DNA from: Paragemmobacter straminiformis
GTDB taxonomy: Bacteria; Pseudomonadota; Alphaproteobacteria; Rhodobacterales; Rhodobacteraceae
DNA: 64,000 nucleotides
NCBI RefSeq assembly: GCF_014243445.1
Contig: NZ_JACLQD010000004.1
Coordinates: forward strand, 372,001-436,000
Direction of reading: 5' to 3'
This document shows positions 1 through 64,000 of the stretch, in pieces. The position numbers were made by a program, and so were the translations under genes. The notes beneath the pieces are model-generated. The model searched no databases. It worked only from the letters and a program-made list of their open reading frames with translations, and was not told the origin of the DNA. Position 1 is the first letter of the stretch. Each line of letters begins with the position of its first letter.

Positions 1-31
1 GATAGGCGAAGTTGTAGCTCTGGTCGGTCAT
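1..31 (-). CDS. phnJ: PhnJ, C-P lyase subunit (first 10 codons only)
   Basis: Only the 5' end lies in the window. Reading leftward from the ATG at 31 gives MTDQSYNFAY, which matches the SGYNFAY opening of PhnJ, the radical-SAM subunit that breaks the carbon-phosphorus bond. The ATG overlaps the phnI stop as ATGA, the arrangement expected for the next gene of a phnGHIJ operon. The radical-SAM cysteines lie outside the window, so identity rests on the N-terminal motif and gene order. Confidence 0.8.
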   Translation of the reverse strand, partial: MTDQSYNFAY

Positions 32-1128
32 TCCGCCGCCTCCTGCCGTGCCGCCCCGATTGCCGTCAGCGCTTCGGCCCGCAGTTTGCGAATCAGTTCC
101 AGCTCGCTTTGGAAATCGACGTAATGGGGCAGTTTGATATGTTCGAGAAAGCCCGTGGCCTGCACGTTGTCGGCGTGCATCAGGACGAATTCCTCATCCT
201 GCGCGGGGGCGCCGCTGTCGTCCTCGCCCAGTTCCTTCCAGCGCAGGGCGCGATCCACAAGGCTCATGGCGATGGCCTTGCGTTCGGTCTGGCCGAAGGT
301 GAGGCCGTAGCCGCGGGTGAATTGCGGAGGTTCGGTTTTCGAGCCTGCGAACTGGTTGACGGTTTCGCATTCGGTCAGCTCGACCTCGCCGATCTCGACC
401 GCGAAGCCAAGCTCGGGGATGTCCATTTCCACGGCAACGGTGCCGATGCGGAGTTCGCCCACGAAGGCATGGGTGCGCCCGTAGCCGCGCTGGGTGGAAT
501 AGGCGAGCGAGAGGATGAAGCCTTCGTCGCCGCGTGTGAGGGCTTGCAGGCGCAGGGCGCGGCTGGCGGGGAGTTCCATCGGCTCGCGCGTGAGGTCGGG
601 GGGGATGTCGTCGTAGGCCGTTTCGGACTGGATCAGGCCGTCGCGGTTCAGGAAACCGGTGATATGGGGCAGGTCGGAGGTCGGGACGGGGGCGGTCGGG
701 GCGGCGGGGGGCAAGGCGCCCTCGGCGGCGAGTTTGAAGTCGAGCAGGCGGTGGGTATAGTCGAAGGTCGGCCCGAGGATCTGGCCGCCCGGCGCGTCCT
801 TGAAGGTGGCGCTGATGCGGCGGGTGCAGGCCATGCGGGCGGTTTCGACGGGGCGCGAGGCCCCGAAGCGGGGAAGCGTGGTGCGATAGGCGCGCAAGAG
901 GAAAACCGCCTCGATCAGGTCGCCGCGCGCCTGTTTGATCGCAAGGGCGGCAAGGTCGGGGTCGTAAAGCGAGCCTTCGGCCATCACGCGGTTGACCGAA
1001 AGGCGGAGCTGTTCGCGGATCTGTGCTGTGGACAGTTCGGCCACGGCGGGATCGCCGCGGCGTTCTTCGGCAAGGAAGGCGTGGGCGTTGTCGATGGCGC
1101 GTTCGCCACCTTTGACGGCGACATACAT
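28..1128 (-). CDS. phnI: PhnI, C-P lyase core complex subunit
   Basis: PhnI (366 aa) is a subunit of the PhnGHIJ core complex, in which it works with PhnG, PhnH and PhnL to put the phosphonate on ribose in place of adenine of ATP. The N-terminus MYVAVKGGERAIDNAH, the RLSVNRVMAEGSLYDP stretch and an overall length close to the family norm identify it. The frame stays open 22 codons further upstream, but the ATG at 1128 is preferred because it overlaps the phnH stop as TGATG and gives the canonical start. The downstream overlap with phnJ is ATGA, so translation is probably coupled along the operon. Confidence 0.95.
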   Translation of the reverse strand: MYVAVKGGERAIDNAHAFLAEERRGDPAVAELSTAQIREQLRLSVNRVMAEGSLYDPDLAALAIKQARGDLIEAVFLLRAYRTTLPRFGASRPVETARMACTRRISATFKDAPGGQILGPTFDYTHRLLDFKLAAEGALPPAAPTAPVPTSDLPHITGFLNRDGLIQSETAYDDIPPDLTREPMELPASRALRLQALTRGDEGFILSLAYSTQRGYGRTHAFVGELRIGTVAVEMDIPELGFAVEIGEVELTECETVNQFAGSKTEPPQFTRGYGLTFGQTERKAIAMSLVDRALRWKELGEDDSGAPAQDEEFVLMHADNVQATGFLEHIKLPHYVDFQSELELIRKLRAEALTAIGAARQEAAE

Positions 1129-1697
1129 CAGGCGGACTCCACTTTGGTGGACCGTGGCAGGCCGGCGAGGCGGTTGCCTGCGGTCAGGATGCAATCGAAG
1201 CCGAGCGGGAAGAGCGCGTGGTTGGCCTTGAAAGCGGCGGTTTCGGGAAGGGACAGCGTGGCGCGGTCGCGGATGCCGGGGCCGGAAAGCTGCGGTCCCC
1301 GAGAGGAGAGGGACGGCAGCTCGACGATCAGAGTGGCGGCGCGGTCGGGATATTCGGGGGTGCCGATGGCAAAGCGGTCATGCGGGGCGAGGGCGTCCCA
1401 TGTGCCGAGGGCGAAGGTGGCTTGGGCTGCGGCAACGAGCGGGGCGCCGGTGTGGAAGGTGATCCAGTCGCGCACCGCAGGGGTGTCGGCCGCGCCCGCC
1501 AGATGCACGGGGGTGGTGCCGTCGGCGAGTGTCAGCAGGACCAGACCCGCCGCCTGCGACAGGGGCGCGGGGGGTGTTGCCCCCGTCACGGTGACGATGG
1601 TGCCGGGCCGCGACAGGGCGTCGAGGATGGCGCGGAAGGCGCGGGCGGATTGGGTGGGGGCGTCGCTGAAGCCGCCGGTCAGGGCATCGTGGGTCAT
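1128..1697 (-). CDS. phnH: PhnH, C-P lyase subunit
   Basis: PhnH (189 aa) is a subunit of the C-P lyase core complex and is related in fold to PLP transferases without binding PLP. The start MTHDALTGGFSDAP, the FRAILDALSRPG segment and the C-terminal GFDCILTAGNRLAGLPRST are typical of the family. The start codon overlaps the phnG stop (ATGA) and the stop overlaps phnI (TGATG), so it sits inside a tightly coupled phnG-H-I-J message. Confidence 0.95.
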   Translation of the reverse strand: MTHDALTGGFSDAPTQSARAFRAILDALSRPGTIVTVTGATPPAPLSQAAGLVLLTLADGTTPVHLAGAADTPAVRDWITFHTGAPLVAAAQATFALGTWDALAPHDRFAIGTPEYPDRAATLIVELPSLSSRGPQLSGPGIRDRATLSLPETAAFKANHALFPLGFDCILTAGNRLAGLPRSTKVESA

Positions 1698-2128
1698 TTG
1701 TCCTCGCCCCTGACCATGGTGAAGAATTCCACGCGTGTTGCGGCGGCCTTGGCGGCGCGGAGGCTGCGGGCGGCGGTCTCTGCCTCGGCCAGCGGGGCGA
1801 GGATGCGGGTCTGCACATCGGCCGCGCGGGGCGACTGCATCAGCGCGTCGACAAGTGCCGCGCGGCGGGCGTGGTCGCGGCTGCGGCCCTGCACATGGGC
1901 GTGGCCGACCTCGCCCGTGGCAAGGCGCAGCGAGCAGCGTGTCACGGTCATCTCGCCAAGGTTGAAGGCGGCCCCCGTCGCGCCGATCCGGCCGCGCACC
2001 ATGACGGTGCCGATCTCGGGCGGGCGGAGGAAGGCGGCTTCGGGTTCATCGGGCATCAGCGCGGCCAGCCTGTCGGCGCAGGCGCGGGCCAGAAGGCCCA
2101 TCCAGTCGCGGCGGGAGGGTTCGGTCAT
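1694..2128 (-). CDS. phnG: PhnG, C-P lyase subunit
   Basis: First gene of the C-P lyase core operon; 144 aa, against about 150 in E. coli. The segment PPEIGTVMVRGRIGATGAAF followed by FNLGEMTVTRCSLR and GHAHVQGR is the conserved PhnG core. The ATG at 2128 is chosen over an upstream extension because the extension would cross the phnF-phnG promoter region, including the tandem TTGTATAG repeat at 2164-2179. It overlaps phnH by ATGA. Divergent phnF very probably regulates it. Confidence 0.93.
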   Translation of the reverse strand: MTEPSRRDWMGLLARACADRLAALMPDEPEAAFLRPPEIGTVMVRGRIGATGAAFNLGEMTVTRCSLRLATGEVGHAHVQGRSRDHARRAALVDALMQSPRAADVQTRILAPLAEAETAARSLRAAKAAATRVEFFTMVRGEDK

Positions 2129-2163
2129 TGTGGCCTCGACATCTTTCGGGGTTGTCCAGTATT

Positions 2164-2179
2164 CTATACAACTATACAA
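2164..2179. promoter_or_regulatory. Candidate PhnF operator: tandem CTATACAA repeat
   Basis: Two exactly abutting copies of CTATACAA (TTGTATAG on the other strand) lie in the 113-bp space between divergent phnG and phnF, 36 bp upstream of the phnG ATG. HutC-subfamily GntR regulators commonly recognise GTATA-containing sites, so this is a plausible PhnF operator. The repeat is direct rather than palindromic, which is less usual for a GntR dimer. Binding is inferred. Confidence 0.5.
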
Positions 2180-2241
2180 ATCTTCTAACGGTGCGGGGCC
2201 TGCGAGTCCCGTGAAATTTTCATGACAGGCGGAGAGTGCCG

Positions 2242-2949
2242 ATGGCGCGGGCGGCGATCTGGGCGGATATCGCGGCGACCCTTTCGGGCGAGATCGGGCA
2301 GGGGTTCTATCCCAAGGGAAGCAAGATTCCGACCGAGGCGGAGCTTGCCGCGCGCTTCGGGGTGAACCGACATACGGTGCGCCATGCGCTGGCGGAGCTT
2401 GCCGCCAAGGGGCTGGTCGTGTCGCGGCGCGGCGCGGGGGTGTTCGTGGCAAGCCGCCCGACCGATTATGCCATCGGGCGGCGGGTGCGGTTCAACGAGA
2501 ATGTCACCGCCTTCGGGCAGACCCCTTCGCGCGAGTTGACGCGGCTGGAGACGCGGCCTGCCGCCGCGCATGAGGCGGCGGCGCTGGGATTGGCGGCGCT
2601 GGCTGCGGTGCATGTGGTCGAGGGCGTGTCGCTGGCCGACGGGCAGCCGCTTGCCATGTTCCGTTCGGTCTTTCCGGCGGCGCGGTTTCCGGCGCTGTTG
2701 CAGGCGCTGGGCGCGGTGCCGTCGATCACGGCGGCGCTGGCTGCGGCGGGGGTGACGGATTACGTCCGCACCAGCACGCGGGTTACGGCGAAGCTGGCCA
2801 AGCCCGTGCAGGCGTTGCGCCTGCGTGTGCCCGAGGGCGCGCCGATCTTGCGGACCGAGGCGATCAACGCCGATGCGGCGGGCGTTCCGGTCGAATATGG
2901 CGTGACATGGTTTGCGGGCGACCGCGTGACCCTGACGATGGCGGGGTGA
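2242..2949 (+). CDS. phnF: PhnF, GntR/HutC-family regulator of phosphonate genes
   Basis: GntR-family regulator of 235 aa. The N-terminal winged helix (IPTEAELAARFGVNRHTVRH, then GLVVSRRGAGVFV) is followed by a UTRA ligand-binding domain of about 150 residues. The frame begins at a GTG at 2236, but GGAGAG at 2230-2235 lies only a suitable 6 bp upstream of the ATG at 2242, so that start is preferred. Divergent from phnG and followed by phnM on the same strand, it is placed to repress the C-P lyase operon. The effector is not deducible. Confidence 0.9.
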   Translation: MARAAIWADIAATLSGEIGQGFYPKGSKIPTEAELAARFGVNRHTVRHALAELAAKGLVVSRRGAGVFVASRPTDYAIGRRVRFNENVTAFGQTPSRELTRLETRPAAAHEAAALGLAALAAVHVVEGVSLADGQPLAMFRSVFPAARFPALLQALGAVPSITAALAAAGVTDYVRTSTRVTAKLAKPVQALRLRVPEGAPILRTEAINADAAGVPVEYGVTWFAGDRVTLTMAG

Positions 2950-3016
2950 CCGTCACGTGGCCGTTGCAGGGCGATGTTATCCACAGGCTCACCCCCCGCA
3001 AGATGGACCCGAGCCG

Positions 3017-4195
3017 ATGCCGAACCCCGCCTTTCTGCCGCCATTGCGTTTCACCGGAGCCGAGGTGCTGCGGGAGGGGAGGCTTGGGCCGGATGCGATT
3101 GCCGTAGCCGAGGGGCTGCTGACGGATGCCGCCGCGCCCGAGATCGACCTGAGCGGCTTTCTGGTCTTGCCCGGGATCATCGATCTGCATGGCGACGGGT
3201 TCGAGCGGCAGATGTTTCCGCGTCCGACCGCGCCCTTTCCCGTGGCATCGGGACTTGCCGCGACCGACCGAGAGGCCGCAGCGCACGGGGTGACGACGGC
3301 CTATCTTGCGCAGAGCTGGAGTTGGGAGGGCGGGCATCGCGGGCCGGAGCAGGCCGAGGCTTTGCTGGCGGCCCTGGAAGGGTTCGAGGCCGCAACCGAC
3401 CTGCGCGTGCAGATCCGCGCCGAGACGCATCTGGTCGAGGCCGCCCCGCGCCTGCTCGAGGTGGTGGAACGCTACGGCGTGGATTACGTGATCTTCAACG
3501 ACCATCTGGAGGAAGGATTCCAGATGCGGCGCGGCAATCCGGACGGATTTGCCCATTGGGCGCGCAAGGCGGGCTTGGCCGAGGACGCACTTTTCGCCCG
3601 TATGGAGGCGGCGCGGGCGCGGACGCGGGAGGTTCCGCGCAGCCTTTGCGCGCTGGCGAACGGGTTCGACCGGCTGGGCGTGACCTATGGCAGCCACGAC
3701 GATCCGGATGCCGAGACGCGCGAGTTCTATGCGATGATCGGGGCGCGGGTGGCGGAATTTCCGACGACGCGCAAGGCGGCGATGGCCGCGCGGCCGACGG
3801 GATCGCCCATCATCATGGGGGCGCCGAACGTGGTGCGGGGCGGATCGCAGGCGGGCAACATATCGGCCGCCGCGCTGCTGCGTGACGGGCTTTGCGATGT
3901 GCTTGTGTCGGACTACCACATTCCCGCGCTGCCGCTGGCGGTGTGGCGGCTGGTGGACGAGGGGCTGGCGCTTTCGAGGGCCTGGGCCCTGATTTCGTCA
4001 AACGCGGCCGATGCCTTGCGGATGGCCGACCGCGGGCGCATCGCGGCGGGGCTGCGGGCGGATCTGGTGGTGGTGAATGCCGCGACGCGGCAGGTCGAGG
4101 CGACGATCGCGGGCGGACGTCTGGCCTATCTGTCGGGCGAGGCGGGGCGGCGGTTCATGGCGCAGCCGCAGGCGATGCGGATGGCGGCGGAATAA
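3017..4195 (+). CDS. phnM: PhnM, ribose 1-methylphosphonate 5-triphosphate diphosphatase (first copy)
   Basis: Amidohydrolase-superfamily enzyme (392 aa) that removes pyrophosphate from alpha-D-ribose 1-methylphosphonate 5-triphosphate in the C-P lyase pathway. Family signatures are LPGIIDLHGDGFERQMFPRP near the N-terminus, FNDH, SHDDPDAETREFY, and GAPNVVRGGSQAGN followed by SDYHIPA. The ATG at 3017 (MPNPAF) is chosen because the 20-codon upstream extension has no family character. It lies 67 bp after phnF on the same strand and converges on the acetyltransferase gene. A second, diverged copy lies at 12721-13977. Confidence 0.92.
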   Translation: MPNPAFLPPLRFTGAEVLREGRLGPDAIAVAEGLLTDAAAPEIDLSGFLVLPGIIDLHGDGFERQMFPRPTAPFPVASGLAATDREAAAHGVTTAYLAQSWSWEGGHRGPEQAEALLAALEGFEAATDLRVQIRAETHLVEAAPRLLEVVERYGVDYVIFNDHLEEGFQMRRGNPDGFAHWARKAGLAEDALFARMEAARARTREVPRSLCALANGFDRLGVTYGSHDDPDAETREFYAMIGARVAEFPTTRKAAMAARPTGSPIIMGAPNVVRGGSQAGNISAAALLRDGLCDVLVSDYHIPALPLAVWRLVDEGLALSRAWALISSNAADALRMADRGRIAAGLRADLVVVNAATRQVEATIAGGRLAYLSGEAGRRFMAQPQAMRMAAE

Positions 4196-4211
4196 CCGCG
4201 CGCCCTTGGCG

Positions 4212-4835
4212 TCAGCCGCCGTATTTTTGAAGGAAGGCTTCGGCTTTCAGGCTGCGGAAATCGTGCAAGGCGCCGCGCAGGCGGGCGTGGTCCCAGTCCC
4301 ACCATGCGAGGGCCAGAAGCCGGTCGATGATGTCTTGGCCGAAGCGGGGGCGGAGAGGTGCGGCGGGGACGCCTGCGACGATGTGGAAATCCGGCACATC
4401 CTTTGTCACCACCGCGCCCGAGGCGACGATGGCGCCGATGCCGATGGTGATTTCGGGCTTGATGATCGCGCCGTGGCCGATCCAGCAATCCGCGCCAAGC
4501 GTGGTGCGGCGGGCGGCGCGGGCGGCGAAGGTGGCCGGATCGTCTGCCGCGTCGTCCCAGTAATAGCTGGAGCGGTAAAGGAAATGGTGCTGGGCCGCGT
4601 GGCTGTAGGGGTGGTCGGTCGGGCCGATCCGGGTAAAGGCCGCGATGTTGGAAAAGCGCCCGACGGTGGTGTTGGCGATATCGGCGTAGCGGTCGCAATA
4701 GGCGTAGTCGTGGAAGGCCGAGTTCATCACCCGCGCGCCGCGCCCGATTTCGACATAGGCGCCGAAGGTCGCGTTGGCGATTTCCGTCTCGGGGTGCAGG
4801 AAGGGCTGGTCGGGCGAGAGTTTCGGCATGGTCAT
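4212..4835 (-). CDS. Phosphonate-operon hexapeptide-repeat acetyltransferase
   Basis: Left-handed beta-helix acyltransferase (207 aa) of the xenobiotic/chloramphenicol acetyltransferase group. Hexapeptide turns are visible (IANATFGAYVEIGRGARV, LGADCWIGHGAIIKPEITIG, IVASGAVVTKDVPDFHIVAG), with the conserved DHPYSH segment in between. Members of this type are common in proteobacterial phn clusters, where they may acetylate aminoalkylphosphonates or an intermediate; the substrate here is unknown. It is the last gene of the phnC-D-E-E operon and overlaps phnE by ATGA. Confidence 0.85.
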   Translation of the reverse strand: MTMPKLSPDQPFLHPETEIANATFGAYVEIGRGARVMNSAFHDYAYCDRYADIANTTVGRFSNIAAFTRIGPTDHPYSHAAQHHFLYRSSYYWDDAADDPATFAARAARRTTLGADCWIGHGAIIKPEITIGIGAIVASGAVVTKDVPDFHIVAGVPAAPLRPRFGQDIIDRLLALAWWDWDHARLRGALHDFRSLKAEAFLQKYGG

Positions 4836-6151
4836 GCCCCCTTTATCAGCTTGCGGCGGAGCCAGCCCGACAGGCTGTCCATCGTCATCACCATGAGGAT
4901 GATGAGGGTGATGTAATAGGCGACTTCCTCCCAGTCCTTCTGGGTCTGGATCGCCTGCGTCAGGAGAAGGCCGATGCCACCGCCGACGATGGCACCGATC
5001 ACCGTGGCGCTGCGGGTGTTGGATTCGAGCGAATAGAGCGTTTGCGACAGAAGGACGGGGGTGATCTGCGGGATCACGCCGAAGCGGGCGCGCTGGAGGG
5101 CGTTGGCCCCTGTGCTGCGGATGCCTTCGAGCTGTTTTTCGTCAATGTTTTCGAGCGCTTCCGAGAAGGATTTACCAAAGGCGCCCGCGTCGGTGATCAA
5201 GATCGCAAGGGCGCCGGTCATCGGGCCGGGCCCGAAGGCACGCGACAGGATGATGGTCCAGATCAGCCCGTCGACGCCGCGCGTGAAGTCGAAGACGCGG
5301 CGCAGGGCGAAGCGGGCCGGGGCAAGCGGGTTCATGTTGCGGGCGGCGGCGAAGGCCAGAGGCAGGGCGATGATGGCCCCGCCGAAGGTGCCGAGGAAGG
5401 CCATCAGCACGGTTTCGAAGATCGCCCCGGCGACATCGGCGTGGTGCCACATGCCGTTCGTCCAGATGTCATGCGCCATGCCCGCGATGTTGCTGCGGGC
5501 CGGGTCGATGCGGTCGCCCCAGAGGGCGAGGGCGGCAAGCTCGCCCCAGCCTTTGCCCGCAAAGGGGCTGTCGAGGGTGAAGAAGAACAGCTCCCACCCC
5601 GCGAAGTAGCGGAAGGTTTCGACCTTGGACCGCGTGTAGGTGAAGCGGCCCGCGTCGGTGGTGACCGAGACGCGGTTGCCGCTGGCGTTGATCCAGTCGG
5701 GCAGCGGTTCGGGGGCGGTGAGTTTCAGCCCCGCGCCGTCGGGGCGGATGTCGATGGTGCCGTAACCGGGCACGGCGAAGCGCGCGCCCGTCGCGTCATA
5801 GGTGACGACATGGCCGGTGCCGAGGTCGATGGTCGTGGTCGCGCCCGTCTGGCTGACCCAATCGGGGAAGGTGCCTGCGGGGTAGGCGCCCTTGGCCTCG
5901 CCCTCGACCGCAGCAAAGACGCGGCCGGTGCGGTTGTCGCGGGTGACATGGGTCTTGTAGGACCAGAAATCACTGGCGAGGATGGCCGCGTTGTCAAGCC
6001 GCGCCTTGGCGAAAAGGCTTGGTATATCAAAGGCGAAGAAGGCGTAGCAAAGGTAGAGCATGACCAGCGCGGGCAGGGCTATGGCCTGTAGTTTGCGGCG
6101 GTGGAAACCGGCCAGCAGCGCGGGTGCGAGGGGATGGGTTGCGGCGGTCAT
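4832..6151 (-). CDS. phnE: PhnE, phosphonate ABC transporter permease (long form)
   Basis: Inner-membrane permease of the PhnCDE importer, 439 aa. A single N-terminal membrane segment (about residues 22-42) is followed by a large, strand-rich periplasmic region to about residue 210. The ordinary PhnE permease core comes after that, with the EAA-type loop SFSEALENIDEKQLEGIRST and the terminal QTQKDWEEVAYYITLIILMV. Short PhnE proteins lack the insertion. The start overlaps the stop of the second phnE as ATGA and the stop overlaps the acetyltransferase, so the genes are translationally linked. Confidence 0.93.
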   Translation of the reverse strand: MTAATHPLAPALLAGFHRRKLQAIALPALVMLYLCYAFFAFDIPSLFAKARLDNAAILASDFWSYKTHVTRDNRTGRVFAAVEGEAKGAYPAGTFPDWVSQTGATTTIDLGTGHVVTYDATGARFAVPGYGTIDIRPDGAGLKLTAPEPLPDWINASGNRVSVTTDAGRFTYTRSKVETFRYFAGWELFFFTLDSPFAGKGWGELAALALWGDRIDPARSNIAGMAHDIWTNGMWHHADVAGAIFETVLMAFLGTFGGAIIALPLAFAAARNMNPLAPARFALRRVFDFTRGVDGLIWTIILSRAFGPGPMTGALAILITDAGAFGKSFSEALENIDEKQLEGIRSTGANALQRARFGVIPQITPVLLSQTLYSLESNTRSATVIGAIVGGGIGLLLTQAIQTQKDWEEVAYYITLIILMVMTMDSLSGWLRRKLIKGA

Positions 6152-7032
6152 TGTGCGGCCCCTTTGACCAGACGGTGGCGCAGGCGGTCGGAAAGCTGGT
6201 CGATCAGCACGATGGTGGCGAAGAGGACGAGGAAGATGGCCACGACCGAGTCATAGCGCCCGCCGCCCCATTGCATCGCGATCTTGAGGTCATATCCGAT
6301 GCCGCCCGCCCCGACGAAACCGAGGATGGCCGAGGCGCGGACGTTGATCTCGAAGCGCAGCAGGGCGTAGGAGAACCAGTTGGGCGCGACCTGCGGGAGG
6401 ATGCCGAGCCACATGCGCTGGCCCCATGTCGCGCCGACCGAGGCAAGGCCTTCGACCGGTTTGAGGTCGGCGTTTTCGGCGACCTCGGAAAACAGCTTGC
6501 CCATCGCGCCGGTGGTGTGGATGGCGATGGCGACCATCGCGGGGATCGGCCCGCCGCCGAGGATGTAGATGAGGATGAGCGCGATCACCACTTCGGGGAT
6601 GGCGCGCATGGCGTCGAGCAGGCGGCGGATGACGGGGGTGAGGAGCGGCCAGCGGGCAAGGCCGCGGGTGGCCAGAAGCGAGAGCAGGCTTGCGGCCAGA
6701 ACGCCGATCAGCGTCGAGACGGCGGCGATGTTGACGGTTTCGATCAGCGAGGGCAGGGCAGCCCACATCAGCGCGGGCAGGTTGGCCCGCTTGGTCCATG
6801 CCTCGGCCAGCACCTCGCGCGGGAAGTCGTCAAGCTGGGCAAGACCCGACAGGAAGCCGCCCGCGTTGCGGGTTTCGGCGGCATGGAAGCCCGAGGCAAG
6901 CATGGCCAGAAAGACGACGAGGATCAGCCCGCCGTAAAGGCGCTTTCGCCGCGTCATGGCAAGATAGGCTGCCCCCGGGGCCTTAGGGTCTGGGCGTTTG
7001 CCGGGGGTTGGCCCGAAGGCGATGTCGACCAT
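6148..7032 (-). CDS. phnE: PhnE, phosphonate ABC transporter permease (second subunit)
   Basis: Permease partner (294 aa) with the usual length, a first membrane segment at about residues 32-50, and the cytoplasmic coupling loop LFSEVAENADLKPVEGLASV. The frame extends back to 7089, but that stretch would translate the stem-loop at 7054-7087, so the ATG at 7032 (MVDIAFGPTPG) is taken. It shares a heterodimeric transmembrane pore with the long PhnE downstream (inferred from pairing). Its distance from phnD is explained by the intervening attenuator. Confidence 0.92.
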   Translation of the reverse strand: MVDIAFGPTPGKRPDPKAPGAAYLAMTRRKRLYGGLILVVFLAMLASGFHAAETRNAGGFLSGLAQLDDFPREVLAEAWTKRANLPALMWAALPSLIETVNIAAVSTLIGVLAASLLSLLATRGLARWPLLTPVIRRLLDAMRAIPEVVIALILIYILGGGPIPAMVAIAIHTTGAMGKLFSEVAENADLKPVEGLASVGATWGQRMWLGILPQVAPNWFSYALLRFEINVRASAILGFVGAGGIGYDLKIAMQWGGGRYDSVVAIFLVLFATIVLIDQLSDRLRHRLVKGAAQ

Positions 7033-7053
7033 GCGCGTGACCTGCGTGCAGCG

Positions 7054-7087
7054 AAAAAAGGCCGGACCCCCGCAAGGGAGGTCCGGC
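7054..7087 (-). terminator. Stem-loop plus U-run between phnD and phnE (attenuator)
   Basis: On the minus strand an 8-bp perfect stem (GCCGGACC/GGTCCGGC, at 7061-7068 and 7080-7087) is followed by CTTTTTT. This is a classical intrinsic terminator shape and sits 20 bp after the phnD stop and before the phnE start. Partial termination here would give more binding protein than permease. Confidence 0.8.
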
Positions 7088-7106
7088 AAGGGGGACAGGT
7101 TCGGGA

Positions 7107-8006
7107 TTACTGCGAGGCTTCTTGCAGTTTGCGCGCCGCGATCACGCCCTGATAGGCGTCGAGCGTGACGGGGATGAAGTCTTTGGCTTCACCGGCGGCA
7201 ACGCCATAGGCGCAATCCTTGTCGGTTTCGTGCAGGTCGGCGGTGAGCTGGGTCACCTTGTCCTTCACGTCTTGCGGCAAGGCGGCGCGGACGACCATCG
7301 GGCCTTCGGGGATCGGCTTCGATTTCCACAGTTCGACCAGATCGTTCATGTCGACAAGGCCCGCATCGGCAGCCTTGCGGAAGGCGCCCGAGGTATAGCC
7401 GTCCTCCCAGTTGCCCAGACCGTCGGCCCAGGAAACGCCTGCCTCGAAGTCGCCGTTGGCAACGCCGACGATGGTCTGTTCATGGCCGCCCGAGAATTTC
7501 ACATCGGCGAAATACTGCTTCAGGTCGCCGTATTTTTCGGTCAGCTCGGCAGCGGGGACGAGATAGCCCGAGGTCGAGTTCGGTTCGGCGAAGGCGAAAA
7601 CCTTGCCCTTGGCATCGTCGAGCGAGGTGATGCCCGAGTCCTTGCGGGCGAAGGCGATCGAATAGTAGCCGGTGGAGCCGTCGACGTTCTGCTTGGTCAG
7701 GGCAAGGTCGACTGCCTTGGCATCGGTCAGGTAGATCTTGGCGAAGGCCGAAGCGCCGAGCCATGCCATGTCAAGCGTGCCGCCGAGCAGGCCCTGGATG
7801 ACGCCGTCGTAATCGGCGGGGGTGAAGAGCTTGACCGGAACGCCGAGGGCTTCCTCGATCTTGGCGCGGTAGCATTCGTTCGAGGTCATGCGGTCCTGGG
7901 CGTTTTCACCGCCGAGGATGCCGATGTTGAATTCCTTGATCTCTTGTGCCTGTGCGGCACCGGCAAGCATCGTGGTCGCAGCGAGAAGGCTGAGCAGCGT
8001 TTTCAT
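7107..8006 (-). CDS. phnD: PhnD, phosphonate-binding periplasmic protein
   Basis: Periplasmic substrate-binding protein (299 aa) with a Sec signal peptide at residues 1-20 (cleavage after AGAAQA). The mature protein begins QEIKEFNIGILGGENAQDR and contains the family segments LGGTLDMAWLGASAFAKIY and FAFAEPNSTSGYLVP. It delivers phosphonate to the PhnC/PhnE complex. It lies 54 bp downstream of phnC and is followed by the attenuator at 7054-7087. The exact phosphonate ligand cannot be read from sequence. Confidence 0.94.
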   Translation of the reverse strand: MKTLLSLLAATTMLAGAAQAQEIKEFNIGILGGENAQDRMTSNECYRAKIEEALGVPVKLFTPADYDGVIQGLLGGTLDMAWLGASAFAKIYLTDAKAVDLALTKQNVDGSTGYYSIAFARKDSGITSLDDAKGKVFAFAEPNSTSGYLVPAAELTEKYGDLKQYFADVKFSGGHEQTIVGVANGDFEAGVSWADGLGNWEDGYTSGAFRKAADAGLVDMNDLVELWKSKPIPEGPMVVRAALPQDVKDKVTQLTADLHETDKDCAYGVAAGEAKDFIPVTLDAYQGVIAARKLQEASQ

Positions 8007-8060
8007 CGTCGTCTCCGTGTGGATGGCCCCGCAGGGCCGGGGGAAGGGAAAGGGAAAGGG

Positions 8061-8885
8061 TCAGGCCAGCATCCGGCGCGCGTAGTCGGCGTCGGCGTCG
8101 CTGGGGAGCGCCTCGATGGAGGTCGAGGTGGCGTTCTCGGAGAAAGAGGCGTCCGCGCCGTAGATGTCGCGGGCGACGCCGGTGGTGAGCTGTTCGGGGG
8201 TGCCGTCAAAGACGATGCGCCCGTCACGCATGCCGATGACGCGGTCGCAGTAGCGGCGCGCGGTGTCGAGCGTGTGAAGGTTGGCGATGACGAGGCGGCG
8301 GTCCTCGTCATGGATGCGGCGCAGCGTGTCCATCACGATCTGGGCGTTCATCGGATCGAGGCTTGCGATGGGTTCGTCGGCCAGGATCACCTTGGGGTCC
8401 TGCATCAGCGCGCGGGCGATGGCGACGCGCTGCTGCTGGCCGCCCGACAGGGCCTCGGCCCGTTTGGTGGCCTGTTCCGCGATGCCGAGGCGGTCGAGGA
8501 TGGCGAGGGCCTTGAGCACATCGTCATCGGGCCAGAAGCTGAACATGGTCGACAGGGTCGAGCGGCGGTTCAGGATGCCGTGCAGCACGTTCGAGGCGAC
8601 ATCCATGCGCGGCACGAGGTTGAACTGCTGGAAGATCATGGCGCATTGGCTTTGCCATGCGCGCTTGTCGGCCCCTTGCAGGGTGAGGATGTTGCGACCC
8701 TCGAAGGCGATTTCGCCGCCCGTCGCATCGGTCAGCCGGTTCATCATCCGCAAGAAGGTGGATTTGCCCGCGCCGGAGCGGCCGATGATGCCGACGAAGC
8801 CGGATTTCGCCACGTCGAAGCTGATGTTGTCCACGGCGGCCTTGGTGCCGAACAGGCGGGTCACGTTCCGGACTTGCAGCAGCAT
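8061..8885 (-). CDS. phnC: PhnC, phosphonate ABC transporter ATPase
   Basis: ATP-binding subunit (274 aa), first gene of the importer operon. Walker [10 protein letters not shown] is at residues 35-43; the Q-loop [13 protein letters not shown], the signature [15 protein letters not shown] and the Walker [14 protein letters not shown] are all intact. The last 35 residues after the ABC core are a less conserved tail. A candidate Pho box lies just upstream at 8929-8957, shared with the divergent CHAD gene. Confidence 0.95.
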
Positions 8886-8928
8886 GATGCGCCCCTTGGT
8901 TGCTTGGCTAGGGTGCTACTCGCCCTGC

Positions 8929-8957
8929 GTGACAGGGGTGCTGCGGTTTCGTGAAGG
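8929..8957 (-). promoter_or_regulatory. Candidate Pho box upstream of phnC
   Basis: The minus strand carries a perfect CTGTCAC (8929-8935) and CCTTCAC (8951-8957) exactly 22 bp apart, with a degenerate CCGCAGC in the middle 11-bp register. PhoB binds 11-bp direct repeats with the CTGTCAC core, so the phasing supports a PhoB site 44 bp upstream of phnC. No binding data. Confidence 0.5.
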
Positions 8958-9042
8958 TTTTCCAACGACGGCGCGGCGAAACTGACGTCAGAGTTTTACA
9001 AAGATGTCTTAACCCGTGATGCGGTTGGGGCAGGGGGTGCCG

Positions 9043-9915
9043 ATGGACGAGCAGGTGGACGAGCCGGTCGCAGCGGTCGAGCTAGCCGAGATCGGGCCGG
9101 GGATGACCGCCGAGGCGGCGTTCCGGCATATCGCGCAACGCTGCGGGGCCGAGATCGACGCGCATCTGGCGTTTGTCCTTGACCGCGACGATCCCGAGGG
9201 GCCGCACAAGGCGCGGGTCTGGTTGCGGCGGCTGGTGACGGCACTCGATGCCTTCGGGCCGATCCTGAAGCGCCGCGCCACGGCGGGGCTGCGCGACGAG
9301 GCAAAGGCGATCTTCCGCGAGCTGGGCAAGTTGCGGGATCGCGATGTGATGATGGCGCGGCTGGATGCGGCCGATGTGTCGCCCAAGCTGCGCGACGCTT
9401 CGGCGCGGCTGCGCGAAAAGGTGCGGATGCGGTTGCGCGAGCGCAATGCGGTGCTGTTCTCTCCGGTGATGCTGCGCGCGGTCGACGAGGGTGCGCTGTT
9501 CCGCACGGGGCCGGCGGCGCTGGTCTTGCGGGCGGGGCCGGTCGATGACATCGCCGTCGAGGCGCTGGATCTGGCATGGGAGACCTGTGCCAAGCAGAAG
9601 GCCGACCTGCGGCGCCTGCCGCCCGAGGTGTTGCACGGGTTCCGCAAGCGGCTGAAGACGTTGCGCTACCTTTCCGAGTTCTTCGCGCCTTTCCTGATTG
9701 CCCAAGGGGCCTAGGCCTTTCGTGCCGAGTTGCAGCGGATGCAGGATCTGCTGGGCGTTGCCACCGATGCCGAGGCGGCGCGGGCCTTGGGCAAGAAAAG
9801 CTGGGGACTGGTGGACAAGGCCGCGGTGCGGGATGCGATGGACCAGGCGGGGGCGATCTGGGAGGCGCTGCTGTTGCACAGGCCGTGGTGGCGCGTGGCG
9901 GCCGTGCGTCACTGA
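9043..9915 (+). pseudogene. CHAD-domain (polyphosphate-binding) protein interrupted by in-frame TAG
   Basis: A CHAD-domain reading frame of about 290 codons. The first part has the domain's histidine/arginine helices (DPEGPHKARVWLRRLVTALD and later LHGFRKRLKTLRYLSEFFAP). A TAG at 9712-9714 stops it, yet the same frame continues without shift as AFRAELQRMQDLLGVATDAE to a TGA at 9915, and that continuation is the expected next CHAD helix pair. CHAD domains bind polyphosphate, which fits the phosphate-regulon surroundings. The start at 9043 is preferred because AGGGGG lies just upstream; a GTG at 9016 and an ATG at 9019 are in frame. It may be a true nonsense mutation, a sequencing error or a read-through site. 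Confidence 0.8.
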
Positions 9916-9916
9916 A

Positions 9917-9949
9917 CTGTCACGGAAGTTAAACAGGACTGTCACGCCG
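9917..9949 (+). promoter_or_regulatory. Pho box upstream of pstS
   Basis: Two perfect CTGTCAC cores (9917-9923 and 9939-9945) lie 22 bp apart, with the intermediate 11-bp register occupied by GTTAAAC. This is the PhoB direct-repeat architecture and lies 60-92 bp before the pstS ATG. It is the best match of the three candidate Pho boxes to consensus. Confidence 0.75.
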
Positions 9950-10008
9950 ACGCAGTAAATCCGTCGGCAACGCGTCACGTTCGGCGCGCTGTCAACCGGA
10001 GTAAAGAC

Positions 10009-11061
10009 ATGTCCTTCATGAAACTCACCGTCTCGACGCTGGCAGTGCTTGCCGCGACGGGGGCGGCCAATGCCCGCGACAACCTGCAAGTTGCCGGGTC
10101 CTCGACCGTGCTGCCCTATGCCACCATCGTGGCCGAAGCCTTTGGCGAGAACTTCGACTTCCCGACGCCGGTCGTCGAAGGCGGCGGTTCGGGTGCGGGC
10201 CGCAAGAAGCTGTGCGAGGGCGTGGGCGAGACCACCATCGACATCGCCAATTCCTCGAGCCGGATCACGCAGGGCGATCTTGACCTGTGCAAGACCAATG
10301 GCGTGACCGATCTGATGGAAGTGCGGATCGGCTATGACGGGATCGTCTTTGCCTCGAAGCTGGATGGCGCGGAATTCGCCTTTACGCCGTCGGACTGGTA
10401 TCTGGCGATTGCGGCGCAGGTCGCCAAGGATGGCGCGCTGACCGCGAACACCGCCAAGACCTGGGCCGAAGTGAATGCCGCGCTTCCGGCGCAGGACATT
10501 CTGGCCTTTGTTCCCGGCTCGAAGCACGGCACGCGCGAAGTGTTCGACGTCAAGGTGCTGGAAGCGGGTTGCAAGGAGACCGGGGCCTATGACCTGTTCC
10601 TTGCTGCAGCGACCGGCAAGGATGACAAGGAAAAGGCCGACAACGCCAAGAAAGCCTGCCACGAATTGCGCGCCGACGGTGTGTCGGTCGATATCGACGG
10701 CGACTATACGGAAACGCTGGCGCGTCTGGATGCCAACCCGACCGCGGTGGGCGTGTTCGGCCTGTCCTTCTACCAGAACAACACCGACAAGTTGCGCGTC
10801 GCCACCATGTCGGGTGTCGTGCCGTCGACCGAGACGATCGCTTCGGGGGAATATCCCGTGTCGCGTCCGCTGTTCATGTACGTCAAGAAGCAGCATATCG
10901 GCGTGATCCCCGGCCTGAAGGAATTCGTCGAGTTCTTCGTGTCGGACGAAATGGCCGGACCGGATGGACCGCTGGCGCAATACGGGCTGGTGTCGGACCC
11001 CGAGCTTGCCGCGACGCAGGCTGCCGTTGCCGCCGAGACGGTCATGGGGCCGCTGGAATAA
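10009..11061 (+). CDS. pstS: PstS-family phosphate-binding protein
   Basis: Periplasmic phosphate-binding protein of 350 aa. A signal peptide covers residues 1 to about 22 (ending ANA), followed by LQVAGSSTVLPYATIVAEAF and the phosphate-loop segment VEGGGSGAGRKKLCEG, both typical of PstS. CCGGAG lies 8 bp before the ATG. A Pho box precedes it, and a strong stem-loop with a T-run follows at 11071-11102. No pstC, pstA, pstB or phoU is adjacent, so it either serves a Pst system elsewhere or the remaining genes lie at another locus. The PstS assignment is firm at family level. Confidence 0.9.
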   Translation: MSFMKLTVSTLAVLAATGAANARDNLQVAGSSTVLPYATIVAEAFGENFDFPTPVVEGGGSGAGRKKLCEGVGETTIDIANSSSRITQGDLDLCKTNGVTDLMEVRIGYDGIVFASKLDGAEFAFTPSDWYLAIAAQVAKDGALTANTAKTWAEVNAALPAQDILAFVPGSKHGTREVFDVKVLEAGCKETGAYDLFLAAATGKDDKEKADNAKKACHELRADGVSVDIDGDYTETLARLDANPTAVGVFGLSFYQNNTDKLRVATMSGVVPSTETIASGEYPVSRPLFMYVKKQHIGVIPGLKEFVEFFVSDEMAGPDGPLAQYGLVSDPELAATQAAVAAETVMGPLE

Positions 11062-11070
11062 GCTGAAACG

Positions 11071-11102
11071 GGGGGGCGGTGCAGCGATGCGCCGCCCCTT
11101 TT
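11071..11102 (+). terminator. Intrinsic terminator after pstS
   Basis: The inverted repeat GGGGCGG (11073-11079) / CCGCCCC (11092-11098) is followed by TTTT, 9 bp after the pstS stop. It separates pstS from phoB and may leave a fraction of read-through transcripts for the regulator. Confidence 0.8.
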
Positions 11103-11124
11103 CCATAAGCGGAGGACGCGGGAC

Positions 11125-11826
11125 ATGACCACCGACAAGCGCAGGATGCAGCCACGGGTTTTGCTGGTCGAGGACGAGCCGGCGCAACGCGAGGCGGTGT
11201 CCTACAATCTCGAGGCCGAGGGCTTCGGCGTGATGACGGCCGACAATGGCGAGGACGCGCTTCTGATGGTCGAAGAGGATGCGCCCGATATCATCATCCT
11301 CGACTGGATGCTGCCGCGCCTTTCGGGGATCGAGGTGTGCCGGCAGTTGAAGATGCGCCCCGAGACGCGGGGGATTCCGATCATCATGCTGTCGGCGCGG
11401 GCCGAAGAGGTGGACCGCGTGCGGGGGCTCGAGACGGGGGCGGATGACTATGTGGTCAAGCCCTATTCCATGGTCGAGCTGATCGCGCGGGCCAAGACGC
11501 AGTTGCGCCGCGTGCGCCCGTCGACGGCGGGTGTCTGGCTGGAATACGGCGACCTGCGACTGGACCCCGAAAGCCACAAGGTGCATCGGGGTGACAAGGT
11601 GCTGAAACTGGGGCCGACCGAGTTCCGGCTGCTGGCGACATTGCTCGAGAAGCCGGGCAAGGTGTGGAGCCGCGACCAGTTGCTCGACCGGGTCTGGGGG
11701 CGGGACATCTATGTCGATACGCGCACCGTGGACGTGCATGTGGGCCGTCTGCGCAAGGCGGTGTGCGCCCACGGCCACGAGGACCCGATCCGCACGGTGC
11801 GCGGATCAGGCTATGCGCTGGGCTGA
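11125..11826 (+). CDS. phoB: PhoB, phosphate-regulon response regulator
   Basis: OmpR-type response regulator of 233 aa. The receiver has the acidic pair E16/D17, the phosphoacceptor D60 in ILDWMLPRLSG and K112 in VVKPYS. The C-terminal winged helix (LKLGPTEFRLLATLLEKPGK to RTVDVHVGRLRKAVC and IRTVRGSGYAL) is PhoB-like. It lies 63 bp after pstS, beyond the terminator. No PhoR kinase is in the window, so phosphorylation must come from elsewhere. The nearby Pho boxes make it the likely regulator of both phn transporter operons (inference). Confidence 0.92.
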   Translation: MTTDKRRMQPRVLLVEDEPAQREAVSYNLEAEGFGVMTADNGEDALLMVEEDAPDIIILDWMLPRLSGIEVCRQLKMRPETRGIPIIMLSARAEEVDRVRGLETGADDYVVKPYSMVELIARAKTQLRRVRPSTAGVWLEYGDLRLDPESHKVHRGDKVLKLGPTEFRLLATLLEKPGKVWSRDQLLDRVWGRDIYVDTRTVDVHVGRLRKAVCAHGHEDPIRTVRGSGYALG

Positions 11827-11828
11827 CG

Positions 11829-12704
11829 CTACCATTTGACGTGGGCGGGCCAGAGGAAGGTTTCATCCCTCTGGCCGCCGAGTTGCATGGTGCGGCGGCG
11901 CAGTTCGGCGGCGATGGCCTCTTTGGGCAGGGCGGCCAGTTCGGCGGCAGTGACCGGAGCGCCGATGGTCATGCGCAGCGCGCGGGCCGCAAGACGCCGC
12001 GTTTCGTGAAAGACGAGGGCGACGCGCAGCGGGTAGGACAGGTGGCTTGCGATCTGGAACAGACGCGAGTTCTGCCCCGCGAAATGCACAGGCAGGGTGG
12101 TCACGTCGGGGATCGTCGCAAGGCGGGCGACGAAGGCGTGCCATTCGGCATCATGCGCCCGTCCGCGCAGGGGCGCATTCGCGGTGGAGATGCCGCCTGC
12201 GGGAAACATGGCGACGGTCTTTCCGGCGGCCAGAAGGTCGATCGCGAGGCGGCGGCTTTGGGCCGAGGTCTTGCGGGCCTGCGGCGTGCCCGAGAAATCG
12301 ATGGGCAGCAGATGGGGCGTGACCTCGGCGGGCTGGCAGAGGACGGCGTTGGTCAGGATCTGGACGTTGCCGCGCAATTGCATCGCAAGCTGGCACAGGG
12401 CGAGGCCGTCGACGATGCCATAGGGGTGGTTGGCGACCAGCAGCAAGCCGCCCTTGGCGGGGATATGGGCGGCGGGGACAGTCCAGCGCCGGTGCGGCGT
12501 GATGCGCAAGAGGCGCAGTGCGGCGTCGAAAACCGGCTCGTCCGGCAGCGGGGCTGCGGCCCAGTTCAGGTAGAGGCTTTTCAGGCGCGGCTGTCCGGTC
12601 GCGCGTTCGACCGAGCGGATCAGGGCGCGGCGGAAACGGCTTTGGCCCGGATGCGAATAGGTGAAACCGGGGTCGGATGGTGCGTGATAGCTTGCGTCGG
12701 TCAT
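11829..12704 (-). CDS. Lysophospholipid acyltransferase-like protein (PlsC superfamily)
   Basis: A 291-aa protein of the PlsC/LPLAT superfamily. The acceptor-site motif reads NHPYGIVDG (H93, D99), an H-x5-D spacing instead of the usual H-x4-D; the glycine block MFPAGGIST corresponds to motif III. No clear signal peptide or long membrane span is seen. The ATG at 12704 is chosen because it lies 16 bp after the stop of phnM2, making it the last gene of the phnD-C-E-M operon. Its location suggests a role in lipid remodelling under phosphate stress, for example in ornithine-type or other phosphorus-free lipids, but the substrate is not known. Confidence 0.75.
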   Translation of the reverse strand: MTDASYHAPSDPGFTYSHPGQSRFRRALIRSVERATGQPRLKSLYLNWAAAPLPDEPVFDAALRLLRITPHRRWTVPAAHIPAKGGLLLVANHPYGIVDGLALCQLAMQLRGNVQILTNAVLCQPAEVTPHLLPIDFSGTPQARKTSAQSRRLAIDLLAAGKTVAMFPAGGISTANAPLRGRAHDAEWHAFVARLATIPDVTTLPVHFAGQNSRLFQIASHLSYPLRVALVFHETRRLAARALRMTIGAPVTAAELAALPKEAIAAELRRRTMQLGGQRDETFLWPAHVKW

Positions 12705-12720
12705 GCGGGCGTCCTTTGCA

Positions 12721-13977
12721 TCACGGAGAGATCGGGGCGGGTGCGCTTTGGTCCGGCAGGGCGGAATATCCGCCACGGCCGGCGACCCATGTGCGCAAGG
12801 GGGCGGGGGTGCCCCTGTCGGGCCAGTCGAGCAGGACGAGGTCGGCGCGCGTTCCGGTGGCGATGCGGCCTCGGTCCGCCAGTCCGAGGGCGGCGGCGGG
12901 ATTGGTCGAGACGAGCTTCCACAGGTCATGCAGCGGGGCCGCGCCTTCGGCATGCAGCTGCGCCATCGCGCCAAGCATCGCGGGGTAGAAGTAGTCCGAG
13001 GCGAGGATGTCGCACAGGCCGCGCCGGATCATCTGCCCCGCATCGGCCGAGCCGAGATGGCTGCCGCCGCGCATCGCGTTGGGCGCGCCCAGAACGATCC
13101 AGTCGCCCGCGTCGCGGGCGGGCTGGAACACCCGTTCGTGCATCGGGAATTCCGCGATGGCAGCACCTTTGGCCCGATAGAAATCGCGGGTTTCGGTCTG
13201 GGTGTCGTCATGGCTGAGCATCGGCGCGCCCGAGGCCCGCGCAAGGCTTGCGATATGCTCGATGCCTTCGGGCACGGCGTCGCGGGCGGCCCAGACCGAC
13301 AGCATGAGGGCGATGTAATCGTCGGTTGCCATGCCTGCGCGTTTGGCGCGACCCTCGATCCTGTTGCGGAACGCGGGGGTGTCGAGCGGGGTAAGGGGGT
13401 AATCGGGGATCAGGTCGAAGGGGCGGTCGTGCAGCGCGACCGAGGGGTGCAGCAGGGCTGCGGTGGTGTGGTCGTTGAAGGCGAGGGCCGGAATGTCGGG
13501 CTGGTTCATCGCCGTGGCGATCAGGGAATGCGCGGCGGGGCAAAAGGTCTCCCAGCGCAATTGCAGGCGGTTCGCGGCCGTCAGGCGCGGGGCGAGGCGG
13601 ATGAGCGCCCGCAGCACGGCCCATCCGGTCTCGACCGAGCGCAGGCCCGGCTCCCAGCTGAGGGTGAGCGCGTGATAGGCGGTGGCGATGCCGTTGGCGG
13701 CAAGCTGGCGGTCGGTTTCCAGCAAGGCGGTCTCGACCGGGATCATCACGCCGGGGCGGGGCATGAGCTGCCGCTCGAACGCGTCGCCGTGGATGTCGAC
13801 GAAGGCCGGGGCGAGGATGCGGCCGCGCCCGTCGATCACCTGCGCGCCGTCGCGGGGCGTGTCGATGCCGGTGATGATGCCCGCCTCGATGCGGACCGAG
13901 GCGGTGGCGATGCGGTCGGGGAAGATGACGCTTGCGCCTTCGATCACCGTGGCGGGGAAGCTGTGCTGTCGGGTCAT
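12721..13977 (-). CDS. phnM: PhnM paralogue (second copy)
   Basis: Second PhnM-type amidohydrolase, 418 aa, clearly diverged from the copy at 3017-4195. Family landmarks are FVDIHGDAFERQLMPRPGVM, FNDHTTAAL, LSHDDTQTETRDFY, GAPNAMRGGSHLG and ASDYFYPAM. It lies 10 bp downstream of the second phnE and directly upstream of the acyltransferase. It may hydrolyse the ribose triphosphate intermediate formed from substrates brought in by its own transporter, or have shifted specificity. The sequence alone does not decide. Confidence 0.85.
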   Translation of the reverse strand: MTRQHSFPATVIEGASVIFPDRIATASVRIEAGIITGIDTPRDGAQVIDGRGRILAPAFVDIHGDAFERQLMPRPGVMIPVETALLETDRQLAANGIATAYHALTLSWEPGLRSVETGWAVLRALIRLAPRLTAANRLQLRWETFCPAAHSLIATAMNQPDIPALAFNDHTTAALLHPSVALHDRPFDLIPDYPLTPLDTPAFRNRIEGRAKRAGMATDDYIALMLSVWAARDAVPEGIEHIASLARASGAPMLSHDDTQTETRDFYRAKGAAIAEFPMHERVFQPARDAGDWIVLGAPNAMRGGSHLGSADAGQMIRRGLCDILASDYFYPAMLGAMAQLHAEGAAPLHDLWKLVSTNPAAALGLADRGRIATGTRADLVLLDWPDRGTPAPLRTWVAGRGGYSALPDQSAPAPISP

Positions 13978-13987
13978 GGGCGGGCCA

Positions 13988-14785
13988 TCAGATGAGTTTC
14001 GAGCGGATCCAGCCGGACCCTTGTTCGACGATCAGGACAAGGGCGAGGAGCATCAGGATGATGGTCAGCGCCTCGTCATAGTTGAACAGGTCGAAGGCGA
14101 CCTTGAGATCGACGCCGATCCCGCCCGCGCCGACGAGGCCGAGGGCCGCCGAGCCGCGCACGGCCTTTTCCAGCGCGAAAAGCGAGGTGGCGGTGAAGGA
14201 GGGAAGGCAGGCGGGAATGACCGCCGAGAAGATGATGCCGAGGCGGCTTGCGCCCATCGCGCGCAGGGCGTCTTGCGGGCCGGTGTCGGCCTCTTCCATC
14301 GCTTCGGCGAAGAAGCGGCCGGCAAAGCCGATCTTGTCGACCATGATCGCCAGCACCCCGGCGGCGGGGCCGAGGCCGACCATGATGATGAAGAAGATCG
14401 CCCAGACAAGGTCGGGAATGGTGCGAAACAGCGCGATGATGGCGCGTGCCGCCATGCGCACGAGCGGATGCGGCGACAGCCGGTCGGTGGCGAGGATGGC
14501 GAAGGGCAGGGCAAAGACAAGGCCGAGTGCCGCGCCCGCGACCGCCATTTGCAGGGTTTCGAGCAGTTTCCACGCGATGCGGTCGACGCGCGACAGATCG
14601 GGCGGGACCATCTGCGCCAGAAGGCCCGAAGGCGCGACGAGGCGGGCAAGCCCGCGCCCGAGCGCATCGGCCTGCGGTGCCGTGGACAGAAGGCTCGAGA
14701 TCACGAGGGCGCCGACCGTCAGGAGTGCGGCGTATTCCACGAGGCCGCGCTTGCGGAACCGGGGGGGAAGGGGGGCGGCGGTCAT
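13988..14785 (-). CDS. phnE: PhnE-type permease of second phosphonate/phosphite importer
   Basis: Short-form permease (265 aa) with an N-terminal membrane span at about residues 16-33 and the coupling loop FFAEAMEEADTGPQDALRAM. The C-terminal part GSAALGLVGAGGIGVDLKVA is shared with PhnE proteins. The ATG at 14785 overlaps the phnC stop as ATGA; an apparent longer reading frame running back over phnC is only a shadow. A single permease gene is present here, so it presumably forms a homodimer, unlike the two-permease system at 4832-7032. Confidence 0.9.
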   Translation of the reverse strand: MTAAPLPPRFRKRGLVEYAALLTVGALVISSLLSTAPQADALGRGLARLVAPSGLLAQMVPPDLSRVDRIAWKLLETLQMAVAGAALGLVFALPFAILATDRLSPHPLVRMAARAIIALFRTIPDLVWAIFFIIMVGLGPAAGVLAIMVDKIGFAGRFFAEAMEEADTGPQDALRAMGASRLGIIFSAVIPACLPSFTATSLFALEKAVRGSAALGLVGAGGIGVDLKVAFDLFNYDEALTIILMLLALVLIVEQGSGWIRSKLI

Positions 14786-15588
14786 GCGGAGGCTTCCGGA
14801 TGGTCGAAGAACCGGCGCAGACGGTCGGCATCGGTCTGTGCGGTCGGACGGCTGAGGACGATGCGACCGGCTTGCAGGCCGAGGATGTGGTCGGAGAAGG
14901 CCAGCGCATGTTCCATCCGGTGCGAAATGAAGATCAGCGTCAGCCCGTCCTGCCGCGCGAGGGACGACAGGATGCGCATGACCTCTTCGCCCGACTGCGG
15001 GTCGAGGCTGGCATCGGGTTCGTCGGCAAGGATGATGCGCGGGCGTTGCATCAGCATGCGGGCGATAGCGACGCGCTGCTGCTGGCCGCCCGACAGGCTG
15101 TCGACGCGTTGCAGCGCCTTGTCGGCAAGCCCGACGCGGGCGAGGCAGGCGAGCGCCTCGCGCCGGACATCGGCGCGGGCGAGGGACTGGAACCACGTGC
15201 GCGGACCCGCGCTGCGCGATTGCACGCCATGCACCACGTTGGTCAGGGCACAGAGGCGCGGCACGAGGTTGTGCCTTTGCCAGACCACGCCGACGTGCGA
15301 CCGGAAGCGGCGCAGGTCGCGGGGTGGCAGGGTCAGCACATCGCGGCCCAGAAGGTCGATCCGGCCCGCGGTCGGTTCGACCAGCCGGATCAGGCATTTC
15401 ATCGCCGTCGACTTGCCCGACCCGTTCGCGCCGATCAGCGCCGTGGCGACGCCCGGCTGCACGGTGAAGTCGATGCCGCGCAGGACATCGTTGGCGCCGA
15501 AGGATTTGGTCAGGCCCGTCACGCAAAGGACCGACCCCGCCTGCGCGGGACCGGCCGGAGCCTTGGAGGGGCGCAGGGTGACGTTCAC
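14782..15588 (-). CDS. phnC: PhnC-type ATPase of second importer
   Basis: ABC ATPase of 268 aa. Walker A is GANGSGKST; the Q-loop is VWQRHNLVPRL; signature [15 protein letters not shown] and Walker B IILADEPDASLDP are intact. It starts with GTG at 15588, 2 bp after the phnD stop, and overlaps phnE by ATGA. Relative to the first PhnC it carries an N-terminal extension of about 15 residues. It is the energising subunit of the phnD-C-E importer. Confidence 0.92.
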   Translation of the reverse strand: MNVTLRPSKAPAGPAQAGSVLCVTGLTKSFGANDVLRGIDFTVQPGVATALIGANGSGKSTAMKCLIRLVEPTAGRIDLLGRDVLTLPPRDLRRFRSHVGVVWQRHNLVPRLCALTNVVHGVQSRSAGPRTWFQSLARADVRREALACLARVGLADKALQRVDSLSGGQQQRVAIARMLMQRPRIILADEPDASLDPQSGEEVMRILSSLARQDGLTLIFISHRMEHALAFSDHILGLQAGRIVLSRPTAQTDADRLRRFFDHPEASA

Positions 15589-15590
15589 GC

Positions 15591-16457
15591 CTATTCGCCC
15601 ACGAACTGCGTGAACTCGGTGACGCCGACGTTTTCGAACATCTTGCGGACGCCATCGTAATCGGCATCGGTCACCGAGGCGTCGAAGCTGCCGCCGATGT
15701 ATTTCTCGTTCTCTTCGGTAGCGGTGATCGCGGCGAGGAGTTCGTCGCCATGTTCGGCAAAGGTCTTGCGGACGGCATCGACCACCGGGGCGGGCACCTT
15801 GGCCGAGGCGAGGAGGACGTCATCGGGAAGTTCGTCGCCCTTGAGCAGGACGCGCAATTTCTGGTCGGGGAATGCCTCGGCCATCTGGTCGATATGGGTC
15901 TTGTTCAGGCCGATGGCCGCGATTTCCCCCTGGATCAACGCTTCCATCGCCACGTTGCGCTTGAGGAAAACCGGCTCGTAATCGGTGCCGTAGACAAGGC
16001 CCGCATCGGCGAGCAGGGTTGCCGGCGACAGGTGCTGCGAGGTGGAGCCGATCTCGCCGAAGGAAATCTTCTGCCCCTCGAGGTCACCGGCCTGTTTGAG
16101 GGGCGAGGCGTCGAGGACGACGACATTGGCGTAATAGTCGGGGCGGTTCCATGTGACGACGGGCTTTGCGTCGAGGCGCGCGTTGAACACGATATATTCG
16201 GCGGGGCCGGTCAGGACGAAATCGATCTGGTCGGCGGCCATCGCCTCGACCGCGACGGTGCGGCCCGAGACGGGGAAGAATTCGACCTTGAGCCCCGAGG
16301 CGGCTTCGAACGCGTCCTTGAAGGGGCCCATTTCCTTTTGCAGGGCTTCCAGACCGTCGATGTCGGTCACGGCGAAGCGGATGGTGTCCTGCGCTGCGGC
16401 GGCGGTGGCCGCAAGGCTGGCAAGGGCGATAAATCCGGCTTTCAGAAAGGCGTTCAT
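15591..16457 (-). CDS. phnD: PhnD-type phosphonate/phosphite-binding protein
   Basis: Periplasmic binding protein (288 aa) with a Sec signal peptide at residues 1-22 (AATAAAAQ). The mature segment DTIRFAVTDIDGLEALQKEM and the binding-site region SFGEIGSTSQHLSPATLL belong to the PhnD family. It diverges from the first PhnD, so a different ligand (a natural phosphonate such as an aminoalkylphosphonate, or phosphite) is likely but cannot be named. It is the first gene of a phnD-C-E-M-acyltransferase operon headed by a four-unit Pho box. Confidence 0.9.
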   Translation of the reverse strand: MNAFLKAGFIALASLAATAAAAQDTIRFAVTDIDGLEALQKEMGPFKDAFEAASGLKVEFFPVSGRTVAVEAMAADQIDFVLTGPAEYIVFNARLDAKPVVTWNRPDYYANVVVLDASPLKQAGDLEGQKISFGEIGSTSQHLSPATLLADAGLVYGTDYEPVFLKRNVAMEALIQGEIAAIGLNKTHIDQMAEAFPDQKLRVLLKGDELPDDVLLASAKVPAPVVDAVRKTFAEHGDELLAAITATEENEKYIGGSFDASVTDADYDGVRKMFENVGVTEFTQFVGE

Positions 16458-16503
16458 GGCGCATCCCCTGTTGGTTACGGTCGCCTTGGACTAGCGGAGC
16501 CGC

Positions 16504-16543
16504 GTGACGGGGATGTTGCCGGGCTGTGAAGCTTTGGTGACGC
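16504..16543 (-). promoter_or_regulatory. Four-unit Pho box upstream of second phnD
   Basis: Read on the minus strand, four 7-mers occur at exact 11-bp steps: GCGTCAC (16537), GCTTCAC (16526), CGGCAAC (16515) and CCGTCAC (16504). Each resembles the PhoB core CTGTCAC, and two of the four match it at five or more of seven positions. The array ends 46 bp before the phnD ATG. The rest of the 325-bp gap (16458-16782) shows no coding potential that I can support. Confidence 0.6.
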
Positions 16544-16782
16544 TTGCCTTGCGGCGGGGGCTTTCAGGATGGCCGTTGCTGGCAGGGATCAGGCGCGGGG
16601 CCGTTTCGCGGCCCTTGGGTGCGGCCCTTGGGCGCGACCCTTGGGTGCGGCGGGCATCCGTTCTGCGCCAGTCTGTCCCTCGGGCGTCCGGACGATGGCG
16701 GGGGAAGGCATCGGCTTGACCGGCGCCAGATCGGGGTGGGGGCGGGCCGCCACGGGGTGATGGCCCGTGGCGGCCCTGCGCA

Positions 16783-18540
16783 TCAGCGTGCGAGGATGGC
16801 GCGCAGCACCCGCAGGAGTTCGGCCTTGGGAGCGGTGGCGAGGGTTTCCGCGCGCCAGCAGACATGGTGGTCGGGGCGGACCAGCAGGCAGCCGTTGTCG
16901 CGGATTTCGCTGGCGCGGGCCCAATCGCCGCTGTGGTCGATGTAGGTCTGGCGCGGTCCGATGACATGGGTGACGATTTCGAGACCCAGTTCGCCTGCGA
17001 CCTCGGCCGCGGCTTCGGCCCATGCTTCGCCGCCCAGACCCGTGAGGAGGGTAAAGCGGCCATGACCGCAGAGGTCGAGGGTCGAAACCTCGGCCCCGTT
17101 GTCGCGGCGGTAGAGCCATGCGTGCGGCAGGCGCGCGCCGGGCCATGTGGTGGGCTGGTAGTGCAGGTCGGCATCGAGGGCGAAGGCGGGTTCGATCTGC
17201 CCGTCGGTGACGACGGCGGCAGAGCGGTAGCGCTGGTTCATCTCGACCCCGTGGGCGTCGAATTCGTATTTCTTGAAGGCGATGGCCTTGCGGATCGCCT
17301 CGCGCTGGCGTTCGGCCGCCTCGGTGCCTTGGGTGCGGGCGTTCAGGTTCTTTTGCATCTGCACCGGATCGACGCCTTCGCCCATGCCGAGGGATTCGAA
17401 GATCGGGCCGAATTCGGCGATGGACTGGTTGGCGCGGGTGACGATCTGGCGGGCGATGGGCGCGCGTTCGGCGTCATAGCTGTCGAGCAGCTTCTCGCCC
17501 GCCTGACCCTTGAGCACGAGGGCCAGTTTCCATGCGAGGTTGAAGGCATCCTGGATCGAGGTGTTCGACCCGAGGCCGTTCGACGGCGGGTGGCGGTGGA
17601 TCGCATCGCCCATGCAGAACACGCGGCCGTTGTTGGTGCGGGTGGCGTAGCGGTTGTTCACTGTCCAGACCGAGGCCGAGAGCAGTTCGATTTCAAGGGT
17701 CGGGTCACCGACAAGCTGGCGGGCCACGCCGGTTGCGAATTCGGGGGTGACTTCGGGTTCGGGGCCGTTGATGTCATAGCCCCAGACGATCAGCCATTCG
17801 TTCCACGGGCGCACCATGCGCACGAGGCCCATGCCGATCCCGCCCACATCGGCCCCGGGTTGCATGACCCAGTAAAGCACGCTGGGGCGGTGGGCGACGT
17901 ATTTGGACAGGTCGGCACGGAAGAGGATGTTCATCGAGCCGCCGACGCCCATCTTGCCCTCGAAGGGAAGGCCCGCGTGTTCGGCGACGAGCGATTTGCC
18001 GCCATCGGCGCCGATCAGGTATTTCGAGCGGATGGTGAGTTCCTTGCCCGTCAGGCGGTCGCGGCAGGTGGTGGTGACGCCGTCGGCGTCCTGGGTATGG
18101 GACAGGTATTCGGTGGACATGCGCGCCTGCGTCCCGCGCGAGCAGGCGGTCTTGAACAGCAGCGGTTCCATGAAGGTTTGCGGCAGGTCGTTCATCAGCG
18201 TGGGCGAGGACATGAGGTGTTCCGCTTTCGACAGCGGGTGGTTGCCCCATGATTTCATGCGCCCGATCTCTTCGCCCGCGAGGCTTTCGCAGAAGATGTT
18301 CTCGCCCATGAGTTCCTGATGGGTGGCGAAGAGGTAGGCTTCGTCCTCGACCTCGCGTCCCAGATCGCGCAGCACCTCCATCGCGCGCTGGTTGGTGATA
18401 TGGGCGCGGGGGGTGTTGGCCAGCCAGCGGTAGCGGTTGATCGCCATGTTCTGGATGCCATAGGTCGAAAGCAGTGCCGCGGTCGCCGAGCCCGAAGGTC
18501 CGGTGCCGATGATGAGCACCTCGGTCGTGATGTCTGCCAT
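16783..18540 (-). CDS. TfdB/PheA-type FAD-dependent phenol monooxygenase
   Basis: Class A flavoprotein hydroxylase of 585 aa, near the usual size of 2,4-dichlorophenol hydroxylase (TfdB). It has an N-terminal dinucleotide fold (LIIGTGPSGSATAALL), the internal IGADGGKSLVAEHAG, and the FAD/ribityl motif GDAIHRHPPSNGLGSNTSIQ. A C-terminal thioredoxin-like domain covers about residues 430-585. The ATG at 18540 has GAAGAGGAC upstream. It uses NAD(P)H and O2 to ortho-hydroxylate a phenolic substrate. It is divergent from a LysR gene, which probably controls it. The exact substrate is unknown; resorcinol or another phenol would fit the dioxygenase nearby. Confidence 0.85.
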   Translation of the reverse strand: MADITTEVLIIGTGPSGSATAALLSTYGIQNMAINRYRWLANTPRAHITNQRAMEVLRDLGREVEDEAYLFATHQELMGENIFCESLAGEEIGRMKSWGNHPLSKAEHLMSSPTLMNDLPQTFMEPLLFKTACSRGTQARMSTEYLSHTQDADGVTTTCRDRLTGKELTIRSKYLIGADGGKSLVAEHAGLPFEGKMGVGGSMNILFRADLSKYVAHRPSVLYWVMQPGADVGGIGMGLVRMVRPWNEWLIVWGYDINGPEPEVTPEFATGVARQLVGDPTLEIELLSASVWTVNNRYATRTNNGRVFCMGDAIHRHPPSNGLGSNTSIQDAFNLAWKLALVLKGQAGEKLLDSYDAERAPIARQIVTRANQSIAEFGPIFESLGMGEGVDPVQMQKNLNARTQGTEAAERQREAIRKAIAFKKYEFDAHGVEMNQRYRSAAVVTDGQIEPAFALDADLHYQPTTWPGARLPHAWLYRRDNGAEVSTLDLCGHGRFTLLTGLGGEAWAEAAAEVAGELGLEIVTHVIGPRQTYIDHSGDWARASEIRDNGCLLVRPDHHVCWRAETLATAPKAELLRVLRAILAR

Positions 18541-18669
18541 GTTGTCCTCTTCCCTGAATCGAATGTGCCACAGGGTCATGTGGCGGGCGCGTCCTGGGCC
18601 GGTCGGGCCTGTCCGTGACGGTTGCAGGGCCAGAGTATCCGCACAAATGCGGGATATTGATCGGATCGC

Positions 18670-18690
18670 GCTTTGCTAATATTGCTTTGC
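18670..18690. promoter_or_regulatory. Direct repeat in LysR/monooxygenase intergenic region
   Basis: Two copies of GCTTTGC (18670-18676 and 18684-18690) at a 14-bp step flank TAATATT, just before the lysR ATG. The location in a divergent promoter region suits a LysR binding or autoregulation site, but no canonical T-N11-A palindrome is clear. Confidence 0.3.
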
Positions 18691-18693
18691 GTT

Positions 18694-19644
18694 ATGAAGA
18701 TAGACAGCGAACATCTGGAAATTCTGGCGATGATCGTCGAGCGCGGCGGGCTGACCGAGGGCGCGGAGGCGTTGGGCAAATCGCAACCTTCGGTCTCGCG
18801 GACGATGGCGCTGCTGGAGGACCGTGTCGGCGCGCCGTTGTTCGAGGCGGGCAAGCGGCCGCTGCGGCCGACCGAGCTGGGCGAGAACCTTGCCCGGATC
18901 GGGGCGCGCATCCATGCGCTGAACGCCGAGGCAAGCAGGCTGGTGCAAAGCTACCGCAAGGGGCATACGGGGCGGCTGCGCATCGCGGGGACGCCGATCT
19001 TCATGGACGGGGTGGTTTCGACCTTTATCGCTGATTTCCAGACGCGGCGGCCCGAGGTGCAGATCGCGCAATCCTATGGCTATTTCGACCAGCTGACGGC
19101 GAGCCTGCGCAACGGGTCGCTCGATATGGCCATCGTGCCGCTGCATCCGTCGGGGGTGCCTGCGGATATGAGTTTCGTGCCGCTTTTGCCGGGGCGCAAT
19201 GTCATCGCCGCGCGGGCGGGGCATCCGCTGATGCGGCGCGGGGCGATCACGCTGGCCGATATAGAGCCCTATCCGTGGATCGCGCCGCCCGCCGACAGCC
19301 CGCTGTTCCGCGATTTGCAGCGGGCGCTGAAATCCATCGGGAAAGAGGAGTTCCGCGTCAGCTTCTCGGGGGGGACGCTGGCGTCGATCATCTCGATTCT
19401 GGCGGGATCGGATGCGCTGACGGTCTTGCCCTATTCGGTGGTGTTCCTGTCGCGCAAGACGGCGGGGCTGGATGCGCTGCGGCTGAAGATCGAGCATCCC
19501 GACAGGCAGCTCGGGATGCTGAGCTTAGACGGCGCGACCCCGCCGCCCGCGCTGCGCCAGTTTGCAGGCTTCCTTGCGGACGAGTTCGCCTTGCTTCAGG
19601 CGCGCATCCAGCACGAGGGGCAGGTCACGCAGCGGCGCGGCTAG
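18694..19644 (+). CDS. LysR-family transcriptional regulator
   Basis: LTTR of 316 aa. The N-terminal helix-turn-helix is GGLTEGAEALGKSQPSVSRT (about residues 18-37), followed by a periplasmic-binding-protein-like effector domain. An in-frame TTG lies upstream at 18673; the ATG at 18694 is preferred because the protein then opens with MKIDSEHLEILAMIVERGG as usual for the family. It is divergent from the TfdB-like hydroxylase and convergent with the tautomerase gene, 6 bp apart. It probably activates the aromatic genes in response to a pathway compound. Confidence 0.88.
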   Translation: MKIDSEHLEILAMIVERGGLTEGAEALGKSQPSVSRTMALLEDRVGAPLFEAGKRPLRPTELGENLARIGARIHALNAEASRLVQSYRKGHTGRLRIAGTPIFMDGVVSTFIADFQTRRPEVQIAQSYGYFDQLTASLRNGSLDMAIVPLHPSGVPADMSFVPLLPGRNVIAARAGHPLMRRGAITLADIEPYPWIAPPADSPLFRDLQRALKSIGKEEFRVSFSGGTLASIISILAGSDALTVLPYSVVFLSRKTAGLDALRLKIEHPDRQLGMLSLDGATPPPALRQFAGFLADEFALLQARIQHEGQVTQRRG

Positions 19645-19650
19645 GCGGGG

Positions 19651-19983
19651 CTATTTCAGCGCGATGTAGGTTGCGGGGTCGAGCGAGGTGACCCGCACGG
19701 CGACATGGGTCTTGGTCGCCTCTTCGACCATGCCGCGCAATTTGGCGCAGACCGAGAGGATCAGCTCGCGCGTGCGTTCGGGGCGCGGCAGGATTGCCAT
19801 TTCGACGTTCACGCGCGGCAGATCGGGCAGGGCTGCGACCGGCATGACCGCGAATTGGCAGGCGGGGATGTCGACCTGAAGGTCGGCGCAGAGCATGTCG
19901 CGGATCGGCCCCAGTGCTGCCACCAGCATGGGGCGGCAGGCGGGATAGAGCGTATCATCGACGAAGATCTTGAGGTTCGGCAT
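19651..19983 (-). CDS. Tautomerase-like small protein
   Basis: A 110-aa protein opening with MPNLKIFVDDTLYPACRPML. The proline right after the initiator Met and the following strand-helix pattern resemble the tautomerase superfamily, in which Pro1 is the catalytic base after Met removal. It lies 15 bp downstream of the ring-cleavage dioxygenase, so a role in isomerising a ring-opening product is a reasonable inference. Similarity is weak and the activity is untested. Confidence 0.55.
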   Translation of the reverse strand: MPNLKIFVDDTLYPACRPMLVAALGPIRDMLCADLQVDIPACQFAVMPVAALPDLPRVNVEMAILPRPERTRELILSVCAKLRGMVEEATKTHVAVRVTSLDPATYIALK

Positions 19984-19998
19984 GGCCCCGCCCTTTCC

Positions 19999-20835
19999 TT
20001 ATGCCGGCGTCAGGACGAAATCGAAGGGCGAGCGCCAGAGCGTATCAGCCCCGTCGAGCCGCTCGAAGGGGGCGATGAGGGTTTGCTTCACGCCAAAGAC
20101 CGCATCGCTTTCGAGGTAGAAGTCGTCGCCGACGAAGGTGTGGGTGACAAGGCGCTGGAAGCCGGGTGCGGTGACAAGGAAGTGCATATGCGCCGGGCGG
20201 TAGGGGTGGCGGCCAAGCTGGGCCAGCATCTTGCCCACGGGGCCGTCATCGGGGATGGGGTAGGAGGTGGGCTTGATGCCGCGGAAGGCATAGGCGCCGT
20301 CGGCTCCGGTGATGAAGCGGCCGCGGTTGTTCCATTTCGGCTGGATGCCCGGTTGCTGCACGTCGTAGAAGCCGTCGGCATTGTCGGACCAGACATCGAC
20401 GCAGGCCCCCGCGACGGGGTTGCCGTGAAGGTCGATCACCTTGCCCTCGAACAGGCAGGGGTCGCCCTTGCCGTCGAGGCTGATGTTGTCACCCTTCGCG
20501 CGGATCGGCGCGTCCTCGACGTGGAAGGGGCCGAAGACGGTGTTTTCGGTCGCGCCTGCGGGGCGGCGGTTGTTGATGGCGTCGACCAGCATGGAAAAGC
20601 CCAGCACGTCCGACAGCAGGATGAATTCCTGACGCTCGCCCGAGCAGATCTGGCCCGTCTTTGTCAGGAATTCGATGCCGGTTTCCCATTCGGCCTGCGT
20701 CAGGTGGATTTCCTTGGCAAAGGCGTGGAGGTGCTTGACGAGGGCCGACATCACCTCGGCCATGCGGGGGGTGACGTTTGCGCCCATGCGGGCGTTGACG
20801 GTTTCGACCGAGAGGTCTTCGCTGAAATACTGCAT
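19999..20835 (-). CDS. Intradiol ring-cleavage dioxygenase, hydroxyquinol 1,2-dioxygenase type
   Basis: Non-haem Fe(III) dioxygenase of 278 aa. The expected ligands are present: Y157 (GFYDVQQPG), Y192 (SYPIPDDGPVG), H216 and H218 (YRPAHMHF). An N-terminal helical dimerisation domain covers about residues 1-105. The segment YPIPDDGPVG and the TENTVFGPFHVEDAP stretch favour the hydroxyquinol branch over catechol dioxygenases; that branch converts 1,2,4-trihydroxybenzene to maleylacetate. The ATG at 20835 is chosen at the start of MQYFSEDLSVETVNAR. It follows livM by 25 bp in the same operon. Confidence 0.85.
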   Translation of the reverse strand: MQYFSEDLSVETVNARMGANVTPRMAEVMSALVKHLHAFAKEIHLTQAEWETGIEFLTKTGQICSGERQEFILLSDVLGFSMLVDAINNRRPAGATENTVFGPFHVEDAPIRAKGDNISLDGKGDPCLFEGKVIDLHGNPVAGACVDVWSDNADGFYDVQQPGIQPKWNNRGRFITGADGAYAFRGIKPTSYPIPDDGPVGKMLAQLGRHPYRPAHMHFLVTAPGFQRLVTHTFVGDDFYLESDAVFGVKQTLIAPFERLDGADTLWRSPFDFVLTPA

Positions 20836-20860
20836 CGTCGATCTGTCCTTTGGGGCCGCG

Positions 20861-21910
20861 TCAGGCGGCGCGGCGGGAAGGTTTGGGCCGGGGAAGGCTG
20901 CCTTGCGGCGGGCGGTGGGTGAGAGGCATGAGGTCGATGCCGGTGCGGTCGGTGAACATGTCCCAGAGGCCACGGCGGGCGAAGAGCATGACCACGATGC
21001 CAAGGCAGCCCAGAACGATCAGGTAGATCGTGCCATAGTCGGCCAAGGCGCGTTGGAGGATGTAAAAGACGATCACGCCGACGATGGGGCCGGGAAGGGT
21101 GCCGATGCCGCCGATCACGGTGATGAAGATGACGAAGGCGGTCCAGTCGATCACCGAGAAGGCGGCGTCGGGGGTGACGCGGGTGATCTGGATGAAGGCG
21201 AGCGCGCCGCAAAGGCCGGTGCCGAAGGCCGCAAGCAGGAAAACCAGCGCCTTGAGCTTGACCGGATCGACCCCGACCGAACGGGCCGCGTTCTCGTTGT
21301 CGCGGATGGCTTGCAGGCCAAGCCCCATGCGCGAGCGCAGAAAGACGTAGCTGGCGACCAGCATCGCCACGGCCAGCGAGAGCATCAGCCAATAGGTCAG
21401 CGCGTCGGCGGCGGCGGCCGAGGAGACGTCGAGCATGTCCTTGATCTGGCCGACGAAGGCCATGTCCTTGGCGGTGCCCTTGGGCAGCGAGGTGCCGGTG
21501 CCGCCGCCCAGGGCCTTCCACTGGCTGATGCCGAGGCGGGCGATATCGGCCACGACCCATGTGCCGATGGCGAAATAGGCGCCGTTCAGGCGGAAGGCGA
21601 AGAAGGCCATCGGGACGGCGAAGGCGGCGGCGGCAAGACCGCCGATCAGCACACCGACCAGCGGGTCGAGACCCATCAGGATGATGGCGGCGAACATGGC
21701 ATAGGCGCCGATGCCGACAAAGGCCTGCTGACCGACCGAGACGAGGCCCGCGAAACCGGCAAGCATGTTCCAGTTCATCGCAAGGACGAGCAGCGTCAGG
21801 ATGCCGAAGAGGTCTTGCACCACGGCGCGGGGGGCGATGGCGGGCAGGGCATAGAGCAGCGCCAGCGCAAGGGCGGCTGCGGCCAGACCGAAGGGGCGGG
21901 TAAGGGTCAT
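20861..21910 (-). CDS. Branched-chain/aromatic ABC transporter permease LivM
   Basis: HAAT-family inner-membrane permease (349 aa) with about nine hydrophobic segments and the LivM signature GGIGTLPGPIVGVIVFYIL. The coupling motif is SRMGLGLQAIRDNENAARSV. Two starts are possible: the ATG at 21928 overlaps livH, and the ATG at 21910 has AAAGGTG at a good distance; the latter is used. The C-terminal tail after the last membrane segment is basic (RPKPSRRAA). It pairs with LivH to form the channel. Confidence 0.9.
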   Translation of the reverse strand: MTLTRPFGLAAAALALALLYALPAIAPRAVVQDLFGILTLLVLAMNWNMLAGFAGLVSVGQQAFVGIGAYAMFAAIILMGLDPLVGVLIGGLAAAAFAVPMAFFAFRLNGAYFAIGTWVVADIARLGISQWKALGGGTGTSLPKGTAKDMAFVGQIKDMLDVSSAAAADALTYWLMLSLAVAMLVASYVFLRSRMGLGLQAIRDNENAARSVGVDPVKLKALVFLLAAFGTGLCGALAFIQITRVTPDAAFSVIDWTAFVIFITVIGGIGTLPGPIVGVIVFYILQRALADYGTIYLIVLGCLGIVVMLFARRGLWDMFTDRTGIDLMPLTHRPPQGSLPRPKPSRRAA

Positions 21911-21920
21911 CGCGGCACCT

Positions 21921-22780
21921 TTAGTCATTGGCCCGCGGGAACAGCCCGCGCGGACGGATCAGAAGGACGAGAACGAAGGCGATATGGCCCGACAGGATCT
22001 GCCATTCGGGATTGACCGAGGCCCCGAGGGCCTGTGCCATGCCGATGACGATGCCGCCCGCCAATGTGCCCCAGAGGCTGCCGAGACCGCCGATGATGAC
22101 CGCCTCGAAGGCGTAGAGCAGGCGGGCGGGGCCGATGGAGGGGTCGAAGTTCGCGCGCGTGCCGAGAAAGAGCGCGGCGATGGTGGCGACGACGAGGGCA
22201 AGCCCCGTGGCGATGGCAAAGATGCTTTGCGGGCGGATGCCCATGAGCTGCGCCGTAACCGCATCGTCCGAGGTGGCACGGAAGGCGCGGCCAAGGGCGG
22301 TGCGGTAGAAAAGCTGGTTCAGCGCAAAGACCACCGCCACCGCCGAGGCGAAGGTCAGCACCGGCATGACGCCCAGGGTGACGACGCCGAGGTTGACGGA
22401 TGCCGCCTCGATCGGGCCTGCGGTGAGCTTCTGGCTGTCGGCGGTGAAACCGGCAAGCAGGCCGTTCTGGATCACCACCGAAAGGCCGAAGGTGACAAGG
22501 AGGGGCGGCAGGATATCGGTTCCCAGCACGCGGTTGAGGATGTGGGTCTGCAACAGCCAGCCAAGGCCGAACATCAGGGGGGCGGCAAGCAGCACGGCAA
22601 GGAAGGGGTGCAGGCCCGTGACGGTGCTGATGGTCAGGATGAGATAGGCGCCAAGGATGATGAGGTCACCATGCGCGAGGTTCACGAGGCGCATGATCCC
22701 GAAGACGAGCGACAGACCCGCCGCGAAGAGCGCGTAGAGGCCGCCGAGAAGGAGGCCTTGCGCAAGGGTGTCGACGAGGA

Positions 22781-22784
<4 letters not shown>
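21921..22784 (-). CDS. Branched-chain/aromatic ABC transporter permease LivH
   Basis: HAAT-family permease (287 aa) opening MILVDTLAQGLLLGGLYALF, the usual LivH start. The LVFGIMRLVNLAHGDLIILG segment and the GRAFRATSDDAVTAQLMGI coupling region are conserved, as is GGLGSLWGTLAGGIVIGMAQ. The ATG at 22784 overlaps the livF stop as ATGA. Together with LivM, LivG, LivF and the binding protein it makes a complete importer inside the aromatic-degradation operon, so it probably carries the pathway substrate rather than leucine. Confidence 0.9.
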
Positions 22785-23490
<706 letters not shown>

Positions 23491-23494
<4 letters not shown>

Positions 23495-24210
23495 GCTTCG
23501 ATCCCCAGATAGATTTCGCGCACCTCGGGCGAGGCCATGACCTGATCGGGCGCGCCGATCATCAGCATCCGCCCGAAGTTCAGCACCATAAGCCGTTCGA
23601 CGACCGAGTTCAGCGCGTGCAGCACATGTTCGATCCAGATGATCGCGGTGCCGTTCGCATGGATCGCGCGGATCGTGGCGACGAGTTCGACGCATTCGGC
23701 ATCGGTCAGGCCGCCCGCGATTTCGTCGAGCAGGATCACGCGGGGTTTGGTTGCCATCGCGCGGGCAAGTTCGAGGCGTTTGCGCTGGAGAAGCGACAGC
23801 CCGCCCGAGGGCTTTTCCGCGACGGCGGCAAGGCCGGTGCGCGACAGGATGTCCATGCAGAAGGCGGGGGCCTCGCCCGCGCCGAGTTCGCCGCCGAAAC
23901 GGGCCGCGACGAGCAGGTTTTCGTAGACCGACAGATTGCCGAAGGGCTGGGGGATCTGGAAGGACCGGCCGATGCCCGCGCGGACGCGCTCCATCGGGGG
24001 CAGGCGGGTCACGTCACGCCCGTCGAGGAACACGCGGCCCGCATCGGGGGCGATGTTGCCGGTGATGAGGTTGAAGAGCGTGGACTTGCCCGCCCCGTTC
24101 GGCCCGATGATGCCCAAAGCCTCGCCCGCGTTCAACTCGAAGCTGACGTCGTCGGTCACCTTGAGGGCGCCGAAGGATCTGGAAACGGAGTGTAGGGACA
24201 GGATCGCCAT
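23491..24210 (-). CDS. ABC transporter ATPase LivG
   Basis: HAAT-family ATPase of 239 aa with Walker A GPNGAGKST, the LivG-type segment GIGRSFQIPQPFGNLSVYEN and Walker B VILLDEIAGGLTD. The signature is the variant LSLLQRKRLELARAMA, in which the usual LSGGQ is replaced by LSLLQ, as is frequent in this subfamily. The ATG at 24210 is used. It is separated from the binding-protein gene by a stem-loop at 24242-24265. Confidence 0.9.
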
Positions 24211-24241
24211 GTGCCGCGCCTTGTCGGGAGGGGAAGGGGAT

Positions 24242-24265
24242 GCCCCGGCGCCGTGACGCCGGGGC
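24242..24265 (-). terminator. GC stem-loop between livK-type gene and livG
   Basis: A perfect 9-bp inverted repeat, GCCCCGGCG / CGCCGGGGC, with a 6-base loop lies 7 bp after the binding-protein stop. It has no U-run on the minus strand, so it is more likely a 3' mRNA-stabilising or partial-termination element. It should raise binding-protein mRNA relative to the membrane components. Confidence 0.6.
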
Positions 24266-24272
24266 GGGAGGA

Positions 24273-25550
24273 TCAGCCGAGGGTTTCGAGCGTGCCGCCC
24301 AGCGGGATTTCGGGCGCGCCTGCATTCTCGACGATCACCAGATCGAAGGTGCCGTCGTCCTTGCGCCGCCACTGGCCACCGACCAGCGGGGTTTTGGAGA
24401 TGTTCTTGCGGGCGAATTCCGGAACGTTGTCGCGGCCCCACTGGACCTTGCCCACCACGGTATCGAGGTTGGTGGAGCCTATGGCTTCGGCAAGCGCGTC
24501 GCCGTCGGTCGGGTCTTCGGTGCGCTTGATCGCGTCGGCGGCGACTTCGAACAGCGCGTGGACGAAGCCCACGGGCATGGTCCACTGCCGCTTGGCCGCC
24601 GTCTCGAAGGCGGTCGCAAGCTCGGCTGCGCTTTCGCCGGTGAGCGAGGATTTGAACGGGTGGTTCGGGGACCACCAGACCTCGGCCGTCAGGTTATGGC
24701 CAAGCTCGCCCAAGGCGGCGACGCTTTCGGGGAAGAGAAGGGCCTTGGCGACCGAGACCAGCTTGGGGTTGAAGCCCTGCTGCTTGGCCTGGGTCCAGAA
24801 GGTGGTGAAATCGGGCGGGATCGGGATGCCGGTCATGATTTCGCAGCCGGCCTGTTTGAAGGCGTTGATCTGGGCCGAGAAATCGTCGGTCAGGTTCTGG
24901 TAGCGGCCCGGATCGGTGAGTTCGTAACCTTGGGCGGCAAGGGCGGGCGGCATGCCGACATCGGGCGAGGCCCAGGCGTTGCCGTCACCGTCGTTCGGCC
25001 AGAGCGCGCCGACCTTCTTGTTGGTCGAGGCCGTGTTCCACATGTTCATGAAGGTGGCGATGTTGTCTTCGAGACCCCAGAAGAAGTGGTAGACGTAATC
25101 GAAGGACTGCCAGCTTGCCGGATCGCCGGGGTTGCCCTGCTGGCCGATGAACCACGGCTGCCACGGGGCGACGGTCGAGATGACGGGGATTTCCTCTTGC
25201 TCGGCGATGGAGCAGACGGGGTTCGTGGTTTCCGGCGTCGAGGCGACGAGGATCAGGTTCACCTCGTCACGGCTGATGAGTTCCTTGGCCACTTCGGCGG
25301 CGCGGTTCGGGTTGGACTGGCTGTCCTTGACGATCACCTCGACATCGAGACCCATTCCGGGGGCCGCGGCGAGGAATTTCTCGACCATGAAGCTGTCGGC
25401 GGCCGAAAAGGCCGACAGCGGGCCGGTCTGCGGGCTGACATAGCCGATTTTCAGCTTTTTGGCTTGGGCATAGGCGGGCAGCGCCAGCCCCGACGATGCG
25501 GCCGCGCCGAATGCGGCGCCGGTCTTGAGCAATGTACGACGAGTGATCAT
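24273..25550 (-). CDS. ABC transporter substrate-binding protein (LivK type, Tat signal)
   Basis: Periplasmic binding protein of 425 aa. The N-terminus MITRRTLLKTGAAFGAAASS carries a twin-arginine pair before a hydrophobic stretch ending at PAYAQ, so export is probably by Tat. The mature part (KIGYVSPQTGPLSAFSAADS) is type I periplasmic-binding fold of the HAAT/ICP family. Unlike amino-acid binders it is rich in Trp around the cleft (APWQPWF, VWWSPNH), compatible with an aromatic ligand; this is inference. It lies between a flavin hydroxylase and livG in one operon. Confidence 0.88.
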   Translation of the reverse strand: MITRRTLLKTGAAFGAAASSGLALPAYAQAKKLKIGYVSPQTGPLSAFSAADSFMVEKFLAAAPGMGLDVEVIVKDSQSNPNRAAEVAKELISRDEVNLILVASTPETTNPVCSIAEQEEIPVISTVAPWQPWFIGQQGNPGDPASWQSFDYVYHFFWGLEDNIATFMNMWNTASTNKKVGALWPNDGDGNAWASPDVGMPPALAAQGYELTDPGRYQNLTDDFSAQINAFKQAGCEIMTGIPIPPDFTTFWTQAKQQGFNPKLVSVAKALLFPESVAALGELGHNLTAEVWWSPNHPFKSSLTGESAAELATAFETAAKRQWTMPVGFVHALFEVAADAIKRTEDPTDGDALAEAIGSTNLDTVVGKVQWGRDNVPEFARKNISKTPLVGGQWRRKDDGTFDLVIVENAGAPEIPLGGTLETLG

Positions 25551-25667
25551 TCCAGTCCTCCCTTGGGTTGTTCAGTCTCTTGCCGGCGGGATTGTCCCGT
25601 CGGGCCCGCCCCGTCTCCTCTACGGGGCGGACTTTTGGCATGATGCCGGGATGCTACGATGCGATTG

Positions 25668-25695
25668 CGGCAGGTTTGATCGCATGAACCTGCCG
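25668..25695. other. Perfect 9-bp inverted repeat upstream of the livK-type gene
   Basis: CGGCAGGTT (25668-25676) and AACCTGCCG (25687-25695) flank a 10-base loop, between the end of the flavin hydroxylase gene (25727) and the start of the binding-protein gene (25550). It could be a terminator without a U-run or an operator for the aromatic cluster. Confidence 0.45.
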
Positions 25696-25726
25696 AAATA
25701 TGCTTTTCGGTTATGTAGCCCGCCGC

Positions 25727-27373
25727 TTATTCGGCGGCCATAGCAGGCTGTTCGGCAAGGTGCAGGCGGCGCATGACCTTGGCGAAGCGGGTTTGCAGCG
25801 CCTCGGGGGTGTCGGCGGTCAAGGCCACGTAGAAATCGGGGCGGATCAGCACGTAGCGTGCGCCGATGCGGGTGAACCAGTCGCCGATGGTGCCTTCGAC
25901 ATCGACAGCGCCGCCTGTCGCCGCTTGGGCCGAGAGTTCGACGCTGACGCCTTCGAGGGCCGCGAGCTGGTGGCGCTGGGCTTCGGTCAGGGCTGCGGCA
26001 GGGTCGACCCCGTGGCCGAGCAGGACCCAGCCCTGGCCTACGACCTGATCGAAGCGGCCTTGCTTGCCGGCGGCTTCGACCACGCCCTGCACCGAGAGTT
26101 CGCCGGCATGGGCGCTTTCATCGCACCACGCGCCCTTGCCGAGTTGGCAGATGTCGGTCGGAACCGGCTTGCCCGCGCTGGCGGCAAGACCGGCGATCAT
26201 CTTGGCGTCGCGTTCGGCTGCGGCGGCTTCGTCGGCGATGCAGATGATCTGGCCGAGTTCCTGACTGAAGTTGATGTAATGCTTGGCGTGTTCGATCCGC
26301 TCGGAGGTGTAGCTGTCCAGCACGTCGAGGCCGAATTTGCCTTCGAGGATGCCGTTGAGCCGCCATGCCATCGCCACCGCGTCGCGGACACCGGCGCACA
26401 TGCCCTCGCCTGCAAAGGGCGGCATGAGGTGGGCTGCGTCGCCGCCGATCAGGCAGCGGCCCTTGTTCCATTCCTTGGCCCAGCGGGCCTGGAAGCGGTA
26501 GACGGCGCTGCGTTCGAGTTCGGCGTTTTCGGGGGTGAGGCCCCAGGGTTGCAGCAGCTCCCAGGCGCGGTCGGGCTTTTGCAGCTCGTGCGGGTTCTCG
26601 CCGGGAAGCACCATGAACTCCCACCGCCGCCGCGCCGGGCCGCCCGCGACGGGGCCGGGACCGCCGGGAACGATGGTGGTGGGGCGCTTGGGGTCGCAGA
26701 GTTGCCATTGCGCCGGTTCGTCGCCACGGCTGGCGACATAGTCGAAATGCGGGATCATATCGAGGATGAGCCAGTCGAAGAAATAGCCCTTGTCCTCGTT
26801 CTCGATGCCGAGCGCCTCGCGCACGAAGCTGTTGGCGCCATCGGTTCCGGCGACGAATTTCGCGCGCAGGGTCCGCGAGTCGCCGTTGGGGCCGGCCTCT
26901 TCGGGGTTGCGCTGGAGCGAGAGGTTGACGCCCTGCGCATCCTGTTCGAGGCCGATGCCCTGCCAGCCGCGCAGAAGGGTGATGTTGGGCAAGGTGGCCG
27001 CAATGGCGAGCAGGCGCTTTTCCATCATGGGCTGGTTGAACCAGTAGCGCACGCGCCAGCCGCTGGCCGACTGGCTTTGCCAATCGACGATCTGGAGGTT
27101 CTCGCGGTCCTTGTTTTTCCAGTAATACAGCTCGTCATGGTAGCTGATCGCGGGGTCGTTTTCAGAGTCGATCCCGAGGGTTGCGAAGATGCGCGCGATT
27201 TCGTGGTCATAGGTGACGGCGCGGGGCAGGGCGTAGTGCTGCGACCAGCGTTCGATCAGGGTCACGCGCTTGCCGCGCTGGCCAAGCAGGATCGCGAGAA
27301 GCGTGCCGACGGGTCCGGCGCCGACGATGGCGACATCGGCGTCGAAGCTTTCGGCGCTTGCGGAAAGGGTCAT
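25727..27373 (-). CDS. MhpA-like FAD-dependent aromatic hydroxylase
   Basis: Class A flavin hydroxylase of 548 aa, the size of MhpA (3-(3-hydroxyphenyl)propionate hydroxylase). Motifs are VAIVGAGPVGTLLAILLGQR (FAD GxGxxG), AGTDGANSFVREALG and GDAAHLMPPFAGEGMCAG. The ATG at 27373 has GGGAGGA at a suitable distance. It is the first gene of the operon that includes the Liv transporter and the dioxygenase, so it may make the trihydroxybenzene that the dioxygenase opens, for example from resorcinol. It is divergent from TetR. Confidence 0.85.
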   Translation of the reverse strand: MTLSASAESFDADVAIVGAGPVGTLLAILLGQRGKRVTLIERWSQHYALPRAVTYDHEIARIFATLGIDSENDPAISYHDELYYWKNKDRENLQIVDWQSQSASGWRVRYWFNQPMMEKRLLAIAATLPNITLLRGWQGIGLEQDAQGVNLSLQRNPEEAGPNGDSRTLRAKFVAGTDGANSFVREALGIENEDKGYFFDWLILDMIPHFDYVASRGDEPAQWQLCDPKRPTTIVPGGPGPVAGGPARRRWEFMVLPGENPHELQKPDRAWELLQPWGLTPENAELERSAVYRFQARWAKEWNKGRCLIGGDAAHLMPPFAGEGMCAGVRDAVAMAWRLNGILEGKFGLDVLDSYTSERIEHAKHYINFSQELGQIICIADEAAAAERDAKMIAGLAASAGKPVPTDICQLGKGAWCDESAHAGELSVQGVVEAAGKQGRFDQVVGQGWVLLGHGVDPAAALTEAQRHQLAALEGVSVELSAQAATGGAVDVEGTIGDWFTRIGARYVLIRPDFYVALTADTPEALQTRFAKVMRRLHLAEQPAMAAE

Positions 27374-27433
27374 GGTTCTTCCTCCCAAAGCCGGTCCGGT
27401 CTGGCCGGTCGGTCACGTTGTGCGGCGGCCCCT

Positions 27434-27458
27434 CCACAGGCTGACGCTTGATCTGTGG
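27434..27458. promoter_or_regulatory. Candidate TetR operator
   Basis: CCACAG (27434-27439) and CTGTGG (27453-27458) form an inverted repeat with a 13-base spacer in the divergent region between the hydroxylase and tetR genes. Size and place suit a TetR-type operator; no consensus is known for this regulator. Confidence 0.3.
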
Positions 27459-27610
27459 TGACTGTTAGCCATAAATGAATGATCGTCAAGTTTGATGTTG
27501 CGCCAGAGTCGGCTTGGGCTAAGCCTCTGAAATGGGGGCATTTCCATAGGGGGGCGCGGGGCGGTGACCATCGGGTTGAGCCTTTGCGCAAAAGTGAATA
27601 TGATTCGGGA

Positions 27611-28264
27611 ATGACGAATTCGGACCTGCATTTGCCCGCCGAAGGCCGTGTTGCCCGTCGGCAAAGACGCAACCGCGATGCGCTGGTTGCGGCGGCGCGT
27701 GACATCATGACGGAAAAGGGCGTCGAGGCGGCGACGATGCTCGAAATCGCCGAGCGCGCCGATGTTGGTGCGGGAACGGTCTATAACTACTTCAAATCAA
27801 AGGACGATCTGGCAATCGCGGTGCTTGAGGCGCTGATGTATGATCTGGGATTGCGGATCCAGGAAGTCACCGACACCTTCGACGATCCGGCACAGGTCTA
27901 TGCCTACGGTATCCGCACGGTGCTTGACACGGCCACGAGCGACGTGCGCTGGGCGCAGATGCTGAACCGTTCGGAAGTGATCGCGGATGCGATGTTCCGC
28001 ATGATGGGCCCCTTTGCCATCCGTGATTTGCGGCTTGCCTCGCAGGCGGGGCGGTTCGAGGTTTCCAACGCCGAGCTGGTCTGGCGGCTTACGACGCATG
28101 CGCTGATCGGGGCGAGCCTTGCGATCACCACGGGGCAACTGCCTGCCAGTGCTTCGGACCAGATCATCGTGCGTTTGCTGTGCATGACGGGGATCGGGGC
28201 GAATGCGGCGGTCGAGCTTGCCAGCCGCCCGCGCCCGTCGCTTAAGCCGGAAGGGCGGGGCTGA
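27611..28264 (+). CDS. TetR-family transcriptional regulator
   Basis: TetR-type repressor of 217 aa. The DNA-binding domain reads ALVAAARDIMTEKGVEAATM, then IAERADVGAGTVYNYFKSKD (helix-turn-helix at about residues 40-62), followed by an all-helical ligand domain. The ATG at 27611 is used because no family similarity exists before it. It is divergent from the MhpA-like hydroxylase operon, so it is the likely repressor released by a phenolic or CoA ligand. Confidence 0.88.
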   Translation: MTNSDLHLPAEGRVARRQRRNRDALVAAARDIMTEKGVEAATMLEIAERADVGAGTVYNYFKSKDDLAIAVLEALMYDLGLRIQEVTDTFDDPAQVYAYGIRTVLDTATSDVRWAQMLNRSEVIADAMFRMMGPFAIRDLRLASQAGRFEVSNAELVWRLTTHALIGASLAITTGQLPASASDQIIVRLLCMTGIGANAAVELASRPRPSLKPEGRG

Positions 28265-28366
28265 CGCCGCTTTCGGGGTGGCGGCTGATGCAGATCAGGG
28301 CTTTCGCCGCAAGTCCGCGCTAAATCTGTGTTAAGCTCAATTTCGGGCATGACGCGAGGAGCGCAG

Positions 28367-28714
28367 ATGAACAAGGACGACGGCAAGGCGGATCGGGCCG
28401 AGGCGGTGCCGGATATCGAGCAGCAGATCCGGCAATTGCGCGAGGATGTGGCGGCGCTTGCAAAGTCGCTACAGGGCTATGGCGCGCGGGTGGCCGACGG
28501 GGTGAAGGCGCGGGCGCAGGATGCATCGGGCGATGCGGTGGCGGAATCGCTGAAGGCTGTCAGAGAGTTGCGCGGCGAAGTCGAGGCGATGCAGGCGCGG
28601 CTGGAAGGCGATGTGCGTGCCCACCCTTTGGCATGGCTGGTCGGGGCGCTGGGGATCGGGGTGCTGCTGGGCCTGATCTTTTCGCACCGCGACCACGGGA
28701 GCAACCGGGGCTGA
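28367..28714 (+). CDS. DUF883 (ElaB/YqjD-type) membrane-anchored protein
   Basis: A 115-aa protein with a long charged amphipathic helix (IEQQIRQLREDVAALAKSLQ and SLKAVRELRGEVEAMQARLE) and a C-terminal membrane segment HPLAWLVGALGIGVLLGLIF ending in HRDHGSNRG. This is the DUF883/YqjD layout; such proteins sit at the inner membrane and some bind ribosomes. GAGGAG lies 6 bp before the ATG at 28367. It overlaps the next gene as TGATG, forming a three-gene unit with the P-type ATPase. Confidence 0.75.
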   Translation: MNKDDGKADRAEAVPDIEQQIRQLREDVAALAKSLQGYGARVADGVKARAQDASGDAVAESLKAVRELRGEVEAMQARLEGDVRAHPLAWLVGALGIGVLLGLIFSHRDHGSNRG

Positions 28715-29079
28715 TGGAACGGGTCGGTCAGGGACTGGTCCTGTCGCTGCTGATCGTGCTTGCGGTGCTGGGTGGCGGGGGGCTGGCGGTGGCGGCTGCG
28801 GTGGCGTGGCTGCAACCCGTCGCAGGCTTGGGCGGTGCGCTGGCGCTGACGGCGGGCGGGCTGTTCGCGGTGGCGCTGGTCCTTGCGCTGGTGTTGCGGT
28901 CGGTCCTGCGCAAGGCGCGCAGGCGGCGGAATGCGCTGGCCCCGATGATCGGGATGGTCGAAGTGATCCTTGCGGTGATGCCGCGCAGGCGGGTGATGCA
29001 GCTTGAGGCGACGCTTGCCGCCGGCATGGCGATCGGGACGGTCCTGTTGCATCTGCTGAAGGCCGAGGAAAAGACGTGA
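28714..29079 (+). CDS. Small two-span membrane protein (phage_holin_3_6-like)
   Basis: A 121-aa protein with two strong hydrophobic segments (about residues 8-31 and 38-62), a basic patch (RKARRRR) and an amphipathic C-terminus. The pattern resembles the DUF1469/holin-like proteins often found beside DUF883 proteins. It overlaps the DUF883 gene by TGATG and the ATPase gene by GTGA. The function is unknown; being squeezed between them suggests a membrane accessory role. Confidence 0.55.
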   Translation: MERVGQGLVLSLLIVLAVLGGGGLAVAAAVAWLQPVAGLGGALALTAGGLFAVALVLALVLRSVLRKARRRRNALAPMIGMVEVILAVMPRRRVMQLEATLAAGMAIGTVLLHLLKAEEKT

Positions 29080-31616
29080 CAGAGCCGAAGGGCGCGGCAG
29101 GGCTGCCCGAGGCGTGGTGGTCGGCGGACCTCGACCGGATGTTCGCGGCCACGGGATCGTCGGCGCGGGGCCTTAGCGAGGCCGAGGCGATCCGGCGTCT
29201 GGCTTTGGCGGCAAAGCGGCGGGGTCGGCGGCGGGGGCATGGCGTCGCGGCGCTGCTGTGGCGGCAGTATGAAAGCCCGCTTGTCCTGATCCTTGTTCTG
29301 GCGGCGGTGGTGTCGGTGATCGTCGGGGAATGGACGGAGGCCGCGATCATCCTTGCCATCGTGGCGGGCAGCACGCTTTTGGGATTTGCGCAGGAATACA
29401 AGGCCGCGCGCGCTGTGGCGCAGTTGCAGGAGCGGCTGGCGCTGACCGTTGCGGTCTTGCGCGACGGGGCGGTGGCGACGGTGCCCGCCGAGGCGGTGGT
29501 CGCGGGCGACGTGGTGGTGCTGTCGGCCGGAAATCTGGTGCCTGCGGACGGCGTGCTGTGCGAGGCGCGGGACTTTCTGGTCAGTCAGGCGGCGCTGACG
29601 GGCGAATCCTTTCCGGTGGAAAAGCGGGTCGGTGTGTCTGCGCCCGATGCGCCATTGGCCGGGCGCGACAATGCGGTGTTTCTGGGAACCTCGGTCCGCA
29701 GCGGGACGGCGCGGATGCTGGTGGCGGTGACGGGGGCAGGCACCGCCTATGGCAAGATCGAGGAGCGTATCGGCGAGAGCGATCCCGAGACGGATTTCGA
29801 GCGCGGCATCCGGCGGTTCGGCAGCCTGCTGATGCGGGTGATGATGGTGATCGTGACCGTGGTGCTGAGCGCCAACCTGGTGCTGGGGCGGCCCGTGATC
29901 GACAGCCTGCTGTTTTCGGTCGCGCTGGCGGTGGGGCTGACGCCGGAACTGCTGCCGGCCATCGTCAGCGTCACCATGGCCGAAGGCGCGCGGCGCATGG
30001 CGCGGGGCGGGGTGCTGGTGCGGCGGTCCTCGGCGATCGAGAACCTTGGCACGGTGGATATCCTTTGCACCGACAAGACCGGAACGCTGACGAGCGGGCA
30101 GATGGCGTTGCAGGCGGCGACCGATCCTTCGGGTGCCGAGTCGGCCGAGGTTTTCGGCCATGCGCTGGTGAACGCCCATTTCGAGACGGGGATCGAGAAC
30201 CCGCTGGATATGGCCATCGTCGCCGCTGCGGCGGCGCGGGGGGTTCCGTTGCCCGAGCGCGGGAAGATCGACGAGATTCCCTATGACTTCCAGCGCAAGC
30301 GCTTGACCGTGGTGGTCGACCTGCCCGAGAGCGACGACCATCTGGTCGTCACCAAGGGGGCTTTCGATACGGTTCTGTCCTGTTGTGACCGGATCGGCGC
30401 GGGTGCCGGGACTTTGCCGCTGGGCGGGGACGAGCGCGCGCGTCTGGCCGATTTCGTCGCCCGCAAGGGGGCCGAGGGAATTCGCGTTCTGGCCGTGGCG
30501 ACGCGCGTCCTGCCCCCCAGAGCGCGCTATGACGTGGCCGACGAGACGGCGATGACTTTCGCGGGTTTCCTGCTTTTTGCCGATCCTCTCAAAGAGGGGA
30601 TCGGCGAGACGCTGGATGCCTTGCGCAAGCTGGGGATCGGCGTGAAGATCATCACGGGCGACAACCGGCATGTGGCCGAACATGTCGCCCGCGCGGTCGG
30701 GCTGGAGCCGAGGATGATCGCGGGGGCCGATCTGCAACGGGCGGGGGACGAGGCCCTGTGGCATCTGGCCAAGGAATGCAACGTCTTTGCCGAGGCCGAT
30801 CCGCAGCAGAAGGAGCGGATCGTGCGCGCCCTGCAAAAGCGCGGGCATTCGGTGGCCTATATGGGGGACGGCATCAACGACGCCCCGGCCTTGCAGCATG
30901 CCGATGTGGGGATTTCGGTGCAGGAGGCGGTCGATGTCGCACGGGAAAGCGCCGATATCGTGTTGTTGCAGCGCGATCTCGATGTGCTGCGGCAGGGGAT
31001 CGTGGACGGGCGGCAGACATTCGCCAATACGCTGAAATACATCTCGATCACCACGAGCGCGAATTTCGGCAACATGATCAGCATGGCGGTGGGCACGTTG
31101 TTCCTGCCCTTCCTGCCGCTGACGGCGGCGCAGATCCTGCTCAACAACTTCCTGTCGGACATTCCCTCGCTGTCGCTGGCGGGTGACCGCGTCGACCCCG
31201 AGGCGGTGGAACATGCCCCGCGCTGGGATATCGCGGCGATCCGGAACTACATGGTCATTTTCGGGATGGTCAGCACGCTGTTCGATCTGCTGACCTTTGC
31301 GGTGCTGTTGCGGGTGTTCCATGCCGATGCGGGGATGTTCCAGACCGCGTGGTTCACGATCTCGCTTCTGACCGAGCTTGTGGTGGTCTTTGTGCTGCGC
31401 ACGCGGCGGGCCTTGTGGAACAGCCGTCCGGCGCGGGTGCTGGTGCTGGCATCGCTTGCGATGTTCGCGGTGGCGCTGGTGCTGCCCTCGCTTGGTCCGG
31501 TGGCGCGGGCGGTCGGTCTGTCGCCGCTGCCGCTGCCGGTGCTGGCGTCGGGGATCGGGATCGTGCTGTGCTATGCGCTTGCGACCGAGGCGGTGAAGCG
31601 GCGTCTCTTGCGCTGA
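29076..31616 (+). CDS. P-type ATPase, MgtA/MgtB (P3B) type cation transporter
   Basis: P-type ATPase of 846 aa. The actuator motif LTGES (174-178), the phosphorylation motif CTDKTGTLT with D333, and the hinge MGDGINDAPALQ are intact. The membrane motif VGLTPELLPAIVSVTMAEGA and ENPLDMAIV correspond to the MgtA family, so Mg2+ import is the most likely role, though Ca2+ or other P-ATPase substrates cannot be excluded. It starts with GTG at 29076, overlapping the previous gene. Ten membrane spans are plausible. Confidence 0.85.
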   Translation: MTEPKGAAGLPEAWWSADLDRMFAATGSSARGLSEAEAIRRLALAAKRRGRRRGHGVAALLWRQYESPLVLILVLAAVVSVIVGEWTEAAIILAIVAGSTLLGFAQEYKAARAVAQLQERLALTVAVLRDGAVATVPAEAVVAGDVVVLSAGNLVPADGVLCEARDFLVSQAALTGESFPVEKRVGVSAPDAPLAGRDNAVFLGTSVRSGTARMLVAVTGAGTAYGKIEERIGESDPETDFERGIRRFGSLLMRVMMVIVTVVLSANLVLGRPVIDSLLFSVALAVGLTPELLPAIVSVTMAEGARRMARGGVLVRRSSAIENLGTVDILCTDKTGTLTSGQMALQAATDPSGAESAEVFGHALVNAHFETGIENPLDMAIVAAAAARGVPLPERGKIDEIPYDFQRKRLTVVVDLPESDDHLVVTKGAFDTVLSCCDRIGAGAGTLPLGGDERARLADFVARKGAEGIRVLAVATRVLPPRARYDVADETAMTFAGFLLFADPLKEGIGETLDALRKLGIGVKIITGDNRHVAEHVARAVGLEPRMIAGADLQRAGDEALWHLAKECNVFAEADPQQKERIVRALQKRGHSVAYMGDGINDAPALQHADVGISVQEAVDVARESADIVLLQRDLDVLRQGIVDGRQTFANTLKYISITTSANFGNMISMAVGTLFLPFLPLTAAQILLNNFLSDIPSLSLAGDRVDPEAVEHAPRWDIAAIRNYMVIFGMVSTLFDLLTFAVLLRVFHADAGMFQTAWFTISLLTELVVVFVLRTRRALWNSRPARVLVLASLAMFAVALVLPSLGPVARAVGLSPLPLPVLASGIGIVLCYALATEAVKRRLLR

Positions 31617-31627
31617 GCGGGCGGGGC

Positions 31628-33151
31628 CTAGGGCCGCCGCGCGGCGAGGTGCCGGCCCAGACGCAAGGCCAGTGCCGCGACGGTGAGCGAGGGGTTCACC
31701 GCAGCCGAGGTGGGCAGGACCGAGGCATCGGCGATGTAGAGGTTGTCGAGATCATGCGCCTTGAGGTCGCTGTCGACGACCGAGGTCGACGGCTCGGCCC
31801 CCATGCGGGCGGTGCCGCACTGGTGGCTTGGCTTCGATTTCGGAAAGCCCTTGGACAGCACGAGGGGCCAGCCCGCACGCCGCATCGCCTGACGCAGGCG
31901 GCTGACCAGAAGGTCATGCGCCTCGACGTTGGTGCGCCGCCAGTCGAGGACCACGCCGCCGTTCTTCCACAAGACGCGGCTTTGCGGGTCGGGCAGGTCT
32001 TCGGACATGGCCATGATGTGGATAGAGCGTTCGGCCAGATAGGTCGAGAGCCAGAGCGGAAGGCCGCTTTCGCCCGCGAGGATCGGCCCGGTGATGCGGC
32101 CGAGCATCTGGATATTGCCCAAGGGTTCGCCCCTTGGCCCGCCTGTCAGGTAGAAGTCGTTGAACTGGATCGTCTTTTCATAGACCGACCGGTTCCGCCG
32201 CAAGGGGTTGAAGGCGATCATCGCGGTCAGGTTGTGGTTCATGAAGTTGCGCCCGACCTGATCGGAGCGGTTGGCGAGGCCTGCGGGATGTTCGTCACTC
32301 GCCGAGGCGAGCAGCAGCGCCGAGGACATGACGGCCCCCGCGCAAAGGCAGAGGGTCGGCGCGCGCAGGGTGCGCGGGCCTTGGGGGCCGTGGACCTGCA
32401 CCCCCGTCGCGCGGCGGCCTTCGGCCAGAATGCGGCTGACGCGGGTTCCGGTGACAAGCGTCACGTTGGGGTGCTTCAGCGCCGCTGCCAGACCGCAGCT
32501 TTCGGCATCGGATTTGGCGCCTGTGGTGTCGGGGAAGGCGTCCCATGTGGTCGGCGCGCGGGCAAGCCAGCGGTCGATATCGACGCCGAGCGGGAGCGAC
32601 GAGGGATGCAGGCCCTGTGCCGCGAAGGCGGCGCGCAGGGCTGCGATGTCGGGTTCGTCTGGGATCGCCGGAAAGGGGAAGGGGGCCGAGCGGGGCGGTT
32701 CGGTCGGGTCGCCCGCCGTATCGCCGCGCACGCGGTAAAGCTGCTCGGCCTGCGTGTAGAAGGGTTCGAGGTCGTCATAGCCGATGGGCCAGCCCGGTGT
32801 TGTGCCGCCCATATGGGCCAGAGGGCGGAAATCCTCGGCGCGGTAGCGCAACAGGACGGCGCCGTAGAATTTGGTATTGCCGCCGACGAAGGCGTAGTTG
32901 CCGGGGTTGAACGGCGCGCCCGCCGCGTCGTGCCAGATTTCGGCAGGGCGGAAGTGGCCGCGCTGGAAGATCGCCGCCGGATCGCGGGCTTCGGGGCTGT
33001 CGGGCAGGCGTTCGCCGCGCTCGACGATCAGGATGCGCTGGCCCGACGGGGCAAGGGCCGCGGCGAGGGTCGCGCCGCCCATGCCCGAGCCGATGATGAT
33101 GACATCGGCATCCATCCGGTCGGCCGACCCCTGTTCCGACAGCGGTGCCAT
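31628..33151 (-). CDS. GMC-family oxidoreductase
   Basis: Glucose-methanol-choline type flavoprotein of 507 aa. It opens with a dinucleotide fold (DVIIIGSGMGGATLAAALAP) and has FVGGNTKFYGAVLLRYRAED in the FAD-binding part. The C-terminal catalytic block is SHQCGTARMGAEPSTSVVDS, then LYIADASVLPTSAAVNPSLT (His and Asn acid-base pair). No signal peptide is seen. It follows the cupin gene by 2 bp, so the two are co-transcribed. The alcohol substrate is not evident. Confidence 0.85.
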   Translation of the reverse strand: MAPLSEQGSADRMDADVIIIGSGMGGATLAAALAPSGQRILIVERGERLPDSPEARDPAAIFQRGHFRPAEIWHDAAGAPFNPGNYAFVGGNTKFYGAVLLRYRAEDFRPLAHMGGTTPGWPIGYDDLEPFYTQAEQLYRVRGDTAGDPTEPPRSAPFPFPAIPDEPDIAALRAAFAAQGLHPSSLPLGVDIDRWLARAPTTWDAFPDTTGAKSDAESCGLAAALKHPNVTLVTGTRVSRILAEGRRATGVQVHGPQGPRTLRAPTLCLCAGAVMSSALLLASASDEHPAGLANRSDQVGRNFMNHNLTAMIAFNPLRRNRSVYEKTIQFNDFYLTGGPRGEPLGNIQMLGRITGPILAGESGLPLWLSTYLAERSIHIMAMSEDLPDPQSRVLWKNGGVVLDWRRTNVEAHDLLVSRLRQAMRRAGWPLVLSKGFPKSKPSHQCGTARMGAEPSTSVVDSDLKAHDLDNLYIADASVLPTSAAVNPSLTVAALALRLGRHLAARRP

Positions 33152-33153
33152 GC

Positions 33154-33507
33154 TCACTTGAGCTTGATGCAGAAATGCTTGCGCACGGCCTGTTCGATCT
33201 TCCACGTGCCCTTGAAGCCCGGCTCGACGGTGAAGGCATCGCCCGCCTGCATCGTCACGGGGGCGCCGCCATCGGGGGTGATGGTGATGCGCCCCTCGAT
33301 CAGGTGGACGAATTCGTAGAATTTGTAGCTGGCGTGCCATGTGCCGGTCGTGGCTTCCCATGTGCCGCTGATCACGCTGCCGTCGATGGCGGTGTGCTGG
33401 ACCCATGTTTTCATGGTCGGGTTGCCCTCGACCTTGGTCCAGCCTTCGAGATCGGTGAGAAGCGGCTCGGGGCCGGGGGCGGGAAAGCGGAACACCATGT
33501 CGGTCAT
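33154..33507 (-). CDS. Cupin-domain protein (DUF861 type)
   Basis: A single-domain cupin (117 aa). The segment GTWHASYKFYEFVHLIEGRI and MQAGDAFTVEPGFKGTWKIE form the two cupin motifs of the EutQ/DUF861 kind, without the full set of metal-binding His residues. The ATG at 33507 is chosen; a second Met lies three codons later. It is the upstream partner of the GMC oxidoreductase and may act on or sense the same compound. Confidence 0.75.
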   Translation of the reverse strand: MTDMVFRFPAPGPEPLLTDLEGWTKVEGNPTMKTWVQHTAIDGSVISGTWEATTGTWHASYKFYEFVHLIEGRITITPDGGAPVTMQAGDAFTVEPGFKGTWKIEQAVRKHFCIKLK

Positions 33508-33633
33508 GCGGTCGGTCCTTGATTTCGCTTTGGTCAGGCCCTGTTGGTATGGCCCCACCGCCAAGCTGACAAGGGCAATCGACGCTGATAAGGATCGCGG
33601 CAGGGGCAGGACGGCCGCCGTCGGGCCCGCGCC

Positions 33634-33669
33634 GGGCAGGGAACGGGGCAGGGAACGGGGCAGGGAAGG
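33634..33669. repeat. 12-bp tandem repeat, three copies
   Basis: GGGCAGGGAACG occurs twice in perfect tandem, and a third copy, GGGCAGGGAAGG, merges into the Shine-Dalgarno sequence AAGGAG of the GNAT gene at 33678. Copy-number change would alter the spacing just upstream of the start. Confidence 0.85.
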
Positions 33670-33677
33670 AGACGGGA

Positions 33678-34256
33678 ATGGGACTGGTGATACGCGAGGC
33701 GAGGGCAGCGGATGCAGGACATCTGGCACGCTTCATCAACATGGCGGCGGATGACCTGCCGCTGCATTTCTGGCGCAAGTCGGTGGGCGAAGGCGGGGAT
33801 CCCTGGGCCTATGGCCGCGAGCGGGCGGCGCGGGACACGGGGAATTTCTCGTATCGCAATGCATGGTTCGCCGAGGAGGGGGGCGCGGTTGCGGCCTGTC
33901 TTTTGGGCTATCCCGCCGAGGAGGAGCCGGAGGCCATCGATCCCGATACGCCCGCGATCTTCGTGCCCTTGCTGGAGCTAGAGGCGCTTGCGCCGGGGTC
34001 GTGGTATCTGAATGTGCTGGCAACCTATGATGCCTTTCGCGGCAAGGGCTGTGGCAGCGCGCTGCTGGCCCATGCCGAGGGCGTGGCGCGGCAGGCGGGG
34101 CGGCGCGTGATCAGCCTGATTGCGGCCGATACGCACGGGGCGGCGCTGCGGCTTTACCGGGCAAAGGGCTATGCCGAGGTGGCGCGCCGTGCGGTGGTCA
34201 AAGGCGATTGGCAGGTCGATGCGGCCGAGTGGATCCTGTTCACCAAGGCGCTCTAG
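33678..34256 (+). CDS. GNAT-family N-acetyltransferase
   Basis: GNAT-type acetyltransferase of 192 aa. The acetyl-CoA loop is YDAFRGKGCGSALLAHAEGV (R/QxxGxG/A motif) with the following ALRLYRAKGYAEVARR. The first half (FINMAADDLPLHFWRK) resembles the RimI-like stand-alone acetyltransferases. The ATG at 33678 has AAGGAG 6 bp upstream, formed by the end of a 12-bp tandem repeat. The acceptor is unknown. Confidence 0.8.
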   Translation: MGLVIREARAADAGHLARFINMAADDLPLHFWRKSVGEGGDPWAYGRERAARDTGNFSYRNAWFAEEGGAVAACLLGYPAEEEPEAIDPDTPAIFVPLLELEALAPGSWYLNVLATYDAFRGKGCGSALLAHAEGVARQAGRRVISLIAADTHGAALRLYRAKGYAEVARRAVVKGDWQVDAAEWILFTKAL

Positions 34257-34459
34257 GCGCGCGGTGATCGGCAGGGCCTTGCCGCGCCTTGGCACAGGCG
34301 TTCAGCGCGGCGCGGCCCTGCGGCCTGACTGTCCCTGTGCGTTCCTGTGCGCGTTCCTGTCCGATTTGGACCGATACTGTCCGCTTCGCCACTCGTATCC
34401 GAACCGGTTGGCGGCATTCTGGGTGGGGCGATCAAAGGGCGGATCACGGGGAGGGGCAG

Positions 34460-35851
34460 ATGGAAGATCTTGTCGGCACGGGGACGACGGAAGGCATCGG
34501 CCCGCGTCTTTTGCAGCGGGGCGATGCGGGATACGACGCGGCGCGGGTCGTCTGGAACGGGATGATCGACCGCCATCCGGCGGCCATCCTGCGCTGCGGC
34601 AGCCTGGCCGACATTGTCGCGGGGGTGCGATGGGCGGCGGGCAAGGGGCTGGCCGTTTCGGTCAAGGCGGGCGGGCATAATGTGGCGGGTCACGCGGTGG
34701 GCGAGGGGGCGCTGATGCTGGACCTTGCCGGGCTGCGGGGGGTAAGCGTCGATCCGGTGGCGCGTTTGGCATGGGTCGAGGGCGGGGCGCTTTGGGCGGA
34801 TGTGGATGCCGCGACGCAGGTGCATGGTCTGGCCGTGCCGGGCGGGCTGATTTCGGAAACGGGCGTGGCGGGCCTTACGCTGTCGGGTGGTGTGGGGTGG
34901 TTGCGGTCGCGCTACGGCTTGACCATTGACAGTCTGGTGGCGGCCGATGTGGTCCTTGCTTCGGGGCAGGTGGTGCGGGCAGAGGCGGGGGCGCATGACG
35001 ACCTGTTCTGGGCGCTGCGCGGGGGTGGCGGGAATTTCGGCGTGGTCGCGCGGTTCTGCTTTGCGCTGCATCCGGCCGGCCCCGAGGTGATGTTCTGCGC
35101 GCCGGTCTATCCCGCTTCGGCCGGTGCGGGGCCGATCCGCTTCTGGCGCGATTTCCTTGCCGACAAATGCGACGATGTCGGCTCGCTCGTCGAGTTTTCG
35201 ACCGTGCCGGAAGGCCCGGACTATGCGCAGGAGTATTGGGGCCAGCGCTGTTATACGCTTGGCGCCGTCTATGCCGGAGATGCCGCCGAGGGCGAGCGCC
35301 TGCTTGCGCCTTTGCGCGGGCTAGGGCCGCTGGTGGCGGATTTCTCGGGGATCATGCCCTATGTCGAGGTGCAAAAGCTGTTCGACCCGCTGTTCCCGAC
35401 CGGAGCATACCGTTGCTACTGGAAGAGCCATCTGCTGGCGGAGTTGACCGATGCGGCCATCGACGAGGGGCTTGCCAATGCCATCGCCTCGCCCTCGGAC
35501 CGGTCGATCAGTTCGTTCTGGAATTTCGGCGGGGCGACCGCGCGGGTCGCGGCCGATGCGACGGCCTTTGGCGACCGGTCTTTCGGCTGGATGTATTCGC
35601 TGGATTCGGTCTGGGAGCGGGCCGACGAGGATGCCACCGTGATCGGCTGGACACGGGCTGCATGGCAGGCGTTTCGGCGGCATGCGCAGCCGGGGCGGGT
35701 TTACCTGAACTTCACGGGGCTGGACGAGGACGGGCCTGCGCTGACGCGCGATGCCTTTGGCCGGAATTTCGGCCGACTGGCCGCGATCAAGCGCAGATAC
35801 GATCCGGACAACATGTTCCGCTTCAACCAGAACATCCGCCCCGACGCGTGA
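34460..35851 (+). CDS. FAD-linked oxidase of the berberine-bridge/6-hydroxynicotine oxidase type
   Basis: A 463-aa protein with a PCMH-type FAD domain: the flavin-linking histidine region VKAGGHNVAGHAVGEGALML, then GGLISETGVAGLTLSGGVGW. The C-terminal BBE motif YLNFTGLDEDG and RRYDPDNMFRFNQNI completes the family pattern. The ATG at 34460 has GGGGAGGGG upstream. The 203-bp gap before it contains a short 12-bp-period repeat of GCGTTCCTGT (34339-34360). The substrate is unknown; members oxidise sugars, alkaloids or polyketides. Confidence 0.85.
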   Translation: MEDLVGTGTTEGIGPRLLQRGDAGYDAARVVWNGMIDRHPAAILRCGSLADIVAGVRWAAGKGLAVSVKAGGHNVAGHAVGEGALMLDLAGLRGVSVDPVARLAWVEGGALWADVDAATQVHGLAVPGGLISETGVAGLTLSGGVGWLRSRYGLTIDSLVAADVVLASGQVVRAEAGAHDDLFWALRGGGGNFGVVARFCFALHPAGPEVMFCAPVYPASAGAGPIRFWRDFLADKCDDVGSLVEFSTVPEGPDYAQEYWGQRCYTLGAVYAGDAAEGERLLAPLRGLGPLVADFSGIMPYVEVQKLFDPLFPTGAYRCYWKSHLLAELTDAAIDEGLANAIASPSDRSISSFWNFGGATARVAADATAFGDRSFGWMYSLDSVWERADEDATVIGWTRAAWQAFRRHAQPGRVYLNFTGLDEDGPALTRDAFGRNFGRLAAIKRRYDPDNMFRFNQNIRPDA

Positions 35852-35867
35852 CGCCGCGCGCGGCGGC

Positions 35868-36800
35868 CTAGGCTGCACCCGACGGGGTGGCCGTGCCGAG
35901 TGTCTGGCGGGTTTCCGCGGCCTCGGCGCGCAGCCAGTCGGCGAAGCGGGCGAATTGCGGGCGATGCGTTGCATGGGGCGCGATGGTCAGGACATAGGGC
36001 AGCGGTGCGGCAAGGTTCTGGTCCACGGGATAGGGCAGGACGATCCGGCCCTGCGCCAGATCATCCGCGACCAGCGACAGGCCGCAGACAAGAAAGCCCA
36101 CGTTCAGCCGCACGGCTTCGAGTGCGAGGCGGGCGTGGCGGTAATGCACGCCGCGCCCCGTGCCCTGCCGGCGATGGCCGAAGCGGTCGATCCATTCGGG
36201 CCATCCGGGGCAGTCGGGGTTGTCGCGCTGGGCTTCGAGATGCAGGAGCGGCATCCCCTCGAGCGGCATCTGCGCGTCCCAGTCGGCCATGCGGCGCAGG
36301 TTGTCGGGGCCGGTCACGGGAAGCAGGCGGTCGCGGTAAAGCTCTTCCCCGCTGCCGGTGGCGGGGCCGTAGGTGATGCGGCAGTCGGGCGCACCGAGGC
36401 GCATCGGCACATCGCCCGCGCCGTTGATGCAGAAACGGATGTTGGGATGGGCCGCGCGGAAGCGGGCAAGGCGCGGCATGAGCCAAAGCTCGGTCCAGTC
36501 GGGGTCGGCCACGATGTGGATTTCGGTGACGCGCTGGAAGTCGAGCGTTTCGGTCACGCGGTCCAGCGCCGCGAAGGCCGAGGCGAGGTCGCCGAGTGCC
36601 ATGCTGAGTTCCGGCGTCGGTTGCAGGCCCGAGCGGCCGCGCAGCAGAAGATCGGTGCCAAGGTAGAGTTCGAGCGCGCGGACGCGCTGGCCCACGGCGG
36701 CGGGCGTGATGCCGAGCCGCCCTGCCGCCGCCGACAGCGAGCCGAGGCGCAGGGCCATTTCGAGCGCCTGAAGCGACTTGAGGTGCGAGGCGGCGTTCAT
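35868..36800 (-). CDS. LysR-family regulator (GcvA-like)
   Basis: LTTR of 310 aa, with the winged helix ALRLGSLSAAAGRLGITPAA then GQRVRALELYLGTDLLLRGR at the N-terminus and a typical effector domain. It is divergent from the DUF4242 gene at 36942, with 141 bp between, so it may control that gene. It is convergent with the FAD oxidase, 16 bp apart. The ATG at 36800 starts the family-typical MNAASHLKSLQALE. Confidence 0.85.
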   Translation of the reverse strand: MNAASHLKSLQALEMALRLGSLSAAAGRLGITPAAVGQRVRALELYLGTDLLLRGRSGLQPTPELSMALGDLASAFAALDRVTETLDFQRVTEIHIVADPDWTELWLMPRLARFRAAHPNIRFCINGAGDVPMRLGAPDCRITYGPATGSGEELYRDRLLPVTGPDNLRRMADWDAQMPLEGMPLLHLEAQRDNPDCPGWPEWIDRFGHRRQGTGRGVHYRHARLALEAVRLNVGFLVCGLSLVADDLAQGRIVLPYPVDQNLAAPLPYVLTIAPHATHRPQFARFADWLRAEAAETRQTLGTATPSGAA

Positions 36801-36941
36801 CGCGAAAGATTTTCCTTAAGGTGGGAAAGATTTCACACGATACTAAAGGTTTTCTTTCCAATCATAAAGAACATTGAATTTTGCGCTGCCGACAGTCTGC
36901 CGCATGATCGCGGCACGGAGCAACCTATCGGGGGAAAAGCG

Positions 36942-37226
36942 ATGGCCGTCTGGAAGCGTTACATGATCGAGCGGGACATTCCCGGAATCGGCGAATTTTC
37001 GGTGACAGAGCTGTGCGGGGCGGCGCGTGCGTCGAATCAGGCGCTTAGCACGATCGGATCGGGGATCCAGTGGCAGCACAGCTATGTCGCCAACGACAAG
37101 ACGTTCTGCGTCTATCTGGCCGAAAGCGAGGATGCGATCCGCCGCCATTCGGACCTGAGCGGCATTCCCTTTGGCAAGATCACCGAAGTGGCGCAGATCA
37201 TCGATCCGCTGACGGCCAACAACTGA
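36942..37226 (+). CDS. DUF4242 small protein
   Basis: A 94-aa protein (MAVWKRYMIERDIPGIGEFS to ITEVAQIIDPLTANN) with the DUF4242 pattern: RDIPGIG, a central W-x-HSYVANDKTFCVYLAE strand and the C-terminal GIPFGKITEVAQ. GGGGGAAAAG precedes the ATG. Members may bind nickel or act as small ferredoxin-fold modules; no role is established. A divergent LysR gene is next to it. Confidence 0.7.
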   Translation: MAVWKRYMIERDIPGIGEFSVTELCGAARASNQALSTIGSGIQWQHSYVANDKTFCVYLAESEDAIRRHSDLSGIPFGKITEVAQIIDPLTANN

Positions 37227-37556
37227 CGCCAACCACCTGACGGACCACATCTTTCGTGCGCAAACGGGGGTGGAAACGCCTTTGGTATGTTGGCGCGGGG
37301 CCAGAGGGATGCCGGATGCCGGGAGGTGTTTACGTCCGGCGGGAAACCCTTCAATACCCTTCCACGGCCTTCGGTTAAGCGGTGTCCGATTGTGTGTTCA
37401 GGCCGGAACCATAGGGGTCTGCAAGCTGCCGCAGATTCGTGTGACGTATGGGCGGCGGGGATGGTGCGACGTGATCGATGCCGCCCGACGCCCGTGCGAA
37501 ACCTTTCCCCCGACCAATGGGCTGCATCTGCCAAAGGTCGGGGGATACCCGATGCC
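37227..37556. other. 330-bp gene-free stretch with a long inverted repeat
   Basis: No credible gene. The clearest structure is a perfect 10-bp inverted repeat, TCCCCCGACC (37506-37515) and GGTCGGGGGA (37536-37545), with a 20-base loop. It lies 12 bp beyond the stop of the response-regulator gene. It has no U-run on either strand; it may end transcription or be a regulatory target. Confidence 0.5.
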
Positions 37557-38264
37557 CTAGCTGCCGGTCAGGCGCAGGGGAACGAGGAGCTGGTAGCCGA
37601 AATTCCGCACCGAGACGATGCAGCGCCCGCCGAGACCGGCAGAGGCCAGTTTCTTGCGGATTCGCACCACCTTGAGTTCGATCGCCACCTTGGACAGGGT
37701 TTCGCCGTCGCGCAGGAAGCCGCGGATCTGGTCGAGACTGACGCGGCCTTCGGGCGCCGTGGCGCAATGGGTGAGGAATTCGGCCTCGTCCGCGCCGAGC
37801 GAGACGGTGCCGGACGGGCCGGACAGTTCAAGCCTGCGGCGGTTCAGGACGAGGTCGGCGTCGTCGGCCGCGCCCTGCTGGGCCGCGCCGAGCGGAAGGC
37901 GGCGCGAAAGGGCGTTCAGCGCGCCGAGGATCTCGTCGACCGAGCTTGGTTTGGTCAGGTAGATGTCGGCCCCGCTGTCATAGCCACGGCGGCGCTGGTC
38001 CATCTCGTCACGCGCGGTCAGCATGATGATTCCGCTTTGCGGGCGGTCGGCGCGGAGGCGGCGCGCGAAGCTCAGCCCGTCTTCGCCCGGAAGGTTGAGG
38101 TCGAGCAGGAAGATCAGCGGGGCGGGGCCGTCATGGGCCTCGAACCCTTCGACACTGGTGTGGCCCGAGGCGTCGAACCCCGCCGTGCGCAGGGCGTTCA
38201 CGAGCAGACCGTTGAGATCGGAGTTGTCTTCGATGATGGCGACAGAGGCGCGGGGCAGGTTCAT
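37557..38264 (-). CDS. OmpR-type response regulator
   Basis: Response regulator of 235 aa. The receiver has E12/D13, phosphoacceptor D55 in LLDLNLPGEDG and K105 in YLTKPSS. The C-terminal winged helix is recognisable but divergent (LGADEAEFLTHCATAPEGRV, then ELKVVRIRKKLASAGLGGRC and VRNFGYQLLV). It overlaps the H-box-bearing kinase gene upstream (ATGA), which itself overlaps the other kinase gene, so all three are translationally coupled. Confidence 0.85.
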   Translation of the reverse strand: MNLPRASVAIIEDNSDLNGLLVNALRTAGFDASGHTSVEGFEAHDGPAPLIFLLDLNLPGEDGLSFARRLRADRPQSGIIMLTARDEMDQRRRGYDSGADIYLTKPSSVDEILGALNALSRRLPLGAAQQGAADDADLVLNRRRLELSGPSGTVSLGADEAEFLTHCATAPEGRVSLDQIRGFLRDGETLSKVAIELKVVRIRKKLASAGLGGRCIVSVRNFGYQLLVPLRLTGS

Positions 38265-40105
38265 TCGGGTATTCCTGAGGGGGCGGCGACGAGAAGGAGG
38301 TCAAGGCGCAGCAGATCGGGTGCGGGGCAGGACAGGGTGAGCGTGCCGCCCATCTGGCGCAGCAGAAGCGTGCCGAGGGCGACTTGGGGCGGCAGGGCCG
38401 GATCGTCGGACAGCGGCGCCGCGAGGAGGGTTTCGCAGACCACCTTGCAGGGGGTTTCCTCCCCGCCTTGCGACAGGGTCAGGCGGATGGCGGCATCGGG
38501 GCGGGCAAGGGCGGACATGCCGTTCAGCGCCGCCGAAAGGGCGGCGGCCAGCATTTCGGGGTCGGCGATGACCATCGCGTCGGCGTCTTCGCCATCGAGC
38601 TGGATGCGGTCGGCGGCATCAAGACCGTCAAGCACGCCGTCGAGGATTTCGACAAGCACAAGCGGGCGGGGCTGGTTCGGCCCGTTTCCTTCGGTCAGCC
38701 ATGTGCTGTGGCGCGCCTCGGCAAGCGAGCGGTTCAGATCGCGGATCGTTGCGGCCAGCGCCTCGCGTTGCCGGGGATCGGTGATCTCGGGCAGGCTGAT
38801 CTGGAGGACGGTGAGGTTGTTGCGCAATTCATGCACGAGCATATGGGTGAAGCCATCCTGTTCGGCGGCGTTGCGGGCGCGGGCTTCCTGAACGGCGCGC
38901 GCCGAGGCGAGCGAGAGGCGCGTGGCGCGTTCGCGGCGCAGGTGGGCGGTGCGGTCGAAGGCCATGACGCAGAGCGCGATGAACAGGCTGTTCAGGCCGA
39001 ACACCTCGACATAGGGGCGCGATACGGCGGTGGGGCCGAAGAGGCCGAGGCGCGTGCAAAGCCAGACCGTGGTGACGCCGAACCATGTGCCATAGGCCAG
39101 ATGCAGCGTGCGGCGGGCCATCGCATCCCCGATGCGCAGCGTCAGCAGCAGCCCCATGACGAGGAACAGGGCCACGACCGAGAGCGCGACACCGGGCAGG
39201 CCGATCGCGCCATCGTCGCCCGCGAGCAGCGGCACGAGGAGCAGCGCCTGCGCGCAGATGACCGCATCGGTCGCGCGCAGGATGATCGGGTTCGGGCGGT
39301 GCTGGCCGAGGAAGTTGCGATGGAACAGCATCGAGGTGAGCGAGGTCAGCAGCGCCGCCGCATTGGTCAGGCGGCTGTGGGCCGTGGGATCGGCCAGCGG
39401 AAACAGGATTTGCGCGTAGCCCAGAGCCTCGGCCGAGTAGAGGAAATAGACGGCCATGAGCGCGAAGAGCGACAGGGACAGAAGGTTCGGCATGAGACGC
39501 AGGCGCAATCCGGCCAGCAGCACCCCCATGCCGAGAAGCGGAAAGTAGATCACATGCATCGCTATCCGGCGGGACAGGTTTCCTTGCGCCTCGGCAAGGC
39601 TGGTCGCCCAGATCTGGAAGCCCAGCGACGAGGTGCTTTGGACGCGCAGGAAGAGCGTGCGGCCAAGCGCGCTGTCGGGCAGGTGGAACCCGAGCGGCAG
39701 CAGTTTCGCCCCGCGTTTTGCGATGGGAACCGTGTCGCCGTTCTCGAGCGCGGTCCAGCCGCGCGAGGCGGGCAGGTAAAGCGTCACATGGTCGAGCTGG
39801 TTCAGCGAGAGTTGAAGGACGGTGTCGTCGGCATCCTTGCCCTTGGTCGCGGGCGGGGCGACGGTCAGCCGGAACCATTGCGCCGCGCGGTCGTAGCCGC
39901 CCAGAAAATCCGGCCCCGTCGGGGTGAAGCGGCGCTTGGCCACATCGGCGATGCCGAGCGTGGCCGAGCTGTCGCGGAAATAGCCGATCTGGCCGATGCG
40001 GTCGCTTGAGGGGGGGGCTGCCAGAAGGGCTTGCAGCATGGATCCGAGCAGCAGCGCGAACCAGAGGGCCAGAATGCCCAAGGCGATGTTGCGGGAGAGT
40101 TTCAT
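38261..40105 (-). CDS. 7TMR-DISM-type sensor kinase with H-box but degenerate ATP-binding domain
   Basis: A 614-aa membrane sensor. An N-terminal span (8-30) is followed by a periplasmic DISM-like beta domain (about 35-175), seven hydrophobic spans (about 182-385), and a HisKA-like helix with H425 in HMLVHELRNNLTVL. At the expected distance the catalytic domain retains a single Asn (N528 in AALNGM). The DxGxG box is not found, and the G2 box is reduced to PQVALGTLLLRQMGG. It therefore looks able to carry a phosphate but not to bind ATP normally. It overlaps the second kinase gene and the response regulator. Confidence 0.75.
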   Translation of the reverse strand: MKLSRNIALGILALWFALLLGSMLQALLAAPPSSDRIGQIGYFRDSSATLGIADVAKRRFTPTGPDFLGGYDRAAQWFRLTVAPPATKGKDADDTVLQLSLNQLDHVTLYLPASRGWTALENGDTVPIAKRGAKLLPLGFHLPDSALGRTLFLRVQSTSSLGFQIWATSLAEAQGNLSRRIAMHVIYFPLLGMGVLLAGLRLRLMPNLLSLSLFALMAVYFLYSAEALGYAQILFPLADPTAHSRLTNAAALLTSLTSMLFHRNFLGQHRPNPIILRATDAVICAQALLLVPLLAGDDGAIGLPGVALSVVALFLVMGLLLTLRIGDAMARRTLHLAYGTWFGVTTVWLCTRLGLFGPTAVSRPYVEVFGLNSLFIALCVMAFDRTAHLRRERATRLSLASARAVQEARARNAAEQDGFTHMLVHELRNNLTVLQISLPEITDPRQREALAATIRDLNRSLAEARHSTWLTEGNGPNQPRPLVLVEILDGVLDGLDAADRIQLDGEDADAMVIADPEMLAAALSAALNGMSALARPDAAIRLTLSQGGEETPCKVVCETLLAAPLSDDPALPPQVALGTLLLRQMGGTLTLSCPAPDLLRLDLLLVAAPSGIPE

Positions 40106-41973
40106 GGCTTTTCGGGCAGCCAGAGGATCAGCCGCACCGTCGCGCCATGCGGGGCGGGTGCCGTTTCGAGTGTGACCTGCCCCGACAGGGCTGTGACCAC
40201 CTCGCGCGTGATGAACAGCCCGAGGCCCGTGCCGCTTTGCCCCTGTGCCGAGGGGCCGCGGTAGAATTTCTCGAACACGGCCGCCGGGTCGAAGGGGGCT
40301 GCGGGGGCGGCGTTGCTGACCCAGAGCGCAAGGCCGGCGCGGCCCTGCCGTGTTTCGGGGACAAGGCGGATGCGGACGGGATGGCCGGGCAGGCCGTAGC
40401 GCAGGGCATTGGACAGAAGGTTCTCGACAGCCAGTTCGAACAGGTCGCGGTCGGTCGTCAGGCGGCGGCCTTCGGCGTCGGCGATGTCGAGGCGAAAGGC
40501 GTCGGGCGGGGCCAGCGTCCGGACAAGCGCCCGCAACGCGGGGGCGGGGGCGAAGCTGGCGGGGCGCAGGTTCCACGGGTTTCCCGTCGCCTCGTGCGCG
40601 AAGATGCAGCGGTCGACGACACGGCCCAGCGTGGTGACGGCGCGCTGGGCGCGGGCCGGTGCCGCGCCGAAGCCACCCGAGGCGAGGCAATCAAGCGTGA
40701 TCGCGGAGACGCGGGCGACCTGTGTGTCGATGCGGCGCAAGAGGGCCAGACGTGCGGCGACGAACTGGCGGTCGACCGCGAGATCGACGGAAAGGGATTG
40801 CAGGGCGAGTTCGCGGGCGAGAGTCCTTTCCTGCGCGCTGCGGTTTTGCAGCCAGAGCAGGGTCAGCATGAGGGTGGAGGTGACGACGGTGATCGCCTCG
40901 ATGCTGTGGCGATACAGGACTTCGGCGTCGATCAGGCCGAAGCGGGCGGTGATGTTGAACAGAAGGAAGGCGATGTAGACGGCATAGACGTATCGCACCT
41001 GCCTGCGGGTGATCGGCCCATCCTGACGCAGGCTGACAAGCAGGGCGACGAGCAAGGGGACAAGCAGGACATAGGTGACAAGCGAGATCCTGAGCGCGAT
41101 ATCCCCGTTGCCGAGCAGGCGCGCAAGCGGGCCGAGCGCCGAGAAGGCGAGCAGCCCGAGGCTGGCGCGGCCGAGGGCCAGCGAGGGCCGGAAGTCGCGC
41201 AGGAACAGGTGGTGGAATGCGGCCAGCGAGGTGACGGTGAAGCAGGCCAGATATTCCTGCGCCGCCTCGGCCCGTATCGGGGTCAGGCCGAAAAGCACCT
41301 TGCCGTAGCCGTTGATCATGTAAAGGTAGGCGCTGAAGCTGGTGATCATCACGAGAAAGCCGAAGTTCGGCACCGAGCGCAAAGGGCTGAGCGTGCCGAT
41401 CAGCACCGCCCCCGCAAGGCAGAGCAGCGCGTGGTTGATGACCAGCCATCCGGCGGTGGTGACGTCTTCGGACAGGGCGAGGTTGGCCGAAACGGCGGTG
41501 ACGACGATCGCACCCGGAGAGCGGGTCGAGATGCGGACATACCACGGCCCGCGCTCGGCCTGCGGGTGGATGGAAAAGGCATACCAGTTGATCGAGGGCA
41601 CGGCGTCATTGTCGGGCGACAGGCGTTCGCCGTTCTTGCTGATCCGCCAGCGGCCATCGGGCAAGGGGGTGAAAAGTTCGATCTCGTCGGTCGTGCTGGG
41701 GCGGAAGCGCAGCAGCAGGGGGCCGGGGGCGGGGTTTTCGATGCTGACGCGCAGCCAGTAGACCGACGAGGTGAATCCGCCACCGAAGGTCGAGGCGATG
41801 GGCGTGAAACGGGCGGATTGCACATCGGTCAGGGACATGGCGCGGGTGGGATCGACCAGAACCGCGTAGGAGATGCGCTGTTCGGCCCGAAGGGGGGCGG
41901 CGAACAGGAAAAGGCCAAACACCGCAAGGCAGGCACAGGCAAGCCGCCGCAGCAGCGGGGCAGGCCGGAGCAT
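40102..41973 (-). CDS. 7TMR-DISM-type sensor with kinase ATPase domain but no H-box
   Basis: A 623-aa protein with signal-like N-terminus (8-30), a DISM-like periplasmic domain (about 35-170), seven membrane spans (about 175-376) and a good HATPase domain: N-box ENLLSNALRYG (517-527), FEKFYRG and G2 box GTGLGL (581-586). In the helix where the phosphoaccepting His should lie (SVDLAVDRQFVAARLALLRR) there is none; the nearest HE pair (H460) is only 57 residues before the N-box, too close. The start is uncertain: ATG 41973 is used; GTG 42003 and TTG 42036 are in frame. It overlaps the partner kinase gene by ATGA. Confidence 0.75.
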   Translation of the reverse strand: MLRPAPLLRRLACACLAVFGLFLFAAPLRAEQRISYAVLVDPTRAMSLTDVQSARFTPIASTFGGGFTSSVYWLRVSIENPAPGPLLLRFRPSTTDEIELFTPLPDGRWRISKNGERLSPDNDAVPSINWYAFSIHPQAERGPWYVRISTRSPGAIVVTAVSANLALSEDVTTAGWLVINHALLCLAGAVLIGTLSPLRSVPNFGFLVMITSFSAYLYMINGYGKVLFGLTPIRAEAAQEYLACFTVTSLAAFHHLFLRDFRPSLALGRASLGLLAFSALGPLARLLGNGDIALRISLVTYVLLVPLLVALLVSLRQDGPITRRQVRYVYAVYIAFLLFNITARFGLIDAEVLYRHSIEAITVVTSTLMLTLLWLQNRSAQERTLARELALQSLSVDLAVDRQFVAARLALLRRIDTQVARVSAITLDCLASGGFGAAPARAQRAVTTLGRVVDRCIFAHEATGNPWNLRPASFAPAPALRALVRTLAPPDAFRLDIADAEGRRLTTDRDLFELAVENLLSNALRYGLPGHPVRIRLVPETRQGRAGLALWVSNAAPAAPFDPAAVFEKFYRGPSAQGQSGTGLGLFITREVVTALSGQVTLETAPAPHGATVRLILWLPEKP

Positions 41974-42083
41974 CCGCGATGAAGGGAAGGGCGTGGTCGT
42001 CACCCGCACCGTATAGGCCAATCGGCGGGCTGGCAAAATCCTGCAAAAGGCGGGTCGGCGCCTGTCTTTTGCAGGCTGGCGGC

Positions 42084-43322
42084 CTAGGGTCGGGTATAGT
42101 CGATGCGGTAGATCGCGCCCGACTGGTCGTCCGAGACCAGCAGCGCGCCGTCGGGCATTTGCGCCACATCGACGGGGCGACCGAGGTAGCTGCCATCGGG
42201 GGCGAGCCAGCCGGAGGCAAAGGGCCGGTGGTCGGGTTTGCCCGCCGCGTCGAAGGTGGTGACCATGACGCGCGCGCCCACCGGTTCGTCACGGTCCCAC
42301 GATCCGTGCTGGGCCGAGAAGATCGCGTTGCGGTATGCGGAGGGGAAGCGGTTGCCCGTGTAGAAGGCAAGCCCGAGGTCGGCGGCATGGGCCACGGTTT
42401 CCACCACCGGAAAGACGGCATCGGCGGGGGGCGTGTCGGCGGCGTAGTCTTCAGTGCGGATATGGCCGCCGCCGAACCACGGGAAGCCGAAATGCTGCGC
42501 GGGCGCGGTCTGGCGGTTGATCTCGCCCGGGGGGATGTCGTTGCCCATGCGGTCCACCTGATTGTCGGTGAACCAGAGCGCGCCCGTTTCGGGGTGGAAG
42601 GCGATGCCCACGGAATTGCGCAGGCCGCGCGTGTAGACCTGTCGCCCGCTGCCATCGGGGTTCAGTGCGATGATGCCGCCGATGCCCGTCTTGTCATAGA
42701 GCGCCAGCTTTTCGGGGGGCGGCACGTTGTAGGGCTGGCCGAGCGAGACATAGAGGCGGCCATCGGGGCCGAAGGTGCAGACGCGGAACGCGTGGTTGGT
42801 GGCTTCCTCGGACGGGGGGATGAGCGTGCCGAGGGCGACGATCTCGTCGGCGGCGGGCGAGGGGTTTTCGACGGCGGCTTCGGCATCGGGGTAGAGGGTG
42901 ATGCGGTTCTGTTCGACCGAGAAAAGCCCGCCCTTGCCGTCGAAGCAGACGCCGTTGGGCATGGTTTTCGCAAGGCCGGGGGCAAAGGTGGTGACGCGGT
43001 CGGCGCGGTTGTCGCCGTTCGTGTCGGTGACGGCCCAGAGATCGGCGTCGCGGGTGCCGACAAAGACGGTGCCCTTGGGGCCGACGGCCATCTGCCGCGC
43101 GCCGGGGACGATGGCGTAAAGGCTGATCGAAAAGCCCTGCGGCAGGGTGATGCCGCCGAGCGTGGCGCGGATCGCCGCAGCCTCGGGGCCGGATTGCGGG
43201 GCCGAAAGAACGGGGGCCTGCCCCGTATCGAGCGGGGCGGCTTGCAGCGGGCGGGCTGCCGGTTGCATGGCGAGCAGCAACAGGGCAGCGAGGGCGGGGC
43301 GCGGGATCGTTCGGGTCTGCAT
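42084..43322 (-). CDS. PQQ-dependent sugar dehydrogenase-like (sorbosone dehydrogenase type)
   Basis: Secreted beta-propeller oxidoreductase of 412 aa with a signal peptide (residues 1 to about 29). The strand repeats contain LPQGFSISLYAIVPGARQMA and VGTRDADLWAV; TRGLRNSVGIAFHPETGALW and HGSWDRDEPVGARV are typical of the soluble aldose/sorbosone dehydrogenase family. PQQ use is inferred from family. The ATG at 43322 is chosen over a TTG 11 codons upstream. It stands alone, divergent from the lipid-kinase gene. Confidence 0.8.
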   Translation of the reverse strand: MQTRTIPRPALAALLLLAMQPAARPLQAAPLDTGQAPVLSAPQSGPEAAAIRATLGGITLPQGFSISLYAIVPGARQMAVGPKGTVFVGTRDADLWAVTDTNGDNRADRVTTFAPGLAKTMPNGVCFDGKGGLFSVEQNRITLYPDAEAAVENPSPAADEIVALGTLIPPSEEATNHAFRVCTFGPDGRLYVSLGQPYNVPPPEKLALYDKTGIGGIIALNPDGSGRQVYTRGLRNSVGIAFHPETGALWFTDNQVDRMGNDIPPGEINRQTAPAQHFGFPWFGGGHIRTEDYAADTPPADAVFPVVETVAHAADLGLAFYTGNRFPSAYRNAIFSAQHGSWDRDEPVGARVMVTTFDAAGKPDHRPFASGWLAPDGSYLGRPVDVAQMPDGALLVSDDQSGAIYRIDYTRP

Positions 43323-43414
43323 CTTGAAAAGATAGCGCGCCGCGCGCAGTTCCAAGAGGGGAACGCGGCTTTGTTCGATGCGTTGCGCCCCTGAACGAAG
43401 GGAAGTGCCGCCGA

Positions 43415-44347
43415 ATGCCGATTGATCCAGCGACGATCTGTGTGATGGCCAATGCGGCCTCGGGCGGGAATGCCCGCGATGCGATGGCGCTGGGGCGGGT
43501 GATGCAGGTTTTCGGGCCTGCCGCCACCTTGCGCTATTGGGACAAGGGCGAGGCGCTGGGCGATGCCGTGGCGCGCGCCCTGACAGAGGGGTTTACCACC
43601 ATCGTCGCCGCAGGGGGCGACGGCACGGTGAATGGCGTGGCGCAGGCGCTGCTGGGAAAGGATGCGGCCCTGGCCGTGTTGCCGCTGGGCACGTTCAACT
43701 TCTTTGCGCGCGGTCTTGGTTTGCCCGACGATCCCGAGGCGGCGGCGCGCGCCATTCTGGGCGGGTATCCGCGCAACATCGCCATCGGCACGGTGAACGG
43801 GCGGGTGTTCCTGAACAATGCGAGCCTTGGCGTCTATCCGCTGATCCTGCAGGCGCGGGAACGGGTTTACGCGCGGTTCGGGCGGTCGCGGCTTTTGGCC
43901 TATTGGACGGTGTTCCTGACGCTGGTGCGGGTGCAGGCGACCAAGCGGATGGTGATCCGCGCGGACGGGCAGAGCCATGACCTGCGCTCGCCCTTGATGT
44001 TCGTGGCGCGATCGGCGTTCCAGCTGGACCATTACGGCTTGCAGGGGGCCGATGCGATCAGCGCCGACCGTTTTGCCGTCTTTCTTCTGCGCGAGGGGAG
44101 CCGCTGGCACATGCTGAAAGCCGTGGCCAAGCTGGGCCTGCGGCGGGCGAGGGCCGGAGCCGAGATCGACATGCTTTATGCGGGGGACATGACGGTCTTT
44201 CCGGCGAGCCGCCGCCCCTTGGTGGCGCTGGACGGAGAGCGGCTGCATCTGCGCGCACCGCTTGAATTCCGGGTGGTCGAGGGGCTGACCGTGGTGCTGC
44301 CCGGGGCGAAGGTCGCGGACATCGCCACCGGAGGCATCGGGGCATGA
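43415..44347 (+). CDS. Diacylglycerol kinase-like lipid kinase (DAGKc)
   Basis: Soluble DAGK-catalytic-domain kinase (310 aa) with the ATP-site motif AAGGDGTVNGVAQALL (GGDGT at 67-71) and the PLGTFNFFARGLGLP loop. Members phosphorylate diacylglycerol or sphingoid bases. The ATG at 43415 has GGGAAG upstream. Its stop overlaps the next gene (ATGA) encoding a calcineurin-like phosphoesterase, so the pair may turn over a common lipid or phosphoester; that link is inference. Confidence 0.82.
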   Translation: MPIDPATICVMANAASGGNARDAMALGRVMQVFGPAATLRYWDKGEALGDAVARALTEGFTTIVAAGGDGTVNGVAQALLGKDAALAVLPLGTFNFFARGLGLPDDPEAAARAILGGYPRNIAIGTVNGRVFLNNASLGVYPLILQARERVYARFGRSRLLAYWTVFLTLVRVQATKRMVIRADGQSHDLRSPLMFVARSAFQLDHYGLQGADAISADRFAVFLLREGSRWHMLKAVAKLGLRRARAGAEIDMLYAGDMTVFPASRRPLVALDGERLHLRAPLEFRVVEGLTVVLPGAKVADIATGGIGA

Positions 44348-45156
44348 GCGTGATCGTGCATCTGTCGGACCCGCATTTCGGGGCCGAGCGGCCCGATCTG
44401 GTCGAGCCCTTGCTGGCGGCGGTCGCGCGGTTGGCGCCCGATCTGGTGGTGCTGTCGGGTGATCTGACGCAGCGGGCGCGGTCCGGGCAATATGCGGCGG
44501 CGATGCGGCTGCTGGCGGGATGCCGCGCGCCCGTTCTGGTGGTGCCGGGAAACCATGACGTGCCGCTGTGGAACATCGGCCTGCGGCTGGTCGATCCGTG
44601 GCGGCGCTGGCGGCGGGCGGTCGGGCCGGAGCTTGGACCGCTGTTCGTGAATGACGCGATGCTGGTGCTGGGGCTGAACACGGCGGACCCGATGGCGTGG
44701 AAGAACGGGCGGATCGGGGCGGTGCAGTTGCAGCGGGTGGCCGAGGTCTGCGCGACGGCGGGTGCGCGGCGGCGGGTGCTGGTGTTGCACCACCCCTTGC
44801 AAGGCCCGCCCTCGGAGCCGCCCGCGTTGCGCGGGGCGGCGGCGGCGATCCCTGCGCTGGTCGATGCGGGGGTGGACATGGTGCTTTCGGGGCATCTGCA
44901 TTCGACCTATGCCACACCGCTTGCGGCGGCGCCGGGTATCCTGTCGGTGCAGGCGGGGACCTGCCTGTCGCATCGCGTGCGGGGGGATGGCAATGCGTTC
45001 AACAGCCTGCGCCTTGTGCCCGGAGGGGTGGTGCTGACGCATTACCGCGCGCAGGCGGACAGGACCTTTCGCGCCGATGCCGATCTTGTCCTGATGCGGG
45101 GGGCTGCGGGATGGGAGGAAGGGCGGGGTGCCGCCGCATCACCGGATGGTGTTTAG
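44344..45156 (+). CDS. Calcineurin-like metallophosphoesterase (CpdA/Icc-like)
   Basis: Phosphoesterase of 270 aa with all metal motifs in order: HLSDPHFG (D9, H11), LSGDLTQRA (D40), VPGNHDVPL (N70, H71), VLHHPL and SGHLHSTY. The layout matches cyclic-nucleotide phosphodiesterases of the CpdA group, but related enzymes act on lipids and other phosphoesters. It overlaps the lipid-kinase gene by ATGA. Confidence 0.82.
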   Translation: MSVIVHLSDPHFGAERPDLVEPLLAAVARLAPDLVVLSGDLTQRARSGQYAAAMRLLAGCRAPVLVVPGNHDVPLWNIGLRLVDPWRRWRRAVGPELGPLFVNDAMLVLGLNTADPMAWKNGRIGAVQLQRVAEVCATAGARRRVLVLHHPLQGPPSEPPALRGAAAAIPALVDAGVDMVLSGHLHSTYATPLAAAPGILSVQAGTCLSHRVRGDGNAFNSLRLVPGGVVLTHYRAQADRTFRADADLVLMRGAAGWEEGRGAAASPDGV

Positions 45157-45214
45157 GGCAAAGGGCCGCAATGGCGTAGGCTTCCCGCTTCCCTTGGAAT
45201 GCGAGGCGCATCGA

Positions 45215-45388
45215 ATGACACCCCCGACAGAACCCGAGCCTTCGGTGCCCGCGACGACCGAGGCGGAACGGCAAGAGCGGTCGGACCGCGTCTATGCCCA
45301 ATACAGTTCCGCCATGCGGTTCTTTGGCGAGGTTCCGGCCCCGCAGGCGCCCGTCATCAAGGATGGGAACGCCAAGGATCAGGTCTGA
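45215..45388 (+). CDS. Short hypothetical protein (57 aa)
   Basis: A small open frame starting MTPPTEPEPSVPATTEAERQ and continuing RSDRVYAQYSSAMRFFGEVP. It is Pro/Glu-rich at the front with no membrane segment. The ATG at 45215 is preceded by GCGAGGCG, a weak ribosome site. It lies 58 bp after the phosphoesterase gene and converges on the Aas-like gene 5 bp away. No family is recognised. Confidence 0.4.
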   Translation: MTPPTEPEPSVPATTEAERQERSDRVYAQYSSAMRFFGEVPAPQAPVIKDGNAKDQV

Positions 45389-45393
45389 CAGGA

Positions 45394-47583
45394 TCAGGCA
45401 GGATCGGCGAAAGCGCGGGTCAGGGCCGGATAGTCGGGTTTTCCTGACGCGAGCATCGGCAGTTTGTGCATCACCTCGAGCCGTGCGGGAAGCATGATCT
45501 CGGCCAGTCCTTCGGTTCTGGCCTGTGCTTTCAGCTGCGCCATTTCGGGGGTCTTGCCGCTGTTTCCGGTCGCGAGGGCCAGAAGGATGCGGTTGCCCTT
45601 GCGCGGATCGGGCAGGGCGATGGCCGCGGCAGAGAGGTCGGGCCAAGTGCGTTCGGCCAAGGCCTCGACCGCGGCGAGCGAGACCATTTCGCCGCCGATC
45701 TTGGCAAAGCGTTTGATGCGGCCCTTGATCGTCAGGAAACCTTCGGCGTCGAGGGTCACGGCATCGCCCGTGTCATACCAGCCGCCTTCGGGCGGTTCGA
45801 TCACGCCGGGGGCGGTGGCGCGGATGTAGCCTTGCATGATGTTCGGGCCACGGACCGAGAGGCGGAAGGCCTCGACCCCCGGGATCGGGTCGAGGTGGGC
45901 TTCGATGGCGGGAAGCAGGCGGCCGACGCTGCCGTTGCGCGAGGAAATCGGTGTGTTCAGCGCAAGGACGGGGGCGGTTTCGGTGGCGCCGTAGCCTTCG
46001 AGGATGCGCACGCCGAAACGGCGCGACCAGAGTTCGCGCGTGCTGTCCCGGATCGGCTCGGCCCCGGCGATGGCGGCGCGGAGGCTGGCGAAATCGTAGT
46101 CATGCGCGCGGCGGCCCCAGCCCGACAGGAAGCTGTCGGTGCCGAAGATGATGGTCGGCATGTGGTAATAGGCGGTTTCGGGGATGATGCGGTAATGCAG
46201 CGGCGAGGGATAGGCGACCACGGGTGCGCCCACCACGAGCGGCAGCAGGATGCCCGCCGTCAGGCCGAAGGAGTGGAACACCGGCAGGGCGGTGAAGATG
46301 CTGTCGCCCGCGTTGATGTCGGTCCGGGCGCGCAACTGGGCGATATTGGCGAGGATGTTGCCATGCGACAGGACAACGCCTTTGGGTGCGCCCTCGGTCC
46401 CCGAGGTGAAGAGGATCACGGCGGGGGTGTCGCGGGTCAGCGGCGCGCCGAAGGGCGTGCCGTGCCGCGCCGGACCGAAGCGGGACGAGAGCAGGGCGCG
46501 GAGTTTCATCTCGCGCGTCACGCCGGCGCGGATGTCCTCGGTGCGCAGGACGCGGGTGCCTGCGGCTTCGAGGTCGGCGATCACGGGGTGCAGCTTGATC
46601 TGGTCGATCATGGCCGTGCTGGTCAGCACCGTGGTCGCCCCTGCGGTGGCGAGGCAGGTCTTCATCGGGCCGGGGCCGAGCGTGGGGTTCAGCATGGCAG
46701 GCGTCACGCCAAGCCGCCAGAGCGCCAGCAGCACGGCCGGCACGCCGGCGGCGGTGGGCAGCAGAACGCCCACGGTCTTTTGCCCCGCGAGCAGCGGTTG
46801 CAGCCTGCGGGCCAGCACATCGGCGGCAAGGTGCAGGCGGCCGAGCGTCAGGCTTGCCCCCGTGGGGTCGGTCAGCGCGAGGCGCGAGGCGCCATAGGTC
46901 GCAAGCGTGTCGGCCAGCGCCTGCGGCAGGGTGTCGTAGCGGTTCAGCGCCACGAACCGCTGGGTTTCGAGAATGTCGCCCACCATTTGCGCCGCCCTTT
47001 CGCGGCGGAGCTTGCCCTTGAGCGACCCGTCCAGAACCAGCCGCTGCGGCGCGCCGACATGGACGCGCAGGCGGGGGAACCAGCGGCGGGGATAGCCGCG
47101 CTTGAGCCGGCTTTGGCGCGAGAATTCCAGCCCTTCGAAATGGATCGGGATGACGGGCACATCGGCCTGATCCACCAGCCATGCGGTGCCGGGATAGACC
47201 TTCATCAGCGCGCCCGTGGCGGTGATGCGGCCTTCGGGGAAGATCACGCAGGATTGGCCTGCGGTGATGCGGCGGGCCAGCGTCTTGACGGTCATCGGCT
47301 TGGTCGGGTCGATGGCAAGGATCGGCACGAGGCGCGCGACGCGGCGCATGAAGGGGCGGTCGGCCCATTGGCTTGTCATCGCGAAGGCGGCGGTGGGGCC
47401 GAGAATGGAGAACAGCAGCGGGCCGTCGAGCAGGCTTTGATGGTTGGCGGCAAAGATCACCGGGCCGGGGGTGCGCAGGTTTTCAAGCCCCGTGATGCGC
47501 GGGCGCAGGAGCGTGGCGAAGATCAGGCGCAGGGTGCCTTGCAGCAGACGGGCGGCAAGAGAGGGGCGGGGCTGCTGGGTCAT
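45394..47583 (-). CDS. Aas-like bifunctional acyltransferase/acyl-ACP synthetase
   Basis: A 729-aa two-domain protein. The N-terminal PlsC-type acyltransferase has NHQSLLD (H48, D53; H-x4-D) and FPEGRIT. The C-terminal AMP-binding domain has VILFTSGTEGAPKGVVLSHG, LEGYGATETAPVLALNT and WYDTGDAVTLDAEGF. This is the Aas layout, which re-acylates lysophosphatidylethanolamine with acyl-ACP. The usual Aas transporter partner (LplT) is not adjacent. GAAGG lies before the ATG, behind a run of 12-bp repeats (47611-47650). Confidence 0.85.
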   Translation of the reverse strand: MTQQPRPSLAARLLQGTLRLIFATLLRPRITGLENLRTPGPVIFAANHQSLLDGPLLFSILGPTAAFAMTSQWADRPFMRRVARLVPILAIDPTKPMTVKTLARRITAGQSCVIFPEGRITATGALMKVYPGTAWLVDQADVPVIPIHFEGLEFSRQSRLKRGYPRRWFPRLRVHVGAPQRLVLDGSLKGKLRRERAAQMVGDILETQRFVALNRYDTLPQALADTLATYGASRLALTDPTGASLTLGRLHLAADVLARRLQPLLAGQKTVGVLLPTAAGVPAVLLALWRLGVTPAMLNPTLGPGPMKTCLATAGATTVLTSTAMIDQIKLHPVIADLEAAGTRVLRTEDIRAGVTREMKLRALLSSRFGPARHGTPFGAPLTRDTPAVILFTSGTEGAPKGVVLSHGNILANIAQLRARTDINAGDSIFTALPVFHSFGLTAGILLPLVVGAPVVAYPSPLHYRIIPETAYYHMPTIIFGTDSFLSGWGRRAHDYDFASLRAAIAGAEPIRDSTRELWSRRFGVRILEGYGATETAPVLALNTPISSRNGSVGRLLPAIEAHLDPIPGVEAFRLSVRGPNIMQGYIRATAPGVIEPPEGGWYDTGDAVTLDAEGFLTIKGRIKRFAKIGGEMVSLAAVEALAERTWPDLSAAAIALPDPRKGNRILLALATGNSGKTPEMAQLKAQARTEGLAEIMLPARLEVMHKLPMLASGKPDYPALTRAFADPA

Positions 47584-47610
47584 GCGGGGCCTTCGGGTTC
47601 GGTTTCGGGG

Positions 47611-47650
47611 CCGGGTCTGGGGCTGGGTCTGGAACTGGGTCTGGAACTGG
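47611..47650. repeat. 12-bp tandem repeat, about three copies
   Basis: CTGGGTCTGGAA occurs twice in perfect tandem (47623-47646). It is preceded by the variant CCGGGTCTGGGG in the same register (47611-47622) and followed by a partial copy. It lies in the 5' leader of the Aas-like gene. Confidence 0.85.
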
Positions 47651-47727
47651 GGCGGGGCTGACGGATCGGAGCGGCAGTCACAAGGTGCGCCGCGCCGCCG
47701 CCACCCGCAAGGGCGGGTGTCGCAACG

Positions 47728-49155
47728 TCATGCCGTGGCAAGGGGCGGGCGGCGGGCAGCCCAGGGCATGGCCTGTTCGAGATCGCGCGCAAGGCGGAGG
47801 AGCAGGGCCTCGCCCGCGAAGGGGCCGACGATCTGGATGCCGATGGGCATGCCCGCCGCGCTTTGCCCCAAGGGCAGGCTGACCGAGGGTTGGCCCGTGA
47901 CGTTGAAGGGGCCGAGATAGGTGAAAAGGCTGGTGTCGCCCTGTCCGTAACCAGCGGCCGTAAGGTCGGGGCGGGTGGTGGCAAACAGGCCGTGTTCGGG
48001 GGCGGTGACAGGCAGGGTCGGTGTAAGGAGAACGTCGTAACCTGCTGTTCGGGTTGCAATTTCCAGACGGACGCGGCGCAGGGTTTCAAAGACCTGCATG
48101 ATGTCGGCGGGTGTCATCGCAAGGGTCTGCTCCAAAAGGCGCAGCGTGACGGGTTCGAGCGTGCTGTCGTCGAGCGGGCGGCCCAGTTTGCGCGCCAGCG
48201 CGGGCAGGGTGGCAAGGCCGAGGTTGAAGGCGCCCATGACGCCGGTCGCGATGTCTTCGGGGTCGACGGGCGAGGCGATTTCCTCGATGCCGTGACCGAG
48301 GGCGGACAGGGTGGCGGCGGTGGCGTCAAGGGTGGCAAGCACTTCGGGGTCCAGCGCAATCGCCCCCCATGCGCTGCGGGCGATGCCGATGCGCAGGCGC
48401 GGCGCGGGTTGGGCGAGTTCGGCAAGGAAGGGGCGGGCCGGAGGCGGGATCAGGAAGGGGTCGCCCGCTTCGGGGCCGGAAAACACGTCGAGCGCCAAGG
48501 CCATGTCGCGCACCGTCCGGCACAGGACGAAGGCGCGGGCAAGGCCGAAAAGCGCGTCTTGCCCGTCAGGCCCGCCCGAGACGCGCCCGCGCGAGGGGTT
48601 CAGCCCGACAAGACCGCAGCAGGCGGCGGGAATGCGGATCGAGCCGCCGCCGTCGGAGGCATGGGCGATGGGCACGATGCCTGCCGCCACGGCAGAGGCC
48701 GCTCCGCCCGACGATCCGCCCGCCGTGCGGTCGGGCGCCCACGGGTTGCGGGTGATGCCGTGCAGCAGGGTTTCGGTGAAGCCGGAAAAGGCGAATTCCG
48801 GCACGGCGCTGCGGCCCACGATCTTTAGCCCGGCGCTGCGGGCGCGGGTGATGAAATGGCCGTCATGGTCGGACCGGTTGCCGCGCAGAAGGCGGCTGCC
48901 GCATTCCTGAAGGCGTCCGGCCTCGGTCGCGCCGATGTCCTTGCGCAGGAAGGGCACAGCGCCGAAGGGGCCGGTGCCATCGGGCAGGGTTTCGGCGTCG
49001 TCGTAGAATTCGATCACCGCGTTGAGGGCGGGATTGACCGCGTCATGCCGCGCCCTTGCGGCGGCGGTCAGCTCGTGCGGTGCGATCTCGCCCTTGCGGA
49101 CGAGGGCGGCGAGGCCGGTTGCATCGTGGGAAAGGTAGTCGCTCTGGTCCATCAT
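47728..49155 (-). CDS. Amidase-signature hydrolase
   Basis: Amidase-signature family enzyme of 475 aa with the Ser-cisSer-Lys triad: K72 (VPFLRKD), S148 in TAGGSSGGAAS and S172 in DGGGSIRIPA. It hydrolyses a C-N amide bond; the substrate is unknown, and GatA-specific features are not evident. Two adjacent ATG codons (49155, 49152) are possible starts, with AGGGGG upstream. It is alone, about 100 bp from the cyclase gene on the same strand. Confidence 0.85.
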   Translation of the reverse strand: MMDQSDYLSHDATGLAALVRKGEIAPHELTAAARARHDAVNPALNAVIEFYDDAETLPDGTGPFGAVPFLRKDIGATEAGRLQECGSRLLRGNRSDHDGHFITRARSAGLKIVGRSAVPEFAFSGFTETLLHGITRNPWAPDRTAGGSSGGAASAVAAGIVPIAHASDGGGSIRIPAACCGLVGLNPSRGRVSGGPDGQDALFGLARAFVLCRTVRDMALALDVFSGPEAGDPFLIPPPARPFLAELAQPAPRLRIGIARSAWGAIALDPEVLATLDATAATLSALGHGIEEIASPVDPEDIATGVMGAFNLGLATLPALARKLGRPLDDSTLEPVTLRLLEQTLAMTPADIMQVFETLRRVRLEIATRTAGYDVLLTPTLPVTAPEHGLFATTRPDLTAAGYGQGDTSLFTYLGPFNVTGQPSVSLPLGQSAAGMPIGIQIVGPFAGEALLLRLARDLEQAMPWAARRPPLATA

Positions 49156-49255
49156 CGTCCCCCTGATCCTGCCGCAGGCTAGGGGGGCGGGGCGGCGCTG
49201 CCAAGCGGCAATGCCGCCCCCCGCACCGGTTCCGGCCAAGGGGGCGGTATTGCGC

Positions 49256-50062
49256 CTAGGCGTGAAGCAGCGGTTGGCCGAGCGAGACGACCTCGGGCGG
49301 GTTTTCGATGCCCTTGAGGTTTTCGAGCTGTCGCGTCTGCGCGGGAACGGGGCGGCCCGCGCCCTGATAGGTGGCGGCCGAAACCAGCACCTCGCCCGGG
49401 CGGGCGGCGCCTGCCATGCGGGCCAGAAGGTTGACGTCATAGCCAAAGGCGCTGATGCCCGACATGTTGCCTGCCACATCGGCAACCGTGCCGATGTAGA
49501 CGGTGCCGGTATGGACGGCCATGCCCACGTCGGCCATCTGGTGGCTGCGTCTGGCCGTCATGCGCGCGGCGAGTTCGGCGGCCTGGATCGCCTTTTCGCA
49601 ATGCTTGCCGTTGACGAAGCCGGGGGGCCAGACGGCAAAGACGCTGTCGCCCTGATATTCGAGGACGAAGCCGTCCGTCTTGTCGAGCAGTTCGTGAACA
49701 TCCGAGCGCATCGCCATGACAAGGCGGGCAAAATCCTTGGGGCTGGTCTTGGCGGACAGTTCCACCGAATTGCGGATGTCGATCATCATCATGGCCATCG
49801 GCACCTCGGCCCCGCCGGGGAAGGCGCCAAGGAACCCGTCGCATTTGTTGCAGTAATGCGGGTTCCGGTTCGACTGGTGCAGCCCCGTCATCCGCATCAC
49901 GAAACCGCCCGCGCCGCCGAAGGGCGCCTCGCACAGTTTGCAGCGCGGCGCGCCGGGAAGCATGGAATAGCGGCGCTGTTTCGAGGCGAGGACGGGGTGG
50001 CCTTGGGCAAAGACGGTGTACCAGAGTTCGGTGTTGCCATCCTGTTTTGCGAGTTCGGTCAT
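49256..50062 (-). CDS. Class III nucleotidyl cyclase with N-terminal zinc ribbon
   Basis: A 268-aa cytoplasmic cyclase. The front has two CxxC pairs (C41/C44 and C71/C74) typical of a zinc ribbon. The class III domain follows with metal aspartates D95 (MIDIRNSVE) and D139 (YQGDSVFAV) and the ribose/transition-state pair N211/R215 in GYDVNLLARM. It should make cAMP or cGMP. It is the last gene of a three-gene unit with 10-bp gaps, after a His-rich protein and a PLP decarboxylase. Confidence 0.8.
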   Translation of the reverse strand: MTELAKQDGNTELWYTVFAQGHPVLASKQRRYSMLPGAPRCKLCEAPFGGAGGFVMRMTGLHQSNRNPHYCNKCDGFLGAFPGGAEVPMAMMMIDIRNSVELSAKTSPKDFARLVMAMRSDVHELLDKTDGFVLEYQGDSVFAVWPPGFVNGKHCEKAIQAAELAARMTARRSHQMADVGMAVHTGTVYIGTVADVAGNMSGISAFGYDVNLLARMAGAARPGEVLVSAATYQGAGRPVPAQTRQLENLKGIENPPEVVSLGQPLLHA

Positions 50063-50072
50063 GTGGTCCTCG

Positions 50073-51053
50073 TTACGGTTTCTTCAAAAGGGAGTCGGGG
50101 GTGACCGAAACATCCAGCGCCGACTGGTCGGGGCGCAGGGTTTCGGGGCTGGAGGAGACGGCGGTGCCGAAGAGGTAGCTTTCGCCCGCGATCACGGTGA
50201 AGGCGGGAAGCATGCCGCGATAGAGCATGGTCAGATGCGCGCCGGGCTTGAAGGGCCAGTGGCCGGGCACGCAGTTTTCGGGGCCGATGCGTTCCACCCC
50301 GTCATGCGAGGCGGGGCGGAGACGGAGTGCCGGAAGCGAGGCGACGATGCCCGCCTCGATCTGCGATTCCGAAAAGCCCTTGGGGCGCTCGCGCAAGCTC
50401 AGCACATGGTCGTAGTCGGGGCCGAAGGCGGGGGCGTCGAAGCGGGTTCCGGCAAGGCGTCCGGTTTGCAGGTTGGTCATATGCGCCTCGTCGCCCTTGC
50501 CGAAGATCAGGTAGGTGGCGTGGTCGGGCTGGATGGCGTTATGGGCAAAGGGGCGGAACATCACCACGCGCTTCACCACGGCGTCGAAATTCTCGATCAG
50601 CGGGATGCAGCGGTCGCTGCTCCACGGGTAGAAATGGGGGTTGTCCTCGTCGCGTTCGGTAAAGGGGGGCAGTCCCTGAAAGATCTGCCCGCGATAGGTG
50701 GGTTTGCGGCCCGAGGCGATGTCGGGGATGGCGAATTCGTCGCTTTCCTCGTTCGAGAGGATGAACCAGTCCTTCGGGTTCTGGCGGCGGGCCTTGCGCA
50801 GGCGGGTCAGGACATCGTCGGGCAGGCCCAGTTCGAAGACGAGCTGATACTTGTGCTCTTCCATATAATACTGGGTCATGTGGACGGCGAAGATCGTCTC
50901 GTGGCCCACAAGGGTAAAGGCATGCTGGTGCGGCATGTTGTGGATGCGCGGCTCGAGCATGTCCTCTTTGGTCATGGAGTGGCCATGATGGCCGTGGTGG
51001 CCTTCGCCCTTGGGGTTGCAATGGTCGCAGGCGCAGTCTTTGGGGTGGTTCAT
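50073..51053 (-). CDS. Unknown protein with Cys/His-rich N-terminus
   Basis: A 326-aa protein that I do not recognise. Its front reads MNHPKDCACDHCNPKGEG and continues with HHGHHGHSM, a probable metal-binding tail. The rest is soluble and rich in aromatic and acidic residues, without signal peptide or membrane span. It lies 10 bp after the decarboxylase gene and 10 bp before the cyclase gene, so it is part of the same unit. Confidence 0.6.
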   Translation of the reverse strand: MNHPKDCACDHCNPKGEGHHGHHGHSMTKEDMLEPRIHNMPHQHAFTLVGHETIFAVHMTQYYMEEHKYQLVFELGLPDDVLTRLRKARRQNPKDWFILSNEESDEFAIPDIASGRKPTYRGQIFQGLPPFTERDEDNPHFYPWSSDRCIPLIENFDAVVKRVVMFRPFAHNAIQPDHATYLIFGKGDEAHMTNLQTGRLAGTRFDAPAFGPDYDHVLSLRERPKGFSESQIEAGIVASLPALRLRPASHDGVERIGPENCVPGHWPFKPGAHLTMLYRGMLPAFTVIAGESYLFGTAVSSSPETLRPDQSALDVSVTPDSLLKKP

Positions 51054-51063
51054 GGGGCGTGCC

Positions 51064-53430
51064 TTATGCGTCTGGAGGGGTCAGGCCGTGGCGGGCCATG
51101 ACGAATTGCGCGGCTTCGGTCGCGGTGTCGAAAAGCGCGTTCATCAGCGTGGTCAGGTGGCCGCCGTCGGCCTCGCCGAGCCAGGGGTTCTGCACGGTCG
51201 AGATCAGGAAGCTGATGGGCAGGCCCGCTGCCGGGGTGACGCCTGCGCGGGTTGCGAAGGTGTCGACGAAGCCCTGACCGTAGCCCGAGGGCGTGAACTG
51301 GCTTGAGGTCACGAACATCGGCGCGGTGGGGATGGTGCCGCCGTTGAAGGATTGCAGCGACAGCTTGCGATAGATGCGGTCGTTCATCTCGTTCATCAGC
51401 GCGAGGTCACGGTTGGGACCGTTCGCGGTGACGAGGTTGAAGGCATAGGTGGTGATGGTGAGGTCCGGCCCGATATCGCGGAACAGCGCGAAAAGGTTGG
51501 GGTCGTCCAGCATCGCCCCGGCCAGATCGGCGCTGGTCAGGGGGGCGATGTGGTTGGCGATATAGGCGCGCTGTTCGGCGACGTCGGCAGGGGTGCAGCC
51601 TGCGGTCTTTTCGACCGGAAGGCGCTGGAAGGGTGTCACGGTGAAGCAGGGGCCGGACAGGCCGACGAGCGAGGCGTAGAAGCGTTTCGAGTTGAAGATG
51701 CAGCGCGAGAGCAGGTCGCCATAGCCCGAACGGTCGGGCCGGATCACGAGATGAGACATGTAGACGGCGGCGGCGGCGGCACCGGGTTTGGAGCCTTCGA
51801 TGCCGTAGACGCCGACGGTCGGGTCGATGCCGCCGTGGTAGACGACGGGGGCGGTGAAGGCCACGACATCGCGCATCGCGCCGTTGCGGTAGCACAGGGC
51901 CCCCGCCGGATAGGGGATGAAGCCCGCCTTGTGGGGATCGACGGTGATCGTATCGGCCTGCGGCAGGGCGAGGAACTGGCGCAGCACGTATTCCGACATC
52001 ATCATGCCCGGCGATTTCGGGTCGGGTCCGGCGAGAAGAACGCTCCACGGATCGGACTCGAGCGCCGAGGCGTCGGTGGGGGTGGCGGCAAGGGGTTTGT
52101 GCCTGTCGCCCGCGGCGGCGGCCGAGGCCGAGGCCGAGGCGGCGGCTGCGGCTTCGGCGGCGGGGGCCGTGATGGCGTTGGGTGTCACCTCGGTCTCGCG
52201 CAGGAGCGATGCGAAGTAGCCGCCCCATGCGCAATCGGCGTGGACCGAGAATTCGAGGCCCTGAGCGCGGTATTCCTCGCGCAGGGCGATGATGTCGGCG
52301 AGGGGATCGACGGCGCTTTCCTCGGTCGTGCCCATGACGGCGGTGACCTGCATGACGGGAACCTGATCGTCGAGGCAGCGGTCGAGGATCGCCCGCAGGG
52401 CCACGGTGTCCATGCGGCCGTCAAGGTCGACAGGCACGGGGTGGAGCTGTTCACGGCCAAGGCCGACAAGCGCCATGCCCTTGGGAAAGGAGTAATGCGC
52501 GGTGGCGGGGGTGATCAGAAGCGGTGGCGATGTGTCGGGCAGGTAGCGGCGGTGGAAGGTGACGAGGCCGAGGCTTTGCACCGAATGCAGGGCAAGGGCG
52601 GCTTCGACATCGGCGGGGCTGATGCCGCCCACCTTGGAGATGCGGGGGGCGAGGGCGATCACCTCGTCGATGGGCAGGTTGAGCAGTTGCCACGGGCCGA
52701 GTTCGAGCAGGCGGTGGCGCTGGCCGTTCAGGGTGCGGACGGTGATGTTCTTCGCGGCGGCAAGGGGCGCTTCCTGCCGGATCGCCTGTGCGAGGGCGAG
52801 GGCGAGGTATTTCAGGTTGCGCGCGGCCCAGATGCTTTCGGCATTGGCGACCGATCCGCCGCAGGTGATATGGCCCCAGGGCTTTACCGCGCCGCCCGTG
52901 ATCTGGTCGTTCGATGGCAGGCTGTAGCCGAGCATCCGGCACAGGTCGTTGCCGACCTCGATTTCAAAGAGCGTCGTCGTGGGCGAGGCTTCGGCGGCGA
53001 CGTTGTTCTGGTTGTAGAGCAGCCCCGCGATATAGCCCGTGATCGCGGGAAGGGACTGGTCCCAATACATATGCGACAGGTTGCGATGGCTTGACAGCGG
53101 CACCGAGCCGCGCAGGTAAAGCAGCACATCGTCGAGGCGCTTGGTGATGAATTCCTCGGAGAAGCGCAGGCCCGGGCGGCGGCTTTCGGGGTAGATCGGC
53201 GGGTCATGCGGCATGTATTGCTTGCGCGAGTCGATCGCATGGTCGATGGCGCGGGCGACGAGGGATTTCAGGAAATCGCCATTCTCGCCCTTGGGGCCGA
53301 GGAACCATGTTTCCGGCGTGCCGTCGCCGGGGCGGCGGTCGAGCGCCAGCCTGCGTTCCTGTTGGGTGTAGGTCAGCGCGCTGAGCAGACGCCGGTGGTG
53401 ACCGTGCGTGCCGGTCAGTGCGGTTGCCAT
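51064..53430 (-). CDS. PLP-dependent group II decarboxylase-like protein with low-complexity insert
   Basis: A large PLP enzyme of 788 aa. Fold-type I features are HADCAWGGYFASLL (Asp that contacts the pyridine) and TITVDPHKAGFIPYPAGAL (Schiff-base Lys). Between them lies an Ala/Ser-rich stretch (AAAAASASASAAAA) of about 20 residues plus extra sequence. It resembles tyrosine/glutamate-type decarboxylases, but the amino-acid substrate is unknown. The ATG at 53430 is chosen; a TTG at 53481 with GGGGAC upstream is an alternative. It heads the unit with the His-rich protein and cyclase. Confidence 0.75.
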   Translation of the reverse strand: MATALTGTHGHHRRLLSALTYTQQERRLALDRRPGDGTPETWFLGPKGENGDFLKSLVARAIDHAIDSRKQYMPHDPPIYPESRRPGLRFSEEFITKRLDDVLLYLRGSVPLSSHRNLSHMYWDQSLPAITGYIAGLLYNQNNVAAEASPTTTLFEIEVGNDLCRMLGYSLPSNDQITGGAVKPWGHITCGGSVANAESIWAARNLKYLALALAQAIRQEAPLAAAKNITVRTLNGQRHRLLELGPWQLLNLPIDEVIALAPRISKVGGISPADVEAALALHSVQSLGLVTFHRRYLPDTSPPLLITPATAHYSFPKGMALVGLGREQLHPVPVDLDGRMDTVALRAILDRCLDDQVPVMQVTAVMGTTEESAVDPLADIIALREEYRAQGLEFSVHADCAWGGYFASLLRETEVTPNAITAPAAEAAAAASASASAAAAGDRHKPLAATPTDASALESDPWSVLLAGPDPKSPGMMMSEYVLRQFLALPQADTITVDPHKAGFIPYPAGALCYRNGAMRDVVAFTAPVVYHGGIDPTVGVYGIEGSKPGAAAAAVYMSHLVIRPDRSGYGDLLSRCIFNSKRFYASLVGLSGPCFTVTPFQRLPVEKTAGCTPADVAEQRAYIANHIAPLTSADLAGAMLDDPNLFALFRDIGPDLTITTYAFNLVTANGPNRDLALMNEMNDRIYRKLSLQSFNGGTIPTAPMFVTSSQFTPSGYGQGFVDTFATRAGVTPAAGLPISFLISTVQNPWLGEADGGHLTTLMNALFDTATEAAQFVMARHGLTPPDA

Positions 53431-53532
53431 CGGCGCAACAGATTTCGGGGCAGTGCTGCCCGCAGTATCATCGCTTTGCAAATTCAGTGTCCCCGAAGCC
53501 GATCACACGCCCGCGCACCTGTACGAAGGGGT

Positions 53533-53559
53533 GTATGGTAAAACCCACTTTGGTATGGT
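53533..53559. repeat. GTATGGT direct repeat upstream of the decarboxylase
   Basis: GTATGGT at 53533-53539 and 53553-53559 (20-bp step) lies in the AT-richer 222-bp gap between the decarboxylase start and the phospholipase-like gene. The position fits an activator or repressor site, but no regulator is known. Confidence 0.3.
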
Positions 53560-53652
53560 TGCGCGAGACTTTGCCGCAAAGCAAGAAAATTTGACCGGAT
53601 GGCAAATTGCGCTAGCGGCCCGTTGCCGCGCCTGTCTCGGCGCGAGGCCGGA

Positions 53653-55191
53653 TCAGAGCCAGTCGTGCGGCAGGCGGGCCATCAGCCCCGATGCGATGCG
53701 CCGGAAAAGCGAGGCTTCGGGTTCGGCCTTTTCGCGGCCCGGCCGGCCGTCCTTGGCGATGTTCCAGTGCAGGCGGTTGTTTTCCAGCGTGACCGAAAAG
53801 GCGTTGATCGGGCCTGTCTGGTGTTCGAACAGCGCGCGCAGTTCGGCGACGAGGACCGGTTCGCGAAAGAGCAGGCCGAGTTCGATGTTGATATAGGCCG
53901 AGCGCAGGTCGAAGTTGTGCGACCCGACGAGGGCCTGTTCGCCATCGACCACGAAGATCTTGGAGTGCAGGAGCGCGCGTTTGCGTCTGGCCCCGCGTGG
54001 CGGCGCGAATTCGTAGAGCGCGGCCCCCGAGGCCAGCAGCGGCACGCGGTAACTGCGATAGGCGGCGTGGACGGTGAAAAGATCGGTCGCGGCAAGGGAA
54101 TTGGTCAGCACCCGCACCGCGACGCCGCGCGCGGCAAGGTCGGTCAGGATGGCAAGGCCGGGGCGTCCGGGCACGAAATAGGGCGTGGTCAGAAGGACTT
54201 CGGACTTTGCCGTCGACAGCAGGGTTTCGATGCTGTCGAGAAGCCACGGCCCCTTGCGGCGGCCAAAGGCCTTTTCGGGCGGGTCGGCCAGAAGCGTGAC
54301 ATCGGGCGTGAAGCGCAGCGGCGTGACCAGAAGGCTTTCGGCCGTATGACCCGAAAGCGCCTCGGTCCGGTATTGCTGCGAGAGGGGCGCGTTCACGTGC
54401 CGCGCCACGCGGCGGCGGTAGCGGGCCATGCTGATGCGGAACGAGCGCCAGAGCGTCAGGATGGGCAGGGAAAGACCCATGTTCCAGTAGGTGTCGAAGA
54501 CCTGTTCCACCGATTGCACCAAGGGGCCTGCCAGCACCATGTCGGCGTCATGCGACAGGCGCGCGTCCGAACCCGGCGCGCCGAAGTAGGTGTCGCCGAT
54601 GTTGCGCCCGCCGAGAAGGGCGAGGCGGCCGTCGGTGATCCAGACCTTGCCGTGCATCCGGCGGTTGAAGCGCGAGAGGCCGAGGCCGAATTCGACCGAA
54701 CGCCGCAGCCAGTGGCCGCGGTTCAGCACGGGGTTGAACAGCCGCACCTCGACGTTGGGGTGCTGGTTGAGGCCGAGGAAGGCGAGGTCGAAGCCTTGCA
54801 CGTTCACATCGTCGAGCAGCAGGCGCACGCGCACGCCGCGGTCGGCGGCGTCGAGCAATTCGCCCAGCAGCAGCCAGCCCGAGGTATCGGTTGCCCAGAT
54901 GTAATAGATGAGGTCGAGGCTGCGCCCCGCGATGCGGGCGGCGTGAACGCGGGCGGCAAAGGCCTGCCGGTGCCCGAGGATGTTGGCAAGGCCGTTCTGC
55001 CCTGCCCGTGCTGCAAGAAGCGGATCGAGCATGTCGTCGAGCGGCAGCTTTGGCCCCGTGCGTGGCAGCGCCTTGCTGACAGGGCCGCGCGCCTTTTTGG
55101 CAAAGCGCGTGTAGGAGCGCAGGGCCAGAAGCGAGGCGACGAAGAGGCCAAGCGCCAGAAGCCCGAAGCCAAGCGCGACCTGTGTCAGCAT
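53653..55191 (-). CDS. Phospholipase D/cardiolipin synthase family protein
   Basis: A 512-aa protein with one N-terminal membrane span (6-25) and two HKD motifs: HGKVWITDG (H180, K182, D187) and HSKIFVVDG (H409, K411, D416). This is the PLD/cardiolipin-synthase pattern, giving phosphatidyl transfer or phospholipid hydrolysis at the membrane. It is shorter on membrane spans than ClsA, nearer to ClsC-type proteins. It overlaps the upstream EEP gene by 7 bp. Confidence 0.85.
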   Translation of the reverse strand: MLTQVALGFGLLALGLFVASLLALRSYTRFAKKARGPVSKALPRTGPKLPLDDMLDPLLAARAGQNGLANILGHRQAFAARVHAARIAGRSLDLIYYIWATDTSGWLLLGELLDAADRGVRVRLLLDDVNVQGFDLAFLGLNQHPNVEVRLFNPVLNRGHWLRRSVEFGLGLSRFNRRMHGKVWITDGRLALLGGRNIGDTYFGAPGSDARLSHDADMVLAGPLVQSVEQVFDTYWNMGLSLPILTLWRSFRISMARYRRRVARHVNAPLSQQYRTEALSGHTAESLLVTPLRFTPDVTLLADPPEKAFGRRKGPWLLDSIETLLSTAKSEVLLTTPYFVPGRPGLAILTDLAARGVAVRVLTNSLAATDLFTVHAAYRSYRVPLLASGAALYEFAPPRGARRKRALLHSKIFVVDGEQALVGSHNFDLRSAYINIELGLLFREPVLVAELRALFEHQTGPINAFSVTLENNRLHWNIAKDGRPGREKAEPEASLFRRIASGLMARLPHDWL

Positions 55192-55898
55192 TGCGGGTCG
55201 GGCAAGGTGAGCGTGGCGGTGATCGGCAGATGGTCGGAGGCGCGGCGGGCGAGCGGCGTGTCATGGACGCGCGCTTCGGTCAGATAGGCGTCGTGGCTTA
55301 CCATGATGCGGTCGAGCGGCAGGACGGGCAGGCGGGCGGGAAAGCTGCGGACGGGGGATGGCGCGTGGAAGTGCGGCGACAGGGCCGCGATCGAGGCGTT
55401 GGGGCCGGTGCGCCATTCGTTCATGTCGCCCATCAGCAGCGTCGGGCGCGGGGGCAGGCGCGACAGATGGTCGAGCAGCGCATGGGCCTGCGCGCGGCGC
55501 GAGGCGGGCAGAAGGCCGAGGTGGACGCCGATCACCCTGAGCGCGATGCCCCCGACGGTCAGGTCGGCAAAGAGCGCCCCGCGCGGTTCGAGGCCGGGCA
55601 GGTTCAGCGGGTGGATCCGCTCGATCCGGCCTTCGCGCAGGAAGAGCAGGTTGCCATGCCAGCCGTGCGACGGTCCCGGGGTCTCGGGCAGGACGGGGAC
55701 AAGGCCGCATTGGCTGCGGACATGTTCGAGGTCGAGAAGCCCCGCGCGGTCTCCGAAGCGGCGGTCGGCCTCTTGCAGGGCGAGGATGTCGGGGCAGAGT
55801 TCCTGCATCACCTCGGCCGTGCGGAAAATATCGCGGCGGCGGTCCGCGCCTACGCCTTTGTGGATGTTCCATGAGGCGACGCGAAGGGGCGGGGGCAT
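55185..55898 (-). CDS. Endonuclease/exonuclease/phosphatase (EEP) family protein
   Basis: A 237-aa hydrolase with the EEP residues VASWNIHKGVG (Asn), LALQEADRR (Glu), VIGVHLGLLP, LLMGDMNEW (Asp/Asn) and the terminal RRASDHLPI (Asp-His). Proteins of this kind often accompany PLD-family genes, and the 7-bp overlap shows co-translation here. The substrate may be nucleic acid, inositol phosphate or a phospholipid head-group. Confidence 0.82.
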   Translation of the reverse strand: MPPPLRVASWNIHKGVGADRRRDIFRTAEVMQELCPDILALQEADRRFGDRAGLLDLEHVRSQCGLVPVLPETPGPSHGWHGNLLFLREGRIERIHPLNLPGLEPRGALFADLTVGGIALRVIGVHLGLLPASRRAQAHALLDHLSRLPPRPTLLMGDMNEWRTGPNASIAALSPHFHAPSPVRSFPARLPVLPLDRIMVSHDAYLTEARVHDTPLARRASDHLPITATLTLPDPQC

Positions 55899-55942
55899 GA
55901 CGGGTCCGGTTGCGGTCGGGAAATCGGGCTAAGGGCTTCAGC

Positions 55943-56632
55943 CTAGTGCGGGTCGCGCACGGGGCCAAGGCCGGATGGTGCGGGGCGCCTGCCTGCCTCT
56001 ATGCCGCATTCGGTAACGACAAGGTCGAGCGCGCGGTCATGGGGCAGGGGGTGGATCGTCGACAGCCGCGCCGATTGAAGGCCGAAGCCGATGGCATAGA
56101 CCTGCGGACTTCGGGCAAGGGTGCGGTCGACATAGCCGGTGCCGAAGCCGAGGCGGTGGCCGTCGCCGTCCCAGCCGAGGAGAGGAACGAGCACGAGGTT
56201 CGGGCGTATCTCGCCTGACGGGGCGGGGGGAACCGGCAGGTTCCAGAGGCCGGGCTCCAAAGGGGTGCCAGCGGTCCAGAGGCGGTAGCGCATCGCTTCG
56301 GGCGGGTCGACGCAGACCGAAAGGCCAAGGGTCGCGCCTTGGCTGCGCAGATGGGCCAGCAGGGGCAGCGGATCGGGTTCGCCCCTGACGGGCCAGGACG
56401 CGCCGATGGTCAGGGTTGCGGGATCGAAGGGGGCGAGAAGGTCTTGCAGTGTTGCGATGATGCGTTCGGAGATGTTTTGCAGCATCGAAGGGGTCAGTCC
56501 GGCGCGTTCCTGCCGCAGGCGGCGCCTTTCGGCCTGTCGCCATGCGCTTACGTCGGCGGCGGATGTCGCATCGCCTGCGAAGGGGCGTTCGCCGATGTGG
56601 TCGGCCTGGCACGGGTCGGAGGAGAGGGTCAT
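55943..56632 (-). CDS. 5-formyltetrahydrofolate cyclo-ligase
   Basis: Enzyme of 229 aa converting 5-formyl-THF to 5,10-methenyl-THF with ATP. The C-terminal part NLVLVPLLGWDGDGHRLGFG followed by TGYVDRTLARSP is the conserved ATP/substrate region, and WRQAERRRLRQER marks the basic front. The N-terminus is about 25 residues longer than the family core. The ATG at 56632 is used. It lies 44 bp after nothing else in operon, facing a gene-free stretch upstream. Confidence 0.85.
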   Translation of the reverse strand: MTLSSDPCQADHIGERPFAGDATSAADVSAWRQAERRRLRQERAGLTPSMLQNISERIIATLQDLLAPFDPATLTIGASWPVRGEPDPLPLLAHLRSQGATLGLSVCVDPPEAMRYRLWTAGTPLEPGLWNLPVPPAPSGEIRPNLVLVPLLGWDGDGHRLGFGTGYVDRTLARSPQVYAIGFGLQSARLSTIHPLPHDRALDLVVTECGIEAGRRPAPSGLGPVRDPH

Positions 56633-57014
56633 GGCACTGTCCGTTCGGGGGACGGGAAAGGGTTTGCCCTGCGGTCCGGTTCGGGCCTGCGGGCGGTATC
56701 GGGGCGCGGGGGCGTCGGGGTCTGTGTTGCAGGCTATGGCCGATGGCGGCTTTCGGCAAGGTTGTCGGCGTGCCTGTGCCGGTGCCGGTGCCGGTGCGGG
56801 CGGGGCAGGGGTGTTCGGGGGGTGGCGGTTCACCGTCCTTGGTCTGCCGACCTGACCACGGGACGCAGACCACGGGACCGGGGGCCAGCCCCCGGACCCC
56901 CGGAGTATTTGGCCAAGGCTGAAAGACCAAGCGCGCGCGGGCGATGCCGTCTTGGCGCAGGGCGGGGGGGCTTGTATGGGTTCAGCCTGCTTCGAGTCGC
57001 AAGAGGTGCCCCAG
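56633..57014. other. 382-bp gap with a hexamer repeat and a Rhodobacter-type intergenic element
   Basis: No convincing gene. A run of TGCCGG/GTGCCG hexamers lies at about 56770-56799. At 56880-56925 a GC stem (GGGGGCC/GGCCCCC-like) is followed by CGGAGTATTTGGCCAAG and a GGCTGAAAG tail, nearly the same as the element at 62276-62335. The promoter of tex must also lie here. Confidence 0.5.
56880..56925 (+). repeat. AGTATTTGG intergenic element, copy 1
   Basis: A GC-rich inverted repeat followed by CCCCCGGAGTATTTGGCCAA, then GGCTGAAAGA. A close relative occurs at 62276-62335. Both lie between genes on the + side, with the AGTATTTGG block downstream of the stem. Confidence 0.7.
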
Positions 57015-59333
57015 ATGTCCGCAGACAGCCTTCGCCGTATTCCCCATGTCATCGCCGCCGAGATCGGGGCGCAGCCGGGGCAGGTGGTGGCCGCGATCGG
57101 GCTGCTGGACGAGGGGGCGACGGTGCCCTTCATCTCGCGCTATCGCAAGGAGGTGACGGGGGGGCTGGACGACACGCAACTGCGCACCTTGGCCGAACGT
57201 CTGGCCTATCTGCGCGAGCTCGAGGCGCGGCGGGCGGCGATCCTGTCGTCGATCCGCGAACAGGGCAAGCTGACCGAGGCGCTGGAAGGGCAGATCGTCA
57301 AGGCCGGAACCAAGGCCGAGCTGGAGGACATCTACCTGCCCTACAAGCCCAAGCGGCGGACCAAGGCGATGATTGCGCGGGAGAACGGCTTGCAGCCGCT
57401 GGTCGATGCGATTCTGGCCGACCGGATGGCCGAGCCTGCGGTGCTTGCGGCAGGATATCTTTGCGACGCCGTGCCGGATGCGAAGGCGGCGCTTGAAGGT
57501 GCGCGGGATATCGTGGCCGAGGGTCTGGCCGAGGATGCGAACCTGCTGGGGCGCTTGCGTGCGCATATGAAGCAGGTGGCAAAGCTGGTGTCCAAGGGGA
57601 TCGAGGGGAAAGAGACCGAGGGGGCGAAGTTCTCGGATTACTTTGCACATTCCGAGGCCTGGGCGACGGCGCCGTCGCACCGCGTTCTGGCCATGCTGCG
57701 GGGTCGGAACGAGGGGTTCCTGTCGCTTGATCTTGACGTCGAGCCCGAGGCCGCGCGGGGCGAGAGCGTGGCGGAACGGGCCTGCGGGGCGGCGCTGGCG
57801 GCGGGCGGGCGCGGGGCAGGGGATGTCTGGTTGCGCGATGCGGCGGCATGGGCGTGGCGGGTGAAGATACGCACCTCGCTGACGCTGGACCTGATGGCCG
57901 AGATGCGCGAGCGGTCGGAGGAAGAGGCGATCCGCGTCTTTGCGATGAACCTGAAGGCGTTGCTTTTGGCCGCGCCGGCGGGGGGCAAGGCCACGATGGG
58001 GCTGGACCCCGGCATCCGCACGGGGGTGAAGGTCGCGGTGGTGGATGGCACCGGAAAGGTGCTGGCGACCGATACGGTCTATCCGTTCCAGCCCAAGAAC
58101 GATCTGCGCGGGGCGCAGGTCGCGCTGGCGCAGCTGATCGCCAAGCACGGGGTGAAACTGATCGCCATCGGCAATGGCACGGCGAGCCGCGAGACCGAGA
58201 AGATGGTGGCGGACCTGCTGGCGGTGCTGCCGGGGGCGGAGAAGCCGGTGAAGGTGATCGTAAGCGAGGCGGGCGCGTCGGTCTATTCGGCCTCGGAGCT
58301 TGCGGCGAAGGAGTTTCCAGACCTTGACGTGTCGATCCGCGGGGCGGTGAGCATCGCGCGGCGCTTGCAGGACCCGCTGGCGGAACTGGTGAAGATCGAG
58401 CCGAAGTCGATCGGCGTGGGGCAATACCAGCATGACGTGGATCAGGGCCGGCTCGGGCGGTCGCTGGAGGCGGTGGTGGAAGATGCGGTGAACGCCGTGG
58501 GGGTGGATCTGAACACGGCCTCGGCGCCGCTTCTGGCGCGGGTGTCCGGGGTGGGCCCGTCGCTGGCCGAGGCCATCGTGGGGCACCGCGACGCGAACGG
58601 GCCGTTCAGGACGCGGAAGGATCTTCTCAAGGTGGCGCGGCTGGGGCCGAAGGCATTCGAGCAGGCGGCGGGTTTCCTGCGCATCGCGGGCGGGGCGGAG
58701 CCGCTCGATGCCTCGTCGGTGCATCCCGAGGCCTATGATGTGGCGCGCAAGATCGTGGCCGCTTGCGGGCGGGATATCCGCAGCCTCATGGGCGATGCGG
58801 CAGCGTTGAAGGCGGTCGACCCGCGGGCCTTTGTCGATGTGCGTTTCGGCCTGCCGACGGTGCGGGACATTCTGGCCGAACTGGAAAAGCCCGGCCGCGA
58901 CCCGCGACCCACGTTCAAGACCGCGACCTTTACCGAAGGGGTGAACGAGATCCGCGATCTGAAACCGGGGATGCTGCTGGAAGGCACGGTGACCAACGTG
59001 GCGGCCTTTGGTGCCTTTGTCGATATCGGGGTGCATCAGGACGGGCTGGTGCATGTGAGCCAGTTGGCCGACAGCTTCGTCAAGGACCCCCATGCCGTGG
59101 TGAAGGCCGGGGATGTGGTCAAGGTGCGCGTGGTCGAGGTGGATGCCGCGCGCAAGCGCATCGGTCTGACCATGAAAAGCGACAGCGGCGCTGCCCGCGA
59201 GGCGGTGCGCGAACGCGGGCCGGTGCAGAAGGCGCAACCCGTCAAGGCGGGGAGCGGGTCGGTCGGGCCAAAGGGGGGCGCGGCGGGGGGCAATGCCTTT
59301 GCCGATGCGCTGAAGGGCAAGTTCGGGAAGTAA
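57015..59333 (+). CDS. tex: Tex, S1-domain RNA-binding transcription accessory protein
   Basis: Full-length Tex (772 aa). The N-terminal helical part ([20 protein letters not shown]), the YqgF-like domain ([16 protein letters not shown]), the helix-hairpin-helix region ([20 protein letters not shown]) and the S1 domain ([20 protein letters not shown]) are in the standard order. The ATG at 57015 has AAGAGGTG upstream; an in-frame start 21 codons earlier has no family support. It ends in a basic, Gly-rich tail. It acts on nucleic acid in transcription or RNA turnover. Confidence 0.95.
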
Positions 59334-59334
59334 A

Positions 59335-59443
59335 GCGAAGTCTGGCGCAGACTTCGCGACGGAATTTGACGCAAATTCCGGCGGCTGGCGGCAGCGCCGG
59401 AAAATGCGTCATTTTCCGTTGCGGAATGTGCGTCACATTCCGC
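59335..59443. repeat. Chain of five abutting hairpins between tex and the ECHDC3-like gene
   Basis: The whole 110-bp gap is stem-loops. Stem starts and ends are GCGAAGTCT/AGACTTCGC (59335-59357), CGGAATTT/AAATTCCG (59360-59380), CCGGCG-CTG/CAG-CGCCGG (59378-59400), CGGAAAAT/ATTTTCCG (59398-59418) and GCGGAATGT/ACATTCCGC (59421-59443). Loops are GGCGC, GACGC, GCGG, GCGTC and GCGTC. Neighbouring stems share a few bases. It may act as a bidirectional terminator, but there is no U-run. Confidence 0.9.
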
Positions 59444-60232
59444 TTACGCCCAGTCGGGTTTGCGTTTTTCGAGGAAGGCCGCGATCCCTTCGGCGGTGTC
59501 GCGGTAGAGCGTGTTTTCCACCATAGCGGCCCCCGCCTGCGCATAGGCCTGATCAAGCGGCAGGCCAATCTGGTCGTAGAAGGTGCGCTTGCCGATCTTG
59601 ACCGCCGCGGTCAGCTTGCCCGCGATCTGGAGGGCGAGGGCGCGGGTCTCTGCGTCCAGCGTTTCGGGGGGGAAGACGCGGTTGACAAGACCTGCGTCGC
59701 GCGCCCGTTCGGCTGTCAGGAAATCGCCTGTCGTCAGCATCTCGAAGGCCACGGCGGGGGGAACCTTGCGGGTGAGGGCGACCATCGGGGTCGAGCAGAA
59801 AAGGCCGATGTTGACCCCGTTCACGCCGAAGCGCGTGCCGGTGGCTGCGGTGACAAGATCGCAGGAGGCGGCAAGCTGGCAGCCTGCCGCGGTGGCGATG
59901 CCGTGGGTCTGGGCGATGACGGGCTGTGGCAGGGCGGGGATCATCTGCATCATGGCCGCGCAGCGGTCGAAGAGCGATTTGAAATGGGCGGCTCCCTTGT
60001 CGGGGGCGGCGCGGGCGGCCTGCATCTCTTTCAGGTCGTGGCCCGCGCAGAAGGCCCGCCCTTCGCCGCGCAGGATGACGACGCGGGTCCGGCGGTCGCT
60101 GGCGAGGGCGGTGAATTGCGCGGTGAGGGCCGCGATCATCGCGTCGGACAGCGCGTTGAGGCTGGCCGGGGTGTTCAGCGTCAGGATGGCGACGCCGTCC
60201 TCGTCTTGGCGGGTCAGGATCGGATCGGTCAT
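59444..60232 (-). CDS. Enoyl-CoA hydratase-like protein (ECHDC3 type)
   Basis: Crotonase-family protein of 262 aa. The oxyanion-hole segment is RAFCAGHDLKEMQ and the second is THGIATAAGCQLAASCDLV. The following stretch FGVNGVNIGLFCSTPMVALT is like ECHDC3, in which the usual catalytic glutamates of enoyl-CoA hydratase are not in place. So the reaction may differ from hydration. AAGGAGAG precedes the ATG at 60232. It is divergent from the thioesterase gene. Confidence 0.8.
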   Translation of the reverse strand: MTDPILTRQDEDGVAILTLNTPASLNALSDAMIAALTAQFTALASDRRTRVVILRGEGRAFCAGHDLKEMQAARAAPDKGAAHFKSLFDRCAAMMQMIPALPQPVIAQTHGIATAAGCQLAASCDLVTAATGTRFGVNGVNIGLFCSTPMVALTRKVPPAVAFEMLTTGDFLTAERARDAGLVNRVFPPETLDAETRALALQIAGKLTAAVKIGKRTFYDQIGLPLDQAYAQAGAAMVENTLYRDTAEGIAAFLEKRKPDWA

Positions 60233-60287
60233 TGCGCTCTCCTTCGGCTTTGGCGAAGCATAGGCGGGCGGGCCGAGGGAGGAAAGA

Positions 60288-60707
60288 TTGGCGTTGGTGA
60301 TGGACAAGGCGGCGTTGGCGGCATTCCTGCGCCGCGATTTCGCGCAGGTGGCAGACGATTTCCGTGTCGAACGGGCAGACGAGACGGGTGTTTGCCTGCG
60401 GCTTGTCGCGCAGGAGCGGCATCTGCGGCCCGGTGGCACGGTGTCGGGGCCTGCGCTCTTTGCCCTTGCGGATGTGGCGATGTATCTGGCGATTCTGTCG
60501 CGCCTTGGGCCGGTGGCGCTTGCGGTGACCACGAATTGCAGCATCGACTTCATGCGCAAGCCCGAGGCGGGGCGCGATGTTCTGGCCGAGGCGCGGCTGC
60601 TGAAACTGGGCCGCACGCTCGCCGTCGGGGATGTGCTGGTCTATTCGGAGGGCAAGCCCGAGCCCGTGGCGCGGGCCGGACTGACCTATTCCATCCCGCC
60701 GCGCTGA
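60288..60707 (+). CDS. PaaI-type (hot-dog) thioesterase
   Basis: A 139-aa hot-dog fold protein with the PaaI/HGG pattern: LRPGGTVSGPALFALADVAM and NCSIDFMRKPEAGRDVLAEA. It should hydrolyse an acyl-CoA. GGGAGG (60277-60282) fits the TTG at 60288 (5-bp gap) better than the ATG at 60300 (17 bp), so the TTG is taken. It is divergent from the ECHDC3-like gene, suggesting related acyl-CoA metabolism. Confidence 0.8.
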   Translation: MALVMDKAALAAFLRRDFAQVADDFRVERADETGVCLRLVAQERHLRPGGTVSGPALFALADVAMYLAILSRLGPVALAVTTNCSIDFMRKPEAGRDVLAEARLLKLGRTLAVGDVLVYSEGKPEPVARAGLTYSIPPR

Positions 60708-60722
60708 GCCGCGCCGCGCGGG

Positions 60723-61091
60723 TCAGGCCTTTTTGGCCAGGGTGAAACGGCCCTGGATGACGGCGCCGCTTTCGATGCTGGTCGCGGCATAGGTGATGTC
60801 TGCCTGCACCACGGCCGAGGCGCGCAGCGTGAGGTTTTCGGTCGAGACACGACCGTCGAGCTTGCCCTTGACCTCGAGTGTTTCGGCACTGACCGTGCCG
60901 TTGACGACACCTTCGTTCCCGATGACGAGGCCGCGGGCGTTGAGATTGCCGTCAAGCTGGCCGTGGATTTCCACCGAACCGGTCGAGGTCACGTCTCCGG
61001 TGATGACGAGGTCCGAGCCGAGCACCGATTTCGCCGCGTTCGGGCTGGTCGGGCGCGGGGTGGGGGCGGGGGTATCGGTCTTGCTGAACAT
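60723..61091 (-). CDS. Bactofilin
   Basis: A 122-aa bactofilin (DUF583). The beta-helical core has repeated short turns: ITGDVTSTGSVEIHGQLDGN, GLVIGNEGVVNGTVSAETLE and KGKLDGRVSTENLTLRAS, between Pro-rich and hydrophobic-basic ends. Such proteins polymerise into membrane-associated filaments that position cell-wall or morphogenesis enzymes. The ATG at 61091 starts MFSKTDTPAPTPRPTSPNAA. It is a single gene between the thioesterase and the ureohydrolase. Confidence 0.9.
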   Translation of the reverse strand: MFSKTDTPAPTPRPTSPNAAKSVLGSDLVITGDVTSTGSVEIHGQLDGNLNARGLVIGNEGVVNGTVSAETLEVKGKLDGRVSTENLTLRASAVVQADITYAATSIESGAVIQGRFTLAKKA

Positions 61092-61295
61092 GGAACTGCC
61101 TTTCGCGTTGCGCCCGATAAGGCGGCAAGGGGGGCGACGGGTCAAGGGGCGGGTGGGCCGCAGGCGGCCGTCTGCCCGAGAATTGCGGCAGGCCTGTCGC
61201 GGGATGCCCGCCGCCGCGGGTCGTTTCTGGGCCTGACAAGGGGGGGCGGGCAGGGTTTGATGGCGCCGAGAATCAGCGCAAGGCAGGGACGACGC

Positions 61296-62276
61296 ATGAC
61301 AGGTGGTTTGGGGAACGACTTTTTCCGTCCGGTATCGGGGTTCGACCTGCCGCGATTCGCGGGCATACCCACCTTTATGCGGCTGCCCCATGTCGGTCTG
61401 AATGATCCGCGGCTGGCCGAGGTGCAGATCGGGCTGATCGGCGCGCCCTGGGATGGCGGCACGACCAACCGTCCCGGCCCGCGCCACGGGCCACGGCAAT
61501 TGCGCGACCTGTCGACCATGATCCGTGCGCAGAACGGGGCGACATGGGTGGCCCCCTTCGAATTGGCGCGCTGCGCCGATCTGGGGGATGTCTCGCCCAA
61601 CCCCGGCGACCTGATGGACAGCATGGCGCGGATGACCGCGTTTTACGACCGCGTGGTGGCGGCGGGCATCCTGCCGCTGACGGGGGGCGGGGACCATCTT
61701 TGCAGCCTGCCGATCCTGCGGTCGGTCGCCAAGGCGCGCCCCGTGGGTATGATCCAGTTCGACAGCCATACCGACCTGAACGACATCTATTTCGGAACCA
61801 GCCGCTACAACCACGGCACGCCCTTCCGCCGCGCGGTCGAGGAGGGGCTGATCGACCCGAGGCGCTATGTGCTGATCGGCATCCGTGGCACGGCCTACGG
61901 GCGCGAGGATTGGGATTTCGCCGCTGCGAACGGCATCACCATCATTCCCATCGGCGATTTCCATCGCCGCGGGGTCGAGGATGTGATGGCCGAGGCGCGC
62001 GCCATCGTCGGCAGCGGGCCGACCTATGTCACCTATGACATCGATTTCGTCGACCCGACCTTTGCCCCCGGCACCGGCACGCCCGAGGTGGGCGGCCCGA
62101 ATTCGTGGCAGGCGCTGGAAGTGGTGCGGGCCTTGCGCGGGCTTGATATCGTCGGGGCCGATCTGGTCGAGGTCTCGCCCCCGTTCGACGCCTCGGGGGG
62201 GACGGCATGGCTGGGGGTGTCCATCATGTTCGAGCTTTTGTGCGTGATGGCCGAGCGGTTGGCGGCGGGGCGATAG
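61296..62276 (+). CDS. Agmatinase/guanidino-acid ureohydrolase family protein
   Basis: Manganese ureohydrolase of 326 aa. Metal ligands appear in GGGDHLCSLP (H134), FDSHTDLND (D156, H158, D160) and TYDIDFVDP (D248, D250). The second motif has DSH where DAH is usual. The family includes agmatinase, guanidinobutyrase and guanidinopropionase; the specificity cannot be read here. The ATG at 61296 is chosen at MTGGLGNDFFRPVSGFDLPR. The intergenic element follows directly. Confidence 0.82.
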   Translation: MTGGLGNDFFRPVSGFDLPRFAGIPTFMRLPHVGLNDPRLAEVQIGLIGAPWDGGTTNRPGPRHGPRQLRDLSTMIRAQNGATWVAPFELARCADLGDVSPNPGDLMDSMARMTAFYDRVVAAGILPLTGGGDHLCSLPILRSVAKARPVGMIQFDSHTDLNDIYFGTSRYNHGTPFRRAVEEGLIDPRRYVLIGIRGTAYGREDWDFAAANGITIIPIGDFHRRGVEDVMAEARAIVGSGPTYVTYDIDFVDPTFAPGTGTPEVGGPNSWQALEVVRALRGLDIVGADLVEVSPPFDASGGTAWLGVSIMFELLCVMAERLAAGR

Positions 62277-62335
62277 GGGGGCTGGCCCCCCTGCGCCTTG
62301 CGGCGCACCCCCCAGAGTATTTGGACAAAGATGAA
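62276..62335 (+). repeat. AGTATTTGG intergenic element, copy 2
   Basis: Starts at the ureohydrolase stop. GGGGGCTGGCCCCC and TGCGCCTTGCGGCGCA form small stems; CCCCCCAGAGTATTTGGACA, then AAGATGAAC follows. Its last part overlaps a possible ATG at 62331 for the next gene. It is related to the element at 56880-56925. Confidence 0.7.
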
Positions 62336-62348
62336 CACGGGTGCAGGA

Positions 62349-64000
62349 ATGGATGTCGATCTGGTGATAACGAATGCGCGGGTGCTGACGATGGACGCGG
62401 GGCGGCCCAGAGCCGAGGCCGTGGCCCTGCGTGGCGGGCGCATCGCGGCGGTCGGCGGGGCCGAGGTTGCGGCACTTGCGGGGCCGAAGACGCGGGTGAT
62501 CGATGCCGGAGGGCGGACGCTGCTTCCCGGTTTCGTCGAAAGCCATCTGCATCTGGTGCTGGGCGGGGCCGAGCTGGTGCAGTTGCAGATCGGTGGCGTG
62601 ACGGGGTTCGCGGCGCTGAAGGCGGCCTTTCTGGACTATGCCGCCCGGAACCCGCAGCGCAGGCTGCTGATGGCGCAGGGGGCCGCCTATGACATTCTGG
62701 GTGCAGCCGTCACGCGGCATGACCTTGACCGCGTCATCGCGGACAAGCCCATCGCCATGATGTCGCCCGACCACCATACGGTCTGGGCCAATACGATGGC
62801 GCTGGAACAGGCGGGCATCCTGCGGGGGGCGCAGATGCCGGCAGGGCACGAGGTGGTGATGGGGCCGGACGGCACCGCCACGGGCGAGTTGCGCGAGTTC
62901 GAGGCCTTTGGCCCCGTGCTGGCCCTCGGGGGCGAGTCGCATCTGCAGCTTGGCATCGCCACAGGTGGCGAGCCCGACCCCTGGCCGGATGCCGCGACCT
63001 TTGCCGCCGATCTCGACAAGGTGGCCGCAGGGCTTGCGCATTGCGCGGCGCATGGCATCACCAGCATGGTGAACATGGACGGCAACCGCTACACCTGCGC
63101 GCTTCTGGCGGCGCTCGAGGCGCAGGGGCGGCTGACGGCGCGGGTCAAGGTGCCCTTCCACATGAAGCCGCATATGGACCTGTCGGAACTGGAGCGCGCC
63201 AGTGCCATGCATGCCGAATTCAACGGCGACTGGGTGCGTTCGGGGTTCGTGAAGATGTTCATGGACGGCGTGGTGGACAGCCGCACCGCCTATATGCTGC
63301 ACGACTATCCCGGGGTTCCGGGGCATCGCGCCGCGCCGCTGTTCCCGCCCGGGCGGTTCGACGCCATCTGTGCCGAGATCGACCGCAGGGGATTGCAGAT
63401 CGCCGTCCATGCCATCGGCGACGGCGCGGTGCGCCAGACCATCGACGGGTACGAGGCCGCCGCAAGGGCCAACGGGCTGCACGACATGCGCCACCGGATC
63501 GAACATATCGAGCTGATCGACCGCGCCGATATTCCGCGCCTCGGGGCCTTGGGGATCACGGCGAGCATCCAGCCGCCGCATCCGCCCGGCGTGATGGATT
63601 TTCCGCTGAATACGATGGAGACGGTCTATCACCGCGACCGCTGGCGCGATGCCTATCTGTGGAAAAGCCTCAAGGATGCGGGCGCGCCGGTCGCCTATGC
63701 CAGCGACTGGCCCGTGACCGACGTGTCGGTGATGCGCGGCATTCAGGCCGGGCTGACGCGCGTGCCCTTCGAAGGGACGACGGACGAGCGGCTTTCGCTG
63801 ATGGAAACCCTGCACGCCTATACCGCAGGCGGGGCATGGGCTGCGCATTTCGACGATATCACCGGCACCTTGCGGACGGGGATGGCGGCCGATCTGGTGC
63901 TGATCGACGGCGACATCGAGGCGATCCCGCCCCATGCCATCGGCGCGACGCCGGTCGCCCTGACGATCGCAGGCGGGCGCATCACCTATGCGGCCGAAAC
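62349..64000 (+). CDS. YtcJ-like amidohydrolase (3' end outside window)
   Basis: Amidohydrolase superfamily, YtcJ/NfdA group; at least 550 codons, open at the window end. It opens DLVITNARVLTMDAGRPRAE, with the metal motif FVESHLHLVLGG, then AVHAIGDGAVRQTID and HRIEHIEL for the later His ligands. The start at 62349 is used; an in-frame ATG at 62331 falls inside the intergenic element and is less likely. It hydrolyses an amide or related bond of unknown substrate; it follows the ureohydrolase by 72 bp. Confidence 0.8.
   Translation, partial: MDVDLVITNARVLTMDAGRPRAEAVALRGGRIAAVGGAEVAALAGPKTRVIDAGGRTLLPGFVESHLHLVLGGAELVQLQIGGVTGFAALKAAFLDYAARNPQRRLLMAQGAAYDILGAAVTRHDLDRVIADKPIAMMSPDHHTVWANTMALEQAGILRGAQMPAGHEVVMGPDGTATGELREFEAFGPVLALGGESHLQLGIATGGEPDPWPDAATFAADLDKVAAGLAHCAAHGITSMVNMDGNRYTCALLAALEAQGRLTARVKVPFHMKPHMDLSELERASAMHAEFNGDWVRSGFVKMFMDGVVDSRTAYMLHDYPGVPGHRAAPLFPPGRFDAICAEIDRRGLQIAVHAIGDGAVRQTIDGYEAAARANGLHDMRHRIEHIELIDRADIPRLGALGITASIQPPHPPGVMDFPLNTMETVYHRDRWRDAYLWKSLKDAGAPVAYASDWPVTDVSVMRGIQAGLTRVPFEGTTDERLSLMETLHAYTAGGAWAAHFDDITGTLRTGMAADLVLIDGDIEAIPPHAIGATPVALTIAGGRITYAAE

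Follow-up and report, generated by a model that had tools for sequence, protein, structure and literature searches.

Split and heterodimeric kinases are already known, as in CheA3/CheA4 and FasB/FasC. In Mycobacterium tuberculosis, the three-protein system Rv0600c/Rv0601c/Rv0602c places the ATPase part and the His part on two neighboring genes beside a response regulator, a single kinase distributed over two genes, unlike the duplicated sensor proteins, here called A and B, that are the subject of this study. RetS, a partner in another heterodimer, has a 7TMR-DISM sensor. The FasBCA system of group A Streptococcus shows that a heterodimer of the kind considered here for A and B can work, a FasB/FasC heterodimer having been observed by two-hybrid analysis, and like the present locus it consists of two sensor-kinase genes and a response regulator (PMC12675982). 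FasC is proposed there to be a pseudokinase and the phospho-acceptor (H246), while FasB supplies the kinase domain; the DHp His of FasB, H284, is still considered possible (PMC12675982), whereas the H-box His is absent from B in all four species that have it. A and B further differ from FasBC in that they belong to the 7TMR-DISMED2 family, that their losses are two-sided and fixed across species, and that intact single genes occur in the same genus.

In CheA3/CheA4 of Rhodobacter sphaeroides, acceptor and catalytic site also lie on separate proteins, neither of which autophosphorylates alone (PMC3591291). These proteins, however, have CheA architecture, sit in the cytoplasmic chemotaxis cluster and lack whole domains; they are not a pair of whole membrane sensors from one family. 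In Synechocystis, Hik36-Hik43 likewise shares a kinase function between two genes, and their products contact a single response regulator, but it is a split CheA homologue with genes at distant positions (PMC7656254). GacS/RetS resembles the present case as a heterodimer of two sensor kinases and differs in that RetS inhibits GacS and each is also homodimeric; complementary loss is not described in the available parts of the two sources (PMC12675982, PMC12189002). ChpT, similar to A, combines a DHp domain carrying the His with a CA-like domain missing the ATP lid, but it has no membrane sensor and relays phosphate, being unable to use ATP itself (PMC3433190). We found no complementary 7TMR-DISM pair in the open-access literature within the terms searched, and PMC4053972, considered as a 'bipartite histidine kinase' precedent, was set aside because it concerns a different subject.

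The B-A-response regulator locus and its distribution

We analyzed a 64,000-nucleotide stretch of Paragemmobacter straminiformis DNA (the window; contig NZ_JACLQD010000004.1, positions 372,001 to 436,000), in which B, A and a response regulator (RR) gene form a trio on the minus strand, transcribed in that order, with each gene overlapping the next end to start. A preliminary description had reported two 7TMR-DISM sensor genes that overlap each other and the RR gene; both frames are indeed open at the coordinates given there, on the minus strand, with a 7TMR-DISMED2 domain in each, and both overlaps are present. The B-A-RR operon was found in four of the 19 genomes of the window's genus (G000, which contains the window, G013, G007 and G011), and the counts in the following list refer to these four.

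40102-41973, minus strand: protein B, first gene; sensor (DISMED2), membrane part, His-less DHp and CA (ATPase) domain (open reading frame; Pfam 7TMR-DISMED2 and HATPase_c)
41515-41865, minus strand: 7TMR-DISMED2 sensor domain of B (Pfam, 60.7 bits)
40684-40761, minus strand: DHp helix 1 of B, without His (alignment column)
40723-40725, minus strand: codon of T419 of B (P0002), at the His position (alignment column)
40117-40452, minus strand: HATPase_c domain of B (Pfam PF02518, 54.5 bits)
40396-40422, minus strand: N-box of B, NLLSNALRY; both Asn, Ala and Tyr in 4/4 B
40216-40233, minus strand: G2 box of B, GTGLGL; in 4/4 B and 0/4 A
40102-40105, minus strand: ATGA stop/start overlap of B and A; ATGA at this junction in 4/4 pairs
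38261-40105, minus strand: protein A; sensor (DISMED2), membrane part, H425-bearing DHp and degenerate CA (Pfam: 7TMR-DISMED2 and a weak HisKA, HATPase_c absent)
39611-39991, minus strand: 7TMR-DISMED2 sensor domain of A (Pfam, 62.5 bits)
38792-38869, minus strand: DHp helix 1 of A, residues 413-438 (conservation; helical in the model)
38831-38833, minus strand: H425 codon of A, H-box HELRN (alignment column)
38264-38686, minus strand: degenerate CA of A, in which the N-box, G1, lid/F-box and G2 are lost (alignment; an alpha/beta sandwich without lid in the model)
38261-38264, minus strand: ATGA stop/start overlap of A and RR; ATGA in G000 and G011, short gap in G013 and G007
37557-38264, minus strand: RR, OmpR-type; D55, T83 and K105 present (Pfam Response_reg, weak Trans_reg_C)

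In G007 and G011 the B/A overlap would be longer if start codons lying further upstream were used. The RR residues D55, T83 and K105 are invariant in 10/10 aligned RR orthologues; we take D55 to be the phospho-accepting Asp, and T83 and K105 to be the switch Thr and Lys.

Proteins with 7TMR-DISMED2 occur in 10 of the 19 genus genomes. A survey of co-conservation, as the preliminary description had proposed, found A and B adjacent in the four genomes and neither of them without its partner among all 19 (completeness 83 to 100%). The orthologues in the three further species are only 35-54% identical to the window proteins, and all eight pair genes are full-length and open across the four diverged species. 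In six other species (G005, G009, G010, G015, G016 and G012) the genus has instead just one gene with this architecture, adjoining an RR orthologue; it is intact in five and broken into two frames in G012. The G012 single lies at L063:5091-6952 on the minus strand, with open reading frames at 5858-6952 and 5091-5861; a frameshift, an assembly error or a further split would each account for this. G007, a pair species, also has a distant intact single on contig C2 (L064:8237-10195; HELRN, GSGLGL), with an RR-like open reading frame (4941-5543) about 2.7 kb downstream.

The known pairs number four and come from one genus, and two of the four records are metagenome-assembled genomes (MAGs): identical 3-kb stretches link G013 to JAIXZW010000001.1 (Rhodobacteraceae MAG) and G011 to JAIXRW010000005.1 (Rhodobacter sp. 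MAG). A single-sequence search of genome contigs with A found no relative, and an alignment-based search found two of the four pairs together with nine betaproteobacterial contigs carrying intact singles, all nine with a relative of the RR directly behind. When the best three candidates per genome were scored, A-like genes were detected in 1/394 genomes of a family sample, namely the window's own; this sample is spread over 393 genera and so contains just one other member of the window's genus. In a class sample scored in the same way, 4/385 genomes gave matches: the window's own and three weak partial ones, which cover sensor or membrane stretches. At one of these (L065, G132), A had no tblastn match at 1e-4, and B's ATPase and the RR matched weakly.

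The genes that flank the trio are common to G000 and G013, and different ones are common to G007 and G011; the B-A-RR unit thus stayed together in two gene neighborhoods. By eye, the neighbors in the window and in L055 were named LysR-like and sorbosone-dehydrogenase-like, and L056 and L057 have other genes.

Opposite motif losses in A and B

Pfam searches returned 7TMR-DISMED2 in A and B at the scores listed above (cut-off 22), and all eight pair proteins exceeded the cut-off. The 7TMR-DISM_7TM model reached 18.2 bits in A, under its cut-off of 29; among three intact singles scanned, G016 passed (34.0), and G010 (26.9) and the betaproteobacterial L071 (24.0) fell below. Comparison with the HisKA and HATPase_c models, also suggested in the preliminary description, bore out the opposite states of the two proteins: A has a weak, below-cut-off HisKA match (18.5 bits) and no HATPase_c match, and B has HATPase_c and no match to HisKA or 7TM at E<=1. 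Across the four species, HATPase_c was found in 4/4 B and 0/4 A. HisKA at E<=0.1 was absent from the listing for the three other A proteins and for two intact singles, and this model is a poor detector for the family of A, B and the singles. Neither A nor B matched HPt (P1) or CheW-like (P5) domains at E<=1, which sets them apart from CheA.

In the host genome we counted 43 HATPase_c and 33 HisKA stretches (HisKA E<=0.01). In 32 of the 33, HATPase_c follows just behind HisKA in the same open frame, and the sole exception is A (coordinates compared by eye). Eleven of the 43 HATPase_c stretches, including that of B, have no in-frame HisKA; many ATPases of the HATPase_c fold are not HisKA kinases. 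The unusual member in the host genome is thus A, the His-only protein. Such proteins are not rare across databases, since SMART contained 1556 HisKA proteins without HATPase among 42417 (PMC3591291); what is unusual in A and B is that the complementary partner is matched, comes from the same protein family and has been retained in four species.

Motif states were read per MAFFT alignment column in four A, four B and 15 intact singles. The broken G012 single was excluded from these counts and from the tree, and the G007:C2 single is among the 15 but outside the S group used for domain identities. The H-box His is present in 4/4 A, where H425 of HELRNN was correctly noted at the outset, and in 15/15 singles, and it is replaced in every B (T, A, R and T). 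The Glu that follows it and the Asn at +4 (HE.RN) occur in 4/4 A and 0/4 B. At the ATP site the pattern is reversed: the second N-box Asn and the G2 box GxGLGL are each found in 15/15 singles, 4/4 B and 0/4 A, and the first N-box Asn in 14/15 singles, 4/4 B and 1/4 A (G007). The F-box is present in 4/4 B, with a gap at this position in 4/4 A. In DHp helix 2, an Arg is kept in 4/4 B and 15/15 singles and the Cys that follows it in 4/4 B and 13/15 singles; both are lost in 4/4 A.

B had been described as keeping the N-box and GTGLGL without an H-box His, which holds in all four species. For A, loss of the DxGxG and G2 boxes had been claimed; the G2 loss stands, but DxGxG is no distinguishing mark, as the family has Asn in place of its Asp in 15/15 singles and 4/4 B. 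This G1 Asn is itself lost in 4/4 A. As side observations, the residue at H-box +4 is Thr in eight of the nine betaproteobacterial singles (L068-L076), Asn in the ninth, and Asn in 5/5 genus singles (L058-L062); a non-canonical His lies close to the end of DHp helix 2 in 3/4 B (H462 in P0002) and is absent in G007.

Thus, the family includes singles that carry both halves, and A and B keep opposite halves of the catalytic core, with the same losses in 4/4 species, more than chance would give. Neither is a canonical HisKA kinase with His and ATP site in one polypeptide, A lacking the ATP boxes and B the His throughout; acceptor His and ATPase lie on separate genes of one system, a split kinase in the sense of CheA3/CheA4. 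Duplicated genes commonly decay, and the pair might be a redundant duplicate in the course of being lost, its complementarity accidental. That all eight genes are open and full-length in four diverged species, with the same motif losses and the same B/A junction, makes this barely credible, and we rejected plain decay on the shared losses and junction.

What speaks most against B having a fully normal ATP site is the missing G1 Gly, which is retained in 15/15 intact singles and lost in 4/4 B (P, T, P and A); B's ATP site may be altered because of this loss. The missing Gly would also fit A and B being regulatory pseudokinases, with another kinase phosphorylating the RR, A draining it as a phosphatase and B modulating A. 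In line with this, HE.RN of A fits the phosphatase motif HE/DxxN/T as given in PMC3591291. Yet B has kept its N-box, G1 Asn, F-box and G2 over 36-53% identity, which is hard to explain without nucleotide use, and the five intact genus singles beside an RR orthologue suggest an ancestral role as the RR's own kinase. We consider the pseudokinase explanation improbable.

Conservation among the four orthologues of each protein is reciprocal, with helix 1 kept in A and relaxed in B, and the ATPase domain better kept in B. Mean pairwise identity was 64.7% in A and 31.4% in B for helix 1, and 32.7% and 47.3%, respectively, for the CA domain. The corresponding values were 46.3% and 45.1% for helix 2, 34.9% and 43.3% for the sensor, and 42.6% and 36.6% for the membrane part. 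Invariant columns numbered 12/26 in A and 4/26 in B for helix 1, a modest difference (Fisher p 0.034), and 16/133 and 45/153 for CA (p 0.0005); when labels were shuffled over the 168 helix-1/CA columns, the observed contrast was reached in 2/20000 cases, all of these statistics being descriptive because alignment columns are not independent.

Origin of the pair

A tree of 23 proteins was built from the sensor and membrane columns, with the His and ATP columns excluded. The A group and the B group were each supported at 100/99, and A and B jointly at 99/97 against the singles and betaproteobacterial genes. In the RR tree, the regulators of the pairs formed one group (100/100) against six RRs of singles. 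Given this sister relation, A and B likely arose when a gene was duplicated and the copies underwent reciprocal loss, and the tree groups place the duplication most likely before the divergence of the four pair species. The root of this tree is not fixed and the stems of A and B are long, so attraction between the two stems is possible.

Two halves of a putative sensor kinase

The division first suggested for this locus, with A as phosphoacceptor and B as kinase, gains support from the opposite losses in 4/4 species, the co-occurrence of the two genes and their reciprocal conservation, beside intact singles in the genus. We consider it probable, on the strength of these comparisons, that A and B each contribute one half of a single heterodimeric membrane sensor kinase, in which the His of A is phosphorylated in trans by B and the phosphate then goes from A to the RR. 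As the opposite losses recur in related species, A and B probably work only as a pair in switching on the RR.

In such a system, coupled translation would allow A and B to be made in step, and they would pair via sensor, membrane part and DHp helices like the ancestral homodimer. The CA domain of B would bind ATP and phosphorylate H425 of A; since the dimer would have one acceptor, in A, and one ATP site, in B, this reaction would be in trans. The phosphate would then move from H425 to D55 of the adjoining RR, which A, through HE.RN, may also dephosphorylate. Neither homodimer could pass phosphate, so output would need both proteins, each with its own diverged sensor, and the kinase may follow a two-signal logic.

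The cytoplasmic parts of A and B were also predicted as separate single chains. The model of A (mean pLDDT 85.3) is a helical hairpin with an alpha/beta sandwich from which the lid segment is missing, and it is closest to kinases such as bacteriophytochrome, RetS and HK853. The model of B (mean pLDDT 79.5) has its nearest matches among histidine kinases, including HK853, CusS and WalK/YycG, and its CA domain also matches CpxA; confidence is mostly about 90 in CA, 67-75 in the lid and about 60 in DHp, the least certain region. Both models lean towards a kinase fold because the underlying alignments are led by intact relatives.

The lidless model of A resembles ChpT as described in PMC3433190, and the kinase could be split without a stable heterodimer: A would be a homodimeric membrane phosphotransferase (ChpT/Spo0B-like) and B a homodimeric ATPase, in transient contact as in CheA4-CheA3. 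In that system the interaction is dynamic, with the kinase domain of CheA4 binding P1 of CheA3 transiently (PMC3591291). However, both A and B retain the whole sensor, membrane part and DHp hairpin, and nothing obvious bars heterodimers. Furthermore, membership of A in the ChpT/HPTransfase family was rejected, as A has no PF10090 match at E<=1 and the single match in the host genome lies elsewhere, on contig C13. Transient contact between two homodimers thus seems rather unlikely.

Within the heterodimer reading, we lean towards its stricter form, an obligate heterodimer that arose by duplication and reciprocal loss, with one His, one ATP site, phosphorylation in trans only and a requirement for both diverged extracellular sensors. 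If this is correct, the obligate A-B heterodimer can serve as a coincidence detector with two inputs. Its output could also become switch-like, a property that modelling of the CheA3/CheA4 system suggests split bifunctional kinases can gain. Engineered complementing mutants exist for EnvZ; with A and B, forced trans-phosphorylation, one-site dimers and two-input sensing become testable on natural proteins. Altogether, one genus offers the likely before (singles with all motifs) and after (pairs with reciprocal losses in four species) of the transition from a one-gene to a two-gene receptor kinase.
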